The notes under the pieces are model-generated. The model was not told the origin of the DNA. It was given only the letters and a program-made list of their open reading frames with translations, and did not search any database. Positions 1 through 64,000 of a stretch of 64,000 nucleotides of DNA are shown piece by piece. The stretch's first letter is position 1. The number at the start of each line of letters is the position of its first letter. The DNA is taken from positions 174,613 to 238,612 of the forward strand of contig JAEUUA010000023.1 in NCBI GenBank assembly GCA_016787755.1, given 5' to 3'. This DNA comes from Cyclobacteriaceae bacterium (GTDB lineage: Bacteria > Bacteroidota > Bacteroidia > Cytophagales > Cyclobacteriaceae). The position numbers and the translations under genes were made by a program.

Positions 1-381
1 TCCAATCCATTCACCTGAGGCAAGCTTTGGTAAGTAGTTTTGCTTCTGTTCTTCACTGGCGAATTGGAGTATATGACCTGTACATAAAGAATTATGGGCT
101 GCCATAGATAAGCCAATAGAGCCATCAATCTTTGACATCTCCACTAACGCAGTAACATACTCATGATACCCAAAGCCAGATCCTCCATATTCTTCAGGAA
201 CCAACACACCCATTAAACCAAGCGCTCCCATCTTATGAAAAAGATTCACAGGAAATTCCTGACTCTCATCCCACTCCATCATATGGGGTTTAATTTCTTT
301 TTGGCCAAAATCGCGCACCATTTGGGCGATCATTTTCTGATTCTCGGATACGTCAAAGTTTAATACCTCGGTTTCATTCAT
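1..381 (-). CDS. acyl-CoA dehydrogenase, N-terminal part (runs off the window)
   Basis: Reading the minus strand from the ATG at 381 gives an open frame of 127 codons that continues past position 1. It begins [20 protein letters not shown] and contains [21 protein letters not shown] and [11 protein letters not shown]. These belong to the N-terminal helical domain of the FAD-dependent acyl-CoA dehydrogenase family, which oxidises acyl-CoA to trans-2-enoyl-CoA in fatty-acid or branched-chain amino-acid breakdown. The catalytic glutamate and the C-terminal domain lie outside the window, so the substrate cannot be told. A good promoter lies upstream (410-441). The gene is divergent from ugd. Confidence 0.9.
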
Positions 382-409
382 CACTTGCGTTGTTTAAAAA
401 TTAGGATGA

Positions 410-441
410 CAAAATTACGTTAATTACTATCAATACCAAAC
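410..441 (-). promoter_or_regulatory. predicted Bacteroidota promoter of the acyl-CoA dehydrogenase gene
   Basis: On the minus strand TTTG (438-441) is followed after 20 bases by TAATTTTG (410-417), matching the Bacteroidota housekeeping pattern (TTTG, about 19 bases, TAnnTTTG). The predicted transcript starts about 20 bases before the ATG at 381. Confidence 0.6.
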
Positions 442-508
442 GAGCGTTAGGGTAATGACTAAAAGCTCATTTCATTTCAACTTTATAAGCATATCTGTTT
501 ATAAAGGT

Positions 509-516
509 TATTTTTG
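509..516 (+). promoter_or_regulatory. candidate -7 element for ugd
   Basis: TATTTTTG fits TAnnTTTG and lies about 30 bases before the ugd ATG. No clear TTTG or TTG is seen 17-21 bases upstream, so the call is weaker than the rimP promoter. Confidence 0.35.
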
Positions 517-547
517 CCCTTCCTTAAAAACCAAACAATAACCTTAC

Positions 548-1861
548 ATGAAAATCGCTGTAGTTGGAACCGGATACGTTGGCTTGGTAACCGGAACTTG
601 TTTTGCAGAAACTGGTAATACAGTAACCTGCATTGACATTGACAAAGCGAAAGTAAAAAAACTTAACTCTGGTAAGATTACCATCTACGAGCCGGGTTTG
701 GAGCTTCTTTTCGAAAGAAACATTAAGCAAGGGCGTCTCTTTTTTACTACCGATCTTGCCGAAGGGATCAAAGATGCCAAGGTGATATTTCTTGCCTTGC
801 CCACACCTCCTGGTGAGGATGGGTCAGCTGATTTGAAATACATTTTAGGCGTAGCCAACGAACTTGGCCCGTTACTTAAAGAATACACTGTAGTTATTGA
901 TAAAAGTACTGTGCCCGTAGGTACGGCAGATAAGGTGAAAGCAAAAATTGCTGCTCACGCGACAGCAGAATTTGATGTAGTTTCGAATCCGGAATTTTTA
1001 AGAGAAGGTGTTGCAGTAGATGACTTTATGAAACCAGAACGTGTTGTCATCGGAACAACATCCAGCAGAGCAAGAAAAGTGATGGAAGCGCTTTACGCTC
1101 CTTTCGTGCGACAAGGCAATCCATTAGTGTTTATGGATGAACGTTCGGCCGAACTTACCAAGTATGCAGCGAACTCCTTCCTTGCTACTAAAATTTCTTT
1201 CATGAATGAGATTGCTAACCTCTGCGAATTAGTTGGTGCCGATGTTGATTCTGTGCGCAAAGGAATTGGAACAGATAGCCGGATTGGAAAACGATTTTTA
1301 TTCCCAGGCATAGGCTATGGTGGAAGTTGCTTCCCAAAGGATGTTCAGGCATTAGCAAAATCTTCTTCCGATGTTAACTACGGATTCAGGATTTTAGATG
1401 CGGTGATGCAAGTAAATGCCCACCAAAAAACGAAACTGATTCCTAGAATAAAAGATTTCTATCGCGGTGATTTGAAGGGTAAAACATTTGCTATATGGGG
1501 ACTCTCTTTCAAACCTCATACAGATGACATTCGTGAAGCACCTGCTTTGTATAATATTGAAGAACTTTTGAAGGCTGGTGCCATCGTAAAAGCACACGAT
1601 CCAGAATCCATGGAAAATGTAAAGCGAATTTTAGGGGATAAAATTCAATATAACCAAACACCTTACGAAGCGGCAGAAGGCGCAGATGCAATCTTTATTG
1701 CTACTGAATGGCCCGAATTCAGAACCCCTGATTTTGAAAGACTAACTTCCGTTTTAAAAAGCAAAGTAATCTTTGATGGCCGCAATCTATACGACCTGCC
1801 ACAAATGAAAGAACTGGGATATACTTACTTTAGCATCGGACGCGAAACTATTTATGGCTAA
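548..1861 (+). CDS. ugd: UDP-glucose 6-dehydrogenase
   Basis: Oxidises UDP-glucose to UDP-glucuronate with two NAD+, in the cytoplasm, feeding polysaccharide synthesis. The 437-residue length is normal for the UDP-glucose/GDP-mannose dehydrogenase family. The N-terminal Rossmann motif is [12 protein letters not shown] (residues about 4-15). The middle carries NPEFLREG and [17 protein letters not shown], and the catalytic cysteine is in [12 protein letters not shown] (about residue 260). The C-terminal UDP-binding domain carries [16 protein letters not shown]. The last 8 bases overlap the start of the next gene, whose product uses UDP-glucuronate, so the two probably form a translationally coupled operon. 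Confidence 0.95.
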
Positions 1862-2843
1862 GAAAAGAGTTTTAATTACAGGTGGTGCTGGATTTTTAGG
1901 GTCTCATTTGTGTGATCGCTTTATGCAAGAAGGATATTCCGTTATTGCCATGGATAACCTCATAACGGGTGATCTTCGTAACATCGAACATTTGTTTAAA
2001 CTTCCTGATTTTGAGTTTTACCATCACGATGTCTCGAAGTTTGTTCATGTACCTGGCGAACTCCATTATATCTTGCACTTTGCCTCACCCGCAAGCCCGA
2101 TCGACTATTTAAAAATTCCTATCCAGACTTTAAAAGTTGGATCACTGGGAACTCATAATCTATTAGGTCTGGCGAAAGCTAAAAACGCACGAATCATTAT
2201 AGCCTCCACATCCGAAGTATATGGCGATCCTACTGTTCATCCCCAAACTGAGGAATATTACGGAAATGTAAATACCGTTGGTCCACGCGGAGTGTATGAT
2301 GAAGCAAAACGATTTCAGGAAGCCATCACCATGGCTTATCACACCTTTCATGGATTGGAAACTCGTATTGTCAGAATCTTCAATACCTACGGCCCACGCA
2401 TGCGCCTAAATGATGGCCGCGTACTGCCAGCCTTTATTGGGCAAGCGTTGCGGGGTGAAGACCTAACTATTTTTGGTGATGGATCACAAACCCGATCATT
2501 CTGCTATGTAGATGATTTGGTGGAAGGAATTTACAGATTGCTTTTATCGCACTACGCGCAGCCCGTTAATATTGGTAATCCAAGTGAAATTACTATTCGT
2601 GATTTTGCTGAAGAGATTGTAAAGCTTACAGGCACTAAGCAGAAGGTGGTTTATATGGACTTACCAAAAGACGATCCTAAACAACGCCAACCAGATATCA
2701 CCAAAGCAAGAGAAATATTGAAATGGGAGCCTAAAGTTTCCAGAGAAGAAGGTCTTAAAATCACCTATGAATATTTCAAGTCGCTGCCTAAAGAAGTTCT
2801 ATACCAGCGAGATCATAAAAACTTTGATACCTATAATCGATAG
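1854..2843 (+). CDS. UDP-glucuronate decarboxylase (UDP-xylose synthase), SDR family
   Basis: Predicted to decarboxylate UDP-glucuronate to UDP-xylose, the next step after Ugd. The 329-residue protein is an extended short-chain dehydrogenase. It has the NAD motif [14 protein letters not shown] at the N-terminus, a YDEAKR (YxxxK) catalytic motif near residue 147, [12 protein letters not shown], and [16 protein letters not shown], typical of the UXS group. The start overlaps ugd by 8 bases. The close relatives UDP-glucose 4-epimerase and dTDP-glucose dehydratase are less likely given the [11 protein letters not shown] motif and the ugd neighbour. Cytoplasmic; supplies sugars for capsule or exopolysaccharide. 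Confidence 0.9.
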
Positions 2844-2849
2844 TTGCCT

Positions 2850-2880
2850 TTTGCGCGAAAATAAAAATCACCTATATTTG
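2850..2880 (+). promoter_or_regulatory. consensus Bacteroidota promoter of rimP-nusA-infB
   Basis: TTTG (2850-2853), a 19-base spacer, then TATATTTG (2873-2880) is an exact match to the TTTG-N19-TAnnTTTG consensus. Transcription should start near 2887, leaving a leader of about 60 bases that contains the hairpin at 2905-2932. Confidence 0.75.
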
Positions 2881-2904
2881 CAGCACTTCTTGGTAAAAAG
2901 ATCA

Positions 2905-2932
2905 AAAGAGGGGACCTAAAAGTCCCCTCTTT
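2905..2932 (+). promoter_or_regulatory. leader hairpin upstream of rimP
   Basis: AAAGAGGGGAC (2905-2915) pairs perfectly with GTCCCCTCTTT (2922-2932) around the loop CTAAAA, followed by TTTGTTTG. It lies between the promoter and the rimP ATG at 2948, so it is in the mRNA leader. It looks like an intrinsic terminator or attenuator. A terminator for the preceding uxs gene is the alternative, but the promoter sits between the two. Confidence 0.6.
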
Positions 2933-2947
2933 GTTTGTAAGAACTTG

Positions 2948-3418
2948 ATGGAAATCGCTCAAAAAATAAAAGAATTAGCAGAATCTCATCTTTTAGATGG
3001 GGCGCATTTTATTGTAGATGTGGTAATCAGCAAGCACAAACCTTACAAGGTTTCAGTTTTTTTAGATGGAGATAAGGGAGTAACAATAGACGATTGTTCG
3101 AACCTAAGCAGGGCATTGTCAGAAGACCTGGATAACGTGGATTTGATCAAAGATAATTTTACCCTCGAAGTTGGAACACCAGGCCTGGATCAGCCCTTAA
3201 AACTAAAGCGGCAATATGTAAAAAACGTGGGTCGCTCTATTCGTTTGCTGCGAACTGATAAGGGTTCCTATCAAGGGCGATTGACGGAAGTAACGGAATC
3301 CGGAATTGTGTTGGAGGCTGAGCATAAAGAAAAAGGAAAGAAGAAAATTGAAATAAACAGAATTGAAATACCCTTTAACGAGATAGAAAAAGCAATTGTA
3401 ATGGTTTCTTTTAAATAG
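2948..3418 (+). CDS. rimP: ribosome maturation factor RimP
   Basis: Needed for maturation of the 30S ribosomal subunit. The 156-residue product has the RimP N-terminal domain (DVVISKHKPYKVSVFLDGD, then VTIDDCSNLSRALSE and FTLEVGTPGLDQPL) and the C-terminal SH3-like domain (GRLTEV, then FNEIEKAIV). ATG 2948 was chosen over the adjacent TTG at 2945 because it gives the normal MEIAQKIKELAE start. It is followed directly by nusA and infB, the classic rimP-nusA-infB order. It has its own consensus promoter and a hairpin leader. Confidence 0.95.
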   Translation: MEIAQKIKELAESHLLDGAHFIVDVVISKHKPYKVSVFLDGDKGVTIDDCSNLSRALSEDLDNVDLIKDNFTLEVGTPGLDQPLKLKRQYVKNVGRSIRLLRTDKGSYQGRLTEVTESGIVLEAEHKEKGKKKIEINRIEIPFNEIEKAIVMVSFK

Positions 3419-3426
3419 TGACTACT

Positions 3427-4668
3427 ATGGATACATCCACATTGATTGAATCGTTTGCAGATTTTGCAAAACAAAAAAACATCGACCGCCCTACGATGAT
3501 TCGTATACTGGAAGACGTGTTCCGGAATATGATCCGTAAAAAATATGTAGAAGATGACAATTTTGACATCATCGTAAATGCCGACAAGGGTGACCTTGAA
3601 ATCTGGCGTTTCCGCGAAATTGTAGACGATAATTCAGAAGATATTTGGGATCATGATAAAATCAGTTTGTCTGAAGCTCAAAAAATTGAACCCGATTTTG
3701 AGGTGGGTGAAGAAGTGGCCGAAGAAATCCATTTAGAAGACTTTGGGCGCAGAGCAGTGACAACTGCGCGTCAAACACTGATGCAGCGTGTAAAGGATTT
3801 AGAGAAAGATATTCTATATCAGAAGTACAAAGATTTGGGTGATGAGATTATCACCGGAGAAGTTTATCAGGTGTTAAGCCGCGAAGTGTTGCTGATTGAT
3901 GCAGAGGGAAACGAAATTTCAATTCCTCGCAGCGAACAAATACAAAAAGATCGCTACCGCAAAGGTGAAAACGTGCGTGCTGTAGTGCATAAAGTGGATA
4001 TGGTGAACGGAAGTCCGAAAATCATCTTATCGCGCACTTCCCCGGTATTTATTGAGCGTTTATTCGAACAGGAAGTACCTGAAGTATATGATGGTTTAAT
4101 CACCATTAAAAAAGTTGTTCGCGAACCAGGTGAGCGTGCAAAAGTAGCCGTAGAATCTTATGATGATCGGATTGATCCGGTAGGCGCTTGCGTAGGTATG
4201 AAGGGTTCTCGCATTCATGCCATTGTGCGTGAGTTGCAGAATGAAAACATAGATGTAATTAACTACACTGAAAATCTTGAACTATACATTCAACGCGCAT
4301 TAAGTCCGGCAAAGATTGTAAGTATTAAAATCGACAAAGAAAATAGCCGCGTGGCCGTTTACTTAAAACCCGATCAGGTTTCATTAGCCATTGGAAAAGG
4401 TGGTCTTAACATTAAACTTGCCAGCCGGTTGGTCGGTATGGAAATTGATGTGTTTAGAGAAACGGATGGCGTGCAAGAAGAAGATGTTGATTTGGATGAG
4501 TTTGGTGATGAAATTGAAAGCTGGGTAATCGATGAACTGAAACGCATTGGATTGGATTCAGCAAAGAGCGTTTTGAACTTAAATAAAGAAGAGCTGGTAC
4601 GCAGAACTGATCTTGAAGAAGAAACCGTTGAAGGCGTACTTACTGTTTTGAAAAGAGAGTTTGAATAA
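3427..4668 (+). CDS. nusA: transcription termination/antitermination factor NusA
   Basis: RNA-polymerase-associated elongation factor acting in pausing, termination and rRNA antitermination. The N-terminal domain (FVxx-type LIESFADFAKQKNIDRPTM to about residue 125) is followed by an S1 domain (GEVYQVLSREVLLID), KH domains (DPVGACVGMKGSRIHAIV and LAIGKGGLNIKLASRL) and a short C-terminal helix-hairpin-helix part (residues about 360-413). ATG 3427 gives MDTSTLIESF; an in-frame GTG at 3418, overlapping the rimP stop by one base, is the alternative start. About 414 residues, the usual Bacteroidota length. Confidence 0.95.
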   Translation: MDTSTLIESFADFAKQKNIDRPTMIRILEDVFRNMIRKKYVEDDNFDIIVNADKGDLEIWRFREIVDDNSEDIWDHDKISLSEAQKIEPDFEVGEEVAEEIHLEDFGRRAVTTARQTLMQRVKDLEKDILYQKYKDLGDEIITGEVYQVLSREVLLIDAEGNEISIPRSEQIQKDRYRKGENVRAVVHKVDMVNGSPKIILSRTSPVFIERLFEQEVPEVYDGLITIKKVVREPGERAKVAVESYDDRIDPVGACVGMKGSRIHAIVRELQNENIDVINYTENLELYIQRALSPAKIVSIKIDKENSRVAVYLKPDQVSLAIGKGGLNIKLASRLVGMEIDVFRETDGVQEEDVDLDEFGDEIESWVIDELKRIGLDSAKSVLNLNKEELVRRTDLEEETVEGVLTVLKREFE

Positions 4669-4720
4669 GGTTTCGTAGTAATAAAACAGGGTAAAACAAT
4701 ATAAATAGCGATATTTGAGC

Positions 4721-7429
4721 ATGGCAGAAGAAAAGACGATACGGCTGGGGCAGGCATCTCGCAAACTTAATGTGGGTCATAATACGATTTTGGATTTTTT
4801 GACCAGCAAGGGGTTTGATGTTGAGAATAATCCTAACGCCAAGCTTACGGCCGAACAATTTGCCATGCTTTCGAAAGAGTATGCTTCTTCTGCCTCGGAT
4901 AAAGCGGAAGCCTCTGGACTTACGATTGGGGTAAAACACATTGAAAATGTTCCTGTTAAGGCCGCTGAACTGGAAGTTCAGCGAAAAAAGAAGGAAGAAG
5001 ACGAGAACATTTTAATCAAAAATCTCGGCTCAAAGGAAATTGTTACACATCCTAAAGAAGAACCTAAACCTGAAAAAGTTGAGGCCGAAAAACCTAAGCT
5101 TGACGGAATTAAAGTTCTGGGTAAAATAGAACTCGAGAAGAAAGAAAAGAAGAAGACCAAAAAAGAAGAGAAAGAGGTTGGTGAGCCTGTTGTAGAAAAA
5201 CCTGTCGAAGCTAAGAAAGAAAAAGAAGTAGTGGCAGAGCCCGTTGTAGAAAAACCTGTTGAACAAGAACTGATTAAAGCAAGGGCAGGAAAGTTGCAAG
5301 GCTTGAAAGTGGTTGATAAAATTGAACTACCGGCAGAAAAGAAAAAAGAACAACCTGTTGCTTCCTCAGACATTAGTAAAACGGCCGGGCAAAAAAGACC
5401 TCGTAAAAGGCTTCCCAACCAACGGCCAGGAACAACGGGCGGTGGTCCACCTCAACAAAGAGGTACAGGCACTCCTGCCAGGCCATTCACGCCCAGGCAG
5501 CAAAAGGCTGAGCCAACCGACAAAGAAATTCAAGATCAAATTCGTGCAACCCTTGCCAAGCTAAGTGGTAACACGAAGAAAACATCTGGTGCTAAATACA
5601 GAAAAGAAAAACGGCAGGCTATATCAGATGCTGAGGAAGAAAGATTATTGCAAGAACAGGAGTCTTCTAAAGTATTAAAGGTATCAGAGTTTATTTCGGC
5701 TAATGACCTTGCCTCGATGATGAACGTATCGGTGAATGAAATCATCGCTACCTGCATGGGCTTAGGCATGTTCGTATCTATCAATCAACGATTGGATGCA
5801 GAAGCCATTACCGTTATTACGGATGAATTTGGATATGATGTTCAATTTATTTCCAGCACCGAAGAGGAAGAAGAAGCAGAGCAAGCGGAAGATGCCGAAG
5901 AAGATTTAAAAGACCGTGCTCCTATCGTAACCATTATGGGTCACGTAGATCACGGTAAAACATCCTTGCTGGATTACATCCGAAACACAAAGGTTACTGC
6001 TTCGGAAGCAGGAGGAATAACACAGCACATTGGTGCGTATGACGTAACGACCAAGAGTGGAAACAAAGTAGCCTTTTTGGATACTCCGGGTCACGAAGCC
6101 TTTACTGCCATGCGTGCAAGGGGTGCCAAACTTACGGACATCGCCATTATTGTGGTAGCTGCCGATGATGATGTAATGCCTCAAACAAAAGAAGCCATTA
6201 ATCATGCCCAGGTTGCCGGAGTTCCGATCATTATTGCTATTAACAAAATAGATAAACCAGGAGCTAATCCCGATAAAGTAAAAGAGTCGTTATCTAAAAT
6301 AAATATTCTTGTTGAAGATTGGGGCGGCAAATATCAGTGTCAACCCATCTCGGCAAAAACCGGACAAGGAATTGATGATCTGTTAGAAAAGGTGTTGCTG
6401 GAAGCTGAATTATTAACGCTTAAAGCAAATCCTGATAAGGCGGCTGTTGGTTCAATCATTGAAGCTTCGCTTGATAAAGGACGTGGTTATGTAACTACCT
6501 TGATGGTACAGGCCGGAACATTGAATGTAGGTGACATTATGGTTGCCGGTTCAAATTACGGTCGTGTAAAAGCGATGTTTGATGATACGGGAAGCCGTGT
6601 ACAAAAAGCAGGGCCGTCCACACCCGTGCAAGTACTTGGCTTAGATGGAGCGCCACAGGCGGGTGAAAAATTCCAGGTGATGGAGAGTGATCGCGAAGCA
6701 CGAGACCTTGCTACAAGAAGAAGTCAGATTTTACGCGAACAAAGTATTCGCACCAAAAAACATATTACGCTTGACGAAATCGGAAGACGCCTTGCTATCG
6801 GTTCATTCAAACAATTGAATGTAATTGTGAAGGGTGATGTGGATGGTTCGGTTGAAGCTCTTTCAGATTCGTTGTTGAAACTATCTACTGAAAAAGTAGC
6901 GGTAAGTATTATCCATAAAGGGGTTGGTCAGATTTCTGAATCCGATGTGTTGTTGGCTTCGGCTTCGGATGCGATTATTCTTGGCTTCCAGGTGCGTCCT
7001 TCACCATCGTCCAGAAAATTAGCTGAGAACGAAGAGATTGAAATCAGACTTTACTCAATCATTTACGATGCCATCGATGAGATTAAGGCAGCGATGGAAG
7101 GTATGCTTGAGAAGGAGATGGAAGAAGTGATTGTGGGTAATGCTGAAATACGTGAAGTATTTAAGATCTCTAAAGTGGGAACGGTTGCCGGTTCGATGGT
7201 AACGGATGGTTACATTAAACGCAACAACCCAATTCGTTTGATCCGCGATGGTATTGTGGTGTACTCCGGTGAGATGACTGCCCTTAAGCGCTTCAAAGAT
7301 GATGTTTCAGAAGTGCGTTCGGGTTTTGATTGCGGTATCAGCATCAAAAACTTTAACGATATGGAAACAGGCGATGTAATTGAGAGTTATGAAAAGCGCG
7401 AAGTGAAGAAAACTGAATCGAAACGATAA
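4721..7429 (+). CDS. infB: translation initiation factor IF-2
   Basis: GTPase that brings initiator tRNA to the 30S subunit. The N-terminal IF2_N module ([20 protein letters not shown]) is followed by about 200 residues of low-complexity Lys/Glu/Pro linker, a second IF2_N module ([20 protein letters not shown], near residue 325), then the GTPase domain with [28 protein letters not shown] and NKIDKPGA, and domains II-IV. ATG 4721 is preferred to the TTG at 4715. The 3' end (7373-7480, including the terminator) has a second diverged copy at 8793-8891, beyond an ATPase gene; see that repeat. Confidence 0.97.
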
Positions 7430-7480
7430 GCATTTTCAAAACACTAAATAAAAAAGCCCTACGTTTCGCGGGGCTTTTTT
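7373..7480 (+). repeat. infB 3' end plus terminator, copy A (matches 8793-8891)
   Basis: The last 19 codons of infB, the stop and the terminator match 8793-8891 in the same order and orientation. Shared landmarks are GATGT, ATTG-GAG/TGAG-GTT, GAA-GTGA, CGATAA, ATTTTCAAA and the 15-base AAATAAAAAAGCCCT. The copies flank the ATPase gene, which resembles the left and right junctions of an insertion at the infB 3' end. Confidence 0.6.
7450..7480 (+). terminator. intrinsic terminator after infB
   Basis: AAAAAAGCCC (7450-7459) pairs with GGGCTTTTTT (7471-7480) and ends in a T run. The flanking A and T runs let it work in both directions, so it may also end the converging ATPase gene. Confidence 0.8.
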
Positions 7481-7507
7481 ATTATAGGAAATTCAATTAC
7501 TAACAGG

Positions 7508-8704
7508 CTAATACAAAAAGCCAAATAACCAGAGGGGTACTTTATTTAGCAGCCCCGTTTCTATATCATCAGCGATCACCAGACTGTTGGATGTGTTTCT
7601 AAGTTGTGTCGCAGTTTTATATCTTCCTCCTACCTCTAATGTATAAGTATCGTTTACTAAAAAATCGGCTGTTCTAGGAAGTGTTACTGTATGATGGGCG
7701 TTCACTAATTGATTCATTATAAAAGTTTCACGTAAAGTGCCTCGGTTTGCAGTTTGCGGAGCGAGAGCGTACTGCAGGTTGGTGTTTTCTAAATAGATTT
7801 TATCTGGTTTTTGTAACGTGCTGATACTGCGCCCAGCGGCTGTCAATGAATTGACCAATCTTGCTCGATCAAGATAGTGCAGGTATTGCACCAACGTATT
7901 TCTGTGCAACCCAATTTTTTCGCTCAGCTTAGAAACATTAGGCTTAAAGGGAACATTGACTGCCAGTATATATAAGAGTTGATAAATCTTGCGGGTGTTG
8001 GCCGGATCAAACCCTTCTATAAACCGAAGGTCTGTTTCGGTAATCATTTTAATCAACTGCTCCACTCTTATTGTGTAGGTGTTTTTATTCTCAGCAAAGA
8101 ATGGATAATAGCCTACGTTCAAGTATTCGCTTAAGTGCTGCAAGGGTTTAAAATGTTGAGTTAGTTCCGCAGCAAGCATGGTGTGGTTGCTTACTAAATC
8201 CGGCAAGGAAATCGGTTGAGTTTTTAGCAGGTCGTTGAACTCAAGATACTCGCGATACGAAAGACCAGATAATTCATATTGCACTGCTCTGCGGCTGAGG
8301 TCAGCATTTTGCTGCAGTATGTCGATGATAGAAGAACCAGAAAATACAATTCGCAATTCGGGATAGGTATCGTAAAGATTTTTAACCTCCCGTGCCCAGT
8401 CAGGATATTTGTGTACTTCATCAATAAATAAAAACTGTCCCCCTAGTTGAATAAATGATTCTGCAAAAGCCACCAGACGATTATCCGTAAAATAAATATC
8501 ATCAAGCGAGAGATAAGCCGCTTGCTGAGGAGGTAACTCTTTTCGTTTTAGTTGTTGTATTAACAAGGTGGTTTTGCCAGTGCCTCGAGCACCAACTATA
8601 CCTATTAGGCGATCGCTCCAATCAACTTTCTTTGCCAGTGAACGTTCAAAATCCAAAGCCTGATTTTGTACTAAACGGCTTGATTTTAATAATATTTGTT
8701 CCAT
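7508..8704 (-). CDS. AAA-type ATPase with DUF4143 C-terminal domain
   Basis: The 398-residue protein has an N-terminal P-loop domain with Walker A GARGTGKTT (residues about 37-45) and Walker B FLFIDEVHK (about 92-100), followed by sensor-like IVFSGSS, and a C-terminal DUF4143-type domain (winged-helix GLHRNTLVQYLHYLDRARLV, then a degenerate nuclease-like end with YTLEVGG). The family is widespread in genomic islands and has no settled function. The gene is read towards infB and lies between two copies of the infB 3' end. A 32-bp palindrome with a third half-site at the start codon suggests tight, perhaps autogenous, control. Confidence 0.85.
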   Translation of the reverse strand: MEQILLKSSRLVQNQALDFERSLAKKVDWSDRLIGIVGARGTGKTTLLIQQLKRKELPPQQAAYLSLDDIYFTDNRLVAFAESFIQLGGQFLFIDEVHKYPDWAREVKNLYDTYPELRIVFSGSSIIDILQQNADLSRRAVQYELSGLSYREYLEFNDLLKTQPISLPDLVSNHTMLAAELTQHFKPLQHLSEYLNVGYYPFFAENKNTYTIRVEQLIKMITETDLRFIEGFDPANTRKIYQLLYILAVNVPFKPNVSKLSEKIGLHRNTLVQYLHYLDRARLVNSLTAAGRSISTLQKPDKIYLENTNLQYALAPQTANRGTLRETFIMNQLVNAHHTVTLPRTADFLVNDTYTLEVGGRYKTATQLRNTSNSLVIADDIETGLLNKVPLWLFGFLY

Positions 8705-8714
8705 AATGCTGTTT
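8703..8714 (-). promoter_or_regulatory. third copy of the palindrome half-site, over the ATPase start codon
   Basis: ATAATGCTGTTT at 8703-8714 is identical over 12 bases to the left arm of the palindrome (8735-8746), exactly 32 bases away (about three helical turns), and overlaps the ATG of the ATPase gene. Confidence 0.55.
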
Positions 8715-8731
8715 TATAGTAGCAATTTAAT

Positions 8732-8763
8732 AAAATAATGCTGTTTATAAACAGCATTATTTT
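8732..8763. promoter_or_regulatory. perfect 32-bp palindrome, probable operator of the ATPase gene
   Basis: AAAATAATGCTGTTTA (8732-8747) is followed without spacer by its exact reverse complement (8748-8763). It lies 28 bases upstream of the ATPase start, where a promoter is expected, and its arm recurs at the start codon. No T run follows either side, so a terminator is unlikely; an operator or protein-bound cruciform fits better. Confidence 0.6.
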
Positions 8764-8792
8764 CAAAATTTAATCCTATACTCATAAAGTTT

Positions 8793-8891
8793 GATGTTTA
8801 TTGTGAGTTCTGAGAAACATGAGGTGAGGAATCTAAGCGATAAAAATTTTCAAACAACAAATAAAAAAGCCCTGCGAAACGCGGGCTTTTT
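8793..8891 (+). repeat. relic of the infB 3' end plus terminator, copy B
   Basis: With one extra T removed, the segment from 8793 reads D-V-I-V-S-S-E-K-H-E-V-R-N, which matches the infB C-terminus [13 protein letters not shown] at 8 of 13 positions, with mostly third-base changes in the shared codons. It continues through CGATAA and ATTTTCAAA into a terminator like that of infB (8864-8891). It is not attached to any gene body. It is best read as the displaced 3' end of infB on the far side of an inserted ATPase cassette. Confidence 0.55.
8864..8891 (+). terminator. terminator hairpin without an intact gene before it
   Basis: The stem pairs AAAAAGCCC with GGGCTTTTT (8864-8872 with 8883-8891), extended by GCG/CGC around an AAA loop with T8873 bulged. 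There is no + strand gene upstream; it belongs to the relic infB 3' end. On the minus strand it could still end the decayed gene at 8953-9590. Confidence 0.6.
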
Positions 8892-8952
8892 CTTTGCTTA
8901 CGTTCTGATTAAGCCGTTCACCTTATCTTTCGAGGCAATTTTTCATCATAAT

Positions 8953-9590
8953 TTAATTCAAATCAAACTCAAGATTCCGTTTTTCTTTTCCTGTTTTCTC
9001 TTCAATCCAATCAATTATCTTCTCATTTTCTTTAAAGTTGCCAAATCCACTTTGTCTTGAGTTCCATTTTGTACTGTCACTAAAGACGATTATATAATGT
9101 TCATCGTCAACAATATTCCCGTTTGGAGCCTTCAGGTTCTGACGCCTCTAATATCACTTATATCGGAGTATTGATAGATCTTGATTCCTAATCCAAACAA
9201 CTTATTGATGATGTCATCTTTTCTAAAGACAGTAAACCAATCCAAGCAAAGCGTAATAAAAATTATACTAATGACAGCGAAACCTTTCATAACTACACTT
9301 CCCGCTTTTGGAGAGAAGCCCTGCCTAACGTAGCTATCTAAAATATATTCGAAATAGTCATCTTTAAAATACCATCTATATAACGCTATTATCAATAAAG
9401 TGCTTGTAAGTATTGCTGTTAACATTGAACCTAGAATCCACACACAAGGGAATGGCATCACAATTATTACAGCATCTGTGAAGAGGGAGATTCTAATATC
9501 ACTGATAAAAATAAAAATATTATAGTAAACGAATGTCAGGACAATTGTAAATATGAATAAGAGTCCAATTTGAATTAGATCGTTCTTCAT
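8953..9590 (-). pseudogene. frameshifted membrane-protein gene
   Basis: The first frame runs from the ATG at 9590 to a stop at 9132 (152 residues, four likely membrane segments) and ends IYQYSDISDIRGVRT. Just before that stop, another minus-strand frame opens as RQNLKAPNGNIVDDEHYIIV and runs without a break to a TAA at 8953 (ending KRNLEFDLN). Joined, the pieces give a membrane protein of about 210 residues with a soluble C-terminal domain, which points to a single-base loss near 9140. Family not recognised. A sequencing error is the main alternative. Confidence 0.55.
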
Positions 9591-9810
9591 ATATTTTTTT
9601 TCAACTCTTCAATGGATTTGTAAGCATGAACATTTGGTATGTCTATGGGGGAGAGTATTCTAAAAACCCATAAAGTAAAATCAACGCGGTCAGAGCGATC
9701 ATCAATGTCGAAATATCTTGCATGTTAATTGCGCCCTATAGGTTAAAATTGGTGTTAATACCCAAGTATAAAAAATTGGTATGCTTCCGATAGCGTATCC
9801 ATATTTTGAA
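9587..9810 (-). pseudogene. start-less remnants of one or more membrane-protein genes
   Basis: Two minus-strand frames look like coding sequence but have no start. One reads SKYGYAIGSIPIFYTWVLTP just after the lemA terminator; another reads ARYFDIDDRSDRVDFTLWVF and ends SIEELKKNI at 9587, its stop overlapping the ATG at 9590. A third short frame (ATG in the 9725 region, 26 codons) encodes a hydrophobic helix. The pieces fit a 5'-truncated, frameshifted gene upstream of the pseudogene at 8953-9590. Family not recognised. Confidence 0.3.
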
Positions 9811-9814
9811 TAAA

Positions 9815-9845
9815 AAAAGCCTGACCGAAATTCGATCAGGCTTTT
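9815..9845 (-). terminator. intrinsic terminator of lemA
   Basis: AAAAGCCTGA (9815-9824) pairs with TCAGGCTTTT (9836-9845), with CGAA/TTCG pairing inside. On the minus strand it is followed by a run of T. It lies 20 bases beyond the lemA stop. Confidence 0.8.
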
Positions 9846-9864
9846 CATTTATGATTAAATCAAT

Positions 9865-10449
9865 TTAGAATTTCACTTCAGGTGCTTTTTCTGCTCCCGC
9901 ATCTGCTTTAAAATATCCTTTCTCTTTCCAGCCAGCAATACTTGCCACCAAGGCTCGTGGAAAGCCTACAATACTTGTATTAAAATCTAATACCTCATCA
10001 TTAAAGCGCTTGCGCGAAACATTGATGCGGTTTTCTGTTCCTTCCAGTTGTGCCTGAAGGTCAAGGAAGTTTTGGTTTGCTTTTAAGTTTGGATAATTTT
10101 CGGCCACTGCCAACAGTCTTCCCAGCGAGGAACTTAGTCCACTTTGAGCCTGCTGAAATGCGGCCATATTTTCAGGTGTAAGGCTAGAAGCATCAATTTT
10201 AACTTGCGTTGCACTGGCACGCGCTTCCATCACTTTCGTTAGTGTTTCTTGCTCAAACGTGGCATAGCCTTTAACTGTGTTCACCAGATTTGGAATAAGG
10301 TCTGACCTGCGCTGATAATCCGACTCCACATTTCCCCAGGCACTTTTTACTTTTTGGTCTTTGGCTGCCATGCCGTTATACATTCCAATAAACCAAAAAA
10401 CGAGTATGCCCAGAAGACCTACCCACCAATACTTTTTTACTATTTCCAT
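9865..10449 (-). CDS. lemA: LemA family protein
   Basis: The 194-residue protein has one N-terminal membrane helix (about residues 8-27, YWWVGLLGILVFWFIGMYNG) followed by a long helical bundle outside the membrane. It carries the family hallmarks QRRSDLIPNLVNTVKGYA and VAENYPNLKANQNFLDLQ, then ENRINVSRKRFNDEVLDFN. LemA proteins are widespread membrane proteins with no firmly known biochemical role. It has its own terminator and stands alone; asd lies 120 bases upstream on the same strand. Confidence 0.93.
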   Translation of the reverse strand: MEIVKKYWWVGLLGILVFWFIGMYNGMAAKDQKVKSAWGNVESDYQRRSDLIPNLVNTVKGYATFEQETLTKVMEARASATQVKIDASSLTPENMAAFQQAQSGLSSSLGRLLAVAENYPNLKANQNFLDLQAQLEGTENRINVSRKRFNDEVLDFNTSIVGFPRALVASIAGWKEKGYFKADAGAEKAPEVKF

Positions 10450-10569
10450 AACTGTTTTTTAAAATTTTCGCTAAGGTAAAGGCTATTTAGCGTTAAGTCA
10501 AAAGTTTGCCAAAAAGCCGAAAATCAAATTGATTCAAGCTAAAAGTATGTTAATGAACTTAGGTAATTC

Positions 10570-11565
10570 TTAGCTTACCAGGCTCTTTTCCATTAGAAAC
10601 TCTGCAATCTGCACTGCGTTGGTAGCGGCTCCTTTTCGCAGGTTATCCGATACCACCCACATGTTTAGCGTATTAGGTTGAGATTCGTCCCTGCGCAAGC
10701 GGCCTACAAAAACTTCATCGCGGCCCTGCGAGTTGATAGGCATCGGATACACATTATTCTTAACGTCATCTTGAACGACTACACCGGGAGTAGTCTCCAA
10801 CATGGCCCGAACTTCTGCCAAATCATAATCCGTGTGGAACTCAACATTTACAGCTTCAGAGTGACCCCCAATCGTGGGGATGCGCACCGTGGTGGAGGTA
10901 AGGCCAATGGTTTGGTCATCCAAAATCTTTCTGGTCTCATTCACCATCTTCATTTCTTCTTTGGTATAGCCGTTATCCAAAAATGAATCGATGTGCGGCA
11001 ACACATTCATGTCAATTTTATGCGGATATACTTTTATGCCATTGGTAATTCCCTGCCGTTCTTCCATCATTTGTTGCACGGCATCTTTACCTGTACCGGT
11101 TACCGATTGATAGGTAGAAACAACAATGCGTTTGATCTTATATTTTTTATGAAGGGGTGCCAACGCCATTACCATTTGTATGGTAGAACAATTTGGGTTA
11201 GCGATAATTAAATCATCATTGCCCAACACATGACCGTTAATTTCTGGCACAATTAGTTTCTTAGTTGGATCCATTCTCCACGCTGATGAATTATCAATCA
11301 CCGTTGTACTGACTGCAGCAAACTTAGGCGCCCACTCAAGTGAAGTGCCGCCCCCTGCTGAAAAGATAGCAACGTCCGGAGCCAGCGCTACCGCTGCTTC
11401 CATGCCAATGATTGTATATTCCTTACCCTTAAATGTTATGGCTTGCCCAACCGATTTGGCCGAGGCTACTAAATACAATTCATCAAATGCAACCTGACGC
11501 TCTTCCAGCACCTTCAAAACTTCCTGACCCACTAAACCTGTGGCTCCTACTACTGCTAATTTCAT
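10570..11565 (-). CDS. asd: aspartate-semialdehyde dehydrogenase
   Basis: Makes aspartate semialdehyde from aspartyl phosphate with NADPH, a shared step towards lysine/diaminopimelate, threonine and methionine. Cytoplasmic. ATG 11565 gives MKLAVVGATGLVGQEVLKVL with the nucleotide-binding GATGLVGQ. The active-site cysteine is in IANPNCSTIQMV, the catalytic histidine region is TIGGHSEAVNVE, and the end carries VSDNLRKGAATNAVQIAE. The 331 residues fit the family. An upstream in-frame ATG at 11607 would add 14 unconserved residues and is less likely. Confidence 0.95.
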   Translation of the reverse strand: MKLAVVGATGLVGQEVLKVLEERQVAFDELYLVASAKSVGQAITFKGKEYTIIGMEAAVALAPDVAIFSAGGGTSLEWAPKFAAVSTTVIDNSSAWRMDPTKKLIVPEINGHVLGNDDLIIANPNCSTIQMVMALAPLHKKYKIKRIVVSTYQSVTGTGKDAVQQMMEERQGITNGIKVYPHKIDMNVLPHIDSFLDNGYTKEEMKMVNETRKILDDQTIGLTSTTVRIPTIGGHSEAVNVEFHTDYDLAEVRAMLETTPGVVVQDDVKNNVYPMPINSQGRDEVFVGRLRRDESQPNTLNMWVVSDNLRKGAATNAVQIAEFLMEKSLVS

Positions 11566-11675
11566 GTGTTTAATTTTATTTTTTTTAAGGTCACATGGAA
11601 TGGCCAAAAATCATCATACCGTTTGGATTGAAGCTTCTCAATGACCATTTCATTTTGTAATTAATTTATGAGATG

Positions 11676-11692
11676 CAAAAATACTATTTTTG
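11676..11692. promoter_or_regulatory. 17-bp palindrome made of two divergent -7 elements
   Basis: CAAAAATA, C, TATTTTTG reads as a TAnnTTTG element on both strands, pointing to asd on the left and the lamin-tail gene on the right. No convincing -33 element is seen in either direction, so this is tentative. Confidence 0.3.
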
Positions 11693-11702
11693 ATAGCATG
11701 CG

Positions 11703-14285
11703 ATGAAAAAATTATTCATCATACCAACTATTATTTTTTCTTTGTCAGGCTATTCACAAGTTGCCGATACCTTCTCGGATGGTGACCTAACGAACAGTCC
11801 TACGTGGACGCCCGACCTGGCAGACAATTGGGTTGTTGTAAACAATCAATTACGTTCTAACTCATCCGTGGCAAGCTCTTCCTTCTACATTACCACTCCT
11901 TCCGCGAAAGCGACTAACGGCCAGTGGGAGTTTTGGGTCAATCTGCAATTCAATACCAGCAGCACAAACTATGTAGATATATACTTAACCTCTGAACTCT
12001 CAAACTTATCAAGCGCCACCAATAATGGATACTTTGTGCGCATTGGTGGCACACCCGATGAAATCAGCTTGTATAAAATGACGGCTGGTGTTGCAAGTAT
12101 CTTAATCAACGGCACAGATGGAATTACCAATAGTTCAAATTCAACGGTGCGCATAAAAGTAATTCGGGACGTGAACAATTTCTGGACACTTGAACGTGAT
12201 GCAACAGGGGGAACGAATTATTTTATGGAAGGGGGGGTAACGGACAACACATTCACGACCAGTAATTTTTTTGGGATTAGAATCGTACAATCCACTGCCA
12301 GTTTTTTCAATCGCCATTTCTTCGATGACATTTATGCTGGTGAAATCATTCTGGATACCGAACCTCCCTTGTTGCAGCAACTTCATGTGCTATCCAACAC
12401 CCAACTATCATTGCTTTTCAATGAAATGCTAAGTCCCTCCACCGCGCAAGATGTTAGTCATTACACAGCAACCAATGGGTTGGGAAATCCCCTTACAGCC
12501 AATTTACAACCTGATGAAAAGACTGTTATCCTTACGTTCGCACAAACCTTTTCTAATGGCATTACCAATCAGCTTACCATCAGTGGTGTTGCAGATTTAG
12601 TTGGGAACAGCGTAACCTCCATCGCACAATCGTTTTTCTTTTTTCAACCGCAGCCTGTTGGCAGCAAAGACATCATTATTACGGAAATCTTTGCAGACCC
12701 AAGTCCACAAGTTGGTTTGCCTGACGCAGAGTTTATGGAGTTGTATAACCGAAGTAGTAATGCCATTGACTTAGCCGGTTGGAAGTTATCGGATGGAAGT
12801 TCTGTGGCGGTTTTCCCTACCAGGATTGTGTTGCCTGGCGAATACTGGATTGTGTGTGCTAACGCAACCATGCCTCTTTTTACGCCCTTTGGAAAAACTG
12901 TGGGCGTCCCTAACTTTCCAACGCTTAATAATAGCAGCGATGTACTCACATTGCGCACACCAACAAATCAAACTATTGATTCCGTTAGTTATACTCTGAG
13001 TTGGTACAAGGACCTTGACAAGCAAGAAGGCGGCTGGACAATTGAACTCATTGACTTAAATAACCCTTGTGGTGAAGAGAACAACTGGGTGGCTTCCGAA
13101 GATGCAAAAGGTGGAACTCCCGGGAAAGTAAATTCAGTGAATGCAAACAAACCTGATCTTACCGGTCCGCGGTTAATATCAATTGCTGCCATTCTGGCTA
13201 CCGAATTGCAATTAACCTTTGACGAAAAATTAGAAAAGCCGCTGGCAGGAGTGCTCTTTGAGATAAATCCTGCCGTTACAATCGGGCAAGTTCAATTTAC
13301 TTCTTCTTCGTTACGGGAAATAAAACTCAATCTCACGGAGCCGCTCACCCCCCGGCAACTTTATTCTATTGAAGTAAAGAATCTTCGTGATTGTGCCGGT
13401 AATTTTATTCAACAAGAGTTTAGTAAACTAAATTTTGCTTTACCGGAAGCTGCAGCGCCAGGAGATGTGTTGCTCAATGAAATTTTATTTAATCCATGGC
13501 CTGGTGGAGTTGATTTTGTAGAGATTGTTAATATCTCTGATAAATTCATCAACCTGAAAAACTGGTCGGTTGCCAATCGCCCTGAGGAAGTAATTCTTAA
13601 TAGTCGAATCATAACTTCACAAGATTTTATTCTTCCACCGGGTTCATTCTTAGTTTGCACTTCGGATGGAGTTATCCTTAAAAATCACTATCCCAATTCA
13701 GTCGATAAAAATTTTCTGAAAACACCCATTCCGTCAATGAATGATGATGCGGGTTCCATTGCGCTGGTTTCGCCAGAAGGAACTTTGATGGATTACTTTC
13801 TTTACTTAGATGATTATCACACTCCTTTGTTAAAAGATAAAGAAGGAGTTTCGTTGGAGCGGATTTCGTTAACAGAAATAAATACACCTTCAAACTGGAA
13901 GTCAGCCAACTCTTCCGTGGGATTTGCAACTCCAGGATATCTCAATTCTAATACACGACCAGAAAATTCTATCGATGAAAATGCCGTTCACGTTGTGCCT
14001 GAAATATTTTCACCTCATGTACCAGGACAGGATTTTGCTCAAATCAATTTTAGATTTGATCGCAGTGGATTAATCGCTCAGATCAAAATCGTTGATCTAC
14101 AAGGCCGGGTAATCAAAGAACTGGCTAACAATGCAACCCTTGCCTTGGATGGATTTTATCGTTGGGATGGTGATCGAACGGAGGGTGATAAAGCCCGCAT
14201 GGGTCATTACTTTGTTTGGTTCGAAGTTTTAGATTTAGACGGAACGGTAAAAACATTTAGAAAAAGAGTGGTAATTGGTCACTAG
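11703..14285 (+). CDS. secreted lamin-tail domain surface protein
   Basis: The 860-residue protein begins with a signal peptide (MKKLFIIPTIIFSLSGYSQ). It has an N-terminal jelly-roll-like part (to about residue 215), Ig-like parts containing VLSNTQLSLLFNEMLSP and AAILATELQLTFDEKLE, and two lamin-tail domains (around GSKDIIITEIFADPSPQ at about residue 320, and PGDVLLNEILFNPWPGGVDF at about 590). It ends with a FlgD-like Ig domain (IKIVDLQGRVIKEL, then GHYFVWFEV). Probably exported and surface-bound or secreted. The CPBP protease gene starts 5 bases after its stop. Confidence 0.8.
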   Translation: MKKLFIIPTIIFSLSGYSQVADTFSDGDLTNSPTWTPDLADNWVVVNNQLRSNSSVASSSFYITTPSAKATNGQWEFWVNLQFNTSSTNYVDIYLTSELSNLSSATNNGYFVRIGGTPDEISLYKMTAGVASILINGTDGITNSSNSTVRIKVIRDVNNFWTLERDATGGTNYFMEGGVTDNTFTTSNFFGIRIVQSTASFFNRHFFDDIYAGEIILDTEPPLLQQLHVLSNTQLSLLFNEMLSPSTAQDVSHYTATNGLGNPLTANLQPDEKTVILTFAQTFSNGITNQLTISGVADLVGNSVTSIAQSFFFFQPQPVGSKDIIITEIFADPSPQVGLPDAEFMELYNRSSNAIDLAGWKLSDGSSVAVFPTRIVLPGEYWIVCANATMPLFTPFGKTVGVPNFPTLNNSSDVLTLRTPTNQTIDSVSYTLSWYKDLDKQEGGWTIELIDLNNPCGEENNWVASEDAKGGTPGKVNSVNANKPDLTGPRLISIAAILATELQLTFDEKLEKPLAGVLFEINPAVTIGQVQFTSSSLREIKLNLTEPLTPRQLYSIEVKNLRDCAGNFIQQEFSKLNFALPEAAAPGDVLLNEILFNPWPGGVDFVEIVNISDKFINLKNWSVANRPEEVILNSRIITSQDFILPPGSFLVCTSDGVILKNHYPNSVDKNFLKTPIPSMNDDAGSIALVSPEGTLMDYFLYLDDYHTPLLKDKEGVSLERISLTEINTPSNWKSANSSVGFATPGYLNSNTRPENSIDENAVHVVPEIFSPHVPGQDFAQINFRFDRSGLIAQIKIVDLQGRVIKELANNATLALDGFYRWDGDRTEGDKARMGHYFVWFEVLDLDGTVKTFRKRVVIGH

Positions 14286-14290
14286 AAACG

Positions 14291-15001
14291 ATGGTTGGAA
14301 TACTCGTTCAATTAATAATCTCAGCCCTCCTGCTTTGGGTAGTTGAACAGAAAAATCTAACCGCGCTTGGAATTTTTCCAGCAGGACTTCGCGTGCGTCA
14401 ATTTATTTTAGGATTTGTTGTTGCAGGTTCTCTTTGTGCGGTGGCGCAACTTTTCTATTCCTCATTCACACACTCGCTATGGAAAATCAATCCGTTTTAC
14501 AGCAGTCAGGTTTTACTTAAAAGTATCGGACTCGATCTGAAATCAGTTTTGTTCGAAGAATTAATTTTCAGGGGTGCGTTGCTCTACATTCTCATTCAAA
14601 AAATTGGATCGCGAAAAGCGATTTTACTTTCGGCAGTTGCCTTTGGTATCTATCATTGGTTTTCATCCAACGCGTGGAGCAATCCGGTGATGATGATTTA
14701 TGTATTTACCTCTACAGGAATAATGGGGTTGGTGTGGGCGTTTGCATTTTCCCGAACCAAATCAATGGCTTTGCCGATTGGCTTGCATGTAGGATGGAAT
14801 CTTTTTTACAACTCGGTTTTTTCAAATGGCCCTTGGGGTGATATTCTCTTAGTACTTGAACAAACCGAAGACTCCATGCAGTTGACCGGAGTCATCTCGT
14901 TGATAAATTTTATTATGTCCACGGTACTCGTTCCTCTCTTTATCTGGTTTGTGGTTCGCAAAACAAAGGATGGGGACACATCCGGCACCCCTTTTAATTA
15001 A
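14291..15001 (+). CDS. CPBP family intramembrane glutamic endopeptidase
   Basis: Integral membrane protein of 236 residues with about seven hydrophobic segments. The family motifs are present: FEELIFRGALLY (the EExxxR motif, about residues 89-100), FGIYHWFSSN with a histidine, and GLHVGWNLFYNS near the C-terminus. Bacterial CPBP (Abi/Rce1-like) proteins are putative membrane proteases of mostly unknown substrate. It is 5 bases downstream of the lamin-tail gene and probably co-transcribed with it. Confidence 0.88.
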   Translation: MVGILVQLIISALLLWVVEQKNLTALGIFPAGLRVRQFILGFVVAGSLCAVAQLFYSSFTHSLWKINPFYSSQVLLKSIGLDLKSVLFEELIFRGALLYILIQKIGSRKAILLSAVAFGIYHWFSSNAWSNPVMMIYVFTSTGIMGLVWAFAFSRTKSMALPIGLHVGWNLFYNSVFSNGPWGDILLVLEQTEDSMQLTGVISLINFIMSTVLVPLFIWFVVRKTKDGDTSGTPFN

Positions 15002-15014
15002 TGCCAATACATTT

Positions 15015-15043
15015 TTTGTTTCACCCAGTAGCCCGTATTTTTG
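15015..15043 (+). promoter_or_regulatory. predicted promoter of the DksA-like gene
   Basis: TTTG (15015-15018), 17 bases, then TATTTTTG (15036-15043). The start of transcription would be near 15050, about 30 bases before the ATG at 15080. Confidence 0.6.
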
Positions 15044-15079
15044 CACATCTTTTTAAAAACCTTAAAAAAGGACAGTTTT

Positions 15080-15835
15080 ATGGCAAAATCGAAGAAAAAA
15101 CCAGCCAAGCCAGCTAAAAAAGCTTCTGCGAAAGCGAAACCAGCCAAGAAGGCCAAATCAACCCCAAAGGCTAAAAAAGTAGCCCCAAAAAAGGCAAAAA
15201 AAGTGGTTAAGAAGGCTGCCCCTAAAAAGGTAGTAGCTAAAAAAGCGATAACCAAAAAGGCTGAACCAAAAAAAGCGATTAAAAAGGAAGTGGTAAAGCC
15301 TACGTTAAAAAGAGCTGAGACACCTACACCAGCTCCTAAAAAAGAGCATAAGCCAATTGCTCCACCTATTAAGCTTTCCCCTTCCCAACTGAATATATTC
15401 CCGATTATCAATAAAAGACCAATCGCTCACAAGCCTGCAAAGGTTGCCATTGCCGATGACAAGACCCGCTATAGCGATGAAGAACTTAAGTGGTTTGAAA
15501 ATCTGATTGTGGGTAAGATGAACAAGGCGAAAGAAGAATTCCTTATTCTAAAAGATACGCTTAATCGCAATAACGATGCAGGTACTGATTCGACTTCAGG
15601 AGGCAACACTAAGGTGTTGGAGGATGGAGCTGAAACTGCTGAGAAGGAAAACCTTAGTCAATTGGCTGCTCGCCAGCAAAAGTTTATTACCAATCTGGAA
15701 AATGCGTTGGTTAGAATTAAGAATGGCACCTATGGAATTTGCTCGGTTACCGGAAAATTGATTCCGAAGGAACGTTTGATTGCTGTACCTCATACTACAC
15801 AATCAATAGAAGCTAAAATGATGAAACAAGATTAA
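15080..15835 (+). CDS. DksA/TraR-like regulator with a histone-H1-like lysine-rich tail
   Basis: The C-terminal half (residues about 135-251) matches the DksA/TraR family: RYSDEELKWFENLIVGKMNK, a coiled region, then the finger remnant YGICSVTGKLIPKERL and AVPHTTQSIEAK. Only one cysteine of the usual four-cysteine zinc finger remains. The first 90 residues are almost wholly Lys, Ala and Pro (PAKKASAKAKPAKKAK-type repeats), like bacterial histone-H1-like proteins, and could bind nucleic acid. ATG 15080 (MAKSKKKP) is chosen over an earlier in-frame ATG at 15041, which falls within the predicted -7 element. Role inferred: regulation of RNA polymerase or nucleoid binding. Confidence 0.8.
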   Translation: MAKSKKKPAKPAKKASAKAKPAKKAKSTPKAKKVAPKKAKKVVKKAAPKKVVAKKAITKKAEPKKAIKKEVVKPTLKRAETPTPAPKKEHKPIAPPIKLSPSQLNIFPIINKRPIAHKPAKVAIADDKTRYSDEELKWFENLIVGKMNKAKEEFLILKDTLNRNNDAGTDSTSGGNTKVLEDGAETAEKENLSQLAARQQKFITNLENALVRIKNGTYGICSVTGKLIPKERLIAVPHTTQSIEAKMMKQD

Positions 15836-15840
15836 ACTCA

Positions 15841-15877
15841 ACCTCACCCCCTTCCCCTCTCCGGAGGAGAGGGGTGA
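15841..15877. repeat. palindromic filler repeat, short copy (CCTCACCCCC family)
   Basis: CCTCACCCCCTTCCCCTCTCC runs into a perfect 9-bp stem: CCCCTCTCC (15854-15862), GGA, GGAGAGGGG (15866-15874). A longer member of the same family is at 57341-57432. It follows the stop of the DksA-like gene and could also act as a terminator. Confidence 0.65.
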
Positions 15878-15954
15878 CATTCTTATCAATCATATCATAG
15901 AACTACAACCTCATCTGCTTAAAAATAAAGTGGGGAGCCTTACAAATAGATAAA

Positions 15955-16518
15955 ATGGATTTCTTACAAAACCACATCGAAGCATTAATTTTTTGTTCGC
16001 CAACACCCGCCAAGGTAGCCGATATAAAAGCATGCTTATCAGAAATGTTTAATGCCGATGTGCCGGAGGAAGATATTCTGGATGCTCTTACCCGTACGGA
16101 AGAAAAATTTCAAAGCGATGAGTTTTCTTTTCAATTGAACAAAGCAGGTGGCGGCTATCAGTTTTTAACCAAGCCCGCCTATCAAACCAGCATTGGTATT
16201 ATGCTGAAGCAACAATCTAAAAAGCGATTGTCTACTTCGGCTATGGAAACGCTTTCGATCATTGCGTACAAACAACCCATCTCTAAAACAGAAATTGAAA
16301 ACATTCGAGGGGTAAACTGCGATTATGCAGTTCAGAAATTACTGGATAAAGGGCTTATTGAAATTCTTGGTAAAGCCGAAACGATTGGCCGACCTTTGCT
16401 TTACGGAACCAGCCCAAAATTTATGGAGTACTTTGGCATAAACGATATCAATGAATTGCCAACCCCCAAAGATTTTACCAGTGAGGTAAACACGATTGGG
16501 GAAACTCCTGAGAATTAA
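15955..16518 (+). CDS. scpB: segregation and condensation protein B
   Basis: Partner of ScpA and SMC in chromosome condensation and segregation. The 187-residue protein has the two winged-helix domains of the family. MDFLQNHIEALIFCSPTP opens the first; the second carries SKKRLSTSAMETLSIIAYKQ, then ISKTEIENIRGVNCDYAVQK and GRPLLYGTSPKFMEYFGI. Start ATG 15955. The scpA gene is not next to it in this window. Confidence 0.95.
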   Translation: MDFLQNHIEALIFCSPTPAKVADIKACLSEMFNADVPEEDILDALTRTEEKFQSDEFSFQLNKAGGGYQFLTKPAYQTSIGIMLKQQSKKRLSTSAMETLSIIAYKQPISKTEIENIRGVNCDYAVQKLLDKGLIEILGKAETIGRPLLYGTSPKFMEYFGINDINELPTPKDFTSEVNTIGETPEN

Positions 16519-16530
16519 TAAATTAAAAGT

Positions 16531-16556
16531 AGGCAGTCGGCAGACTGCAGTATGCA
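16531..16556. repeat. GCAGT-type filler repeat with hairpin
   Basis: GCAGTC (16533-16538), GGCA, GACTGC (16543-16548) forms a small stem within an AGGCAGTCGGCAG-type sequence. The same vocabulary recurs at 46832-46866 and, inverted, at 46945-46972. Confidence 0.4.
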
Positions 16557-16684
16557 ATAAAAGGAACTCTCATCCAGACAAGGAAGAGGTATCTCAATTA
16601 AAGTAACTTCATCAATAATTAATAACGACCTTTGCATTTGCTGATTGTCTTACCGACCAAATCAGCTGATTAAACTAATCTATT

Positions 16685-18214
16685 ATGGCACGTCCAAGAA
16701 AATCATCCACGGGAAAAACTTCCTTTGGCAAACGATCAGAAGCAGAAAAATCATTTCACCACAAAAAGAAAGATAAAACGGAAGGCCGGTATGATGATAA
16801 GCGCCCTCGCTCTTCGCGGAGTTCTGATACCCGCAGTGGAAGCTCAAATTCACCTTTTAGCAAAAGAAGCAAACCTGCTTTTGGAAGAAAAGAAGATGGT
16901 GCCGATGCTCCAAAATTTACGAAGCGATTTGACCGTAAAGAAGAAGGAGGTTCAACATTCGGAAAAAGACCCTTTCAACGGAGAGATTCAGATTCAACGA
17001 AACCACCTTTTAGAAAAAGGGAGACAGGGTCCTTCGGAAAAGACAGTAATCGCCCAAATCGATTTGCCAAGAAACCCTTTGAGCGCAGCGATAGAAATGA
17101 AGGTGATCAAAGACCTCCGTTTAAAAAAAGAGAAGCTGGATCATTCAGTAAAGATGGTGAAAGACCAAACCGGTTTGAAAAAAAACCTTTTGAACGCAGA
17201 GATAGAAAAGAAGGCGATGAGAAGCCTCCGTTCAAAAAAAGAGAGGCCGGCTCATTCAGTAAAGATGGTGAAAGACCAAACCGGTTTGAAAAAAAACCGT
17301 TTGAGCGCAGAGATAGAAAAGAAGGCGATGAAAAACCTCCCTTCAGAAAAAGGGAGGCCGGCTCATTCAGTAAAGATGGAGAACAAAAACCTGTTCGCAG
17401 AAGCAGCAGCTCAGGGCTTCCGTTCGAGCGAAAGCCTTTTAATAAACTACGCGATATAAAATCAAGCAAGCGCGCACAGGCAGAAAATAAACCTAAGTCA
17501 GATTCAGATTTGATTCGCTTAAATAAATTTATGGCAAACAGTGGCGTGGGTAGCCGAAGAGAAGCTGATGAAATGATTAAGCTAGGTCTTGTAACCGTGA
17601 ATGGCGAAACCATTACTGAGATGGGGCACAAAGTAAAAATTACGGACGAGGTTCGCTACGAAGGGAAAAAACTGAAAGCTGAAAAGCCGGTTTATATTCT
17701 CCTGAATAAGCCTAAAGGTTTTATTACTACCACCGATGATCCGCAAGAGCGGAATACAGTGATGAACTTAGTTGCTAGCGCAGGCAAGGAACGGATTTAT
17801 CCTGTTGGTAGATTAGATAGGAATACAACCGGGTTGTTGCTGCTTACCAATGACGGTGACCTTGCCGATAAGCTTACTCATCCTTCGTACAATGTAAAGA
17901 AGATCTACAAAGTAGAATTGGATAAACCCCTTACCAAAAATGATTTCATCAAAATAAAAGATGGCGTTTATCTGGAAGAAGGCCGTGCCATGGTGGATGA
18001 CCTGGCTATTATTGGCGATGACAACAAAATAGTTGGGATCGAATTGCACATCGGTTGGAACCGGATTGTGCGCAGAATTTTTGAATCACTGGATTATCAA
18101 GTTGAAAAACTAGATCGCGTGGTATATGCCGGGCTCGATAAAAAAGATCTTGGCCGCGGACAGTGGCGCTTTCTAAAACCTGAGGAGGTTGTAACACTGA
18201 AGCATTTTAAATAA
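16685..18214 (+). CDS. rluB: RluB-type pseudouridine synthase with an expanded basic repeat tail
   Basis: Isomerises uridine to pseudouridine, probably in 23S rRNA. The catalytic half starts near residue 278: an S4 RNA-binding domain (IRLNKFMANSGVGSRREADE), then the RsuA/RluB synthase domain with the catalytic aspartate in PVGRLDRNTTGLLLLTNDGD. The first 270 residues are a charged Arg/Lys/Glu/Ser/Gly region containing a tandem 37-residue repeat (PFERRDRKEGDEKPPFKKRE-type). Such basic tails are common in this family in Bacteroidota, but the tandem expansion is unusual. A terminator follows at 18230. Confidence 0.9.
   Translation: MARPRKSSTGKTSFGKRSEAEKSFHHKKKDKTEGRYDDKRPRSSRSSDTRSGSSNSPFSKRSKPAFGRKEDGADAPKFTKRFDRKEEGGSTFGKRPFQRRDSDSTKPPFRKRETGSFGKDSNRPNRFAKKPFERSDRNEGDQRPPFKKREAGSFSKDGERPNRFEKKPFERRDRKEGDEKPPFKKREAGSFSKDGERPNRFEKKPFERRDRKEGDEKPPFRKREAGSFSKDGEQKPVRRSSSSGLPFERKPFNKLRDIKSSKRAQAENKPKSDSDLIRLNKFMANSGVGSRREADEMIKLGLVTVNGETITEMGHKVKITDEVRYEGKKLKAEKPVYILLNKPKGFITTTDDPQERNTVMNLVASAGKERIYPVGRLDRNTTGLLLLTNDGDLADKLTHPSYNVKKIYKVELDKPLTKNDFIKIKDGVYLEEGRAMVDDLAIIGDDNKIVGIELHIGWNRIVRRIFESLDYQVEKLDRVVYAGLDKKDLGRGQWRFLKPEEVVTLKHFK
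17030..17390 (+). repeat. tandem 111-bp (37-codon) repeat inside the rluB-like gene
   Basis: The TCATTCAG/TCCTTCGG landmark occurs at 17030, 17141, 17252 and 17363, exactly 111 bases apart each time. Units two and three are almost identical in DNA sequence, and the first is more diverged. Each unit encodes a basic 37-residue module (GSFSKDGERPNRFEKKPFER and onwards). Confidence 0.85.
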
Positions 18215-18229
18215 TGCCCCAATAAAACT

Positions 18230-18258
18230 AAAGGCTACAGAGATCATCTGTAGCCTTT
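18230..18258 (+). terminator. intrinsic terminator after the rluB-like gene
   Basis: AAAGGCTACAGA (18230-18241) pairs perfectly with TCTGTAGCCTTT (18247-18258) around the loop GATCA, followed by TTATTTTT. It sits between two converging genes and may serve both. Confidence 0.85.
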
Positions 18259-18264
18259 TTATTT

Positions 18265-20685
18265 TTAATCGTTTTTCAAATTCTCAACCGGATTAATAAA
18301 CACTGCTCTCCATGTTTGTGAACCAATGGTAATAGTAGCAAAGATCAACAGCAGAAAAATTCCCAACGCGATCATAAAAGCATCCACAGTAACGTGATAC
18401 GCCAACTTCTCCAACCAAAAATTATTAATCAAATAAGCTAGCGGCACCGCAATCACAATAGCTAAAATCAGTATCACAAAAAATCCTTTTGATAACAAGT
18501 ACACCAGCGATCTATCTGAACTCCCTAGTACCTTTCGAATTGAAATTTCCTTCATGCGGGTCTCTGTAGCATAGGTTGCCATGCCTAAAAGGCCAAGACA
18601 AGAAATTAAAATGGCAAGGATGGATATCACACCTAATATATTTACAAGGTCGCCAAAAAAGATGTCATAAATTTTATGCACCTCTTGATAAAAATCTTTG
18701 TAATCAAGTTTTAGGGTTGGGTTGACTTGTGCCCAGGCCTGTTCAATGGAAGCCCCGGCATTTTCGTAATCACCCGTATACTTTACCTGAAGAAGTTGAA
18801 ATTCGTTTGGGTCATAGATAAGTGCCAAAGGGTCCATCTCCTCAATCAACAATTGATGATTGTAATTCTTAATAACACCTATAATCTTTGCTTTAGAAGA
18901 ATCTCTTTGGTGAATTACTTCCTGGCCAATGGCTTCCATTGGGTTTTCAAATTGAAAGGCTTTCACGGCTTTTTCACTTATAACCAGATAAGATTTGTTG
19001 AGTTCGCCTGCCTCCGGTTGATAGAAATTTCCAGCTACCAATTCAACTTCAATATTTTTCAGATAGTCTTCATCGACACTAAACGTGTTGACATGTGTCC
19101 AGTCCTTATCATCCAATGATCGTTTAAAGCTTTCTCCACGCGAAGTTCCTGCTGCAGGAAGGTGCGATGCTGCACTTACGCTTTCTATGTTACTTTGCTT
19201 CAGCAATTCTGCTTTTAGTGTTGCCGCTGATGTTTTATTTAGCTGAACTACAATTTTTTTATCCATACTAAATCCATGGTCAGCCTTTAAAAAAAGTTGT
19301 AGCTGATTATACACTACAATTACAGAAAGAATAAAAATAAGAGAGAATGTAAATTGAGCTACCAGTAATCCCTTGCGCAGCCCCATGCGCGAAAAGAGTT
19401 TCATGTTTGAAAATCCCCTCAATACTTTTACGGGCTTAAAGCCACTCATTACCACCGCTGGAAATAACCCTGCCAATATGCCAACGAATAGAGCAAAAAC
19501 TATAAAAATCACGTACACTACATAATTGGCCTGAAGATCCCATTTCATAAGATTGGCAAAACTCAAGTGTAGTATCAGAGGCTTAAGAAGAACAAGCATA
19601 ATTAAAGCCGCAACCAAGGCAAGCAAAGCAACCATGATTGATTCCGACATAAATTGTATGAATATATCCCAGCGAAACGCACCGGTCACTTTACGCACAC
19701 CAATTTCTTTTGCACGGGTTAGCGATCTCGCAATGGAGAGGTTTGTGAAATTGAAACAAGAAGTAAGCATCACAACGCCTGCCAGGCCAGCAAAAAAGTA
19801 GATAAAAATCCAGGGCAGAAAAGGACCGATCGGATTGTTAACAAAAGGACCTGGGGTAATTCCCATAAGGGGTTGTAAACTATACTTTATCTTTTGCTGA
19901 GTTTCCGGTTTTGGCAATTCAGAAAAATGATCTTGCTGAACACTCTCCAGAAGCGTTCTTATTTCCGAAATATCCTTTCCTTGTTCAACCAAGATATAGA
20001 CCCAGCCTGCAGTGTATTGATACCAGTCTTGTAAATCGTTACCACGGGTACCCGCTGCAATCTCACTTTCATAAGTCGCTATACTCGCCAATGCTTCAAA
20101 AGCAATGTGAGATTTATTTGAAGTCTCTTTTATTACACCTGTTACCTTATAGGGGCCGGCCTCACCAACCATAAACGTTTCGCCAAGAGGATTTTCCTTT
20201 TCAAATAATTTGCGTGCAGTCGCCTTTGTAAGCACAACGTTATAAGGCTCGGTCAGTGCTGTGCGGCTATCGCCAAATTCTAATTCATATTGGAAAAGAT
20301 CCAACATCTCAGGGTCCGCATAATACCCGGCAACCGGAACATTTATATTTTGTTCTATTTCCATCCAGTGATTTCCAAATCCCCTTACAACTCGAACAGC
20401 TTTTTCTATACCCGTATAGTGTTCGAGTAATTCGGTGCGTACCGGTAATGTGGTTGTTGCAGTCTCGTTAAACTCATTTCCCTTTTCATCTGTGGGGATA
20501 CTGTTTAGCCTAAAGATGCGATCTCGTTGAGTATTGTAACGATCATACATCATTTGATCAGCAACCAACATCATGATGCCCATACAAATGGTCATTGCGA
20601 TCGCTAAACCAAAAATATTTATGAAAGAGAAAAACCGATGTCTGAATAAACTGCGCATAGCAGTTTTAAAATAATTTCTTAGCAT
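18265..20685 (-). CDS. MacB/FtsX-type ABC transporter permease
   Basis: The 806-residue protein has the duplicated architecture of Bacteroidota FtsX-like permeases. An N-terminal helix (about 20-42, IFGLAIAMTICMGIMMLVAD) precedes a MacB-type periplasmic domain. A first FtsX block (ARSLTRAKEIGVRKVTGAFR, near residue 320) precedes a second periplasmic domain. A final FtsX block (TETRMKEISIRKVLGSSDRS) ends in three membrane helices. Such proteins work with an ABC ATPase, which is not encoded nearby. The substrate is unknown. The gene lies 76 bases behind the small membrane protein gene at 20762-21118 and may be in its operon. Confidence 0.9.
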   Translation of the reverse strand: MLRNYFKTAMRSLFRHRFFSFINIFGLAIAMTICMGIMMLVADQMMYDRYNTQRDRIFRLNSIPTDEKGNEFNETATTTLPVRTELLEHYTGIEKAVRVVRGFGNHWMEIEQNINVPVAGYYADPEMLDLFQYELEFGDSRTALTEPYNVVLTKATARKLFEKENPLGETFMVGEAGPYKVTGVIKETSNKSHIAFEALASIATYESEIAAGTRGNDLQDWYQYTAGWVYILVEQGKDISEIRTLLESVQQDHFSELPKPETQQKIKYSLQPLMGITPGPFVNNPIGPFLPWIFIYFFAGLAGVVMLTSCFNFTNLSIARSLTRAKEIGVRKVTGAFRWDIFIQFMSESIMVALLALVAALIMLVLLKPLILHLSFANLMKWDLQANYVVYVIFIVFALFVGILAGLFPAVVMSGFKPVKVLRGFSNMKLFSRMGLRKGLLVAQFTFSLIFILSVIVVYNQLQLFLKADHGFSMDKKIVVQLNKTSAATLKAELLKQSNIESVSAASHLPAAGTSRGESFKRSLDDKDWTHVNTFSVDEDYLKNIEVELVAGNFYQPEAGELNKSYLVISEKAVKAFQFENPMEAIGQEVIHQRDSSKAKIIGVIKNYNHQLLIEEMDPLALIYDPNEFQLLQVKYTGDYENAGASIEQAWAQVNPTLKLDYKDFYQEVHKIYDIFFGDLVNILGVISILAILISCLGLLGMATYATETRMKEISIRKVLGSSDRSLVYLLSKGFFVILILAIVIAVPLAYLINNFWLEKLAYHVTVDAFMIALGIFLLLIFATITIGSQTWRAVFINPVENLKND

Positions 20686-20761
20686 GGAGATTCCAGGTTA
20701 GTTTTATAGAACTAATGTTTACTATGAGATTAGTGATTGAATGGAAGCTAAAGGCTACTTG

Positions 20762-21118
20762 CTACTTGGAGTTTATTTCCTTTTTGATTAGAAAATAGTA
20801 GATCAAAAACCCAAGAGATACTGACACGGAAAATAACCCATAGGGAAGCGGAGAATCGGGTGCTACCGGAATGTATTCCATAAGTATCAGTGAAAGACCG
20901 GCAAAGAAGGCAATCAAGCCCCATTTGAGAGAACTGTATTTACCATCCGCTGAGTGTTGTTTAAAAATGGCCTGGGTCTCATCATTCACAAAGCCTTTGT
21001 CAATCATTTTCTTTTTGAGGATATAATCAGTCATGACCTTGGTAAAGAAAAAGATCGAAGTTCCAAAACTACCGATAATGGTAAGTGGCATTAATACATG
21101 CTGTAGTCCGCTGTCCAT
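20762..21118 (-). CDS. small membrane protein, DUF6249-like
   Basis: From ATG 21118 the protein starts MDSGLQHVLMPLTIIGSFGT and has 118 residues. It has an N-terminal helix (about 8-28), a short soluble stretch (KKKMIDKGFVNDETQAIFKQ), and two more helices in the C-terminal half. The layout (membrane helix, then a MIDKG-type stretch, then paired helices) resembles the Bacteroidota DUF6249 family often found beside ECF sigma factors; that assignment is from memory of the layout and is not certain. It is divergent from the sigma/anti-sigma pair. An in-frame ATG at 21160 is an alternative start. Confidence 0.65.
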   Translation of the reverse strand: MDSGLQHVLMPLTIIGSFGTSIFFFTKVMTDYILKKKMIDKGFVNDETQAIFKQHSADGKYSSLKWGLIAFFAGLSLILMEYIPVAPDSPLPYGLFSVSVSLGFLIYYFLIKKEINSK

Positions 21119-21147
21119 AATATTATATAATTTAATTTTTTCGATTT

Positions 21148-21162
21148 CTGTGTAAGACACAG
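21148..21162. promoter_or_regulatory. 15-bp palindrome in the divergent sigma-factor region
   Basis: CTGTGT (21148-21153), AAG, ACACAG (21157-21162) is a perfect dyad just upstream of the small membrane protein gene. It is a possible operator; no further copy was noticed. Confidence 0.35.
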
Positions 21163-21174
21163 CCTGTGCTTCTA

Positions 21175-21302
21175 ATGTTGCAGAAGTTTAAACAAAAGAT
21201 GGTAGATTCTCGAGGCTGGATGAATTGAACAGAGTTTTTGCGATTAGAATCCTGTACCTGGTTAGCCTCGTCCTGTAAAAATTAACCTTCTTTCTGCAAC
21301 AT
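21175..21302. repeat. nested inverted repeats before the sigma factor gene
   Basis: The outer arms ATGTTGCAGAA (21175-21185) and TTCTGCAACAT (21292-21302) are exact complements. Inside them CGAGGCT (21211-21217) pairs with AGCCTCG (21264-21270). The structure ends 15 bases before the GTG (21317) and 30 before the ATG (21332) of the sigma gene. If transcribed, it could fold as a long stem with an inner stem in the leader. Confidence 0.5.
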
Positions 21303-21331
21303 CCGTTGAAAAGTGCGTGTCTAACGCAAAA

Positions 21332-21895
21332 ATGATCGATGACCGTACTCTTGTCTCACAAATTTTAAATGGAGATAAGCAGGCCTTTCGGGTACTTATT
21401 AAGCAACAGGAAAGACTTGTGGGTCATATGGTTGCAAGGCTTATTGATAGACATGAAGATAGAGAGGAACTTTGTCAGGATGTATTTTTGAAAGTATATG
21501 AAAAGCTGGGGGAGTTTACGTTTCAATCGAAGTTAAGCACGTGGATTGCCACCATTGCCTATCGGCATGGAATCAATCATCTGCGGAAGCGAAAAATTGC
21601 AATTAGTGATTTACCTGCAGACGAAAGTACATTAGAGCGATTTATTGCCATTGATGATGCTTCGGAAACAATGGCTGATCAACAAATGGATACCATCGTT
21701 TCACAATTGATTGAAAAGTTACCTCCTCAATACAAGGCGATACTCACGTCGTATCATGTACAGGAAATGACATATCCTGAGATTGGAGAAATAACCGGAT
21801 TACCAGAAGGAACGGTGAAAAATTACTTATTCCGGGCGCGGCAATTATTGAAAGACAAAGTAAAAAAGTATCTTGGCAAAGAAGCGGAATTATGA
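21332..21895 (+). CDS. ECF-type RNA polymerase sigma factor
   Basis: From ATG 21332 (MIDDRTLVSQILNGDKQAFR) the protein has 187 residues (192 from the GTG at 21317). Region 2 carries DREELCQDVFLKVYEKL and KLSTWIATIAYRHGINHLRK; region 4 carries LPPQYKAILTSYHVQEMTYP and IGEITGLPEGTVKNYLFRAR. The anti-sigma gene begins within its last four bases. A region of nested inverted repeats precedes it. The target genes are unknown; the divergent membrane protein/permease genes are candidates. Confidence 0.9.
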   Translation: MIDDRTLVSQILNGDKQAFRVLIKQQERLVGHMVARLIDRHEDREELCQDVFLKVYEKLGEFTFQSKLSTWIATIAYRHGINHLRKRKIAISDLPADESTLERFIAIDDASETMADQQMDTIVSQLIEKLPPQYKAILTSYHVQEMTYPEIGEITGLPEGTVKNYLFRARQLLKDKVKKYLGKEAEL

Positions 21896-22281
21896 AGGCT
21901 GAAGAAGATTTACAGAATAAGATCGAGCAAGGATTAACTAGCGATGCGAGCATCGATGGAGAAGCATATCAGTATGTTTTTAAGTCTTTAAAAAAAGAAC
22001 CAACGTTTCATGTGTCGACTTCCTTTGCAGACCGTGTTGTTTCCATGCTTGATAGGAAAGAAGAAAGACGCGACTACTGGTGGATGGCTGCTGGAATATT
22101 TCTTTCGGTGATTGCTTTGATTGTTACGTTCGCTCTGGTTAAAGCCGAATTGACTGCTGGAGTATTCACCTTTTTATCAGGATATCAGGGATTAGTTATT
22201 TTTGGCATTGCTTTTATTCTCCTGTTACATTGGGTGGATAAGAAAGTAATCAAAAGGCAATTGAGTACACCCGCACATTGA
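21892..22281 (+). CDS. probable membrane anti-sigma factor
   Basis: The 129-residue protein overlaps the sigma gene by 4 bases (ATGA). The N-terminal half (about 60 residues) is cytoplasmic and includes FADRVVSMLDRKEERRDYW. Two membrane helices follow (about 64-84, WMAAGIFLSVIALIVTFALV, and about 97-115). This layout and the coupling to an ECF sigma gene suggest it holds the sigma factor at the membrane. No zinc-binding anti-sigma motif is seen, so the role is inferred from position and topology. Confidence 0.65.
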   Translation: MKAEEDLQNKIEQGLTSDASIDGEAYQYVFKSLKKEPTFHVSTSFADRVVSMLDRKEERRDYWWMAAGIFLSVIALIVTFALVKAELTAGVFTFLSGYQGLVIFGIAFILLLHWVDKKVIKRQLSTPAH

Positions 22282-22519
22282 AAATTCCACACCAAGCCAT
22301 TGGGTACAGAATACTGCACTTTATGGATTGGGAGATTGGCATTTATCCATAAAATGAGCTTTCATTGGTAGACGAACAAAATTGATTCGCTCTAAGAAAG
22401 CAATGTGTCTTTTGCTCATTCAATTAAGCCCTCCTTTTCTTGTTTTCACCTTCCATAAAAAATCAATAACCTTTTCTACCTTGTTGCGGTAACTAGTTCT
22501 GTTTATTTCACATTCAACT

Positions 22520-25500
22520 ATGAAAAAATTCTACCCCCCACTCTATGCGATGCTCTTATTATGGAGTATCCAAACCCAGGGCCAAGAACCCAAGAAGGAA
22601 GAAAAGGCCGACACGGTAAAGAAAGAAAAAGACAAAAAGAAAAGAGACCTGCCATTGGAAGTTGGTAGGCGCATACCTATAAAAACAGACGAGGGCACCT
22701 GGATGTCACTCGATGTAAGTCCCGATGGAAAAACAATTGCCTTTGATTTTTTAGGTGACATTTTTACCATGCCCATCACAGGCGGCAAACCTGTGCAATT
22801 CACAAGCGGGATGGCGTTTGACTCACATCCAAAATTTAGTCCGGATGGAACAAAATTGTTATTCATCTCGGACCGCAGTGGTGGCGAAAATATCTGGTGG
22901 TTTTCGCTGGATAAAAAAGATTCCACGCAAGTGACCAAAGTAAACATTGATCACTATCAGTCTGCTGAATGGACACCCGATGGTAATTATATTGTCGGCT
23001 CGCGCGGAACTCGTAATCTAAAACTATGGATGTTCCATAAAGATGGTGGCTCAGGGGCGCAACTGATTGACAAACCCGATCCGTTGAAAACGGTTGAGCC
23101 GGCCTTCGGGCCGGATGGAAGATACATCTGGTTCTCACAGCGTAACAATGCCTGGACCTACAATGCACAACTTCCGCAATATCAATTGGCTATTTATGAT
23201 CGTGAAACGGGTGAGATTGAAAGAGAAACGGCACGATACGGTTCTGCGTTCACACCTACGTTATCGCCTGATGGAAAGTGGTTAGTCTTTGGTTCACGTC
23301 ACAATGATCAAACAGGATTAATGATTCGCAATTTAAAAACCGGTGATGAAAATTGGTTGGCCTATCCCGTTCAGCACGATGAACAGGAGTCAATTGCACC
23401 CCTTGGTGTATTACCCGCCATGTCATTTACACCCGATAGTAAAAATGTAATCGCTTCGTATGGCGGAAAGTTTTATAGTATTCCTGTTTTAGGAGGGAGT
23501 GCTGTAAACATTCCATTTCAAATGGAAACAGAGTTACAACTTGGTCCGTTGGTAGAATTTAAATATCCGATCAAAGACGATAAAGATAGGATCGCCACTC
23601 AAATTCGGGATGGGGTGGTTTCCCCGGATGGAAAGCAACTTGCTTTTACTGTGTTGAATCGATTATACGTGATGGATCTTCCTTCTGGCACACCGAAAAG
23701 AATTACTACAAATAATTTCACGGAAGCACAACCAACGTGGAGCCCGGATGGAACGCAACTTGCGTGGGTAACCTGGGAAGGAACGGGAGGAAATATTTAT
23801 AAAATCAATTTTAAACTGAAAGGAGCTAAGCCTGTAAAACTTACTTCAACTCCTGCCCTTTATACAGAACCTGCGTGGTCTTTTCAGGGAAACAAAATCG
23901 TATTCATGAAAGGAACTGCCCATAATTTTAAGGAAGCCGATGGTCCAAGTTCTTTTGCCAGTCAGGAAGAGATTGCATGGATATCTGGTGATGGTGGTGC
24001 TGTTACTGTGATCGATAAATCAAGAAGACGAAGTACTCCTCACTTTACAAAAAAGGGAGATCGTATTTATTTGTACAGCGGGCAGAAAGGATTGGTGTCC
24101 ATTCGATGGGATGGTACCGATGAAAAAGAGCATTTAAAGGTGACGGGAATTATGACTTATGGCTCAATAGCTGGTGAAAACCATTGTATGTTAATAGAGT
24201 CTGCCACGGAACCGAAGCGAGAACCCTCCAATGCAGATGTAATCTACATGGCACCAGATGGTGATCAGGCATTGGTTAAGATTAATAATGACGTGTATGT
24301 GGTTACTGTACCTATAACGGGTGGTGACGTCCCAAAAATTTCTGTAGCGGATGCCGATAAAGCGCAATTCCCGGCACGCAAGCTTACCAAGCTGGGTGGT
24401 GAGTTTCCGGTTTGGAGTCGCGATGCTAAAAATGTTTACTTCTCATTAGGCAATGCATTCTTCACCTACAATCTGGCGGAAGCAAAAACAAAAGAAGAAG
24501 AATTGAAAACGAAAAAAGCAGCGGAAGCAAAAGCGAAAGAAGAAGGAAAAAAAGAGGATGAGAAAAAGGAAGGGGATAAGGACAACGAGGCTGATAAAAA
24601 AGACGAGAAGAAGGATGAAGGCTACAAACCCAATGAAATCCGGATTAAGGTAACGATCCAGAAAGATATTCCAGTGGCAAAAATTCTTTTACAAAATGCA
24701 CGCATCATTACGATGAAAGGGGATGAAGTGATTGAACGTGGCGATGTGCTCATTGAAAATGCACGTATTAAACAAGTAGGTGCGGCAGGCTCTATTTCTG
24801 TAGATGGTCCTGTCCAAAAAATGGATTTGAATGGAAAAACAATAATGCCGGGTTTTGTAGATACACACGCACACGTATGGCCTGCCTGGGGAATCCATAA
24901 AACGCAAGTGTGGGTATATGCTGCCAACCTAGCTTATGGTGTCACCACCACACGCGATCCGCAAACAGCAACTACCGATGTGCTCACCTACAGCGATATG
25001 GTTGAGACGGGTGAAATTATTGGGCCACGTATTTATTCAACGGGTCCGGGTGTTGGCTACTGGGCATACAATTTGAAAGATGCAGATCAGGCAAAAGACA
25101 TTTTGAAACAATACTCCGAGTACTATAATACGAAGACCATCAAAATGTACCTTACGGGAAATCGCCAGCATCGGCAGTGGATAATTCAAGCTGCTAAAGA
25201 GCAGCAACTAATGCCTACTACAGAAGGTGGTTTGGATTTTAAACTCAATATGACCAACCTCATCGATGGATATTCAGGTCATGAACATGCGTTCCCGATC
25301 TATCCGTTATATAAAGATTTCACAACGGCTGTTGCTGCCTCTAAAATGACCTATACCCCTACCTTGTTGGTAGCATATGGTGGTCCATGGGCTGAGAATT
25401 TTTATTACGCTACTGAAAATGTAAATGGCGATCCTAAACTAAATTACTTTACCCCCAAATCAGAACTCGATCAAAAGTCTCGAAGAAGACCAGGATGGTT

Positions 25501-25933
25501 TATGAAAGAAGAACATGTATTTGAGGATCATGCGCGTTTTGTAAACGATCTGGTAAAAGCGGGTGGCAATGCTGGTGTTGGTTCACATGGACAACTTCAA
25601 GGCTTGGGCTATCATTGGGAATTGTGGAGCGTTGCTTCCGGAGGCATGAGCCCACACAATGCATTGAAAGTAGCCACCATACTAGGAGCAAAGGCAATTG
25701 GATTAGATGGCGATCTTGGAAGTATTGAAGCTGGTAAATTGGCCGACTTGATTATTCTGGATCAGAATCCCTTAATTAACATCCGCAATACAAACTCAGT
25801 GAATAAAGTAATGAAGAACGGGAGGTTGTATGATGGCAACACACTAGATGAAGTGTATCCGGCCGTTAAGAAAGCACCTTCTTTTGGAACTGAGCAGGCA
25901 AGCCCCCAAGCTGGGTTGCCGGGTATGAAGTAA
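22520..25933 (+). CDS. secreted Tol-like beta-propeller fused to an amidohydrolase
   Basis: The 1,137-residue protein has a signal peptide (MKKFYPPLYAMLLLWSIQTQ). A long N-terminal propeller region (about 45-640) carries repeated PD40/TolB-type motifs such as VSPDGKTIAFDF, FSPDGTKLLFIS, LSPDGKWLVFGS and WSPDGTQLAWV. A Lys/Glu-rich linker follows (about 655-705). The C-terminal amidohydrolase domain (about 715-1110) has the metal motif DTHAHVW, later histidines in GYSGHEHAF and GSHGQLQGLG, and the end ADLIILDQNPL. Probably a periplasmic metal-dependent hydrolase of unknown substrate; peptide or cyclic amide hydrolysis is possible. A terminator follows. Confidence 0.88.
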   Translation: MKKFYPPLYAMLLLWSIQTQGQEPKKEEKADTVKKEKDKKKRDLPLEVGRRIPIKTDEGTWMSLDVSPDGKTIAFDFLGDIFTMPITGGKPVQFTSGMAFDSHPKFSPDGTKLLFISDRSGGENIWWFSLDKKDSTQVTKVNIDHYQSAEWTPDGNYIVGSRGTRNLKLWMFHKDGGSGAQLIDKPDPLKTVEPAFGPDGRYIWFSQRNNAWTYNAQLPQYQLAIYDRETGEIERETARYGSAFTPTLSPDGKWLVFGSRHNDQTGLMIRNLKTGDENWLAYPVQHDEQESIAPLGVLPAMSFTPDSKNVIASYGGKFYSIPVLGGSAVNIPFQMETELQLGPLVEFKYPIKDDKDRIATQIRDGVVSPDGKQLAFTVLNRLYVMDLPSGTPKRITTNNFTEAQPTWSPDGTQLAWVTWEGTGGNIYKINFKLKGAKPVKLTSTPALYTEPAWSFQGNKIVFMKGTAHNFKEADGPSSFASQEEIAWISGDGGAVTVIDKSRRRSTPHFTKKGDRIYLYSGQKGLVSIRWDGTDEKEHLKVTGIMTYGSIAGENHCMLIESATEPKREPSNADVIYMAPDGDQALVKINNDVYVVTVPITGGDVPKISVADADKAQFPARKLTKLGGEFPVWSRDAKNVYFSLGNAFFTYNLAEAKTKEEELKTKKAAEAKAKEEGKKEDEKKEGDKDNEADKKDEKKDEGYKPNEIRIKVTIQKDIPVAKILLQNARIITMKGDEVIERGDVLIENARIKQVGAAGSISVDGPVQKMDLNGKTIMPGFVDTHAHVWPAWGIHKTQVWVYAANLAYGVTTTRDPQTATTDVLTYSDMVETGEIIGPRIYSTGPGVGYWAYNLKDADQAKDILKQYSEYYNTKTIKMYLTGNRQHRQWIIQAAKEQQLMPTTEGGLDFKLNMTNLIDGYSGHEHAFPIYPLYKDFTTAVAASKMTYTPTLLVAYGGPWAENFYYATENVNGDPKLNYFTPKSELDQKSRRRPGWFMKEEHVFEDHARFVNDLVKAGGNAGVGSHGQLQGLGYHWELWSVASGGMSPHNALKVATILGAKAIGLDGDLGSIEAGKLADLIILDQNPLINIRNTNSVNKVMKNGRLYDGNTLDEVYPAVKKAPSFGTEQASPQAGLPGMK

Positions 25934-25957
25934 TCAGACATCATCCAAAAAATTTTT

Positions 25958-25981
25958 AAGCCTCTCAAGTATGAGAGGCTT
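25958..25981 (+). terminator. intrinsic terminator after the amidohydrolase gene
   Basis: AAGCCTCTCA (25958-25967) pairs with TGAGAGGCTT (25972-25981) around AGTA, followed by CTTTTTT. Confidence 0.85.
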
Positions 25982-26052
25982 CTTTTTTACAATTTGTAAA
26001 CGAAGTCGATTGCCGATCACCCCACTTCGCTCTCATTCCTGTAATTTTATAC

Positions 26053-26592
26053 ATGAATGCACAGTTTTGCGTAATTTGGCTCCTCGTGAAACGGCTGGCA
26101 TCCATAATTTTTTTACTTATCCTACTCCTTAATCTGGTAGGCGCCTACGTGTATTTTGGCGTAAGGATGGTACAGATCCGCAAAGAGATGCGCGCTGAGC
26201 TTAGGCAAAAGGACGAAGGTGAACTTGAGAAAATTGTCCTTACCATTAAGGAATATAAAGAAGCATTGATTGAGGAAGATGAGATGGAGCTCAACGACAA
26301 GATGTATGACATATCCCGAACGAAACTACAAGACGATAAAATCATTGTTTATTGTTTACATGATGAAAATGAAGACAACTTGCTTGTTTTACTAGACAGT
26401 ATTCTCAACAACTCATCAAAAGATAAAAAACCAGTTCCCTCATCCTTGCTTGGCTTTGTGAATCTTATCTCCTTACCCGTTCAAATGGATAACAGTCTTA
26501 TTGAGATCTCAAAGGAAGTTCATTATACAGTTTATTACTTTTCAAAAAGCAGTTCGCCAAAATTGATTCTGGCGCCCCCACCAAAAGGGTAA
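26053..26592 (+). CDS. hypothetical membrane-anchored protein
   Basis: Not recognised. The 179-residue product has one N-terminal membrane helix (about 15-38, ASIIFLLILLLNLVGAYVYF), a charged helical stretch (RKEMRAELRQKDEGELEKIV), and a soluble C-terminal part rich in Asp and Leu (NEDNLLVLLDSILNNSSKD). A GTG start at codon 12 would also leave the helix intact. It lies between a terminator and the TonB receptor gene, on the same strand as the latter (134 bases upstream). Confidence 0.65.
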   Translation: MNAQFCVIWLLVKRLASIIFLLILLLNLVGAYVYFGVRMVQIRKEMRAELRQKDEGELEKIVLTIKEYKEALIEEDEMELNDKMYDISRTKLQDDKIIVYCLHDENEDNLLVLLDSILNNSSKDKKPVPSSLLGFVNLISLPVQMDNSLIEISKEVHYTVYYFSKSSSPKLILAPPPKG

Positions 26593-26668
26593 TAAACCAA
26601 CGTCCCAGCATCTTTTTCTTAAGCAGGAAAGATTATCCATTACATTTTTTGCTAAAGCAAGTGTGTGC

Positions 26669-26687
26669 ACCACATTATTGGTGTGGT
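26669..26687. promoter_or_regulatory. short dyad upstream of the TonB receptor gene
   Basis: ACCACA (26669-26674) and TGTGGT (26682-26687) form an inverted repeat with 7 bases between, 40 bases before the ATG. It is a possible operator; it does not match a Fur box that I can recognise. Confidence 0.25.
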
Positions 26688-26726
26688 CTATAACGGTGCG
26701 TAGCAAATTAAATTCCCATAATAACT

Positions 26727-28955
26727 ATGAAATTTTTCTATACCCTTCTTTCAATATTTTTAATATGTTTTTCTGCGTATTCGCAACATAAATCTGACAC
26801 TATTAAAGCATCCTATCTGGATGAAGTGGTAATCTCAGCCAATAAAATTGGTGAGCCTCGAAGGCTCGTAGCCCAACAAGTTGAGGTGATTAATTCAACA
26901 ACTATCAACAACCTCAATGCTCAAACTTCTGCTGATTTAATTCAAAACTCTGGACAGGTTGCCATGCAGCGTAGCCAGCAAGGAGGAGGAAGCCCCATCA
27001 TACGAGGCTTTGAAGCAAGTCGGGTGCTTTTAGTGATTGACGGAGTGCGCATGAACAATGCTATTTATCGCTCCGGTCATTTGCAAAACATCATCACCAT
27101 GGATAACAATGTCTTGGAACGAGCCGAGATTTTGTTTGGCCCATCTTCGACTGTTTACGGTAGTGATGCCCTGGGTGGAGTAGTTCACTTCTTCACACGC
27201 AATCCTACCTTGGCAACAAACGCAGGCATCGATATTTCAGGAAATACATTTGTGCGATTTGGTAGTGCTAACCATGAAAAAACTGCTCACTTCGATTTTA
27301 ACATTGGAGGCAAACGGTTTGCCTCTTTGTCCTCCTTTACCCTTAGCGATTTTGGTGATTTGCGCATGGGTGAAAAAACAAATCAATCGCTGGGCGAGGA
27401 ATACTGGGTTCGGTATCAATATGCAGAACGCGCTCCTGATAACTCGGGAGACGTACTCGTTCAAAACAGTGATCCCTATGTTCAAAAATTTAGCGGTTAC
27501 AAACAATACGATCTGCTCCAAAAATTTTACTTCAAACAAAATAATCGCATTCAGCATCAGCTAAATTTTCAGTATTCAACATCGAGTAACCTTCCCAGGT
27601 ATGATCGCCTTACAGATGCACAGGGTACCGGACTTCGTTCAGCTGAATGGTATTATGGTCCGCAGCAGCGATTGCTTATCTCTTATCAACTTAAACTAAC
27701 AGATTTAGGTAAATTGGCAGATGCGCTTACTACTACTGTTAGTTATCAGAATATTGAAGAAAGCCGAAACGACCGCAGATTCAACAGTAACAACTTAAAT
27801 CATCGCATCGAAAAAATTAATGTAGGTGGATTGACTATAGATTTACAAAAAAAGATTAAAGCCAATCAACTCCGCTACGGGTTTGATGGACAATCTAATA
27901 GTTTAACCTCTAGTGCTTACCGCGAAAATATTTCTTCAGGAGGTATTTCTCCCTTGGATACGCGCTATCCTGATGGTGATAATACATTAAACTATTGGGC
28001 ATTGTATGCTACCCACACGTTGCCGCTTAACGATACCTGGACATTGACTGATGGTATTCGGGTAGGCGGAAGTTCATTGCATTCAACTTTCGTTGACAAG
28101 ACTTTCTTCCCTTTTCCGTATGACGACATTAAGCAAAACAATACCTACGCAAGTGGCAATCTCGGCATCATCTATTCGCCCACCAGCTGGAAGTTTTCTT
28201 TTATGATGAGCACAGGGTATCGTGTTCCCAATATTGATGATTTAGCAAAAGTTTTTGAGTCTGTTCAAGGATCAGCCAGCACAACGGGTATGTTGGTTAT
28301 TCCCAATCCGGATTTAGTTCCTGAAAAAACAACTAATGCTGATCTAAGTATTACAAAATTCTTTGGCGCTAAGTCCAGATTGGAAGGGGTGTTGTTTGCT
28401 ACTAATTTTTTTGATGCCATTGCAACCCGACCTTCCACTCTTAATGGTCAGTCAGCGGTACTTTATAATGGATACCCGGCTAATGTTGTGAGTAGTCAAA
28501 ACGTAGGAGAAGCGTACATTTATGGATATAGTGTCAGTGGCCATTTTGAACTTATCGACCATTTAACATTGACCGCTTCCTTCAACTATACTCATGGTCG
28601 GATAAAAAATGAGGATGCCCCAGAAACTCCCCTCGATCATATTCCTCCAACGTTTGGCAGGATTGGAATAAATTATTCGAAAACAAAATTCTCTGCTGAG
28701 TTATTCTCCAATTTCAATGGTTGGAAAAGAGTAAGTAACTATAGCAGCAGCGGAGAAGATAATTTGCAGTATGCAACTTCTGAAGGAATGCCATCATGGT
28801 ATACTCTTAATCTGCGAACATCCTATATGTTGAATAAGGTAGTTACTTTTCAAGCCGGTATTGATAATTTGATGGATTTGCAGTACAGACAATTTGCATC
28901 CGGCATTAACTCACCCGGGCGCAATATCTTTGGAACTCTTCGGATTAGATTCTAA
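26727..28955 (+). CDS. TonB-dependent outer-membrane receptor, haem-receptor-like
   Basis: The 742-residue protein has a signal peptide (MKFFYTLLSIFLICFSAYSQ), a TonB-box-like start (SYLDEVVISANKIGE), a plug domain with GGGSPIIRGFEASRVLLVID and NVLERAEILFGPSSTVYGSD, and a 22-strand-type barrel ending in ...NIFGTLRIRF with C-terminal phenylalanine. The plug resembles HmuR-type haem/haemoglobin receptors. No CarboxypepD-like N-terminal domain is present, unlike SusC-type proteins. A PepSY protein gene follows at once, which supports haem or iron uptake. Exact ligand not known. Confidence 0.85.
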   Translation: MKFFYTLLSIFLICFSAYSQHKSDTIKASYLDEVVISANKIGEPRRLVAQQVEVINSTTINNLNAQTSADLIQNSGQVAMQRSQQGGGSPIIRGFEASRVLLVIDGVRMNNAIYRSGHLQNIITMDNNVLERAEILFGPSSTVYGSDALGGVVHFFTRNPTLATNAGIDISGNTFVRFGSANHEKTAHFDFNIGGKRFASLSSFTLSDFGDLRMGEKTNQSLGEEYWVRYQYAERAPDNSGDVLVQNSDPYVQKFSGYKQYDLLQKFYFKQNNRIQHQLNFQYSTSSNLPRYDRLTDAQGTGLRSAEWYYGPQQRLLISYQLKLTDLGKLADALTTTVSYQNIEESRNDRRFNSNNLNHRIEKINVGGLTIDLQKKIKANQLRYGFDGQSNSLTSSAYRENISSGGISPLDTRYPDGDNTLNYWALYATHTLPLNDTWTLTDGIRVGGSSLHSTFVDKTFFPFPYDDIKQNNTYASGNLGIIYSPTSWKFSFMMSTGYRVPNIDDLAKVFESVQGSASTTGMLVIPNPDLVPEKTTNADLSITKFFGAKSRLEGVLFATNFFDAIATRPSTLNGQSAVLYNGYPANVVSSQNVGEAYIYGYSVSGHFELIDHLTLTASFNYTHGRIKNEDAPETPLDHIPPTFGRIGINYSKTKFSAELFSNFNGWKRVSNYSSSGEDNLQYATSEGMPSWYTLNLRTSYMLNKVVTFQAGIDNLMDLQYRQFASGINSPGRNIFGTLRIRF

Positions 28956-29010
28956 TTTATTTTTTGTTGTCTTGCACAAAAGTGCTGAACAACCTTTTTA
29001 CCTTCTGTTT

Positions 29011-29544
29011 ATGGCAATACAAAACTTAGTTTATCGGCTTCGCCAATTTAGATCCATTCATAAATGGATTGGAATTAGCGTTTTTCTGTTTATGATCATT
29101 ACTGCCTCCACAGGTGTTTTATTAGGGTGGAAAAAGAACGTTAATCTTTTACAACCGTCAACAGTAAAAGGATCAACTCTTGCGATGGATAAATGGGTTG
29201 GTTTTGATCAGGTTGCACACGCTGCTATGCGTGGGATTGATTCTGTTACCGCCAGAAAAATTGAGATTGATCGCATGGATGTACGGCCCGACAAGGGAAT
29301 TATTAAGGTAACTTTTAAAGAAGAAAATTGGGAAGCACAAATAGATGGAGGTACAGGAAAAGTTCTATCTGTTGCCCAGCGCCATGCCGATTGGATCGAA
29401 CATATTCATGACGGATCAATCATTAGCGAGTCGTTCAAAATAGTTTATACCAACTATCTTGGTTGGGGATTATTATTTCTATCCATCACAGGATTATGGC
29501 TTTGGTATGGTCCCAAAGTAATTCGAAAAGCAAAGAATACTTAA
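29011..29544 (+). CDS. PepSY-domain membrane protein (iron uptake associated)
   Basis: From ATG 29011 (MAIQNLVYRLRQFRSIHKWI) the protein has 177 residues. It has an N-terminal membrane helix (about 19-40, GISVFLFMIITASTGVLLGW), a periplasmic PepSY-type part (DRMDVRPDKGIIKVTFKEEN, then GKVLSVAQRHADWIEHIHDG) and a C-terminal helix (YLGWGLLFLSITGLWLWYGP). This is the short PepSY_TM type often linked to siderophore or haem receptors; the TonB receptor gene ends 55 bases upstream. An upstream ATG at 28894 lies within that gene and is unlikely. Its stop overlaps the converging crtY stop by 4 bases. Confidence 0.8.
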   Translation: MAIQNLVYRLRQFRSIHKWIGISVFLFMIITASTGVLLGWKKNVNLLQPSTVKGSTLAMDKWVGFDQVAHAAMRGIDSVTARKIEIDRMDVRPDKGIIKVTFKEENWEAQIDGGTGKVLSVAQRHADWIEHIHDGSIISESFKIVYTNYLGWGLLFLSITGLWLWYGPKVIRKAKNT

Positions 29545-30245
29545 TTAGTGCTACCTTGATACTTTGATTGCAGGGCTTCAAAGATGGTGACGTTCATGAG
29601 AATCAACATCATACCATAAATTGTATCTTCAACCGGTATTGTTCCCAATCTGATTCCTAAATTCTCAGCATCATTATACCACACCACAGGACTCTCTATC
29701 CCTGTTCCGGTAAGGATTCCATTAACCAGCACAAATGGGATAAGAATAAACAGAAAAGAAAGATAAAACTTACCTAAATATTTGGGCTTCACCATAAAGT
29801 GAAGATAAATCAAGAATAAAGCGCACGATAGAAACGTAACAGACGTGTACCACCGATCTAAATTGCTAAACGCAAGAACTGAAAGAATCACGATAAGCAA
29901 ACCTGTTATTACATTTGTAAACGGCTGGAGGTAATCTCTTTTTGAGAAGAAACCCACTGCCTCGTACGTGAATACGCAAGCATACGGAATACAAATAAAG
30001 AAAAGTATTTCTTCCATCGGCAAATCAAAAAAATAGATGCCAAGTAAATAGTCGGAATTAAACCCCCAAACTCCCATTCTGGTAAACCATACATCCCATA
30101 CCAAAAACAAAATAGCCGGAAAAAAAATGGCTGGAAAAAGATACCTCCATTTTTTTGAGAAATTGGCTTTTGGATGAAAACTAAACAAGAAGGGGAGCGA
30201 GATAGCGCCTAAATCAATGAAAAGATATAGATATTTTAAATTCAA
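29541..30245 (-). CDS. crtY: lycopene cyclase, fused CrtYc-CrtYd type
   Basis: Cyclises lycopene to beta-carotene in the membrane. The 234-residue protein has about seven hydrophobic helices and two repeats of the lycopene-cyclase domain: the first with WDVWFTRMGVWGF and FDLPMEEILFFICIPY, the second with GILTGTGIESPVVWYN and IPVEDTIYGM. In actinobacteria the two halves are separate CrtYc and CrtYd proteins; here they are one chain, as in other Bacteroidota and fungi. Last gene of the crt operon, 6 bases after crtZ. Confidence 0.88.
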   Translation of the reverse strand: MNLKYLYLFIDLGAISLPFLFSFHPKANFSKKWRYLFPAIFFPAILFLVWDVWFTRMGVWGFNSDYLLGIYFFDLPMEEILFFICIPYACVFTYEAVGFFSKRDYLQPFTNVITGLLIVILSVLAFSNLDRWYTSVTFLSCALFLIYLHFMVKPKYLGKFYLSFLFILIPFVLVNGILTGTGIESPVVWYNDAENLGIRLGTIPVEDTIYGMMLILMNVTIFEALQSKYQGSTN

Positions 30246-30251
30246 AATATC

Positions 30252-30746
30252 CTATTGGGTTTCCTGACGGTCCTTACGGAATTTCAATTCCTTCGGTTGA
30301 TACTTTTTGGGTGCATATAAAAAACCAAATGCTTCGCAGTCTTCTTTGGTGTGTTTGCTATGATGAATGTAGTGTGCATTGATCATTCGTTCCAGATATT
30401 TGCTTTTCTTTCTAAGGCGCCACTTAATTCGTTGATGAACAAGAAAATCGTGAAACACGATATAGAAAACTCCATAACAAAAGATACCAAGGCCAATTGC
30501 CAGTATATAAGGATTGTAAGACACAACACTCCCATAATAGAACAAGCCAATGGATGGCAAGCTAAAAACAACTGCAAACCAATCGTTTTTCTCAAGCGCA
30601 TGATTATGCACCGAATGGTGGGACTTATGCCACACCCATAAAACGCCATGCATGATGTATTTATGGGTAAACCAAGCAACGAATTCCCAAAAAAGAAAAG
30701 TTCCTATCGCAATGCCCGCACAGATCAAAATTGTACTCAACTCCAT
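30252..30746 (-). CDS. crtZ: beta-carotene hydroxylase
   Basis: Membrane di-iron hydroxylase that converts beta-carotene to zeaxanthin. The 164-residue protein has the fatty-acid-hydroxylase histidine clusters in order: HKYIMHG (about 28-34), HKSHHSVHN (about 40-48), HDFLVHQ (about 97-103) and HYIHHSKH (about 124-131). Four hydrophobic segments alternate with them. It starts 1 base after the SRPBCC gene stop, so translation is probably coupled. Confidence 0.9.
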   Translation of the reverse strand: MELSTILICAGIAIGTFLFWEFVAWFTHKYIMHGVLWVWHKSHHSVHNHALEKNDWFAVVFSLPSIGLFYYGSVVSYNPYILAIGLGIFCYGVFYIVFHDFLVHQRIKWRLRKKSKYLERMINAHYIHHSKHTKEDCEAFGFLYAPKKYQPKELKFRKDRQETQ

Positions 30747-30747
30747 A

Positions 30748-31236
30748 TCAAACTGTAGTTAACATCCCCGCTTTCTCTTTCGCAAAATAAGTTTCAAGCA
30801 CGTTATAGCGATGATCAAAAATAGCATTTACCTGACGCTCCACAAAAAGCCAATGAGCCAGTTGACCAATAAGACCAAATGGGATTGCATAATTTACTTC
30901 ATCAATCATTTCTACTCCAGCATCGGTGGTACTAAAATGATGTTGGTGGTGCCAGAGCGCATAAGGACCAAATCGTTGTTCGTCAACAAAATAATTTTTG
31001 TCCCCTACGTGCGTGATCTCAGTTACCCATGTAACACGGACGCCACCTAAAATTTTTATTTTGTAGGTTATGATTTGGCCTGGATAAGTCTTATTCCCTC
31101 CTGATATATACTGGATATCAAAACCCATTTCGCCAGGGGTAATTTTACTTAAATTTTTTGGATTGGAGAAGAAGTCCCAAGCATCATCTAAACTAATGGG
31201 TAGAACTTGTTTTCGCTGTAGATTATAAATTTTCAC
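30748..31236 (-). CDS. SRPBCC (START-like) ligand-binding protein of the carotenoid operon
   Basis: The 162-residue protein has the SRPBCC/polyketide-cyclase-like pattern: LPISLDDAWDFFSNPKNLSK near the N-terminus, GGVRVTWVTEITHVG and FVDEQRFGPYALWHHQHHF in the middle, and a C-terminal helix (RQVNAIFDHRYNVLETYF). Such proteins recur inside Bacteroidota crt clusters, where the role is not settled; binding or handing over a hydrophobic intermediate is a reasonable guess. It lies 53 bases after idi and 1 base before crtZ. Confidence 0.8.
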   Translation of the reverse strand: MKIYNLQRKQVLPISLDDAWDFFSNPKNLSKITPGEMGFDIQYISGGNKTYPGQIITYKIKILGGVRVTWVTEITHVGDKNYFVDEQRFGPYALWHHQHHFSTTDAGVEMIDEVNYAIPFGLIGQLAHWLFVERQVNAIFDHRYNVLETYFAKEKAGMLTTV

Positions 31237-31289
31237 ACTATTATAACAGAACTAAAAACAGTTTGTTCGATCACGCCAGGCTTTTGAGT

Positions 31290-31802
31290 CTACGCCTTAT
31301 TTACAGAATACTTATCCGCCAAAATAGTTTTGAACCAATGTGTGAATTGAGCTGGATTTTCTTCAACCTGGTTTAGAAGTTGTTGCTGATCCACAAACTT
31401 CCAGTCTTCTACCTCAGCTTTGTTTATTTTGGGAATACCATCAAACGTTGCAACAAATACATGATCTAATTCATGTTCAATCAAACTGTTTGAGAACGAA
31501 ACCTTATAAATAAATTTGTACGAAAAGGTAGGCGTTAATTCTATTCCTAATTCTTCTTTGATTCTTCGCGCAACAGCCTCTTCAGTTTTCTCCCCGGGTT
31601 TTGGATGGCTGCAACATGCATTAGACCAAAGTCCTCCGCTATGGTATTTAGACTTAGCCCGCTTTTGAATTAAAATTTCGCCCATCGAATTTTCAATCAT
31701 GACCGAAAAGGCTCTGTGCATAACCCCTTTTCTATGTGCCTCCAGTTTTTCCATGGTGCCAATCTGTTGATCATGCTCGTTAACCAATATTACTTCCTCC
31801 AT
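31290..31802 (-). CDS. idi: isopentenyl-diphosphate delta-isomerase, type 1
   Basis: Interconverts isopentenyl and dimethylallyl diphosphate, the C5 building blocks for carotenoids. The 170-residue Nudix-fold enzyme has VNEHDQQIGTMEKLEAHRKG at the N-terminus, the catalytic cysteine in SNACCSHPKPGEK (about residue 66), the Nudix helix EEAVARRIKEELGI and the catalytic glutamate region EVEDWKFV. Starts 2 bases after the crtB stop, inside the crt operon. Confidence 0.93.
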   Translation of the reverse strand: MEEVILVNEHDQQIGTMEKLEAHRKGVMHRAFSVMIENSMGEILIQKRAKSKYHSGGLWSNACCSHPKPGEKTEEAVARRIKEELGIELTPTFSYKFIYKVSFSNSLIEHELDHVFVATFDGIPKINKAEVEDWKFVDQQQLLNQVEENPAQFTHWFKTILADKYSVNKA

Positions 31803-31804
31803 GG

Positions 31805-32662
31805 TTAGATAAGATTGAGTTGATATTTGACATACGATAAAAAAAGAATTGAAAATTTTTGACGATTCCTAACTCTAATTCTTTCTTTCATCACAAACTC
31901 TGAGGGTATATTTTTTATCTTCTTAAATAAAGCCTGATAATAAAGGTAGGCAATATAAACTCCAAATTTTGCACCCTTTGGGAGTTGCTTGATCCCCAAG
32001 TATCCTTCATGAAAATCAGCCGCAATTTGTGCTTCTATTTCTTTTTTACACGTATCGTCAAATGTATTCAAATCGATTCCCGGAAAATAAGACCTACCCA
32101 TACTTTTATAATCTGCATTAAGATCTCGAAGAAAATTGATTTTTTGAAATGCTGACCCAAGCTTCATCGCCATGGGTTTTAGCTTTTCGTACATCATTTG
32201 GTCACCTTTGCAAAATACTTTTAAACACATAAGGCCCACTACCTCAGCCGAACCCAATATATATTCTTCAAAAGAATTCTTATTATGCTTTTTAGTATCC
32301 AGATCCATCTCCATGCTATGGAGAAACTGACGGATTAGTTCCTGGTCAATAGCGTATGTATTAACGGTATGTTGAAAACTATTCAAAATAGGGTTTAGGC
32401 TAATTTTTTCATCAATTGCCTGATAAGTGTCCGATTGAAATCGATCCAGCAATAATCGCTTATCGTAATCATGAAAGGTATCAACGATTTCATCGGCAAA
32501 GCGAACAAATCCGTAAATTGAGTAAATTGGATTACGCAATTCTTTTTCAAGGCAAAAAATACCCAATGAAAAGGAGGTGCTATACGATTTTGTAGTAAGC
32601 TTTGAACACTGAATGGAGACATGATCATATAATTCTTTCCCTATCATCGTTTTTTTAATCAC
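31805..32662 (-). CDS. crtB: phytoene synthase
   Basis: Joins two geranylgeranyl diphosphates to make phytoene, the first carotenoid step. The 285-residue protein is all helical with SKLTTKSYSTSFSLG near residue 20, the first aspartate-rich motif in YGFVRFADEIVD (about 50-61) and the second in INFLRDLNADYKSMGRSYFP (about 175-194). Start ATG 32662; the in-frame ATG at 32647 (MIGKELYDHVS) is an equally likely start. It follows crtI by 10 bases. Confidence 0.93.
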   Translation of the reverse strand: MIKKTMIGKELYDHVSIQCSKLTTKSYSTSFSLGIFCLEKELRNPIYSIYGFVRFADEIVDTFHDYDKRLLLDRFQSDTYQAIDEKISLNPILNSFQHTVNTYAIDQELIRQFLHSMEMDLDTKKHNKNSFEEYILGSAEVVGLMCLKVFCKGDQMMYEKLKPMAMKLGSAFQKINFLRDLNADYKSMGRSYFPGIDLNTFDDTCKKEIEAQIAADFHEGYLGIKQLPKGAKFGVYIAYLYYQALFKKIKNIPSEFVMKERIRVRNRQKFSILFLSYVKYQLNLI

Positions 32663-32672
32663 GTTAAGTTAC

Positions 32673-34145
32673 TTATTTATCTCTTTTCATTAGCTCATTG
32701 GCCACCACTTGTCCTGAAATCAGTGAAGGTGGAACCCCAGGTCCGGGAACTGTTAACTGGCCCGTGTAAAACAGATTACTCACCTTTTTGTTTATGATTG
32801 AAGGCTTTAAATTGGCTGTTTGGCTAATCGTATTGGCCAATCCATATGCATTGCCTTTATACGAGTTATAATTTTCAATAAAATCGCGGTGAGCGTAACT
32901 CTTTTTATAAACAACATTTGATTTGATGGATTGCCCCGTCAGTTTCTCCATTCTATCAATTACCTGCTCAAAATATTTCTCTCTTGTTGAGTCTTCATCT
33001 GCCAGTCCGGAGGCAACGGGTATAAGAATGAAAAGATTTTCACAGCCTTCGGGAGCAACAGTTTCGTCTGTTTTTGATGGACAGCAAACATAAAATAGTG
33101 GATCAGTTGGCCAGGATGGATCCTTATAGATTTCATCGGCATGTTGTTTGAAATCCGTATCGAAAAATAGGTTATGATGTAGAAGGTTATCTAACTTTTT
33201 ATTAACACCAAGATAAAATATCAAACTGGAAGGAGCCAAACTTCTATCATCCCAATACTTTTCAGAATACCTGCGATAAGAAATTGGAAGTAGTTCCTGC
33301 TCTACGTGATTGTAATCTGCTCCCGCCACCACGTGATCAGTCTCTATTGATCTCCCTGCAACGGTGATGGCCTCAATTTTATTCCCACTTAAAACCAGAC
33401 CTTCGACCGGACTATTAAACAAAAATTTTACACCCTTTTCTTCTGCCAAGTTAACCATGCCTTCCACAAGCTTAAACATCCCCCCTTTTGGATACCAGGT
33501 TCCCAGGGACATATCCGCATAGTTCATCAAACTGTAAAGAGCTGGTGTGTGCGAAGGCGATGCTCCGAGGAATAAAACAGGAAACTCAAGTAATTGAATC
33601 AGCTTTGGAGATTTAAAATACTTTCTGATGTAGGAACTGATCGATTGAAAGACATGAAGTTTAAAAATGCCTCTAATAAGAGAAAGGTCAAAAAGCTCTG
33701 CAATTGACAATCCTGGATTATACACTAGATTTTCAACACCCACCTTATACTTGTACTTGCCTTCTTCTAAAAACTTTTCGAGTTGTTTACTACTTCCTGT
33801 CTCTTCTCGCTCAAAAAGTGAATAAATGTCGTCTTGCTTTGCAGGAATGTTCCAAACTTCTTTTTTAGAAAAGAGTACCTGGTAAGATGGGTCTAATCGG
33901 ATGAGCTCGTAATAGTCTGAAACTGTTTTTCCGAATTTGTTGAAATACTTTTCAAACACGTCCGGCATCCAATACCAACTCGGGCCCATATCAAAAACAA
34001 ATCCGTCTGATTCAAATTTTCGGGCTCGCCCTCCAGCCGAACAGTTTTTTTCATACACCGTTACGTCATACCCTTCAGCTGCCAACGTAGTAGCTGCAGC
34101 TATTCCTGCAAAACCGGCACCTATTACGGCTACTTTGCCTTTCAT
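32673..34145 (-). CDS. crtI: phytoene desaturase
   Basis: FAD-dependent CrtI-type enzyme that desaturates phytoene to lycopene. The 490-residue protein has the N-terminal dinucleotide motif AVIGAGFAGIAAATTLAAEG, then VYEKNCSAGGRARKFESDGF and FDMGPSWYWMP, and the C-terminal signature NLFYTGQLTVPGPGVPPSLI. First gene of the crt operon, 89 bases after the ECF sigma gene. Its upstream region shows no TAnnTTTG promoter in the right place, in keeping with use of the neighbouring sigma factor (inference). Confidence 0.94.
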   Translation of the reverse strand: MKGKVAVIGAGFAGIAAATTLAAEGYDVTVYEKNCSAGGRARKFESDGFVFDMGPSWYWMPDVFEKYFNKFGKTVSDYYELIRLDPSYQVLFSKKEVWNIPAKQDDIYSLFEREETGSSKQLEKFLEEGKYKYKVGVENLVYNPGLSIAELFDLSLIRGIFKLHVFQSISSYIRKYFKSPKLIQLLEFPVLFLGASPSHTPALYSLMNYADMSLGTWYPKGGMFKLVEGMVNLAEEKGVKFLFNSPVEGLVLSGNKIEAITVAGRSIETDHVVAGADYNHVEQELLPISYRRYSEKYWDDRSLAPSSLIFYLGVNKKLDNLLHHNLFFDTDFKQHADEIYKDPSWPTDPLFYVCCPSKTDETVAPEGCENLFILIPVASGLADEDSTREKYFEQVIDRMEKLTGQSIKSNVVYKKSYAHRDFIENYNSYKGNAYGLANTISQTANLKPSIINKKVSNLFYTGQLTVPGPGVPPSLISGQVVANELMKRDK

Positions 34146-34234
34146 TTTAAAAGGTTAACTACCACCCTTGAAAGTTAAAACTTATTACCTGGAAAACATG
34201 CGACAGTCAAACCACTAAAAAAGCAAGGAAATAC

Positions 34235-34729
34235 TCACTTAACCATTCGTTTTTGAATCTCTTTGCGGGCATGAAAGATTCTATTCTTAACAGTTCCGAT
34301 GGGAATATTTAAATGATCAGCAATTTCATTGTATTTGTATCCCGTTTCGTACATCTTAAATGGGATTTGCAGTTCAGACTTTACATCATTAATATTTTCC
34401 CATATTTCATTAAACTCAAATAGTTTTTCGGGACGATTGGGTGTGTTGATGTCCGCCACATTTAGAAAGTAGAGGTCTTTCGTATTATCCGTTGAAGTCT
34501 TAGCAATCTTAGACTTCCGGTAATTATTGATGAATGTGTTTCGCATGATTGTAAAAAGCCACCCCTTCAGGTTTGTATCCTTCTTGAATTTACTTTTGTA
34601 AACCAGCGCTTTCAAGATCGTATCCTGAACCAAATCCTGCGATTCTTCCTGATTTTTAGTGAATCGGTAAGTAAATTGCTTTAGAGTGCCCTCTAACTCG
34701 CAAATCTGTGAAACAAGTTCTGCTTCCAT
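34235..34729 (-). CDS. ECF sigma factor, probable regulator of the crt operon (LitS-like)
   Basis: The 164-residue protein has region 2 (NQEESQDLVQDTILKALVYK and LKGWLFTIMRNTFINNYRKS) and region 4 (PFKMYETGYKYNEIADHLNI, then IGTVKNRIFHARKEIQ). It lies between the CarH/LitR-like gene and crtI, all on one strand. In Streptomyces a LitR photoreceptor controls the sigma gene litS, which drives crt genes; the same order here suggests the same relay. The promoter region carries a consensus promoter and two identical 30-bp dyads. No anti-sigma gene is adjacent. Confidence 0.88.
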   Translation of the reverse strand: MEAELVSQICELEGTLKQFTYRFTKNQEESQDLVQDTILKALVYKSKFKKDTNLKGWLFTIMRNTFINNYRKSKIAKTSTDNTKDLYFLNVADINTPNRPEKLFEFNEIWENINDVKSELQIPFKMYETGYKYNEIADHLNIPIGTVKNRIFHARKEIQKRMVK

Positions 34730-34732
34730 ATT

Positions 34733-34762
34733 TGTTTAATTTTATTAGTTCAAAGTTAAACA
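34733..34762 (-). promoter_or_regulatory. operator dyad 2, overlapping the -7 element of the sigma gene
   Basis: TGTTTAA (34733-34739), 16 bases, TTAAACA (34756-34762). The dyad covers the -7 element (34751-34758) and the predicted transcription start and ends 3 bases before the ATG. The same arrangement occurs at 34796-34825. Binding here would block the promoter. Confidence 0.65.
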
Positions 34763-34780
34763 TATTTTCCGTTAAAACAA
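34751..34780 (-). promoter_or_regulatory. consensus promoter of the crt-cluster sigma gene
   Basis: On the minus strand TTG (34778-34780), a 19-base spacer, then TAACTTTG (34751-34758): an exact match to TTG-N19-TAnnTTTG. Transcription would start about 15 bases before the ATG. The -7 element lies inside dyad 2. Confidence 0.7.
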
Positions 34781-34795
34781 CTAGTACGGACATAA

Positions 34796-34825
34796 TGTTT
34801 AAGTATTTACAATAAATATTAAACA
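34796..34825 (-). promoter_or_regulatory. operator dyad 1, upstream of the sigma gene promoter
   Basis: TGTTTAA (34796-34802), 16 bases, TTAAACA (34819-34825), with further pairing inside (GTATTTA against TAAATA, one base unpaired). It sits 63 bases (about six helical turns) from dyad 2 and 2 bases beyond the CarH-like stop codon. A hairpin ending the CarH-like transcript is the alternative, but there is no T run. Confidence 0.6.
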
Positions 34826-34827
34826 AT

Positions 34828-35697
34828 CTATTCCAGAATTGCCTTTAACTCAACTGCGTTCTTGAAATGCTTAAAGTTTGTGCTTTGAGGTACCAATGCT
34901 TCGGAGAAGTTGCCCGAAGCCAGTACCTCAGAATCTGGAAAGTCTGCGATTAACCTCTCAATGTAAATCTTTGTCTTTTGTGGCTTTTGTGTACTTATCA
35001 ATGAGGTAATAATAAATTTTGGGTGATATGCCTGGCAAACTTTTCTCAAATCTTCATAAGGAAGATGTTGTCCTAAATAAAACGTTCTGAACCCGATTTT
35101 CTTTACTATAAAATGATAAAACAGCAGACCGATTTCATGGAGTTCATTTTCGGGTAGAAAAAGTACAACCTTATCCGCATCCTTTGCAGGAAATGGCAGT
35201 GAATCAATAGCGACAATAATTTTTTGGCGAATGAGATTGGATATAAAATGCTCCTGTGCGGGGGAAATATTTTTTGTCTGCCACAGGATACCAATTTTTT
35301 CAAGGAAGGGATAAACGATTTCAAGAACGGTTCGCTCAAAACCAAATTTCATGATTAAATGGGCCAACAATTTTTCAAACTGCTCTTCTTCCATATCAAT
35401 CATACTCATAATAAATTGATCGATAAAGATCGTAGCCTCGTTTTGACTTGAAGTTAACTGCACTACTTCGGAATTAATCTCCCCATCGCTCATCCCTGCG
35501 ATCTTAGAAATTTTTAAGCCATAATTATTCAGCAAGGATACATTAATAATTTTTCTCAAATCCGCGTCAGAATAATAGCGGACATTGGTTAATGTTCGTT
35601 GAGGCTCGATGATACGGTGGCGCTTTTCCCAAATACGAATGGTGTGAGCTTTAATTCCGGATAATGTCTCAAGTTCTTTTATTGAATACTTTCCCAT
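34828..35697 (-). CDS. MerR-type cobalamin-binding photoreceptor repressor, CarH/LitR class
   Basis: From ATG 35697 (MGKYSIKELETLSGIKAHTI) the protein has 289 residues. The N-terminal MerR winged-helix (IRIWEKRHRIIEPQRT, then VRYYSDADLRKI) covers about 1-70. A four-helix B12-cap follows with the CarH signature W-x9-EH (LWQTKNISPAQEH, about residue 150). The cobalamin-binding Rossmann domain has ELHEIG, containing the histidine that ligates cobalt, and a TFYLGQHLPYEDL stretch. In known CarH proteins adenosylcobalamin drives DNA binding in the dark and light releases it. Position beside the sigma/crt genes fits light-induced carotenoid synthesis. Confidence 0.9.
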   Translation of the reverse strand: MGKYSIKELETLSGIKAHTIRIWEKRHRIIEPQRTLTNVRYYSDADLRKIINVSLLNNYGLKISKIAGMSDGEINSEVVQLTSSQNEATIFIDQFIMSMIDMEEEQFEKLLAHLIMKFGFERTVLEIVYPFLEKIGILWQTKNISPAQEHFISNLIRQKIIVAIDSLPFPAKDADKVVLFLPENELHEIGLLFYHFIVKKIGFRTFYLGQHLPYEDLRKVCQAYHPKFIITSLISTQKPQKTKIYIERLIADFPDSEVLASGNFSEALVPQSTNFKHFKNAVELKAILE

Positions 35698-35822
35698 AGT
35701 ACTGTTTCGAACCAATAACCCTCTGCTACAGTAAATTGTTTACCTGGATGCTTCATTTTTTTGTTATGAGTACATACAGTTTAAAACACGAATGAATGAT
35801 ATGTCTTAAAAAACAAATCTTT

Positions 35823-37016
35823 TTATATCCCTGCTTCAATTTGAAAACGGACAATCCAACCGTCAGTATTTAAATTTGACCCTTGCAGCCATTCATTTTT
35901 TTCGAGTGTTATATCACTTTGAAATTTTATCCGGTGACCTCGTAAATACTTATTGGCTCCGATTGTAAATTGTTTTGTCTGATCATCCAGCAATTGTATT
36001 TTGCGGGACGGAGTTACCTGTGAATAACGACCCACTATTTCGTACTTATTTTTAAATAAGTAACTCCCTTGATAATTCTGACCGAACCCCGTATAAACGT
36101 AGCGTATATCTCCGCCCGCATTCATGGTAATGGGATCCGGTGAGTTTCGCTGCAACCATTCACATGCCAATGACCATCCCTGGTACTTGAACATAAAATC
36201 CGCAATCACCGTATTTATGTCTTTTGGAACATACAGAAACTTTCCAAGCTGACCTCCGGTTCGCGTTGTATTTTCGTTATGTGATGCCGACATTGCAATC
36301 GACACTTTTGGTTTTGGTTCGCGTGCTAAATCCCCCTCAAAATAATCGCCACCATTTGTGAATGGACCAAACGGCAATAGTTCAAGGCGACCCGTATAAC
36401 TTAAACCAGAATCTGAAGTACTGATATTTCGCCCTTCCCCGCTTGAAATAGCACCTCGTAAAACGTAATAAAACTTACCTATATAATTGTTATAGTAAGC
36501 TTGAATTCCAAAATCGCGATCTATGTTAAATGTGGTATTTACGATCGATCGATCTGGGAGTTGAAGATCCCCCGATGAGACTACACGTTGCCTGTTGCCA
36601 GGTAATTTTGTTTGCCCAAGTCCTACTGAAAAACGTTTATTTACTGCATAAATAATCATCGCATCTCGAACGATATTTGGGAAAGCTGTGTCCTCAAAAT
36701 CAAGATCACCGCGTGAAAATGATAATTGAATTAGATAAGTAAGCCGCGGGTTATACAGGAACCCATCGAATCGTAGACGCAGCCTTCGTACACGAGCTTC
36801 CACCTGGTCAATAGTAAAATCATCAATACCCTCCGTACGAAAAGCAGCCCTATTTTGAATTCGGAACCGAATATTTAGCAGAAATAAACTATCGGGAGAA
36901 ATAATGCCAAGCCCTTTCCCAAAAGTAAAATACGGAGAAGGTGTAATTTTCTGGCTTATCGCCCCATAAAATCCTGCCAAGCAAATAAGGGTTAAACTAA
37001 ATGTTCTTTTAATCAT
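35823..37016 (-). CDS. outer-membrane porin, phosphate-selective porin O/P type
   Basis: The 397-residue protein has a signal peptide (MIKRTFSLTLICLAGFYGAI) and a beta-barrel with alternating strands, such as LFLLNIRFRIQNRAAF, VRRLRLRFDGFLYNPRLTYL and IVNTTFNIDRDFGIQAYYNN, ending GWIVRFQIEAGI. The RLRLRFDGFLYNPRLTY and KLPGNRQRV stretches match the porin O/P family of Bacteroidota. Substrate not determined. It lies upstream of the carH-like gene on the same strand, 125 bases away, and 68 bases after the polA stop. Confidence 0.8.
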   Translation of the reverse strand: MIKRTFSLTLICLAGFYGAISQKITPSPYFTFGKGLGIISPDSLFLLNIRFRIQNRAAFRTEGIDDFTIDQVEARVRRLRLRFDGFLYNPRLTYLIQLSFSRGDLDFEDTAFPNIVRDAMIIYAVNKRFSVGLGQTKLPGNRQRVVSSGDLQLPDRSIVNTTFNIDRDFGIQAYYNNYIGKFYYVLRGAISSGEGRNISTSDSGLSYTGRLELLPFGPFTNGGDYFEGDLAREPKPKVSIAMSASHNENTTRTGGQLGKFLYVPKDINTVIADFMFKYQGWSLACEWLQRNSPDPITMNAGGDIRYVYTGFGQNYQGSYLFKNKYEIVGRYSQVTPSRKIQLLDDQTKQFTIGANKYLRGHRIKFQSDITLEKNEWLQGSNLNTDGWIVRFQIEAGI

Positions 37017-37084
37017 TTTTTTCTTGGTATGGCTGTAAATTATATTGTATCAACCTTTTAAGGTCGGAATTTGAGTACCCATAC

Positions 37085-39802
37085 TCAGTGCGCCTCCAGC
37101 CAATTGTTTCCTATGCCCACTTCTACCTCCATAGGCACATCAAGAATCACAGCTGATTTCATCAACTCAATCACTTTTGGTTTTACAATAGCTTGCTCTT
37201 CTTTGTGAACATCAAATACAAGCTCATCATGCACCTGCATCGTCATTTTAGTTTTTAGTTTCTCACGCTCCAGCCATTTATGAATCTGAATCATGGCAAT
37301 TTTTATAATGTCAGCCGCGCTTCCCTGAATGGGTGCGTTAATTGCATTGCGCTCGGCAAAACCGCGTGTGGTGATATTTCTTGAATTGATATCCCGCAGG
37401 TAGCGCCTTCTTCCTAAAATTGTTTCCACATATTCATTCTCCCGGGCAAAATTTATAGAATCATCCATGTAGCGCTTAATAGCGGAAAACTCAGTAAAGT
37501 ACGATTCAATTATTTCTGCTGCTTCGGTGCGCGAAATGCTCAGGTTCTGAGAAAGTCCAAAGGCAGTACTGCCATATAAAATTCCAAAGTTTACTTCCTT
37601 CGCCTTGCGCCTCATATCGGGTGTTACTTTTTCAAGTGCCACCTTAAATACTTTGGCTGCGGTAGTAGCATGAATGTCGCGCTTGGTGCGGAATGCCTCA
37701 ATCATGGTTGCGTCTTTCGCAAATGAAGCGGCAATGCGCAATTCAATTTGTGAATAATCGGCAGACATAAAGAGATATTCTTTACCGCGTGGAACAAACG
37801 CTGCCCGAATCTGCCTTCCTTTTTCTGTGCGGATAGGAATATTCTGAAGATTAGGGTTGTTTGAACTCAATCGCCCGGTAGCGGCTACGGCTTGTCTGTA
37901 ATCGGTATGAATGCGGTGATCGAACTTGCTTACCATTTTAGGTAACGCATCCACATAGGTTGATCGCAGTTTTTCATACTCCCGAAAATCCAGAATTTTT
38001 TTTACGATTTCATGTTCATCGGCTAACTTAACCAATACTTCCTCGCCTGTAGCATATTGCCCGGTCTTTGTTTTCTTAGCCTTATCCAGCAATTTCATTT
38101 TATCAAACAACACCTCACCCAATTGCTTGGGCGAAGCAATGTTAAACTCAGTGCCTGCTATTTCAAAAATCTCTTTCTGAACCTTATGACTGTCGCTACG
38201 TAATGCATCCGACATCCATTTCAATGTTACTTCATCGATTGTTACTCCCTCAAACTCCATGGTGGCCAGCACGGTGAGCAATGGAATTTCAACATTATTC
38301 AATAAACGCCATTGACCTCTTTGCTCAAGCTCCTGCTGCAATGGGTGTTTTAATTGAAGCACTTTATCCATGCGTTCACAAGCTTGCTCAGCAGTTGAGC
38401 TACGTTCAGCCGTTAATTGATAATCTAAATACTGGCCACTTAAAATCCCAAGATCATGTGAAGCTTCGGGTTCAATCAGGTAGTGGGCAAGCATGGTATC
38501 AAACAGCCTGCCTCTTAAATGAATGCCTAATTTTCTTAACGCGAGTACGGATGATTTTATATTATGCCCAACCTTACCAATTTCATCATTCTCAAAAACA
38601 TCTTTAAATGCTAAAGCCGTTTCTTTCGTAATTGAAATAAAGAAGGCTTCCCCAGGCGTGTATGAAAAAACAAAGTCCGTAGCATCGTAATCAAAATTAT
38701 CCACCTCCGTGGTTATGACGTCAAATGAAAATTCCTTTTGTTCTTTCAGCTTTTGAATTAATTGCTGGCGTGTTTCTTCTTTATCAATTATATGATAGGA
38801 AATAACAGTGCTATCAAAAGTCTTTTTCTCAATAACTTGCTCAGTTGATCGCTCTGCCAATCCAAACATGGAAAGCTGAGCAGCCTTAGGCGATGAAGAA
38901 TCTGAACCGGACGAACTTGATGATGATGGTAAACCAAAAATGCGCGGCATCATGGTTTTAAATTCCAACTCCTCCAAAATTGGTTTGAGCTTATCCATAT
39001 CCGGACCTGTATATACCAGGTCTTCCTCACTCCAGAGAACAGGTACGTCAGTAACAATGGTAGCCAACCGTTTTGAAAGGATTGCCTGATCGCCAAATTC
39101 TTCTACACGCTCCTTTTGCTTTCCTTTCAATTCACTTGCATGGGCCACTACATTCTCAACCGTCTTAAACTTCTTTAATAAATCCGCAGCAGTTTTTGGT
39201 CCCACACCGGGGATGCCTGGAATATTATCCGAGGCATCGCCTTGTAAGCCGAGCATATCAATTACCTGCGACACGTCTTCTATATCCCATTTCTCGCACA
39301 CTTCTTTTGGCCCCATGATGTCCACCGAGTTACCCATGTAAGCAGGCTTGTAAAGTTTAATTTTATCGGTCACCAGCTGACCAAAATCCTTGTCGGGCGT
39401 CATCATAAAAACTTCAAAGCCTTCTTTTTCCGCTCGTTTGGCAATGGTGCCAATAATGTCATCCGCCTCAAAGCCATCTACTTCCAAAATAGGAATATTA
39501 AAACCGCGAATGATTTCTTTTACAATCGGAATTCCACTTCTGATATCTTCCGGTGATTCCTGACGTGTGGCTTTATACTCCTTGAAAATTTCATCACGAA
39601 AAGTAGGTGCGGCCGTATCAAATGCGATGGCTATGTGGGTAGGCTTTTGTTTTTGAATCACTTCCAGCAAGGTGTTAGTAAATCCAAATGGCACGGAGGT
39701 ATTATGTCCTTTTGAATTAATGCGTGGGTTTTTAGTAAAAGCAAAGTGAGCGCGATAGATTAATGCATATGCATCCAGCAAAAAAAGTTTTTTGACAGCC
39801 AT
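37085..39802 (-). CDS. polA: DNA polymerase I with a degenerate 3'-5' exonuclease domain
   Basis: Repair and Okazaki-fragment polymerase, 905 residues. The 5' nuclease (about 1-300) is intact: LFLLDAYALIYRAHFAF, VDGFEADDIIGTIA, PGIPGVGPKTAADLLKKF. The polymerase (about 500-905) is intact: motif A DYSQIELRIAA, motif B RRKAKEVNFGILYG, motif C MQVHDELVFD. The exonuclease domain keeps its fold outline (FDTMLAHYLIEPEASHDLG) but its metal ligands are gone: the DxE motif reads SFDVITTEVD, the NLKYD-type aspartate reads NIKSS, and the YxxxD segment with the preceding KGKNQ loop is missing. So it should lack proofreading, like Taq polymerase. Confidence 0.93.
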   Translation of the reverse strand: MAVKKLFLLDAYALIYRAHFAFTKNPRINSKGHNTSVPFGFTNTLLEVIQKQKPTHIAIAFDTAAPTFRDEIFKEYKATRQESPEDIRSGIPIVKEIIRGFNIPILEVDGFEADDIIGTIAKRAEKEGFEVFMMTPDKDFGQLVTDKIKLYKPAYMGNSVDIMGPKEVCEKWDIEDVSQVIDMLGLQGDASDNIPGIPGVGPKTAADLLKKFKTVENVVAHASELKGKQKERVEEFGDQAILSKRLATIVTDVPVLWSEEDLVYTGPDMDKLKPILEELEFKTMMPRIFGLPSSSSSSGSDSSSPKAAQLSMFGLAERSTEQVIEKKTFDSTVISYHIIDKEETRQQLIQKLKEQKEFSFDVITTEVDNFDYDATDFVFSYTPGEAFFISITKETALAFKDVFENDEIGKVGHNIKSSVLALRKLGIHLRGRLFDTMLAHYLIEPEASHDLGILSGQYLDYQLTAERSSTAEQACERMDKVLQLKHPLQQELEQRGQWRLLNNVEIPLLTVLATMEFEGVTIDEVTLKWMSDALRSDSHKVQKEIFEIAGTEFNIASPKQLGEVLFDKMKLLDKAKKTKTGQYATGEEVLVKLADEHEIVKKILDFREYEKLRSTYVDALPKMVSKFDHRIHTDYRQAVAATGRLSSNNPNLQNIPIRTEKGRQIRAAFVPRGKEYLFMSADYSQIELRIAASFAKDATMIEAFRTKRDIHATTAAKVFKVALEKVTPDMRRKAKEVNFGILYGSTAFGLSQNLSISRTEAAEIIESYFTEFSAIKRYMDDSINFARENEYVETILGRRRYLRDINSRNITTRGFAERNAINAPIQGSAADIIKIAMIQIHKWLEREKLKTKMTMQVHDELVFDVHKEEQAIVKPKVIELMKSAVILDVPMEVEVGIGNNWLEAH

Positions 39803-40031
39803 GGGGCGAAGGTAGAAAGAAAGAGGCTTAAGTTTATAGAAAATAAAACTTCACTAAAGACCGAAGGGTAAATCAGATTATCTTAATTTCTAGGTCACAT
39901 AGACACTTGAATGTCCCCTAAGCAAGTTGCCCCCATCAGGAGCCCGATCAAATTTTCGATAAATTTATAAAACGAATGCCTCATTCATCTCCATAAAATT
40001 ATTTCGTACTTTCAATAAAAAGTTATTTCAG

Positions 40032-41429
40032 ATGTACCGTTTTTATTTGTCTGCATTTTTGGTATTTCTTACCAGTATTGGATTTAGCCAATCCAAAGTT
40101 ATTCCGGCTTCGCGCTCCGATCTTTCCGGTATTGAACTGCCAACTGGATCTAAACAGGACAAACGAATACTAGCCCTCGCCTCGGCCAAAACATTGTTGG
40201 ACATGATCGCCAAGGATAATCAAATAATACTAGATGATGGTGTTGAAGTTTTTTTGTTACTCGGAGCAGTTGGGTCGGGTACGGTTGAGGAGGTTAAACT
40301 TTTGGCTCAAAAAGCAGGTTGGCAACTTACCTCCCTTTCAGGGCAACCTAAATACTGGTTGCTTAGTAAAAGTGCTACCACTCTATTAATGTATCTTGAG
40401 TCGAACAAAAGAGATACGCAACTTTATTTAGCCAGTGTTAAGGCTATTGAAACTTCTACTCCGACTATCACAGAAAATCCCGCACCACCTCAAAACAAAA
40501 CAATAGATACACCAAGCAACCCAGCTCCTGCAGGCGAATCACAAAAAAAAGTTGAAGAAGAAAAAGTTCTTACCAATCCAGTACCTCCACCTCCATCAGG
40601 ATATCAATTTTCAACTATCAACTTTGATGATGGCTGGGTAAGTAAAGTGCAAGAAGATTGGGTGGAGGTTATAAAAAGTAATGTAAAAGTTCTTATTCAC
40701 TACCCCAACCCAACCACAAATCAATATATTTCCGATCCAGAAGAAGCAAAACGAATTGCATGGAATACGCTAATTGCACCTCGGTATAGTAATCTTCAAA
40801 ATTATTTTGTGGCTAAATGCGCACTCTCTTACATAACAGGTTCATTTGTATCAGGTACACTTACCGATAAACAAACAGGACAAACAGTTTACGTAGCACT
40901 CTTTAAACGAGAGAGAAGTCCGTGGATAGAATTTATTGCACCAAATATCAATGCATTTGGCCAAGCTACTGGTTTTGATATTGCAACTCTGAATGGCTAT
41001 GTTGAAAATGAAGCCTGGAATCCATTACAGAAGTTTGAAGGCTATAATAAATTTGCAGTTGCTCCTTCAGATCTAACTGGCACGTGGACAAACAACTTCA
41101 GTGGCTTTACCCAATATGTAAACGCATATACAGGTGCGGATGCGGGAATGAATACCCATTCCTCTACGCAGAATTTTGAGTTTTTAGCGAATGGCACGTA
41201 CAACTGGTCTATTAGTGTGGCCAGTGGATTTGTAGGAAGCATCAAATTCTCAGGCGCTAAATCATCTGGAAAATTTACCAACCCCAACAACTGGCAAATT
41301 CATTTTTCTGATCTTGAGGGGAAACCAAAATTATATAATGCCTATTTCTCTTGTGTTAAAGGAGCGCGTATACTATGGCTGCAGGATACGGGCTATGGTG
41401 ATTATTCTAGTTATGGAAAGCGTGAGTAA
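40032..41429 (+). CDS. secreted protein, paralogue of the convergent gene at 41504-42868
   Basis: Not a family I recognise. The 465-residue protein has a signal peptide (MYRFYLSAFLVFLTSIGFSQ), an N-terminal helical part (to about 140), a Pro-rich linker (about 145-190), and a C-terminal half shared with the converging gene. Shared motifs are NFDDGWV, VLIHYP/VLLHYP, APRY/QPRY, YNKFAV, DLTGTW/DLVGTW, YTGADAGMNTHSS/VTGTYAGMNSSSS and NGTYN/DGTYN. The end (GARILWLQDTGYGDYSSYGK) has the paralogue's GGRVLHLTD counterpart. The lipocalin-like DLxGTW module suggests a beta-barrel ligand binder; that is inference. Exported. Confidence 0.7.
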   Translation: MYRFYLSAFLVFLTSIGFSQSKVIPASRSDLSGIELPTGSKQDKRILALASAKTLLDMIAKDNQIILDDGVEVFLLLGAVGSGTVEEVKLLAQKAGWQLTSLSGQPKYWLLSKSATTLLMYLESNKRDTQLYLASVKAIETSTPTITENPAPPQNKTIDTPSNPAPAGESQKKVEEEKVLTNPVPPPPSGYQFSTINFDDGWVSKVQEDWVEVIKSNVKVLIHYPNPTTNQYISDPEEAKRIAWNTLIAPRYSNLQNYFVAKCALSYITGSFVSGTLTDKQTGQTVYVALFKRERSPWIEFIAPNINAFGQATGFDIATLNGYVENEAWNPLQKFEGYNKFAVAPSDLTGTWTNNFSGFTQYVNAYTGADAGMNTHSSTQNFEFLANGTYNWSISVASGFVGSIKFSGAKSSGKFTNPNNWQIHFSDLEGKPKLYNAYFSCVKGARILWLQDTGYGDYSSYGKRE

Positions 41430-41450
41430 TATAGTTCAATCCTATTAGCT

Positions 41451-41472
41451 GTTCGGGATTACCATCCCGAAC
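41451..41472. terminator. hairpin between two convergent paralogous genes
   Basis: GTTCGGGAT (41451-41459) pairs with ATCCCGAAC (41464-41472) around TACC. A second stem, TTCCAA/TTGGAA (41484-41489 with 41497-41502), follows. Neither has a good T run, so it may be a weak bidirectional terminator. Confidence 0.45.
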
Positions 41473-41503
41473 CACTTCCTGGCTTCCAATTTCTATTTGG
41501 AAT

Positions 41504-42868
41504 CTATTTTGTTTTTACAAGATGATATTGAATCCCTGCCGCTGTTTTATCCGTAAGGTGTAACACCCGTCCACCGCGCACTGCTTCAAACTGAGCCCAA
41601 TACACATCGGTCTTCCCTTCAAAGCGTTTTGTTGCAGTAATATCCCAGTTCATAACTTTGTATGTACCATTATACTTTTGATCATAAAATTTCATACTCC
41701 CAACCATGCCAAATGCTCCTTTATGATTACTGTTATATGTTCCGTCCGCATTAAATGTAAAGGAATTGAATGAGGATGAACTGTTCATTCCCGCGTAGGT
41801 ACCCGTAACGGTATTGTACATATCGACATAAGATCCTGAGCTTTCATCCCAGGTGCCCACTAAGTCCGCGACCGTGACCGCAAACTTATTGTAGTTAAGC
41901 ATGGCTTCCACGTTCTTTTGATCTGGAAACTCCCTTTGAAATACTTCGCGCGTGGGAGAGATTATTTCTATGCACCTGGAAATCCCATTGTTCGTAATAA
42001 TTCTTAACCCAAGATGATATCTATTTCCGGTGGCCTTTTCAGCTACATCAGCTTCGTAGAAGTATATACAAAAATAACAAGGCCCCTCATTATCAAATTT
42101 GCGAATGTTGCTAACAGCGTATCGTGGCTGCACCAATTGATCAAACAAAACGCCTTCAAGGTTATTAGAGTCGCGCATTTCATCGGTCACCTTAATTGGG
42201 TAATGTAGCAACACCGTTATGAGTCCTTTGGTAACGCGAACATACTCAGCAAAAGGTTGAGCGACCCATCCATCATCAAAGTTGGTGGTCGCCATCGTAA
42301 TGCCGCTATTAGCCAGTACATGGGTTACCGCAGATTTTGTTGCCTGAGCAGGCTGTTCTGTCTTTACCTCGATGGTTTTTACTTCCGGTTTCTTTAAATC
42401 AATGGATCCAAGCATTTTCTCAACACTTTTCATAAACTCCTGACTGTTCATTAACACAACGATGCTTACCTCAACCCCATATCCCGAAATAGTACTTAAT
42501 AACGAATAGGCATCTTTATTCTCATATTTAAAAACAGAAACCCCTGAATTCGAAGTCCAGCCATCTTCAACTTCAATCTCTGGTTTGGGAGGATTTGACA
42601 CTCCATAATTATTTTTTACGATGAGTTCATTCCACTCGTTGGTAAAGTCGATGGCCGGATCGCCACTGCTTTTGATGCTCTTGTAAAGTGTGATGCGACA
42701 CCAACTCCCCGTTTTATTGTTTGTTACAAAATATGAAGCCCCAAAATCTTTAATCTCTTTGTTCCAGCCAACTGGTGGGGTATAGGTAACAATATCAAAG
42801 GTTTGAATTTGACCGAACGACTGAATCGCAATCAGAAAGATCACATAAAGACTAAACAATTTTTTCAT
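41504..42868 (-). CDS. secreted protein in an operon with a two-component system
   Basis: The 454-residue protein has a signal peptide (MKKLFSLYVIFLIAIQSFGQ). The N-terminal domain (about 20-165) carries YTPPVGWNKEIKD and a FTNEWNELI motif; after a linker comes the C-terminal domain shared with the gene at 40032-41429 (TNFDDGWVAQPF, VLLHYPIKVT, YNKFAVTVADLVGTWDES, GGRVLHLTDKT). No known family recognised. The gene begins 19 bases after the response regulator stop, so it is probably co-transcribed with the kinase and regulator; its product may be part of the sensing or output of that system. Confidence 0.7.
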   Translation of the reverse strand: MKKLFSLYVIFLIAIQSFGQIQTFDIVTYTPPVGWNKEIKDFGASYFVTNNKTGSWCRITLYKSIKSSGDPAIDFTNEWNELIVKNNYGVSNPPKPEIEVEDGWTSNSGVSVFKYENKDAYSLLSTISGYGVEVSIVVLMNSQEFMKSVEKMLGSIDLKKPEVKTIEVKTEQPAQATKSAVTHVLANSGITMATTNFDDGWVAQPFAEYVRVTKGLITVLLHYPIKVTDEMRDSNNLEGVLFDQLVQPRYAVSNIRKFDNEGPCYFCIYFYEADVAEKATGNRYHLGLRIITNNGISRCIEIISPTREVFQREFPDQKNVEAMLNYNKFAVTVADLVGTWDESSGSYVDMYNTVTGTYAGMNSSSSFNSFTFNADGTYNSNHKGAFGMVGSMKFYDQKYNGTYKVMNWDITATKRFEGKTDVYWAQFEAVRGGRVLHLTDKTAAGIQYHLVKTK

Positions 42869-42887
42869 GAGAACATATTTTTAGCAT

Positions 42888-43526
42888 TTATAACAATCCA
42901 TTATTACGTGCAATTTTAAGTAGCAGCTGAACGCTGTGTGCATTGAACTTACGTAGAAGATTTTTACGATGCGTTTCTACCGTAAGTGGACTTAGAAAAA
43001 GTTTTTCAGCGATTTGCGGTCCCTTTAATCCATCTGCCAATAACAAAAGAATTTCTTTTTCTCTACGAGTAAGCACAATGGAATTATCATTGGGCTTGCC
43101 ACTTTGAAATTGCTCCAACACTTTATCATTAGCAGCTGCACTCAAATACACTTTATTTTTAAGCACGGTACGAATAGATTCAAGCAACTCAGATCGCTCC
43201 ATATTTTTAAGCACATAACCATTTCCACCCCGTTGCAACAAACCTGTAATAATGCCAGCCTCATTGGTGGAAGTGAGTCCGATAATTTTTGAGTACTTAT
43301 TCTTCATTCTGATTTTCTCACACAGTTGCAATCCATCCATATCTGGCAAACTAATATCGAGTAGGATAATGTCTGGTTCCTCACTTTCCAAAAAATCAAG
43401 TGCTTCGCCAGCTGTTTTGCTGGAGCCGACTATTTGAAATGAAGGCTCATCTTTCAACATGGTTTGGATGCCGTCTCTCACCAACGGATGATCATCTACA
43501 ATTAATATTTTTGTCACAGCATTCAT
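42888..43526 (-). CDS. NarL/LuxR-type response regulator
   Basis: The 212-residue protein has a receiver domain (IVDDHPLVRDGIQTMLKDEP; phosphorylated aspartate in DIILLDISLPDMDG; lysine in GYVLKN) and a C-terminal LuxR helix-turn-helix (LTRREKEILLLLADGLKGPQ, then LSPLTVETHRKNLLRKFN). Its start overlaps the stop of the histidine kinase gene by 4 bases (ATGA). It probably binds DNA as a dimer when phosphorylated by that kinase; the palindrome at 45565-45580 upstream of the kinase gene is a candidate site (inference). Confidence 0.93.
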   Translation of the reverse strand: MNAVTKILIVDDHPLVRDGIQTMLKDEPSFQIVGSSKTAGEALDFLESEEPDIILLDISLPDMDGLQLCEKIRMKNKYSKIIGLTSTNEAGIITGLLQRGGNGYVLKNMERSELLESIRTVLKNKVYLSAAANDKVLEQFQSGKPNDNSIVLTRREKEILLLLADGLKGPQIAEKLFLSPLTVETHRKNLLRKFNAHSVQLLLKIARNNGLL

Positions 43527-45529
43527 TCGTTAATTAAGAAATCCATCATGATCGTTGTTCCTACATTTTTTTCTGAGTCAATGCTCATTTTACCATTTAA
43601 ATAATTAACCCTGCTTTGAATGGTGGCAATCCCTGAGTGATTTTGATCATCAGTTTCCATAGTATTAAATCCTTGTCCATTGTCCTCCACAATTACACTT
43701 AGGCGTTCGCTTTCACGGATAAACTGAATAATAACTTCTGTTGCCTGAGCATGCTTAATAACATTATTTAATAACTCCTGAATAATTCGAAACAGCATGA
43801 TTTCGGTAGTTGCATTTAGTCGTTTATTCATTCCGTGCACTTCCAACGATACGGTCATCAATTTTCCTGCACTTATGTTATCGCACAAATCTTTTACAGC
43901 ATTAACTAACCCCAGTTTCATTAACACTTCAGGCATCATGTTATGGGCTATCCGTCTTACTTCTATGGAAGCTGTGTCTACAATGGAATAACTCTTTTGA
44001 AAAAGATCATTTTCCTTTAGCATGGGCGTTTCGTGTTGAAGCGTACTGAAATACATTTTTACAGTTGAGAACAATCCCCCCAAGCCATCATGTAAATCTT
44101 TGGCGATACGGGTTCGTTCTGCTTCCTGACCATTGATCATACTTTGCAACGACACTACCTGTTGCTGTCGTTCCAAAAACTTAATCTGCTCCTGCTGATA
44201 CTTTCTGTCTTGCTCTGCCAAAAGATTTTTCTGTCTTGAGTTTCGATAAAATAACCCAAGAATGATCAATGCAGCAGACGCCCCCATTCCCCCGGCAATC
44301 AAAAATCTGTTTCGTCTCATTACTTCCAATTCATTTTGCGCGTTGGTAATTGTAAGCGCAGCGATCTCTCGTTCCTTCTGTTGGTTTTGGTATTTAGATT
44401 CTAATGAAAGAGTGATTCTATGCATTTCTTCATTCAATGCGCTATCCGCATAGATTTTATTTAGCTCAGCATAGCTTAACGCTGCTTTATAATCCTCTTG
44501 GCGGGATGCATTTTTTTTCAAAACATCATAAGTATCTGCCACGACCTGATACAATTTTAATTCTCTGCCAATAGCATTGGCTTCCAAGGCATATTGCTCA
44601 GCTTCATCGTAGTTTTTGGTCTTTAAGTAAAGGTCGGCAACGTTATTGGCAGCCTCACTTTGTAGAAGTCGATTCCCAATGCTTTTATTTAATTGATAAG
44701 ATTTTAAGTAGGCTTTATTTGCTCTTGAGAAATCTTGAATAGTTTGATAATAGAATCCTTCATTGTTAGCCACCATAGCCGATAGAATAACATTATTGAT
44801 TGATTGATTAATGGCAATGGCTGAATCCAAATGTTTTTTACTGGTTGAAATATCCTTCTGTTTGATATACGCATCAAAAGCATTAAGGTGTAACATCACG
44901 CGATAGCGATTCTCATGCGGATAGCCCTTTATCAACAAAGCCTTCTTGGCATATTCAATCGCTTTAACAAATTGCTTTTGACTCAAAAAATTATACGAAA
45001 TACTGCTATAAGTTTGAGGCAACATATTTTTGATTGCAGGCGATTCCGAAGCATCTATAAGATGTACCGCTTTGAGTAAATACTCAATAGAAGTTGTGTA
45101 ATCGGATTGATAGTTGTACACGTAGGCAAACGAATTATAGCAACCTACTTCCAGCAGCGTATCCTGACTTGCATGCGCATGTGTCAATGCTTTCTTTAAA
45201 AAAGATGCCGCACTGTCGTAATTACTTAAATTAGTATAAGACATGCCAATCCGGTGATACATCTGGCCTAAGCTTTTTCCATTGCCTATAATCTGAGCAA
45301 GTGGCAATGCATGACTTGCATATTTTAATGCAGAATCGTAAAAACCCCGATCAAAAAAGTACCGGTACATTTGTATATACGCATGTAAAGAATTGCTATC
45401 CGGTTTAGGATTGTTGGCTAAGTGAACCAGGCTATCCAGATAGTGTTTTGAAATTGGCTGTGCGGATATCTGCATGCCGGATAGACAAATCAACCATAGT
45501 AATAAAACGCTCCCTATGCACAATTTCAT
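43523..45529 (-). CDS. TPR-containing membrane histidine kinase (HisKA_3 type)
   Basis: The 668-residue protein has a signal peptide (to about 24), a periplasmic region of tandem TPR repeats (about 50-370, for example YDSALKYASHALPLAQ, YDSAASFLKKALTHAH and YDEAEQYALEANAIG), a coiled stretch, one membrane helix (about 405-424, FLIAGGMGASAALIILGLFY), the HisKA_3 phosphoacceptor region with ERTRIAKDLHDGLGGLFSTV (about residue 475) and a HATPase_c domain with ELLNNVIKHAQATE and VEDNGQGFN. It signals to the overlapping LuxR-type regulator. The external signal is unknown. Confidence 0.92.
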   Translation of the reverse strand: MKLCIGSVLLLWLICLSGMQISAQPISKHYLDSLVHLANNPKPDSNSLHAYIQMYRYFFDRGFYDSALKYASHALPLAQIIGNGKSLGQMYHRIGMSYTNLSNYDSAASFLKKALTHAHASQDTLLEVGCYNSFAYVYNYQSDYTTSIEYLLKAVHLIDASESPAIKNMLPQTYSSISYNFLSQKQFVKAIEYAKKALLIKGYPHENRYRVMLHLNAFDAYIKQKDISTSKKHLDSAIAINQSINNVILSAMVANNEGFYYQTIQDFSRANKAYLKSYQLNKSIGNRLLQSEAANNVADLYLKTKNYDEAEQYALEANAIGRELKLYQVVADTYDVLKKNASRQEDYKAALSYAELNKIYADSALNEEMHRITLSLESKYQNQQKEREIAALTITNAQNELEVMRRNRFLIAGGMGASAALIILGLFYRNSRQKNLLAEQDRKYQQEQIKFLERQQQVVSLQSMINGQEAERTRIAKDLHDGLGGLFSTVKMYFSTLQHETPMLKENDLFQKSYSIVDTASIEVRRIAHNMMPEVLMKLGLVNAVKDLCDNISAGKLMTVSLEVHGMNKRLNATTEIMLFRIIQELLNNVIKHAQATEVIIQFIRESERLSVIVEDNGQGFNTMETDDQNHSGIATIQSRVNYLNGKMSIDSEKNVGTTIMMDFLINE

Positions 45530-45564
45530 CGTCCTAATTTACGGTATTGATGAGTCTCACCTTC

Positions 45565-45580
45565 TACCTGATTTCAGGTA
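45565..45580. promoter_or_regulatory. 16-bp palindrome between the kinase gene and the beta-helix gene
   Basis: TACCTGA (45565-45571), TT, TCAGGTA (45574-45580) is a perfect dyad. The half-site TCAGGTA recurs at 45608-45614, 34 bases on. It lies in the divergent promoter region and could be an operator for the response regulator (inference). Confidence 0.45.
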
Positions 45581-45614
45581 TATTTTATCTTATTCAATTC
45601 ATGGAATTCAGGTA

Positions 45615-45645
45615 TTGAGCGGGTATGTGGTTACAACTATTTTTA
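45615..45645 (+). promoter_or_regulatory. weak candidate promoter of the beta-helix protein gene
   Basis: TTG (45615-45617), 20 bases, then TATTTTTA (45638-45645), which differs from TAnnTTTG in the last base. The half-site TCAGGTA ends next to the TTG. Confidence 0.3.
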
Positions 45646-45677
45646 TACAGTAATCTATTTACCTTAAACAGCTTAGT

Positions 45678-46802
45678 ATGAAAAAGATCGTCTTATTTTT
45701 TACCGCCCTCCTAGCAAGCCTTGGTGCTTTTTCTACCGTACGCACGGTAAGCAGCAATCCGGCCACGCTTGGTCAGTTTAGCACCATTCAGGAAGCGATA
45801 GACGCGAGTGCCAATAGCGATACGGTATATGTATATGGCAGCCCCAATACCTATGATGCTTTTACTATTGCCGATAAAAAAATTACAGTAATAGGACCCG
45901 GCTGGGCACCGGATAAAAATTTGCCGCTACAAGCAATTGTTAATGGCGCCATTATCCGCAACTCTCCGGCTGGTGGAAGTCCTGACGGTTCAGAACTACA
46001 TGGGCTTGTGTTTACTTCAACCGTAAGAGTATCCACGCTTGCTGTTGGCGGAGATTTACCCATAAATAATATTAGGTTAGTTCGCTGTCAATTCAACGGC
46101 AGCGTCAATTGGGATCTCGCTTCCTCAGGATTTCTTATTGAAGGATGTATATTTTATAATTCCTTAAATTTTTCAGGAGGTGCTACGTATCAAAATTTTC
46201 TCTTCCAGAACAATATGTTCTTTTTTAGCGCCTGTTGCATAAGTTTTCAAATCAATGGACTTACAAACAGTGTGAACGTGCGGTTTGATCATAACCTTTT
46301 TTATAGCAGCAATAATAATGGAGGTGGAACTATTTCTCTATTTGTTACCAATTGCAGATTTCTAACATTTTCCAATAATATTTTTAATCAGGTTAATGCC
46401 GGTCTCAATGTTAGCTTAAGTACTTTCAATAATAACATCACCAATAACATTTCACTAAACTCAGCCAATGCGACATCTAACGCAACCCCCTGGTTGGTTA
46501 ACAGCAATGTGGACGGGGGAGGCAATGTGGCTAATCAAAGTCCACTGATGGTAGATCAAACTGCTATTAATGGTAACAATAATTCGCCCTTATTAAATTT
46601 TACGATTGCCACTGGGCCTGCTAATAATTCCGGGAGTGACGGAAAAGATATGGGTCTTTTATTTGATGCAACCGGTAGTTTAAACTGGGGGAACAGCCGC
46701 AACAGTCGCTTGCCACGAATCTTCAGCATGAACATTACAACCCCTACGGTAACACCGGGTGGCAATTTAAGCGTGACGGTTGACGCGCGGAAAAGTAATT
46801 AG
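45678..46802 (+). CDS. secreted right-handed beta-helix protein
   Basis: The 374-residue protein has a signal peptide (MKKIVLFFTALLASLGAFST) and an opening typical of parallel beta-helix proteins (GQFSTIQEAIDASANSDTVY, then VTVIGPGW-like KKITVIGPGW). Asn-rich coils follow (FLFQNNMFFFSACC, VRFDHNLFYSSNNNGGG, LTFSNNIFNQVNAGLN). The end (TVTPGGNLSVTVDARKSN) has no T9SS sorting domain. The role is probably surface or polysaccharide binding; no lyase catalytic residues could be assigned. Next to, and upstream of, the T9SS adhesin gene. Confidence 0.75.
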   Translation: MKKIVLFFTALLASLGAFSTVRTVSSNPATLGQFSTIQEAIDASANSDTVYVYGSPNTYDAFTIADKKITVIGPGWAPDKNLPLQAIVNGAIIRNSPAGGSPDGSELHGLVFTSTVRVSTLAVGGDLPINNIRLVRCQFNGSVNWDLASSGFLIEGCIFYNSLNFSGGATYQNFLFQNNMFFFSACCISFQINGLTNSVNVRFDHNLFYSSNNNGGGTISLFVTNCRFLTFSNNIFNQVNAGLNVSLSTFNNNITNNISLNSANATSNATPWLVNSNVDGGGNVANQSPLMVDQTAINGNNNSPLLNFTIATGPANNSGSDGKDMGLLFDATGSLNWGNSRNSRLPRIFSMNITTPTVTPGGNLSVTVDARKSN

Positions 46803-46831
46803 TATTAGTCTGAAGCAATTATCTATAAAAA

Positions 46832-46866
46832 GTTGGCAGTTGACAGTAAGCAGTTGGCAAGTGCAG
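46832..46866. repeat. GCAGT-type filler repeat upstream of the adhesin gene
   Basis: Degenerate tandem copies of TTGGCAGTTGACAGTAAGCAG-like units. An inverted member of the same family (46945-46972) lies inside the next gene and encodes its signal peptide core. Confidence 0.5.
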
Positions 46867-46924
46867 CAATCATCGAAATAAGATAATCATTGAAATGATT
46901 TTAAAAAGGATAGGCATAATCAAC

Positions 46925-49663
46925 ATGTTCAGTGAGCAAACTATTGCTTACTGGCTTCTGCTTACTGCTTACTTTTTAATTCCTTCCTCCTTAACTGCTC
47001 AAACTATACTAAAAGCCGAGTATTTCTTTGACACCGATCCCGGAAACGGAAATGGTACACCGATCACATTTACACCTACTGGTGGTACGGTTGTTTTTAC
47101 TACAAGCATTCCTACTACCTCCTTATCAACCGGGTTTCATCAGTTGGCAATTCGGGTTAAAGAAACGGGTGGTTTGTGGAGTGAGTTTGAACATCGTGGG
47201 TTTTACTTAACAAGTTCAACAGCCGATGCCGCAAACATTGTGGCGGCTGAATATTTTTTCGATGTTGATCCCGGACAAGGAGCTGGAATCTCCATCCCCG
47301 TAACGGCCGGTGCCACAACCAATTTCGTAGCGAGCATTCCAACATCCAGTCTTACTTCAGGCTTTCACTTTCTGGCTATTCGCACAAAAGGTCAGGATGG
47401 CCGATGGAGTTTGTTTGAAGGTCGCGGATTTTATATCACCGCGTCAACTTCAAACGTACCTAACCTCACAGCTGCCGAATATTTTTTTGATACCGACCCC
47501 GGGCAAGGAAATGGGACTTCAATTCCCATTACCCCCGGAGCCACAGCAAATTTTATCGCCAGCGTTCCCACGGCAAGTCTTGCCCCCGGCTTTCACTTTG
47601 TAGCCATCCGCACCAAAGGGCCTGATGGCAAATGGGGCATTTTTGAAAGCCGTGGATTTTATATTACCTCCTCCACAACTGATGCCCCTAACATAACGAA
47701 GGCCGAATACTTTTTTGATACAGACCCCGGGCAAGGAAATGGAACTCCAATTTCGATTACCCCCGGAGCAACTTCAAACTTTACAATAAGTTTGCCTTCA
47801 GCAGGACTAACACCAGGATTTCATTTTCTTGCCATTCGCACGAAAGGCGCTGATGGCCAATGGGGAATTTTTGAAAGTCGGGGATTTTATTTTTCGCCTA
47901 TCGCCAGTGCTGCAAGTGATATCGTGGCTGCTGAATACTATATTGATGGCGTTGATCCCGGAGAAGGAAACGGAAGCCCGTTAACCGTGCTTACACCGGG
48001 CCCAACCATCAATCAAAATTTTGACATTACGATCAATGGCGTTCCATCAGGAGCGCGAACGTTGAACATTCGGGCAAAAGATAGCAAGGGCATCTGGAGT
48101 CAGATTGCTACTCAGCCTTTTAATGTGCTGGCATGCACACCACCATCCCTACCAACAGCAACCGGAAATTCCCGTTGCAATAGTGGCACTGTAGTACTGA
48201 ATGCAACGAGTGGTGCCACAGGGTCTCAAGTATATCGTTGGTATGCCGATGCAAATAGCACCGCACCTCTGTTTACAGGTGCATCGTTTACAACACCCTC
48301 GCTTAGCGCATCCACCGATTTCTTTGTAAGTGTATTTGATCCGGGTACGCTTTGTGAAAGCAACCGGGTTGCTGTTACGGCAGGAATAATAACTACAACT
48401 CCACCGGTATTAAATATTACGGGAAGTGTTACCATCTGCGAAGGCAACTCAATCACGTTAAGTGCGCCTGTTGGTTTTGTAACGTACACATGGTCGAATG
48501 GCGAAGCAACCCGCGAAATTTCAGTAAAGACTGCCGGAGATTATACGGTGGTTGTTGGCAATGCAACATGCCAAAGTAATCCGTCCGCACCAGCCACCAT
48601 AGTTGTTTCGACAAAACCTGCTAAACCAATCGTTACCCCCAGCGGCACTACTACCTTATGCGATGGCGCAACGGTAACGCTCACGGCACCTGCCGGATTT
48701 TCTTACACATGGTCCACGGGAGCAACCACGCAAGCTATTGTAGTAAGTGCAACGGGCAGTTATTCAGTAGTGGTAGCCAATGCCAGTAATTGTGCGAGCG
48801 CTCCGTCTGATGCCATTCAGGTTATTGCAACAACAACGCCCACTAAACCTGTAATTGAAGTTTTTGGAAGCACCGCTTTATGTGGTATTAATACGGTGGG
48901 GCTTTTGGCGCCATCCGGATTTTCGATTTATCAATGGTCGAATGGACAAACCACACAAGGAATTACTGTATCGGCTGCAGGTACCTATTCTGTTATTGTA
49001 GGAAATGCCGTTAGCTGTTTGTCGTTACCATCAACGGGTACAGTTGTTACTGCAACCGGTCAACCCTGCAGTACTTCAGGGGGCACCAATGCACCCCCTG
49101 TAATTGACACTAAACCATTTGCTGCAACCATTGAAGGAAAACTTGTGGCTGATCTTACTCTACGCATAAGCGATCCCGATAATAACATCAACTTCTCTTC
49201 TCTGCGCGTTATTAACAATATAACCTCCCGAGGAGTTTTCGCTACCATCTCATCCTCTTTTGAATTGGAGGTTGATTATGCCAACGTTCCTTTCACGGGT
49301 GTGGACCGCATTACACTTGAAGTGTGCGATCTTGCCGGAGCTTGTGCGCAACAAGTAATCGATATTGAGGTAGTGGGTGAAGTAGAAGTATTTAACGGCA
49401 TTACTCCGGATGGCGATGGACTTAATGATTTTCTTTTGATTAAGTACCTCGATGTGGTAGAAGGTGCAGCAAAAAATAAAGTCACCATTCTAAATCGCTG
49501 GGGCGATGCCGTTTTTGAAATGGATGATTACGATAATCTGAGCCGCGTATTTACTGGGCAAACTAATTCCGGCAGTGACCTTCCTTCAGGCACTTATTTC
49601 TATAAAATTGATTTTCTGCAAAGCAAATCATCCATTAATGGTTTCATTACTTTAAAACGCTGA
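46925..49663 (+). CDS. large secreted adhesin with T9SS type B sorting domain
   Basis: From ATG 46925 the protein has 912 residues (922 from the ATG at 46895). After the signal peptide (IAYWLLLTAYFLIPSSLTAQ core) come five repeats of about 77 residues (to about residue 395), each with AEYFFDTDPGQGNGT-like start and GFHFLAIRTKG end. Then come three or four Ig/PKD-like repeats (WSNG/WSTGATTQ, then GTYSVIVGNA motifs; about 410-720). The C-terminus is a gliding-motility-associated type B sorting domain: ITPDGDGLNDF, then ILNRWGDAVFE and LPSGTYFYKIDF. Probably exported by type IX secretion to the cell surface. A PorP/SprF gene follows after 2 bases. Confidence 0.85.
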   Translation: MFSEQTIAYWLLLTAYFLIPSSLTAQTILKAEYFFDTDPGNGNGTPITFTPTGGTVVFTTSIPTTSLSTGFHQLAIRVKETGGLWSEFEHRGFYLTSSTADAANIVAAEYFFDVDPGQGAGISIPVTAGATTNFVASIPTSSLTSGFHFLAIRTKGQDGRWSLFEGRGFYITASTSNVPNLTAAEYFFDTDPGQGNGTSIPITPGATANFIASVPTASLAPGFHFVAIRTKGPDGKWGIFESRGFYITSSTTDAPNITKAEYFFDTDPGQGNGTPISITPGATSNFTISLPSAGLTPGFHFLAIRTKGADGQWGIFESRGFYFSPIASAASDIVAAEYYIDGVDPGEGNGSPLTVLTPGPTINQNFDITINGVPSGARTLNIRAKDSKGIWSQIATQPFNVLACTPPSLPTATGNSRCNSGTVVLNATSGATGSQVYRWYADANSTAPLFTGASFTTPSLSASTDFFVSVFDPGTLCESNRVAVTAGIITTTPPVLNITGSVTICEGNSITLSAPVGFVTYTWSNGEATREISVKTAGDYTVVVGNATCQSNPSAPATIVVSTKPAKPIVTPSGTTTLCDGATVTLTAPAGFSYTWSTGATTQAIVVSATGSYSVVVANASNCASAPSDAIQVIATTTPTKPVIEVFGSTALCGINTVGLLAPSGFSIYQWSNGQTTQGITVSAAGTYSVIVGNAVSCLSLPSTGTVVTATGQPCSTSGGTNAPPVIDTKPFAATIEGKLVADLTLRISDPDNNINFSSLRVINNITSRGVFATISSSFELEVDYANVPFTGVDRITLEVCDLAGACAQQVIDIEVVGEVEVFNGITPDGDGLNDFLLIKYLDVVEGAAKNKVTILNRWGDAVFEMDDYDNLSRVFTGQTNSGSDLPSGTYFYKIDFLQSKSSINGFITLKR
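46945..46972. repeat. inverted GCAGT-type repeat inside the adhesin signal peptide
   Basis: The reverse complement reads as GTAAGCAGTAAGCAG followed by AAGCCAGTAAGCA, the same repeat type as 46832-46866. On the + strand it encodes the IAYWLLLTAY hydrophobic core of the signal peptide. Confidence 0.5.
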
Positions 49664-49665
49664 CC

Positions 49666-50568
49666 ATGAAAAAACTACTGATCCTATTCGTTTTTTTCTG
49701 TAGCGTTGTTGCAATGGCTCAGCAAGATCCTCTGTACTCGCAATACATAAACAATTTACTACTCATTAATCCTGCATACTCAGGTAACACGACCGACTTA
49801 AATCTATCGGCTATGTACCGCAAACAATGGGTGGGCTTTGAAGGAAGCCCCGCCACCTTTAATGCAAACGGGCACATCGCATTGTCAAATAACCGCATGG
49901 GAGCAGGACTCATTGTACTTCAGGATAAAATTGGAAGTGATAAAACTTCTGAGGTTACTTTTACCTATGGATATCATTTGCCGTTGAACAATGAAATCAC
50001 TTTGTCTTTTGGCTTACAGGGCGGTGCCATTAATTACTACAGCGATTACTCTGATTTAAAAATCAATCCTGCCGACACTAAATTCAACAATCAAAGTGTT
50101 TGGAAGCCAAACCTCGGCACCGGGTTCTTTCTTAAAAGTGAAAAATTTTTAGTGAGTTTTTCGGTGCCTAAATTGCTGAAAGCGAATTCAACCGTTGATC
50201 AATTAACCACAAGTCTATACAATCAGCATGCGTATGCATTAGGTGCCTATGTATTTCAACTATCCTATCGCATAAAATTAAAACCTTGGGTTTTAGCACG
50301 CATGGTGAGTGGTGTTCCGGCTTCTTTCGATTATGGTGCATCTATTAAAGTGGATGACAGTTATTCACTTGGATTTTTTACCCGAAACTTTGAAACCTAT
50401 GGCACCTTTGCGCAAATAAATCTGGGGGATCATTTACGCTTTGCTTATGTCTTTGAATTACCTACCAAAAATTCAGTAGGCTCACAATTTAACACGCATG
50501 AACTTACTATGGGTGTTCGGCTAAGTACCCTAAATTTTCATGATCTGGAAAAGATTCGAAATTTCTGA
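49666..50568 (+). CDS. PorP/SprF family type IX secretion membrane protein
   Basis: The 300-residue outer-membrane protein has a signal peptide (MKKLLILFVFFCSVVAMAQQ), then the family opening DPLYSQYINNLLLINPAYSG and MYRKQWVGFEGSP. Barrel strands end FELPTKNSVGSQFNTHELTM. PorP/SprF proteins are encoded next to type B sorted adhesins and help place them on the surface. It starts 2 bases after the adhesin stop, so the two are a functional pair. Confidence 0.93.
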   Translation: MKKLLILFVFFCSVVAMAQQDPLYSQYINNLLLINPAYSGNTTDLNLSAMYRKQWVGFEGSPATFNANGHIALSNNRMGAGLIVLQDKIGSDKTSEVTFTYGYHLPLNNEITLSFGLQGGAINYYSDYSDLKINPADTKFNNQSVWKPNLGTGFFLKSEKFLVSFSVPKLLKANSTVDQLTTSLYNQHAYALGAYVFQLSYRIKLKPWVLARMVSGVPASFDYGASIKVDDSYSLGFFTRNFETYGTFAQINLGDHLRFAYVFELPTKNSVGSQFNTHELTMGVRLSTLNFHDLEKIRNF

Positions 50569-50723
50569 GTATTCGAATGCCATGAACGAATAATAGATTG
50601 ACTGTCTTCATTTAAAAACAAGAATGATACGAATGAATATTTGCGCATTCGTAGCCATTTTTTCATTTCCTTTTTATTTTCAATCATTTATTGCTAAATA
50701 GACTTCATTAAACTCAATTGTCT

Positions 50724-52370
50724 ATGGATACAAGCACGCCTTTGCAACAATTTCTAAAGTGGGAAAAAGAAATTCCTTCAGAAATAATTTTCCGTCAGCC
50801 CTTTGCCGGTGAATGGCGATTATGGACGTATCGGCAAGCAGGCGAAGAGATTCGTAAAATAGCGGCTGGCCTTAAAAGTTTAAACTTTCCTCCGCGCAGC
50901 AACATTGCTATCCTCTCAAAAAATTGTGCGCATTGGATCATGGCTGATTTAGCCATCATGATGGCAGGACACATTTCGGTTCCTCTCTATGCCACGTTAA
51001 CAGCCCCCTCCATAAAACAAATTTTAGATCACAGCGAATCTAAAGCGATTATTGTCGGTAAACTTGATACCTATAAAGAGCAGCAAGAAGGAATACCAGC
51101 GGGTATTATACGCATTAGTATTGAATTATATGGAATAGAGGAATCGCACTCGTGGGAGAAGATGTTGAATTCTGAAAGTCCCATTCCTGAAATTGCTACA
51201 TGGGATCGGGATGAACTTCTCACCATCATGTACACCTCGGGCACCACCGGAAAACCAAAAGGCGTCATGCACTCAGGGGGAAATTTTGATGCGATTGTGC
51301 AAACAGGAATTATAGATTTAACGCTGCCTCTTAAACCACGCTTATTTTCTTATTTGCCCATGAGTCACATTGCCGAGCGTGCCGGCATCGAGATGATTGG
51401 ATTATACCGCGGAGCCACCTTTTCTTTTGCTGAATCAACTGAAACATTCCCAAAGAATGTAATGGATACACAACCCAATTTGTTTTTCGCAGTTCCGCGC
51501 ATCTGGGCCAAGTTTCGCGAGAAGATCTCGGAAAAACTTCCGCCTAAAAAACTAAACAGGTTATTATCTATTCCTATCATTAATAACATAGTGCGCAAAA
51601 GCATAAAGAAAAAATTAGGGCTTGCCGAAGCAACGCATATCTATTCAGGAGCCGCTCCCATCTCAGTAGATTTATTAGAATGGTTCGATAAACTGGGAAT
51701 CACCATTTACCAGGCGATTGGAATGACCGAAGATTGTATTTGCTCCCACTTTAACCGCAAGGGCGCCAATCGATTTGGAACCGTAGGGAAACCCCTTACG
51801 GGAGTTCAGGTTAAAATTGCGGACGATGGTGAATTCCGGTTAAAGTGCGCGGGTATGATGAAGGGATATTATAAAGAACCTGAATTGAGTGCCTCCTCGT
51901 TTGATGAAGAAGGCTATTTTAAAACAGGTGATAAGGGTGAATATAGCAGCGATGGTTATCTGTCTATTACAGGTCGCATAAAGGATCAATTTAAAACAGA
52001 TAAAGGAAAATATGTTTCTCCTGCACCCATAGAAATGGCCTTGCTAGCCAATCAGGATATAGAGCAAGCGTGTGTGGTGGGCATGGGCATTCCGCAACCT
52101 ATCGCACTTGTTGTTTTGTCTGCCAACGGCAAAGCAAAAACAAAAGAAGGTTTAATCAAGAGTATGTCAGCTTCTTTGGAAGAAGTAAATCCAGGTCTGG
52201 AATCCTATGAAAAATTAGAAAAGATGGTGGTGATGAAAGGTGACTGGACCGTGGAGAATGGCTTGATTACACCTACCTTAAAAGTTAAACGCAACGAAGT
52301 AGAGAAAATTCACTTACCAAAATATCCTGACTGGTATCATGCTCAGCAGGGGGTTGTTGTATGGGAATGA
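50724..52370 (+). CDS. long-chain fatty-acid--CoA ligase-like AMP-binding enzyme
   Basis: Activates a carboxylic acid as acyl-AMP and then acyl-CoA. From ATG 50724 (MDTSTPLQQFLKWEKEIPSE) the protein has 548 residues. It carries the AMP-binding P-loop IMYTSGTTGKPKGVMHSGG (about residue 175), YLPMSHIAERAG, the IYQAIGMTEDC core motif, and DGYLSITGRIKDQFKTDKGK (hinge and C-terminal subdomain start). The substrate class is inferred from similarity in motif order to FadD/FAA-type enzymes. The TTG at 50718 is a less likely start. Confidence 0.88.
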   Translation: MDTSTPLQQFLKWEKEIPSEIIFRQPFAGEWRLWTYRQAGEEIRKIAAGLKSLNFPPRSNIAILSKNCAHWIMADLAIMMAGHISVPLYATLTAPSIKQILDHSESKAIIVGKLDTYKEQQEGIPAGIIRISIELYGIEESHSWEKMLNSESPIPEIATWDRDELLTIMYTSGTTGKPKGVMHSGGNFDAIVQTGIIDLTLPLKPRLFSYLPMSHIAERAGIEMIGLYRGATFSFAESTETFPKNVMDTQPNLFFAVPRIWAKFREKISEKLPPKKLNRLLSIPIINNIVRKSIKKKLGLAEATHIYSGAAPISVDLLEWFDKLGITIYQAIGMTEDCICSHFNRKGANRFGTVGKPLTGVQVKIADDGEFRLKCAGMMKGYYKEPELSASSFDEEGYFKTGDKGEYSSDGYLSITGRIKDQFKTDKGKYVSPAPIEMALLANQDIEQACVVGMGIPQPIALVVLSANGKAKTKEGLIKSMSASLEEVNPGLESYEKLEKMVVMKGDWTVENGLITPTLKVKRNEVEKIHLPKYPDWYHAQQGVVVWE

Positions 52371-52510
52371 TGTAAATCATTATTTGATATGAGCACACTC
52401 ATAGGCTCCCTTTAGCAGGTAGATATCTTTACAGAGGAAAGAAATACTCAATCGGGTGATAAACATTCCACTCGATTGAGCATTTCTTTCTATGCACAAC
52501 TGTAACCCAT

Positions 52511-52942
52511 ATGATTATGAAAAAGAGAGAGCCTGTTAGTTCAATTATGAGTAAGAATGTTCAAGTTGTGAACATCGATGATAAATTGGATCATGTTACG
52601 GAAGTGATCAGAAAGTATGGCATTCGGCATGTACCGGTTGTTAAGGATCAGCAACTGGTTGGGATCATTAGTAAAACCGATATTAATCGATTAACGTTTA
52701 GCAGTTTATTTACCGGCCAGGAAGGATCTGATGAAGCAGTTTTTGAGCTGCTCAACATTAGCCAGGTGATGTCGCACAAGCCAAGGGTGGTGCGGGCAGA
52801 CGAAAGTATTCGCGATATCGCTGAAATTTTAGCAGTGGAAGAATTTCATGCCCTTCCTGTTGTAGATCCTGCGGATGGTACTAAGCTGGTAGGAATAGTT
52901 ACCACCACAGATGTGATCAGGTATATGCTTGAACAATACTGA
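52511..52942 (+). CDS. CBS-pair domain protein
   Basis: The 143-residue protein consists of two CBS motifs: VSSIMSKNVQVVNIDDKLDH through GIRHVPVVKDQQLVGIISKT (about 8-62) and VMSHKPRVVRADESIRDIAE through FHALPVVDPADGTKLVGIVT (about 82-136). Free-standing CBS pairs bind adenine nucleotides and act as energy or ligand sensors; the partner here is unknown. ATG 52511 or 52517 are both possible. No terminator is seen upstream. An inverted repeat at 52954-52993 probably ends it. Confidence 0.88.
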   Translation: MIMKKREPVSSIMSKNVQVVNIDDKLDHVTEVIRKYGIRHVPVVKDQQLVGIISKTDINRLTFSSLFTGQEGSDEAVFELLNISQVMSHKPRVVRADESIRDIAEILAVEEFHALPVVDPADGTKLVGIVTTTDVIRYMLEQY

Positions 52943-52953
52943 TTAATTTGAAA

Positions 52954-52993
52954 ATGGACAGTTGATAATTTCATCAGATTATCAATTGCCCAT
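52954..52993. terminator. bidirectional hairpin between converging genes
   Basis: A 16-base arm starting ATGGACAG (52954-52969) pairs with its partner ending GCCCAT (52978-52993), with one mismatch and one G-T pair, around an 8-base loop. It lies between the CBS gene and the converging dienelactone hydrolase gene. Confidence 0.55.
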
Positions 52994-53006
52994 TATCATC
53001 TTTCAA

Positions 53007-53849
53007 TTATTTCAAACGCGCTTTAAAATACGCTAACGTATTCTTATACGCATCTTCCGTAAATGCTTCATTGTGTTTTGGGTTGCTGGGGTTCGCAAAG
53101 GCATGATCGGCATCATAAGCCTTTATGGTAAGATTTTTACCAGCCGATAGCATGCTGGCTTCAAATTTATCCATCACCTCTTTATTGATCCACTTATCCT
53201 GGGTAGGCCAAATGTTTAGAACATCGGTATTCAAAGACTTTAATTTTGCCACATCGGTTTCGGGCATGCCATAATACATCACACATGCCACTGCCTGCTT
53301 CTGTGCTGTTAACGATGCCTGCAAAGAAAGTCCGCCCCCAAAACACCAGCCAATCGTTCCAATCTTAGCCGACTTACCCGCTAACATCATGGCTCCTTTT
53401 ATGATGGCAGTTCCACGATCTGCTTTAAACTCACCCATAAATTTTCCGGCTTCATCACTGGCAGTTGCTATTTTCCCATCATACATGTCCAACGCAATCA
53501 CATTTACATTACCTAAGTCATTGTAAAGTTTTTCTGCTTCACGTTTGATATGATCATTTAAACCCCACCACTCCTGAAAAACAAAAATCCAATTGTTGGT
53601 TTTTGATTTTGCCTGAATCAGATAGCCGCTAGCTTCTCTTCCATCCGGAGTTTTAAACGTTACCATTTTACCAACTTCACTTACGTGAATGTAGGGAAGT
53701 GGGTTTAGATGACTGCTCTTAAACTCTTTGTTCGAGGCTAGCAACGCAAACTTATCAATGGTTGGCGTATGACAAACAGTAATGTCATCTTGCGCGAAGA
53801 GTGTAAGCGAACTGAGTGCGCTTATCATCAGTAAAAGAAATTTTTTCAT
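53007..53849 (-). CDS. secreted dienelactone hydrolase family protein
   Basis: Alpha/beta hydrolase of 280 residues with a signal peptide (MKKFLLLMISALSSLTLFAQ). The nucleophile is the cysteine of GTIGWCFGGGLSLQ (about residue 168). The acid is probably in WPTQDKWI and the histidine in DADHAFANPS. The KTNNWIFVFQEWWGLNDHIK stretch matches the family's VVLQEWWGLN-type motif. The true substrate is unknown; the family hydrolyses lactones and other esters. Confidence 0.88.
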   Translation of the reverse strand: MKKFLLLMISALSSLTLFAQDDITVCHTPTIDKFALLASNKEFKSSHLNPLPYIHVSEVGKMVTFKTPDGREASGYLIQAKSKTNNWIFVFQEWWGLNDHIKREAEKLYNDLGNVNVIALDMYDGKIATASDEAGKFMGEFKADRGTAIIKGAMMLAGKSAKIGTIGWCFGGGLSLQASLTAQKQAVACVMYYGMPETDVAKLKSLNTDVLNIWPTQDKWINKEVMDKFEASMLSAGKNLTIKAYDADHAFANPSNPKHNEAFTEDAYKNTLAYFKARLK

Positions 53850-53932
53850 AGTTTTTTAAGTTTTAGTTTTATTGAAGCTGCTGTTTCAAAAGCCTGCTGT
53901 CAGGTTGAGCCTGCCTGCTCGTACCCTCTTCT

Positions 53933-54403
53933 TTAGTCTTTCAATTGTCCTGAAATCACCCGATCAAACGTTATGTAATCTGTGTTAACTGGCTCATATC
54001 CGTTTTGACGAAGCAACATGGCGACTTGTCCCCGGTGATACGACCCGTGATTAACCAGGTGAATCATAATTTGTTCAACATTATTCTCAAAATAATTATC
54101 CACATAGTTTTTGTACTTCAGCACCCGATTAAAACTATCTGTGGTATTCAATAGTTCCATCCATTCTTTATCGGCACGCTCTACCATCTCGCGCAATTCA
54201 ACCAACGAATAATCGCCCCACAATTTAACCTCGCTTTTGGGTAGCCCCTTAATGCGGTTGATCCAAATAAAATTGGCACTCACCAGGTGTGCAAAAATTC
54301 CCAGTATTTTTTTTTCCGTTACCGCTTGTCGTTCCAGCGCACCGATTACCCTGCGATTGGCCCAGGCATTGTAACTATACCATTTTAAAAAGAAATCCTT
54401 CAT
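53933..54403 (-). CDS. DinB-like metalloprotein
   Basis: The 156-residue protein is a four-helix bundle of the DinB/YfiT type: WYSYNAWANRRVIGALERQ at the N-terminus, HLVSANFIWINRI in the middle with the first metal histidine, and HLVNHGSYHRGQVAMLLRQN near the end with two further histidines. Such proteins bind a divalent metal and may act as thiol-dependent transferases; the reaction is unknown here. Not the DinB DNA polymerase. It is divergent from the amidase gene, only 30 bases away. Confidence 0.9.
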   Translation of the reverse strand: MKDFFLKWYSYNAWANRRVIGALERQAVTEKKILGIFAHLVSANFIWINRIKGLPKSEVKLWGDYSLVELREMVERADKEWMELLNTTDSFNRVLKYKNYVDNYFENNVEQIMIHLVNHGSYHRGQVAMLLRQNGYEPVNTDYITFDRVISGQLKD

Positions 54404-54433
54404 GCTTACTTTTAGCGTTATAAATACTGGTTT

Positions 54434-56089
54434 ATGAAAGAGTGCTCAAGTTACGTTGTTTATTTTATTCTTGCTTTCTGTCTAACAAGTCAATTTGCAA
54501 CTGCCCAGAAAAAATCTCCTACCGCAGATATTGAACCGTATTACGACCTGTCGTTTACACAAGCCGAGCGCGACTCCTTACTTAGAGGATTAGAAGATTA
54601 TCAGAAATCCTTTCAGGCTATTCATCAATACAAATTACCCAACAGCACAGCTATGTCCTTGGTGTTTGATCCTATCCCCACCGGCATGCAAGTAGAAACG
54701 GTGCAAAAGCCGATCGACTGGGGATTGCCGAAAGAAGTTGCCCTGCCCACTAACAAAGAAGAGTTGGCCTTTTATCCGGTGTATAAATTAGCGGTGCTTA
54801 TCCGCACAAAAAAGATTACCTCCACAGAATTGACTCATCTCTATCTAAGACGAATAAAAAAATATTCTGATACACTGCAATGTGCCATCACATTAATGGA
54901 AGACATAGCCTTGAAGCAAGCTAAACGTGCCGATGAAGAAATTGCAAAAGGAAAATATCGTGGGCCGTTGCATGGCATCCCTTATGGGATAAAAGATTTA
55001 CTTTCAGTAGAAGGCGTGGAAACAACGTGGGGCGCTGCTCCTTATAAAGGACAAGTGTTTAACGAAACAGCAACCGTAGTAAAAAAATTAGAAGCAGCCG
55101 GAGCGGTATTAGTAGTAAAACTTACACTAGGTGCTTTGGCGATGGGTGATATTTGGTTTGGTGGTGTAACAAAAAATCCATGGAACTTAACAGAAGGCTC
55201 GAGCGGATCAAGTGCAGGCTCGGCTTCAGCAACGGTTGCCGGCTTAGTTGCTTTCGCGATTGGCACGGAAACATTGGGTTCCATTGTATCACCTTCCACA
55301 CGGTGCGGTGCCAGCGGCATTCGCCCTACGTTTGGTCGTGTGAGTAAGTATGGCGCAATGGCGTTGAGTTGGAGCATGGATAAAATCGGGCCGATCACAC
55401 GCTCGGCATTGGATGGTGCAATTGTTTTTGATGCTATTCGGGGAACCGATGGGCTAGACAACCAGGTGCGTAATGCTGCCTTTAATTATTCTGCTAAAAC
55501 AGAGATCAAGAAATTAAAAGTAGGCTACTTAAAAACATTGTTCGATGCTGAGTATTCCACCAAAGCAAATGATCAAAAAACACTAGACGCTATAAAAGCA
55601 TTGGGTGTTGAACTCATTCCGGTAGAGTTGCCTTCTGATATTCCGGTTGGGGCAGTTCGTTTAATGCTTACCGCAGAAGCTGCTGCTGCCTTCGATGAAT
55701 TAACGCGTTCAAATCGCGATAGTTTGTTAACCAATCAAAGTCGATGGGCGTGGCCTAACACCTTTCGTACGGCACGGTTTATACCGGCTGTTGAATACAT
55801 CAATGCTTCGCGCATTCGTCAGCAACTCATACAAGAGTATTATGCCATCACAAAAGAGTTTGATGTGATCATCGCGCCAAGCTTTGGCGGCACACAATTG
55901 TTAACTACCAACTTAACCGGACATCCATGTGTAGTAATACCAAACGGATTTAATGATAAAGGCAGCCCCACCAGCATTTCCTTTTTAGGAAAGCTGTATG
56001 GCGAAGCAAAGGTGGTTTCATTAGCTCATGCGTATCAACAAGTGAGTGAGTGGGAGAACATGGTGCCGCCAATGTTTAAGAATTTCTAA
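54434..56089 (+). CDS. secreted amidase (amidase-signature family)
   Basis: The 551-residue protein has a signal peptide (MKECSSYVVYFILAFCLTSQ). The Ser-cisSer-Lys triad is visible: lysine in GIPYGIKDLLSVEG (about residue 190), the Gly/Ser-rich EGSSGSSAGSASATVAGL (about 254) and the nucleophile region TETLGSIVSPS (about 280). Hydrolyses an amide bond of unknown substrate; GatA-type function is unlikely because the protein is exported. Its 3' end overlaps the converging DUF418 gene by 14 bases. Confidence 0.88.
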   Translation: MKECSSYVVYFILAFCLTSQFATAQKKSPTADIEPYYDLSFTQAERDSLLRGLEDYQKSFQAIHQYKLPNSTAMSLVFDPIPTGMQVETVQKPIDWGLPKEVALPTNKEELAFYPVYKLAVLIRTKKITSTELTHLYLRRIKKYSDTLQCAITLMEDIALKQAKRADEEIAKGKYRGPLHGIPYGIKDLLSVEGVETTWGAAPYKGQVFNETATVVKKLEAAGAVLVVKLTLGALAMGDIWFGGVTKNPWNLTEGSSGSSAGSASATVAGLVAFAIGTETLGSIVSPSTRCGASGIRPTFGRVSKYGAMALSWSMDKIGPITRSALDGAIVFDAIRGTDGLDNQVRNAAFNYSAKTEIKKLKVGYLKTLFDAEYSTKANDQKTLDAIKALGVELIPVELPSDIPVGAVRLMLTAEAAAAFDELTRSNRDSLLTNQSRWAWPNTFRTARFIPAVEYINASRIRQQLIQEYYAITKEFDVIIAPSFGGTQLLTTNLTGHPCVVIPNGFNDKGSPTSISFLGKLYGEAKVVSLAHAYQQVSEWENMVPPMFKNF

Positions 56090-57299
56090 ACGGTTGAATC
56101 TTCAAATACGTAGCACTTCGCCACAGCCATTCAAAAAATCCATAGCGGTAACGAGTAAGCCACCATTTACTAAAATATATCTGGCCTGTAAAAATCACGA
56201 GCGCAATGGCTACCGATGTTAGCGCACCTATTTCACCCAGCAATCCAAAACCAATTCCAAAGAAGAGGAGTACACCAAAAAATGTTTGCATTAAATAGGT
56301 AGTAAGCCCCATGCGGCCCACTGCATAAAACTGCATGAGCCGCGGTTTCCATTTTTCTTTTTGAAAGAGTAAAACAATGCCTGCCACGTAAATCATCGCT
56401 AAGGCGAGGTTAAACACATCAAATACTAATCCGCCTACCATCCATTGAACCACATCGGGCATTTTAAGTTTCATCAACTCTGCGCCTCCAAAAAATGCCG
56501 CGGCAAAAAGAATCAGACCCAGGATTGTCCACAACGATCGTTTTAAATATTTTTTAAATCCGGTAAGATGAAGTTGCCAATTTTCAAAGATGCGTTTGCG
56601 CCCCACATATAATCCCAACAGAAATAAACCCATGGTGATATAAATTCTTCCTGACTCAACTTGAAAGCGGTACTTAAATTCAAACTCATAAAAATTTGCC
56701 TTTAGCACCTCCTGGTAACTTCCTGATTTAACTGTGTTAAAATATTTTTCGTTGTCCTCATTGTTCCCGGCAAATGGATTTTGTTGTTCTTCATTTTGTT
56801 TCACGGGTGCATTCAATGCGGCTACCCCACGCACTACAGCCGAGGGCAAATTAATAATCAAGGCTAACGCCAGGATGAGTAAAAATTTATCCGGCAACTT
56901 AAAACAGATTAGCAAACCCACTCCCAACATGGCATAAATGGTAAGGATGTCGCCCCGATAGTGGAGATGATGAACAAACCCGATGGCCAGCAAAACAATC
57001 AGGCGCCACAAGAAGCGACCAAAAAATGCAACACTTGAATCGCTTTTCTTCAATTGAAGGAAAAAACTGAGTCCAAACAGGAATGAGAAAATCATGTAGA
57101 ATTTGCCGGAGATAAAGATTCCGATAAATCCCATCATGATATCATCCCCCAAGAACTTACTAGTAAAGTTCACGTGACTTTCCGGATGCATGCCTGCATA
57201 GTATTGTTCTGCAAAATGAACTATGATAATGCCCAGCAGAGTAAATCCACGAAGGATGTCAATAATTTCTATTCGGGGTTGAGTGGGGGAGTTTGACAT
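56076..57299 (-). CDS. DUF418 membrane protein
   Basis: From ATG 57299 (MSNSPTQPRIEIIDILRGFT) the protein has 407 residues and about ten membrane helices. The N-terminal RIEIIDILRGFTLLGIIIVH and FYMIFSFLFGLSFFLQL, and the C-terminal DUF418 part (RMGLTTYLMQTFFGVLLFFG, then WLTRYRYGFFEWLWRSATY) identify the family, distantly related to acyltransferase-3 membrane enzymes. Function unknown. An upstream ATG at 57341 lies in the filler repeat and is unlikely. Confidence 0.9.
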   Translation of the reverse strand: MSNSPTQPRIEIIDILRGFTLLGIIIVHFAEQYYAGMHPESHVNFTSKFLGDDIMMGFIGIFISGKFYMIFSFLFGLSFFLQLKKSDSSVAFFGRFLWRLIVLLAIGFVHHLHYRGDILTIYAMLGVGLLICFKLPDKFLLILALALIINLPSAVVRGVAALNAPVKQNEEQQNPFAGNNEDNEKYFNTVKSGSYQEVLKANFYEFEFKYRFQVESGRIYITMGLFLLGLYVGRKRIFENWQLHLTGFKKYLKRSLWTILGLILFAAAFFGGAELMKLKMPDVVQWMVGGLVFDVFNLALAMIYVAGIVLLFQKEKWKPRLMQFYAVGRMGLTTYLMQTFFGVLLFFGIGFGLLGEIGALTSVAIALVIFTGQIYFSKWWLTRYRYGFFEWLWRSATYLKIQPFRNS

Positions 57300-57340
57300 T
57301 CTTAAGAGTTGAGTTATTACTAAGCAAAGACAATTATTCA

Positions 57341-57432
57341 TCCCTCACCCCCTTCCCCTCTCCCTGGGCCTGCCTGTACGAAGCCGTTTCGGCAAAGGCA
57401 GGGAGAGGGGTGTCCAACGGACGGGGTGAGGG
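57341..57432. repeat. long palindromic filler repeat (CCCTCACCCCC family)
   Basis: Three nested stems: outer TCCCTCACCCC (57341-57351) with GGGGTGAGGGA (57423-57433); middle CCCCTCTCCCT with AGGGAGAGGGG (57401-57410 region); inner GCCTGCCT-type sequence around a TACGAAGCCGTTTCGGC loop. A short relative is at 15841-15877. It lies between the DUF418 and TPR genes. Confidence 0.75.
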
Positions 57433-57435
57433 ATT

Positions 57436-58380
57436 TTATTTCGAAACCCGCTCCAATCCTTCTTTAGCTTCCTTCAACGTAGCATCCGCCTTTAAGGCTG
57501 TCTCATAAAGTTTTTTTGCTTCTGATTTTTTGCCGCCCTTCTCCATAATTTGTGCAAGTCGCATATTCGCGCCTGCATGTGACGGCTCATTTTTTTGAGG
57601 CTGATAGGTTAAGTATTTTCTCAAACACGCTTCGCCTCGTTCTAACCGTTGTCCTGATAGCGCGCTGGTTTTTCCAATCTGATACGTTGATAACATATCC
57701 TCCGGATTTTTTTTTAGCTCGTCTTCAAATAGCGCAAACGCTTTGTCATACTGCTTTTGATTGATGTAATAATTAGCCAGTCCACTTGCGTAGGCAGGAT
57801 CGGCCTTGGCCATGGCAATAAATTCCTTTTCGGCTTCCGGCAAATTCTTTTCTTTATAATAAATGTTTCCTAATTGCCGATGTCCTTCTGCTGGCTTTAG
57901 TTTTATAATCTCGTTGGCAATCTCTTTTGCTTTATCTACACTGCCCCCGGCAATGGCAGGCGCTTGCAAATAATATTGTATCAATGACTCGCGGGCATCT
58001 ACCGATTTAGGATCTAACTGGACTGCCTTCTCCCAGGCGTTTTTCATTTTTGGTCCCAGCATCGCCTGTTTAAATAAATTCGCATCCGCGGCCATCGTGC
58101 CCAGGGTGTTGCCATACCACGTGTGGTATTCAGCCACTTTATCGTTTACGTCTATGGCTTCTTCAAAATAATCTTCTGCAGCATCATAGTCTTTTTCATC
58201 AAAGGCAATACGCCCCAAATAATATTGTGCGGCAGCAAATTCTTTGTTGTCTTTTTTTACAGTTGTTAAAAGTCGTTTGGCTTCCGCAGAATTTTTATTT
58301 TCCCAAAGCTCCTTGGCGCGATCAACCGTTTGCGCAAAAAGTGAAGACGAAAGGAAAACAAACAGGAGTGCAATTCTCAT
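57436..58380 (-). CDS. periplasmic TPR-repeat protein
   Basis: From ATG 58380 (MRIALLFVFLSSSLFAQTVD) the protein has 314 residues with a signal peptide and TPR motifs through the whole chain: FAAAQYYLGRIAFDEKDYDA, AAEDYFEEAIDVNDKVAEY, GHRQLGNIYYKEKNLPEAEK, YDKAFALFEDELKKNPEDML, and a last one with KLYETALKADATLKEAKEG. A protein-protein scaffold of unknown partner. A longer reading from 58497 would put the signal peptide inside the chain and is rejected. Confidence 0.85.
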   Translation of the reverse strand: MRIALLFVFLSSSLFAQTVDRAKELWENKNSAEAKRLLTTVKKDNKEFAAAQYYLGRIAFDEKDYDAAEDYFEEAIDVNDKVAEYHTWYGNTLGTMAADANLFKQAMLGPKMKNAWEKAVQLDPKSVDARESLIQYYLQAPAIAGGSVDKAKEIANEIIKLKPAEGHRQLGNIYYKEKNLPEAEKEFIAMAKADPAYASGLANYYINQKQYDKAFALFEDELKKNPEDMLSTYQIGKTSALSGQRLERGEACLRKYLTYQPQKNEPSHAGANMRLAQIMEKGGKKSEAKKLYETALKADATLKEAKEGLERVSK

Positions 58381-58695
58381 ATTGAATAATTTTATATTAA
58401 AAATACGCAAACACAAGTTTACGCTGCGAACCAATTGACCTTCATCATTCCGAACTGTAGAATCCGCTAGACCAAGCGTCATTTCTTCATACTCCATAAC
58501 AACATTCTTACAAAATCATCTTAATTGATGTTGCGCCAAACTTTGTGAATTCTCCGAGCCTTGGTGCCCGTGGCAAAAGAAGACTTAAAATTATACCACT
58601 AAGGCACAAAGTCACTAAGTTTGCACAAAGTAAATGCAGCAACTTTTGTGAACTCGCATAACATCAAATCTTAAGTGTCATAAAAATTTATCGCC
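58381..58695. other. intergenic region (315 bases) between divergent genes
   Basis: No gene was found. It holds the inverted AAGGCACAAAG-type repeat (58540-58631) and the promoter regions of the divergent TPR and PhoD-like genes; no TAnnTTTG element could be placed with confidence. Confidence 0.5.
58540..58631. repeat. inverted filler repeat (AAGGCACAAAG family)
   Basis: Left arm ACTTTGTG (58540-58547) and CCTTGGTG (58559-58566); right arm CACTAAGG (58597-58604) and CACAAAGT (58624-58631), in complementary order with one mismatch. Confidence 0.5.
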
Positions 58696-60240
58696 ATGAT
58701 CCGCCTTCTTTTCGCTTGTTTAATCGTGTTTTCAATCGCAGGGTGTACAAAGCCCAAGCCAACCCAATCTAAAAAACTAGTTGAGCCCGTGGCCGAATTA
58801 TTCGAACCCTCCATGGCTCCCTTTTATCATGGCGTTGCTTCAGGAGATCCATTGGCGAACCGAGTAATTTTATGGACGCGCGTAACTCCTGAAGATTCTG
58901 TTTCATCCATACCCGTAGCCTGGGAAATTTCAACTACACAAGATTTCAGTTCCATTTTAAAAACAGATTCCGCGAAAGCGCTAGCCGAAAAAGATTACAC
59001 CGTAAAAGTAGATGTGGACGGACTTCAACCTTACACAGTTTATTACTATCGCTTTCATGCGTTAGGAAAAACTTCGATCACCGGGCGCACCAAAACAACT
59101 CCGGTTACCGGAGTGGATAGTTTAAAATTTGCGGTGGTGAGTTGCAGCAACTGGGAGTGGGGATTTTTTAATGCCTACGATAAAATTGCCGATCGGCAAG
59201 ATGTTGATGCGGTGATCCACTTAGGCGATTACATTTATGAATACGGCCGTGGAAAATATGGTGACACCACCATTCGAAAAAATTTACCGGCTTACGAAAT
59301 CGTTTCACTCAGTGATTATCGCACACGGCATTCGCAATACCGTCTTGATAAAGGGTTGCGCAGAGTAAGTCAGCAACATCCTATGATTGCCATTTGGGAT
59401 GATCATGAAGTAGCTAACAATGTATATACCGAAGGGGCACAAAATCATCAGCCCGATCAGGAAGGTGATTTTGAAAAACGAAAAGCAGCGGCCGTAAAAG
59501 CCTATTACGAATGGCTTCCCATTCGCGAGGGCAACAAACACTATCGTTCTTTTTCATATGGCACGTTAGCCGATGTGATTATGTTAGATGAGCGTCTTGA
59601 AGGAAGAACGCGTCCGGTAGATAGTCTTACGAGTCCAGATTACAATAAAGACCGCACCATGCTTGGGGCAGAGCAAGTAAGTTGGTTAGAGAACTCGCTG
59701 GCTAAATCAACGGCCACCTGGAAAGTGTTGGGCAACCAGGTAATGTTTGCTGATATCGAATTAAGCATCGTGTATCCTAACATGCCGCGCAATCTCGACT
59801 CGTGGGATGGTTATCCGGCAGAAAAGAAAAAGTTAAAAGATTTTATTCTCGACAAAAAAATAAAAGATCTGATCTTCCTTACCGGAGATACACATTCCTC
59901 CTGGGCTATTGAAGTGGCTACCGATGTAAAGAAAACCTATAACTCAAAAACATCTGCAGGAGCCTTCGCTATAGAGTTTGGAACTACCAGCATCAGTTCA
60001 GCCAACGACAATGAATATCAACCTGACGAGATGGTGAAGAGCATGGAAAAAGCGTTACTCTCAAAAAATCCACACATCAAGTATTTGAATGCGCGTGATC
60101 ATGGGTATTTGTTGCTTACGCTCTATCCTACCAAAGCAACCAGCGAATGGTATTTTATGGAAACTATTCGCCAATCCGAAACAAAGGAATATTTAGCGAA
60201 GAAAGTTACCGTTGATAAGGGAAGTGTGAGGTTGAAGTGA
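58696..60240 (+). CDS. phoD: PhoD-type alkaline phosphatase/phosphodiesterase lipoprotein
   Basis: The 514-residue protein has a lipoprotein signal peptide (MIRLLFACLIVFSIAGCTK; lipobox SIAGC), an N-terminal Fn3-like domain (VILWTRVTPED region) and a PhoD metallophosphatase domain: FAVVSCSNWEWGFFNAYDKI, VIHLGDYIYEYG, AIWDDHEVANN, and FLTGDTHSSWA. Members use calcium and iron to hydrolyse phosphomonoesters or diesters. Probably anchored to a cell membrane, facing the periplasm or the outside. Confidence 0.88.
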   Translation: MIRLLFACLIVFSIAGCTKPKPTQSKKLVEPVAELFEPSMAPFYHGVASGDPLANRVILWTRVTPEDSVSSIPVAWEISTTQDFSSILKTDSAKALAEKDYTVKVDVDGLQPYTVYYYRFHALGKTSITGRTKTTPVTGVDSLKFAVVSCSNWEWGFFNAYDKIADRQDVDAVIHLGDYIYEYGRGKYGDTTIRKNLPAYEIVSLSDYRTRHSQYRLDKGLRRVSQQHPMIAIWDDHEVANNVYTEGAQNHQPDQEGDFEKRKAAAVKAYYEWLPIREGNKHYRSFSYGTLADVIMLDERLEGRTRPVDSLTSPDYNKDRTMLGAEQVSWLENSLAKSTATWKVLGNQVMFADIELSIVYPNMPRNLDSWDGYPAEKKKLKDFILDKKIKDLIFLTGDTHSSWAIEVATDVKKTYNSKTSAGAFAIEFGTTSISSANDNEYQPDEMVKSMEKALLSKNPHIKYLNARDHGYLLLTLYPTKATSEWYFMETIRQSETKEYLAKKVTVDKGSVRLK

Positions 60241-60246
60241 AAAATA

Positions 60247-60401
60247 AACCACATAGAAGCATCGGCCCATGGAGTTTCTTATTAAGAAATAAATTTTAGC
60301 TTCCTTGTGTTCTATGTGCCTATGTGTTAATCAAGTCGAAGACAAAAATTAAACACATAGGGTCACAGTAACATAGTTCTCAAGCTATATTCTATGTGTT
60401 T
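60247..60401. repeat. CACATAG-type filler repeats between phoD and gdhA
   Basis: CACATAG or its complement CTATGTG occurs five or more times. The clearest hairpin is AAACACATAG (60351-60360) with CTATGTGTTT (60392-60401) followed by TTTT, which may end phoD transcription. Confidence 0.5.
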
Positions 60402-60454
60402 TTTGTATTCTCTAACTTCCCTTAACTTGTCCCCTGTACCAAACTCGCCTACCT

Positions 60455-61807
60455 ATGAGTGCTAACGAAATTCTTGAACTTGTAAAACAACGCAACCCCA
60501 ACGAACCCGAATTTATTCAAGCTGCCGAAGAAGTAATCACTTCTGTATGGCCTGTGCTGGAACGCAACCCCGAATTTATTCGCTTGCGTTTGCTAGAGCG
60601 CATGTTGGAACCCGAGCGTCAAATTTCTTTTCGCGTAACGTGGCTAGACGATAAAGGAAACATACAAGTAAATCGTGGCTATCGCGTACAAATGAATAGC
60701 GCTATGGGTCCATATAAAGGCGGGCTTCGTTTTCATCCGTCCGTAACACCTAGTGTGTTGAAGTTTTTAGCGTTCGAGCAAATTTTTAAAAATGCCCTTA
60801 CGGGAATTCCTATGGGCGGTGGCAAAGGCGGTGCGGATTTTAATCCGAAAGGAAAGTCGGACGATGAAGTAATGAAATTTTGCCAGGCTTTTATGGGTGA
60901 GCTGGCGCGTCATATTGGTCATCGGTTAGATGTGCCTGCAGGCGATATTGGTGTGGGCGGTCGGGAGATTGGATATTTGTTTGGCGCCTATAAAAAAATA
61001 AGAAATGAATTTACCGGAGTGCTTACGGGCAAAGGCATTGGTTGGGGCGGAAGTTTAATTCGCACGGAAGCAACCGGCTATGGGTTAATTTATTTTGCAG
61101 AAAACATGTTGCAGGAAAGTAATGACTCGATAAAAGATAAAACCTGTTTAGTTTCTGGTTCGGGGAACGTTGCACAATATGCGATTGAAAAAATTATTCA
61201 CCTGGGCGGTAAAGTCGTAACTGCCTCCGACTCGGATGGATTTATTTACGATGCAGCCGGATTTACACACGATAAGCTTGAGTTTTTAAAAGACCTGAAG
61301 AACAACCGAAGAGGTCGCATAAAAGAATATGCTGATAAATTCAAATGCGAGTTTCATGCCTTGCATACTGCGAGTGATCATAATCCCTTGTGGAACATTA
61401 AAGCCGACTGTGCTTTTCCATGTGCCACACAAAATGAAATCAACGCAAAAGATGCTGGCAATCTTCTGAAGAATGGCTTGAAACTATTAGGCGAAGGCGC
61501 TAACATGCCCACCACAATTGACGCGATTAATATCCTGATCGATAATGGGGTTATGTACTCACCGGGCAAAGCCAGCAATGCCGGTGGTGTTGCTACTTCT
61601 GGTTTAGAGATGACTCAAAATTATATGGGCACCAATTGGACGAGTGAAGAAGTTGATGCAAAGTTGGTGGGCATTATGAAAAACATTCATCAAACGTGTT
61701 TAGCGGCTGCTAACGAATATGGAAAGCCCGGCAACTATTTAATAGGTGCTAACATTGCCGGTTTTTTAAAAGTAGCAAAGGCGATGCAGGCGCAAGGGGT
61801 TATATAA
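60455..61807 (+). CDS. gdhA: NADP-type glutamate dehydrogenase
   Basis: Interconverts 2-oxoglutarate plus ammonia and glutamate. The 450-residue hexameric-type enzyme has MNSAMGPYKGGLRFHPSV and IPMGGGKGGADFNPKG with the substrate lysines, DVPAGDIGVGGREIGYLFGA, the dinucleotide motif VSGSGNVAQYAIEK (about residue 232) and PGKASNAGGVATSGLEMTQN. The 450-residue length and motif set match the NADP-specific biosynthetic class. Start ATG 60455. Confidence 0.95.
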   Translation: MSANEILELVKQRNPNEPEFIQAAEEVITSVWPVLERNPEFIRLRLLERMLEPERQISFRVTWLDDKGNIQVNRGYRVQMNSAMGPYKGGLRFHPSVTPSVLKFLAFEQIFKNALTGIPMGGGKGGADFNPKGKSDDEVMKFCQAFMGELARHIGHRLDVPAGDIGVGGREIGYLFGAYKKIRNEFTGVLTGKGIGWGGSLIRTEATGYGLIYFAENMLQESNDSIKDKTCLVSGSGNVAQYAIEKIIHLGGKVVTASDSDGFIYDAAGFTHDKLEFLKDLKNNRRGRIKEYADKFKCEFHALHTASDHNPLWNIKADCAFPCATQNEINAKDAGNLLKNGLKLLGEGANMPTTIDAINILIDNGVMYSPGKASNAGGVATSGLEMTQNYMGTNWTSEEVDAKLVGIMKNIHQTCLAAANEYGKPGNYLIGANIAGFLKVAKAMQAQGVI

Positions 61808-61989
61808 TTTCAAAATTTATATGTGATCGAACTAAGATAACATTTCGTTTATAGAAGAAGAAATAAACTATCGATACCAGGTTTCACTTTGGGTTTTTCA
61901 ATTTTTACATCAATAACAGTTATTCTTCAAACCGCTGCCTTCTTATTGGGTCGCTGATCCACAATCATAGTTCATGAAAAACATAAATC

Positions 61990-62967
61990 ATGTCTTCCGA
62001 GAAAAATCGAAATGAAAAAGTAAGGCTGCATACGCGAAATAAAAACCGAGAACGGTATGATTTACCCGCGTTGATTAAAGCTACCCCTGAGTTAAAAAAT
62101 CATATAACGCTTAATAAATACGGAACAGAATCAGTCGATTTTGCAAACCCGGGTGCTGTTAAACTTTTAAATGCAGCCATCCTAAATCATTATTACGGAA
62201 TAACCTACTGGAAATTCCCAGACGAAAACTTATGCCCGCCCATACCCGGTAGGGCTGATTACATTCATTATATGGCGGATCTACTGGCCGAAAGCAATTT
62301 TGGAACAATCCCAACGGGTGATAAAATTACGTGTCTTGATATTGGTGTAGGCGCCAGTTGCATTTACCCGATTATAGGAGTTACCCAATACGGTTGGAAT
62401 TTTATTGGATCGGATATCAATCCAACATCTATTACTTCCTCGCAGCACATTGTCAATTCTAATGCCTCCCTGAAAGGGAAAATTGAATGTAGATTACAAA
62501 AAAATAAAAAAGATATTTTTCAGGGCATAGTAGGCAAAGAAGAGAAAATTGAATTTGCGGTGTGTAACCCGCCTTTTCATTCTTCGGTTGAAGATGCTCA
62601 ACAGGGAACGCGAAGAAAAATCATGAATCTATCGGGTAAAAAAGTAAAAACACCGGAACTCAATTTTGCCGGAATCAGCAACGAACTGATCTATGAGGGT
62701 GGCGAATACAAATTCATTCAGAATATGATTAGAGAAAGTGAAAGCGAAAAGTTTTCTAAAAATTGTTTCTGGTTTTCAACGTTGGTATCAAAACAAACTA
62801 CCCTCAAAAGAATACATAACCTATTAGAAAATATGGGTGCTAACCAGATCAAAACCATTCCGATGGGAACCGGTAATAAATCCAGCCGAATTGTAGCGTG
62901 GACATTCCTTTCAAAAGAAGAACGAAAAGAGTGGCGAGAAACCAGATGGCAAAAACTAAAGAATTAA
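61990..62967 (+). CDS. rlmF: 23S rRNA (adenine-1618 N6)-methyltransferase
   Basis: The 325-residue SAM-dependent enzyme has an N-terminal RNA-binding part (LHTRNKNRERYDLPALIKAT), the SAM motif LDIGVGASCIYPIIG (about residue 116), DINPTSITSSQ, the catalytic N6-adenine motif CNPPFHSS (about 195), and FISTLV-like FWFSTLVSKQTTL at the end. Homologous to E. coli RlmF throughout. No operon partner is evident. Confidence 0.93.
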   Translation: MSSEKNRNEKVRLHTRNKNRERYDLPALIKATPELKNHITLNKYGTESVDFANPGAVKLLNAAILNHYYGITYWKFPDENLCPPIPGRADYIHYMADLLAESNFGTIPTGDKITCLDIGVGASCIYPIIGVTQYGWNFIGSDINPTSITSSQHIVNSNASLKGKIECRLQKNKKDIFQGIVGKEEKIEFAVCNPPFHSSVEDAQQGTRRKIMNLSGKKVKTPELNFAGISNELIYEGGEYKFIQNMIRESESEKFSKNCFWFSTLVSKQTTLKRIHNLLENMGANQIKTIPMGTGNKSSRIVAWTFLSKEERKEWRETRWQKLKN

Positions 62968-63004
62968 CGATACTTCGTTAATTTACATCTCTAAATAGTA
63001 GTGT

Positions 63005-63958
63005 ATGACCCGCAGAGATTTTATTCAGGCCTCAGCAGCACTCACCACCCTAGGATTACTGGAAAGCAGTCCATTATTAGCCACCCCTGCAATGCTGGAT
63101 AAAATAGGCATTCAACTTTTCTCGCTTCCGAAAACGCTGGAGAAGGACTTTCGTGGAGGCATCAACATGTTATCGCAGATGGGCTATCGTGAGATTGAAA
63201 TGTATGGTCCTTTTCCATTCAGTGCCCAGAAGGCAATTGATAGTTGGGCTGCAGTTACTCCTGCGCTAGGGTTTAGCGGAAGCGGTTATTTTGGTCATAC
63301 AGCCGCTGAAGTAAAAAAAATAATGGATGAAAATAAGATCCGTGTTCCTTCTGTTCACACAGATCTTGAAACATTGAGCACCCGCATTTGTCAACTGGCC
63401 GAAGCGGCTCAAACTATCGGATTTAACTACGTAGTGCTTCCTTCTTTACCAGCCGAAAACAGGAAGACCCTCGATGATTATAAAAAATCGATTGATCTTT
63501 TTAATAAAATAGGTGAACAGGCTATGAAGGAAGGTTTGCGCTTTGGGTATCACAACCATGGTTATGGATTGCAAGAACTGGAAGGAACTATCCCGGTGCA
63601 GATGATTATTGAAAAAACAGATCCGAAGTATGTGTACCTTGAGATGGACCTTTTTTGGACGGTAGCAGGAGGCGTAGATCCCATTGCCTGGCTTAAGAAA
63701 TATCCGGGCCGTTACAAAATGATGCATGTGAAGAACATGAAACAGAAAGTGAAATTCTCAGGGGATGGTGGCGACTCCAACCAATGGATTGAATTGTTTC
63801 CTCACATGAGCACAGCCGATGCGGGTGTACTCGATTTAAAGTCAATTATCCGAGCGGCAAAAAAATCAGGCATAGAACATTTCTTTGTAGAACAAGACAT
63901 GGTGCAACAGCCAGAAGTGGCTCTCAAGAAAAGTATTGACTATTTAAAAGCATTCTGA
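63005..63958 (+). CDS. secreted sugar-phosphate isomerase/epimerase family protein
   Basis: The 317-residue protein starts with a twin-arginine-type signal (MTRRDFIQASAALTTLGLLE) and folds as a xylose-isomerase-like TIM barrel: IGIQLFSLPKTLEKDF, YREIEMYGPFPF, GLRFGYHNHGYGLQEL, YVYLEMDLFWTVAGG and MMHVKNMKQKVKF. Metal-binding Glu/Asp/His residues are suggested by these stretches. Typically such proteins act on sugars or sugar acids in the periplasm; the substrate is unknown. Confidence 0.88.
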   Translation: MTRRDFIQASAALTTLGLLESSPLLATPAMLDKIGIQLFSLPKTLEKDFRGGINMLSQMGYREIEMYGPFPFSAQKAIDSWAAVTPALGFSGSGYFGHTAAEVKKIMDENKIRVPSVHTDLETLSTRICQLAEAAQTIGFNYVVLPSLPAENRKTLDDYKKSIDLFNKIGEQAMKEGLRFGYHNHGYGLQELEGTIPVQMIIEKTDPKYVYLEMDLFWTVAGGVDPIAWLKKYPGRYKMMHVKNMKQKVKFSGDGGDSNQWIELFPHMSTADAGVLDLKSIIRAAKKSGIEHFFVEQDMVQQPEVALKKSIDYLKAF

Positions 63959-64000
63959 TCAGTTTCGGCACTTGAAATCCCGCCAGAAGGTGACGCGAAT

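Follow-up and report, generated by a model that had tools for sequence, protein, structure and literature searches.

Gene organization of the locus

The 64,000-nucleotide stretch of DNA analyzed here (the window) comes from a Bacteroidota genome whose closest named relatives are Flammeovirgaceae/Cyclobacteriaceae MAGs. On the minus strand it carries, in this order, a carH-like gene, a 98-bp gap, an ECF sigma factor gene, crtI, crtB, idi, an SRPBCC-like gene, a crtZ-like gene and a lycopene cyclase gene. The product of the first gene (34828-35715) is a CarH-like regulator with Pfam MerR_1 and B12-binding_2 domains, and the conserved start of the gene is probably the ATG at 35697. The ECF sigma factor gene (34235-34729; Pfam Sigma70_r2 and Sigma70_r4_2), the first gene of the putative operon, has an ortholog at the corresponding position in congeners. 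It is followed by crtI, encoding phytoene desaturase (32673-34145; NCBIfam CrtID, 752 bits compared to a cut-off of 640), a crtB-like phytoene synthase gene (31805-32662; Pfam SQS_PSY) and idi, encoding isopentenyl-diphosphate isomerase (31290-31802; NCBIfam PRK03759 above cut-off). The SRPBCC-like gene (30748-31236) and the crtZ-like hydroxylase gene (30252-30746) had no match in Pfam or NCBIfam; the former was named by its position and the look of its sequence only, and the latter by its histidine-rich sequence and position only. The last gene encodes a lycopene cyclase of the CarR-domain type (29541-30245; Pfam Lycopene_cyc and NCBIfam CarR_dom_SF). Directly past it, genes for a TonB-dependent receptor and a PepSY_TM protein (26727-29544) are convergent to the crt cluster.

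The MerR DNA-binding domain of the CarH-like protein (Pfam MerR_1, 4.5e-12) has the recognition helix RIWEKRH, which is RxWERRY-like and reads RIWE[KQR]R[YHF] in relatives. The protein matched Thermus CarH (5c8d) over its full length (residues 3-236, E 2e-17) and keeps the Wx9EH motif (WQTKNISPAQEH) and the ExHxxG lower-ligand motif (ELHEIG). Further along in the B12 motif (x41-SxT/V-x22-27-GG), S-L-I stands for SxT/V at the right distance and G-N for GG, and some relatives have SLT or GG there. The NCBIfam CarH equivalog model NF052513 gave 87 bits (E 1.2e-24) and its 400-bit cut-off was not reached, so the protein is a CarH homolog and not an assigned equivalog.

The residue that follows the Trp of Wx9EH, at the position of His132 in Thermus CarH, is Gln in the window protein. 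Across Bacteroidota homologs (L001-L030 and L063-L142) this position is Gln or hydrophobic in nearly all, with His in none of 80 named Bacteroidota relatives and in 3 of the 30 loci of a separate homolog set. In Thermus CarH, His132 is the upper ligand that makes the bis-His light state; a His132 Ala variant was reported to remain mostly tetrameric in the light, although disassembly had been reported in an earlier study (PMC10442372). Many CarH proteins, but not all, carry this His. Natural variation at this position, Gln included, has been described (PMC11796333). A cobalamin adenosyltransferase gene was found in the source genome. By homology, photoreception by the CarH-like protein is likely, and its mechanism may differ from that of Thermus CarH.

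Two dyads bracket the predicted promoter of the sigma factor gene

The sequence-only reading had placed two exact copies of the dyad TGTTTAA-N16-TTAAACA 63 bases apart in the 98-base gap between carH and the sigma factor gene, and both were found as placed. The gap (34730-34827) contains the proximal dyad at 34733-34762 (TGTTTAATTTTATTAGTTCAAAGTTAAACA), 3 bp ahead of the sigma ATG, and the distal dyad at 34796-34825 (TGTTTAAGTATTTACAATAAATATTAAACA), 2 bp past the carH stop codon. Both are exact matches, neither is assigned to a strand, and both are predicted CarH operators. They are 63 bp apart from start to start and 33 bp from edge to edge, and each consists of two inverted TnnACA half-sites (TTAAACA) at 23 bp from start to start.

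Exact dyads occurred only twice in the whole genome (4.74 Mb), both times in this gap. Under a first-order Markov model built from the window, 0.14 exact dyads would be expected in a genome and 2e-6 in a 98-bp gap. When one mismatch or fewer was allowed, three sites were found in all in the whole genome (one extra site) compared to three for a reversed-pattern control, and with two or fewer there were 55 sites compared to 76. The weaker dyads (one or two mismatches, whole genome) thus showed no excess over the control, which speaks against a wider CarH regulon of such sites in this genome. A scan at three mismatches found 15 sites compared to 11 expected, a tolerance at which the pattern is uninformative. 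From the distribution of sites, the sigma-crt promoter locus appears to be the sole CarH target locus in this genome.

A Bacteroidetes-type promoter of the sigma factor gene, TTG-N19-TAACTTTG, was found by pattern scan on the minus strand at 34751-34780, with TTG at 34780-34778 and TAACTTTG at 34758-34751, and has equivalents in most congeners. It was the single match to TTG-N17-21-TAnnTTTG in the 1.8 kb examined. A generic sigma-70 promoter scan did not score above shuffled sequence, which is the expected outcome in Bacteroidota. The -7 box falls within the proximal dyad, as had been noticed earlier from the sequence, so that the proximal dyad spans the -7/start region and the -33 element is immediately preceded by the distal dyad. 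In most congeners the TAnnTTTG box reaches over the outer end of the proximal dyad, and a TTG frequently lies 19 bp upstream of the box; in the source species and the nearest species the box is displaced 10 bp into the proximal dyad. At both box positions the promoter lies between the dyads and the -7/start region under the proximal dyad.

Conservation of the dyads and of their half-sites

Homologs of carH were found in 41 of the 59 genomes searched. At all 24 congeneric loci, the one in the window included, carH precedes the same sigma factor gene and at least one dyad is present, and a dyad lies approximately 10 bp or less from the sigma start. The second dyad is kept at 20 of the 24 loci, at a distance of 63 bp in 16, 64 bp in three and 62 bp in one. 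The prediction had been that relatives losing the dyads and keeping the gene order would speak against an operator function; the relatives retain the gene order and a dyad alike. The 13 carH-free congeners are uninformative as a test of the dyad because 12 of them are also without the sigma factor gene and crtI. The remaining one (G016) has kept crtI; carH, the sigma factor gene and an exact dyad are all missing.

The 88 half-sites of the 24 congeneric loci had T at position 2, A at position 5 and C at position 6 in all 88 cases and A at position 7 in 86, with variation mainly at positions 3-4 and the inner bases. The published CarH repeat is nnnnTnnACAn, with the core TnnACA (PMC9304148), and the fixed and free positions of the half-site match this core. 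The sites had been found with TGTTTAA/TTAAACA and not with TnnACA, so the positional agreement is an independent sign of CarH recognition, softened by a collection filter that allowed few mismatches to the consensus.

Genes under predicted control of the dyads

The sequence-only reading had proposed that CarH represses the sigma factor gene only and that the crt genes are switched through the sigma factor. Operators on the sigma promoter are very probably correct; the exclusivity and the relay were not supported. The gap between the sigma factor gene and crtI is 5-50 bp in most relatives, and in the window, where it is 89 bp, neither a terminator-like site, a TTG-N17-21-TAnnTTTG promoter nor a TnnACA half-site was found. 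The earlier remark that the dyad is absent upstream of crtI was borne out, the half-site being missing from this gap on both strands. In one relative without this sigma factor (G052) a dyad lies directly before crtI, so this promoter is able to drive crt itself. The simplest reading of this gene arrangement is that sigma-crtI-crtB-idi-SRPBCC-crtZ-crtY would form one operon with one CarH-controlled promoter.

A two-step circuit, in which CarH represses the sigma factor gene only and the sigma factor activates a separate crt promoter downstream, is improbable. It would agree with a sigma-crtI gap that is longer in the window than in most relatives and holds no dyad, with the presumption that an ECF sigma factor in a light-controlled operon has targets, and with a genome (G058) in which the sigma factor gene (C7:169998) lies approximately 67 kb from crtI (C7:102070). 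It is opposed by the mostly short gaps of the relatives and the missing terminator in the window, by the G052-type arrangement, and by the failure to find a sigma-type promoter before crtI. Furthermore, the sigma factor gene is kept at crt-free carH loci, which argues that crt is not its common target. A sigma relay on top of the operon is possible, though as an unneeded extra layer we would not expect it.

At some loci the sigma factor gene lies beside carH with no crt genes after it, and the sigma factor presumably has other targets. One carH-dyad-sigma unit is followed at 0 bp by a DNA photolyase gene (L073, 8563-9885) and another at 6 bp by a GTP cyclohydrolase I gene (L085, 5543-6247), suggesting that the unit belongs to a wider light-stress module. 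Both photolyase and FolE are listed as light-inducible under the control of LitR homologs in Pseudomonas putida (PMC9758184). A further crt-free carH-dyad-sigma locus of this photolyase / GTP cyclohydrolase I group was seen at L132:8408-9076.

Association of the dyad with carH across the class

The carH-dyad-sigma arrangement occurs in Cytophagales (Algoriphagus, Pontibacter, Marivirga), in Bacteroidales and in one Flavobacteriales MAG, and at 80 named Bacteroidota loci the dyad usually lies between carH and the sigma factor gene. In an evenly drawn class sample of 296 genomes, 198 had carH and 179 a sigma match, and the regions upstream of the sigma match were compared for 80 carH-bearing and 20 carH-free genomes (100 regions). 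A dyad was present upstream of the sigma factor gene in 70/80 and 1/20 of them, respectively. The 10 other carH-bearing genomes lack the N16 dyad near the sigma match, and some of these have N17. The single carH-free genome with a sigma-upstream dyad (G211:C31, locus L211) has it with one mismatch, and its carH may have been missed, recently lost or be very divergent.

The sigma matches of carH-free genomes may be paralogs, and for this reason a second comparison was set up regardless of sigma. Exact dyads were found genome-wide in 32/37 carH-bearing genomes without a crt-type sigma factor compared to 3/37 carH-free genomes, and the former held 88 exact sites compared to eight for the reversed control. 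Same-genus comparisons agreed: in g58 there were four exact dyads in G298 (carH-bearing) and none in G090 (carH-free), and in g38 two each in G174 and G225 (carH-bearing) and none in G069 (carH-free). Fisher values were approximately 4e-12 (sigma-upstream regions) and 3e-12 (genome-wide), and these are optimistic, as the genomes compared are related and the counts overstate their independence. In more than 20 genomes carH lies away from the sigma factor gene and the dyad is still with the latter, which is the prediction for a repressor acting in trans. These findings show that the dyad is associated with carH across genomes; relatives conserve it near carH, together with the gene order in the congeners and following carH class-wide. 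A chance origin of the dyads is ruled out by this association, the Markov expectation and the genome-wide scan.

Binding of the dyads by another carH-linked regulator or by a factor associated with the sigma factor gene, instead of CarH, is quite unlikely. Near carH the dyads occur mostly where the sigma factor gene follows, which would suit such a factor. In contrast, the dyads of carH-bearing genomes without this sigma factor, and their rarity in carH-free ones, counter a sigma-owned element, the half-site equals the CarH core, and sigma promoters are not palindromic. Since the site tracks carH, often in trans, and its half-site is the CarH core, the dyads are very probably CarH operators.

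The spacer was narrowly defined, with 105 sites at N16, 19 at N17 and 0-1 at N10-N15 and N18-N20. The 80 regions upstream of sigma held 107 inverted pairs at 23 bp and four direct pairs at 11 bp; tandem 11-bp direct repeats were thus not enriched there, and degenerate copies could still exist. At the sites in the window, tandem 11-bp CarH repeats were looked for and were absent. Beyond the genus, the distances between neighboring dyads group around 44, 53 and 63-64 bp, and a few fall at 35-37 and 121 bp; this hints at helical phasing in a set dominated by two clades. A spacing of 43-44 bp before the sigma factor gene was seen at L087, L094, L097, L106, L109, L110, L112, L115, L117, L123 and L129, mostly Algoriphagus and Marivirga.

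Two further arrangements were observed. Dyads lie upstream of carH itself at L076, L082 and L120 and at G158:C21:40878-40971, which suggests autoregulation in those genomes. In G276:C50, G155:C59, G085:C29 and G296:C12, two related ECF sigma matches lie less than approximately 1 kb apart on the same strand near carH.

Predicted mode of action

We consider it probable, at approximately 80%, that both dyads are operators of the adjacent CarH-like repressor, with repression in the dark and release in the light. In the dark, CarH loaded with AdoCbl would occupy both dyads of the pair that brackets the sigma-crt promoter and exclude RNA polymerase from it. On illumination the Co-C bond would be cleaved and the oligomer loosened, and from the freed promoter the ECF sigma factor and the crt enzymes would be made together. 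Binding, repression and co-transcription are what the arrangement of sites and genes points to, and dependence on AdoCbl and light is predicted by homology. Against the CarH reading stand the inverted geometry of the sites, the Gln at the His132 position and the NF052513 score far below cut-off.

It is very unlikely that CarH instead activates this promoter by classical MerR-like DNA bending at a long spacer, as its MerR-type DNA-binding domain and dyads that flank the promoter rather than merely cover it might suggest. MerR activators use one dyad between -35 and -10 at sigma-70 promoters with a 19-20-bp spacer (PMC5045206). In contrast, no dyad lies between -33 and -7 here, the proximal dyad being over the -7/start region, and the characterized CarH proteins are dark repressors (PMC9304148). 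That the dyads are leader RNA hairpins rather than protein-binding DNA sites is hardly credible: the arms are able to pair and the 101-nt segment folds at -20.6 kcal/mol (z -3.4 compared to shuffles), as expected of any mutually complementary arms, but single dyads are weak (-3.1 and -4.7 kcal/mol), the half-sites keep T and ACA as sequence with substitutions often in one arm only, and, with the distal dyad upstream of the promoter and the proximal one over its -7/start region, its transcript does not include every arm.

Comparison with known systems and significance

The predicted CarH operators share with published ones the TnnACA core, the overlap with promoter elements, a protein with Wx9EH and ExHxxG and the control of carotenoid genes. 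However, in Thermus thermophilus, Bacillus megaterium and myxobacteria CarH binds tandem 11-bp direct repeats (PMC9304148), whereas the predicted operators of the window are inverted N16 pairs (N17 in a minority) forming two dyads around one promoter. The class II LitR proteins of Pseudomonas (PplR1, PmlR2) are of the same LitR/CarH family, bind each promoter at two sites, the first covering the -35 region and the second beyond the start site, and control light-inducible genes including photolyase and folE (PMC9758184). Their site is TGTACA-N12-TGTACA, 18 bp from start to start with each half self-palindromic, compared to 23 bp for TGTTTAA-N16-TTAAACA, and the window dyads do not match their operator T(G/A)TACA-N12-TGTA(C/T)A. 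Moreover, class II LitR is not considered a B12-binding protein (PMC9758184), unlike the B12-type protein of the window. Light-controlled carotenogenesis with a repressor of the CarH type and an ECF sigma factor is also known from the M. xanthus CarQ system, in which the anti-sigma factor CarR holds CarQ, the targets activated by CarQ are carQRS and crtIb, and a different operon is under CarH (PMC9304148). In the window, the predicted CarH sites are on the sigma factor's own promoter, with crt next in the same direction.

No Bacteroidota CarH operator was found in the open-access papers searched, and subscription papers could hold one. Within the papers searched the inverted N16 geometry is new, the CarH/LitR sites described there being otherwise 11-bp direct repeats or TGTACA-N12-TGTACA. 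As a tentative reading that we put below even odds, Bacteroidota CarH would be a distinct branch of B12 photoreceptors that reads a two-fold symmetric N16 dyad, not 11-bp direct repeats, and switches with no His132 ligand, and one tetramer may clamp two dyads that are separated by approximately six helical turns, thereby trapping the promoter that lies between. That a CarH tetramer, with its four DNA-binding domains, could hold both dyads is speculation.

These findings raise the structural questions of how an inverted dyad, as opposed to direct repeats, is recognized by a CarH relative and how the latter is released without His132. They also supply a defined sequence code for what is probably B12-based light control in the whole class, with which light regulons would be predictable from sequence in Bacteroidota, including photolyase and GTP cyclohydrolase neighborhoods without carotenoid genes.
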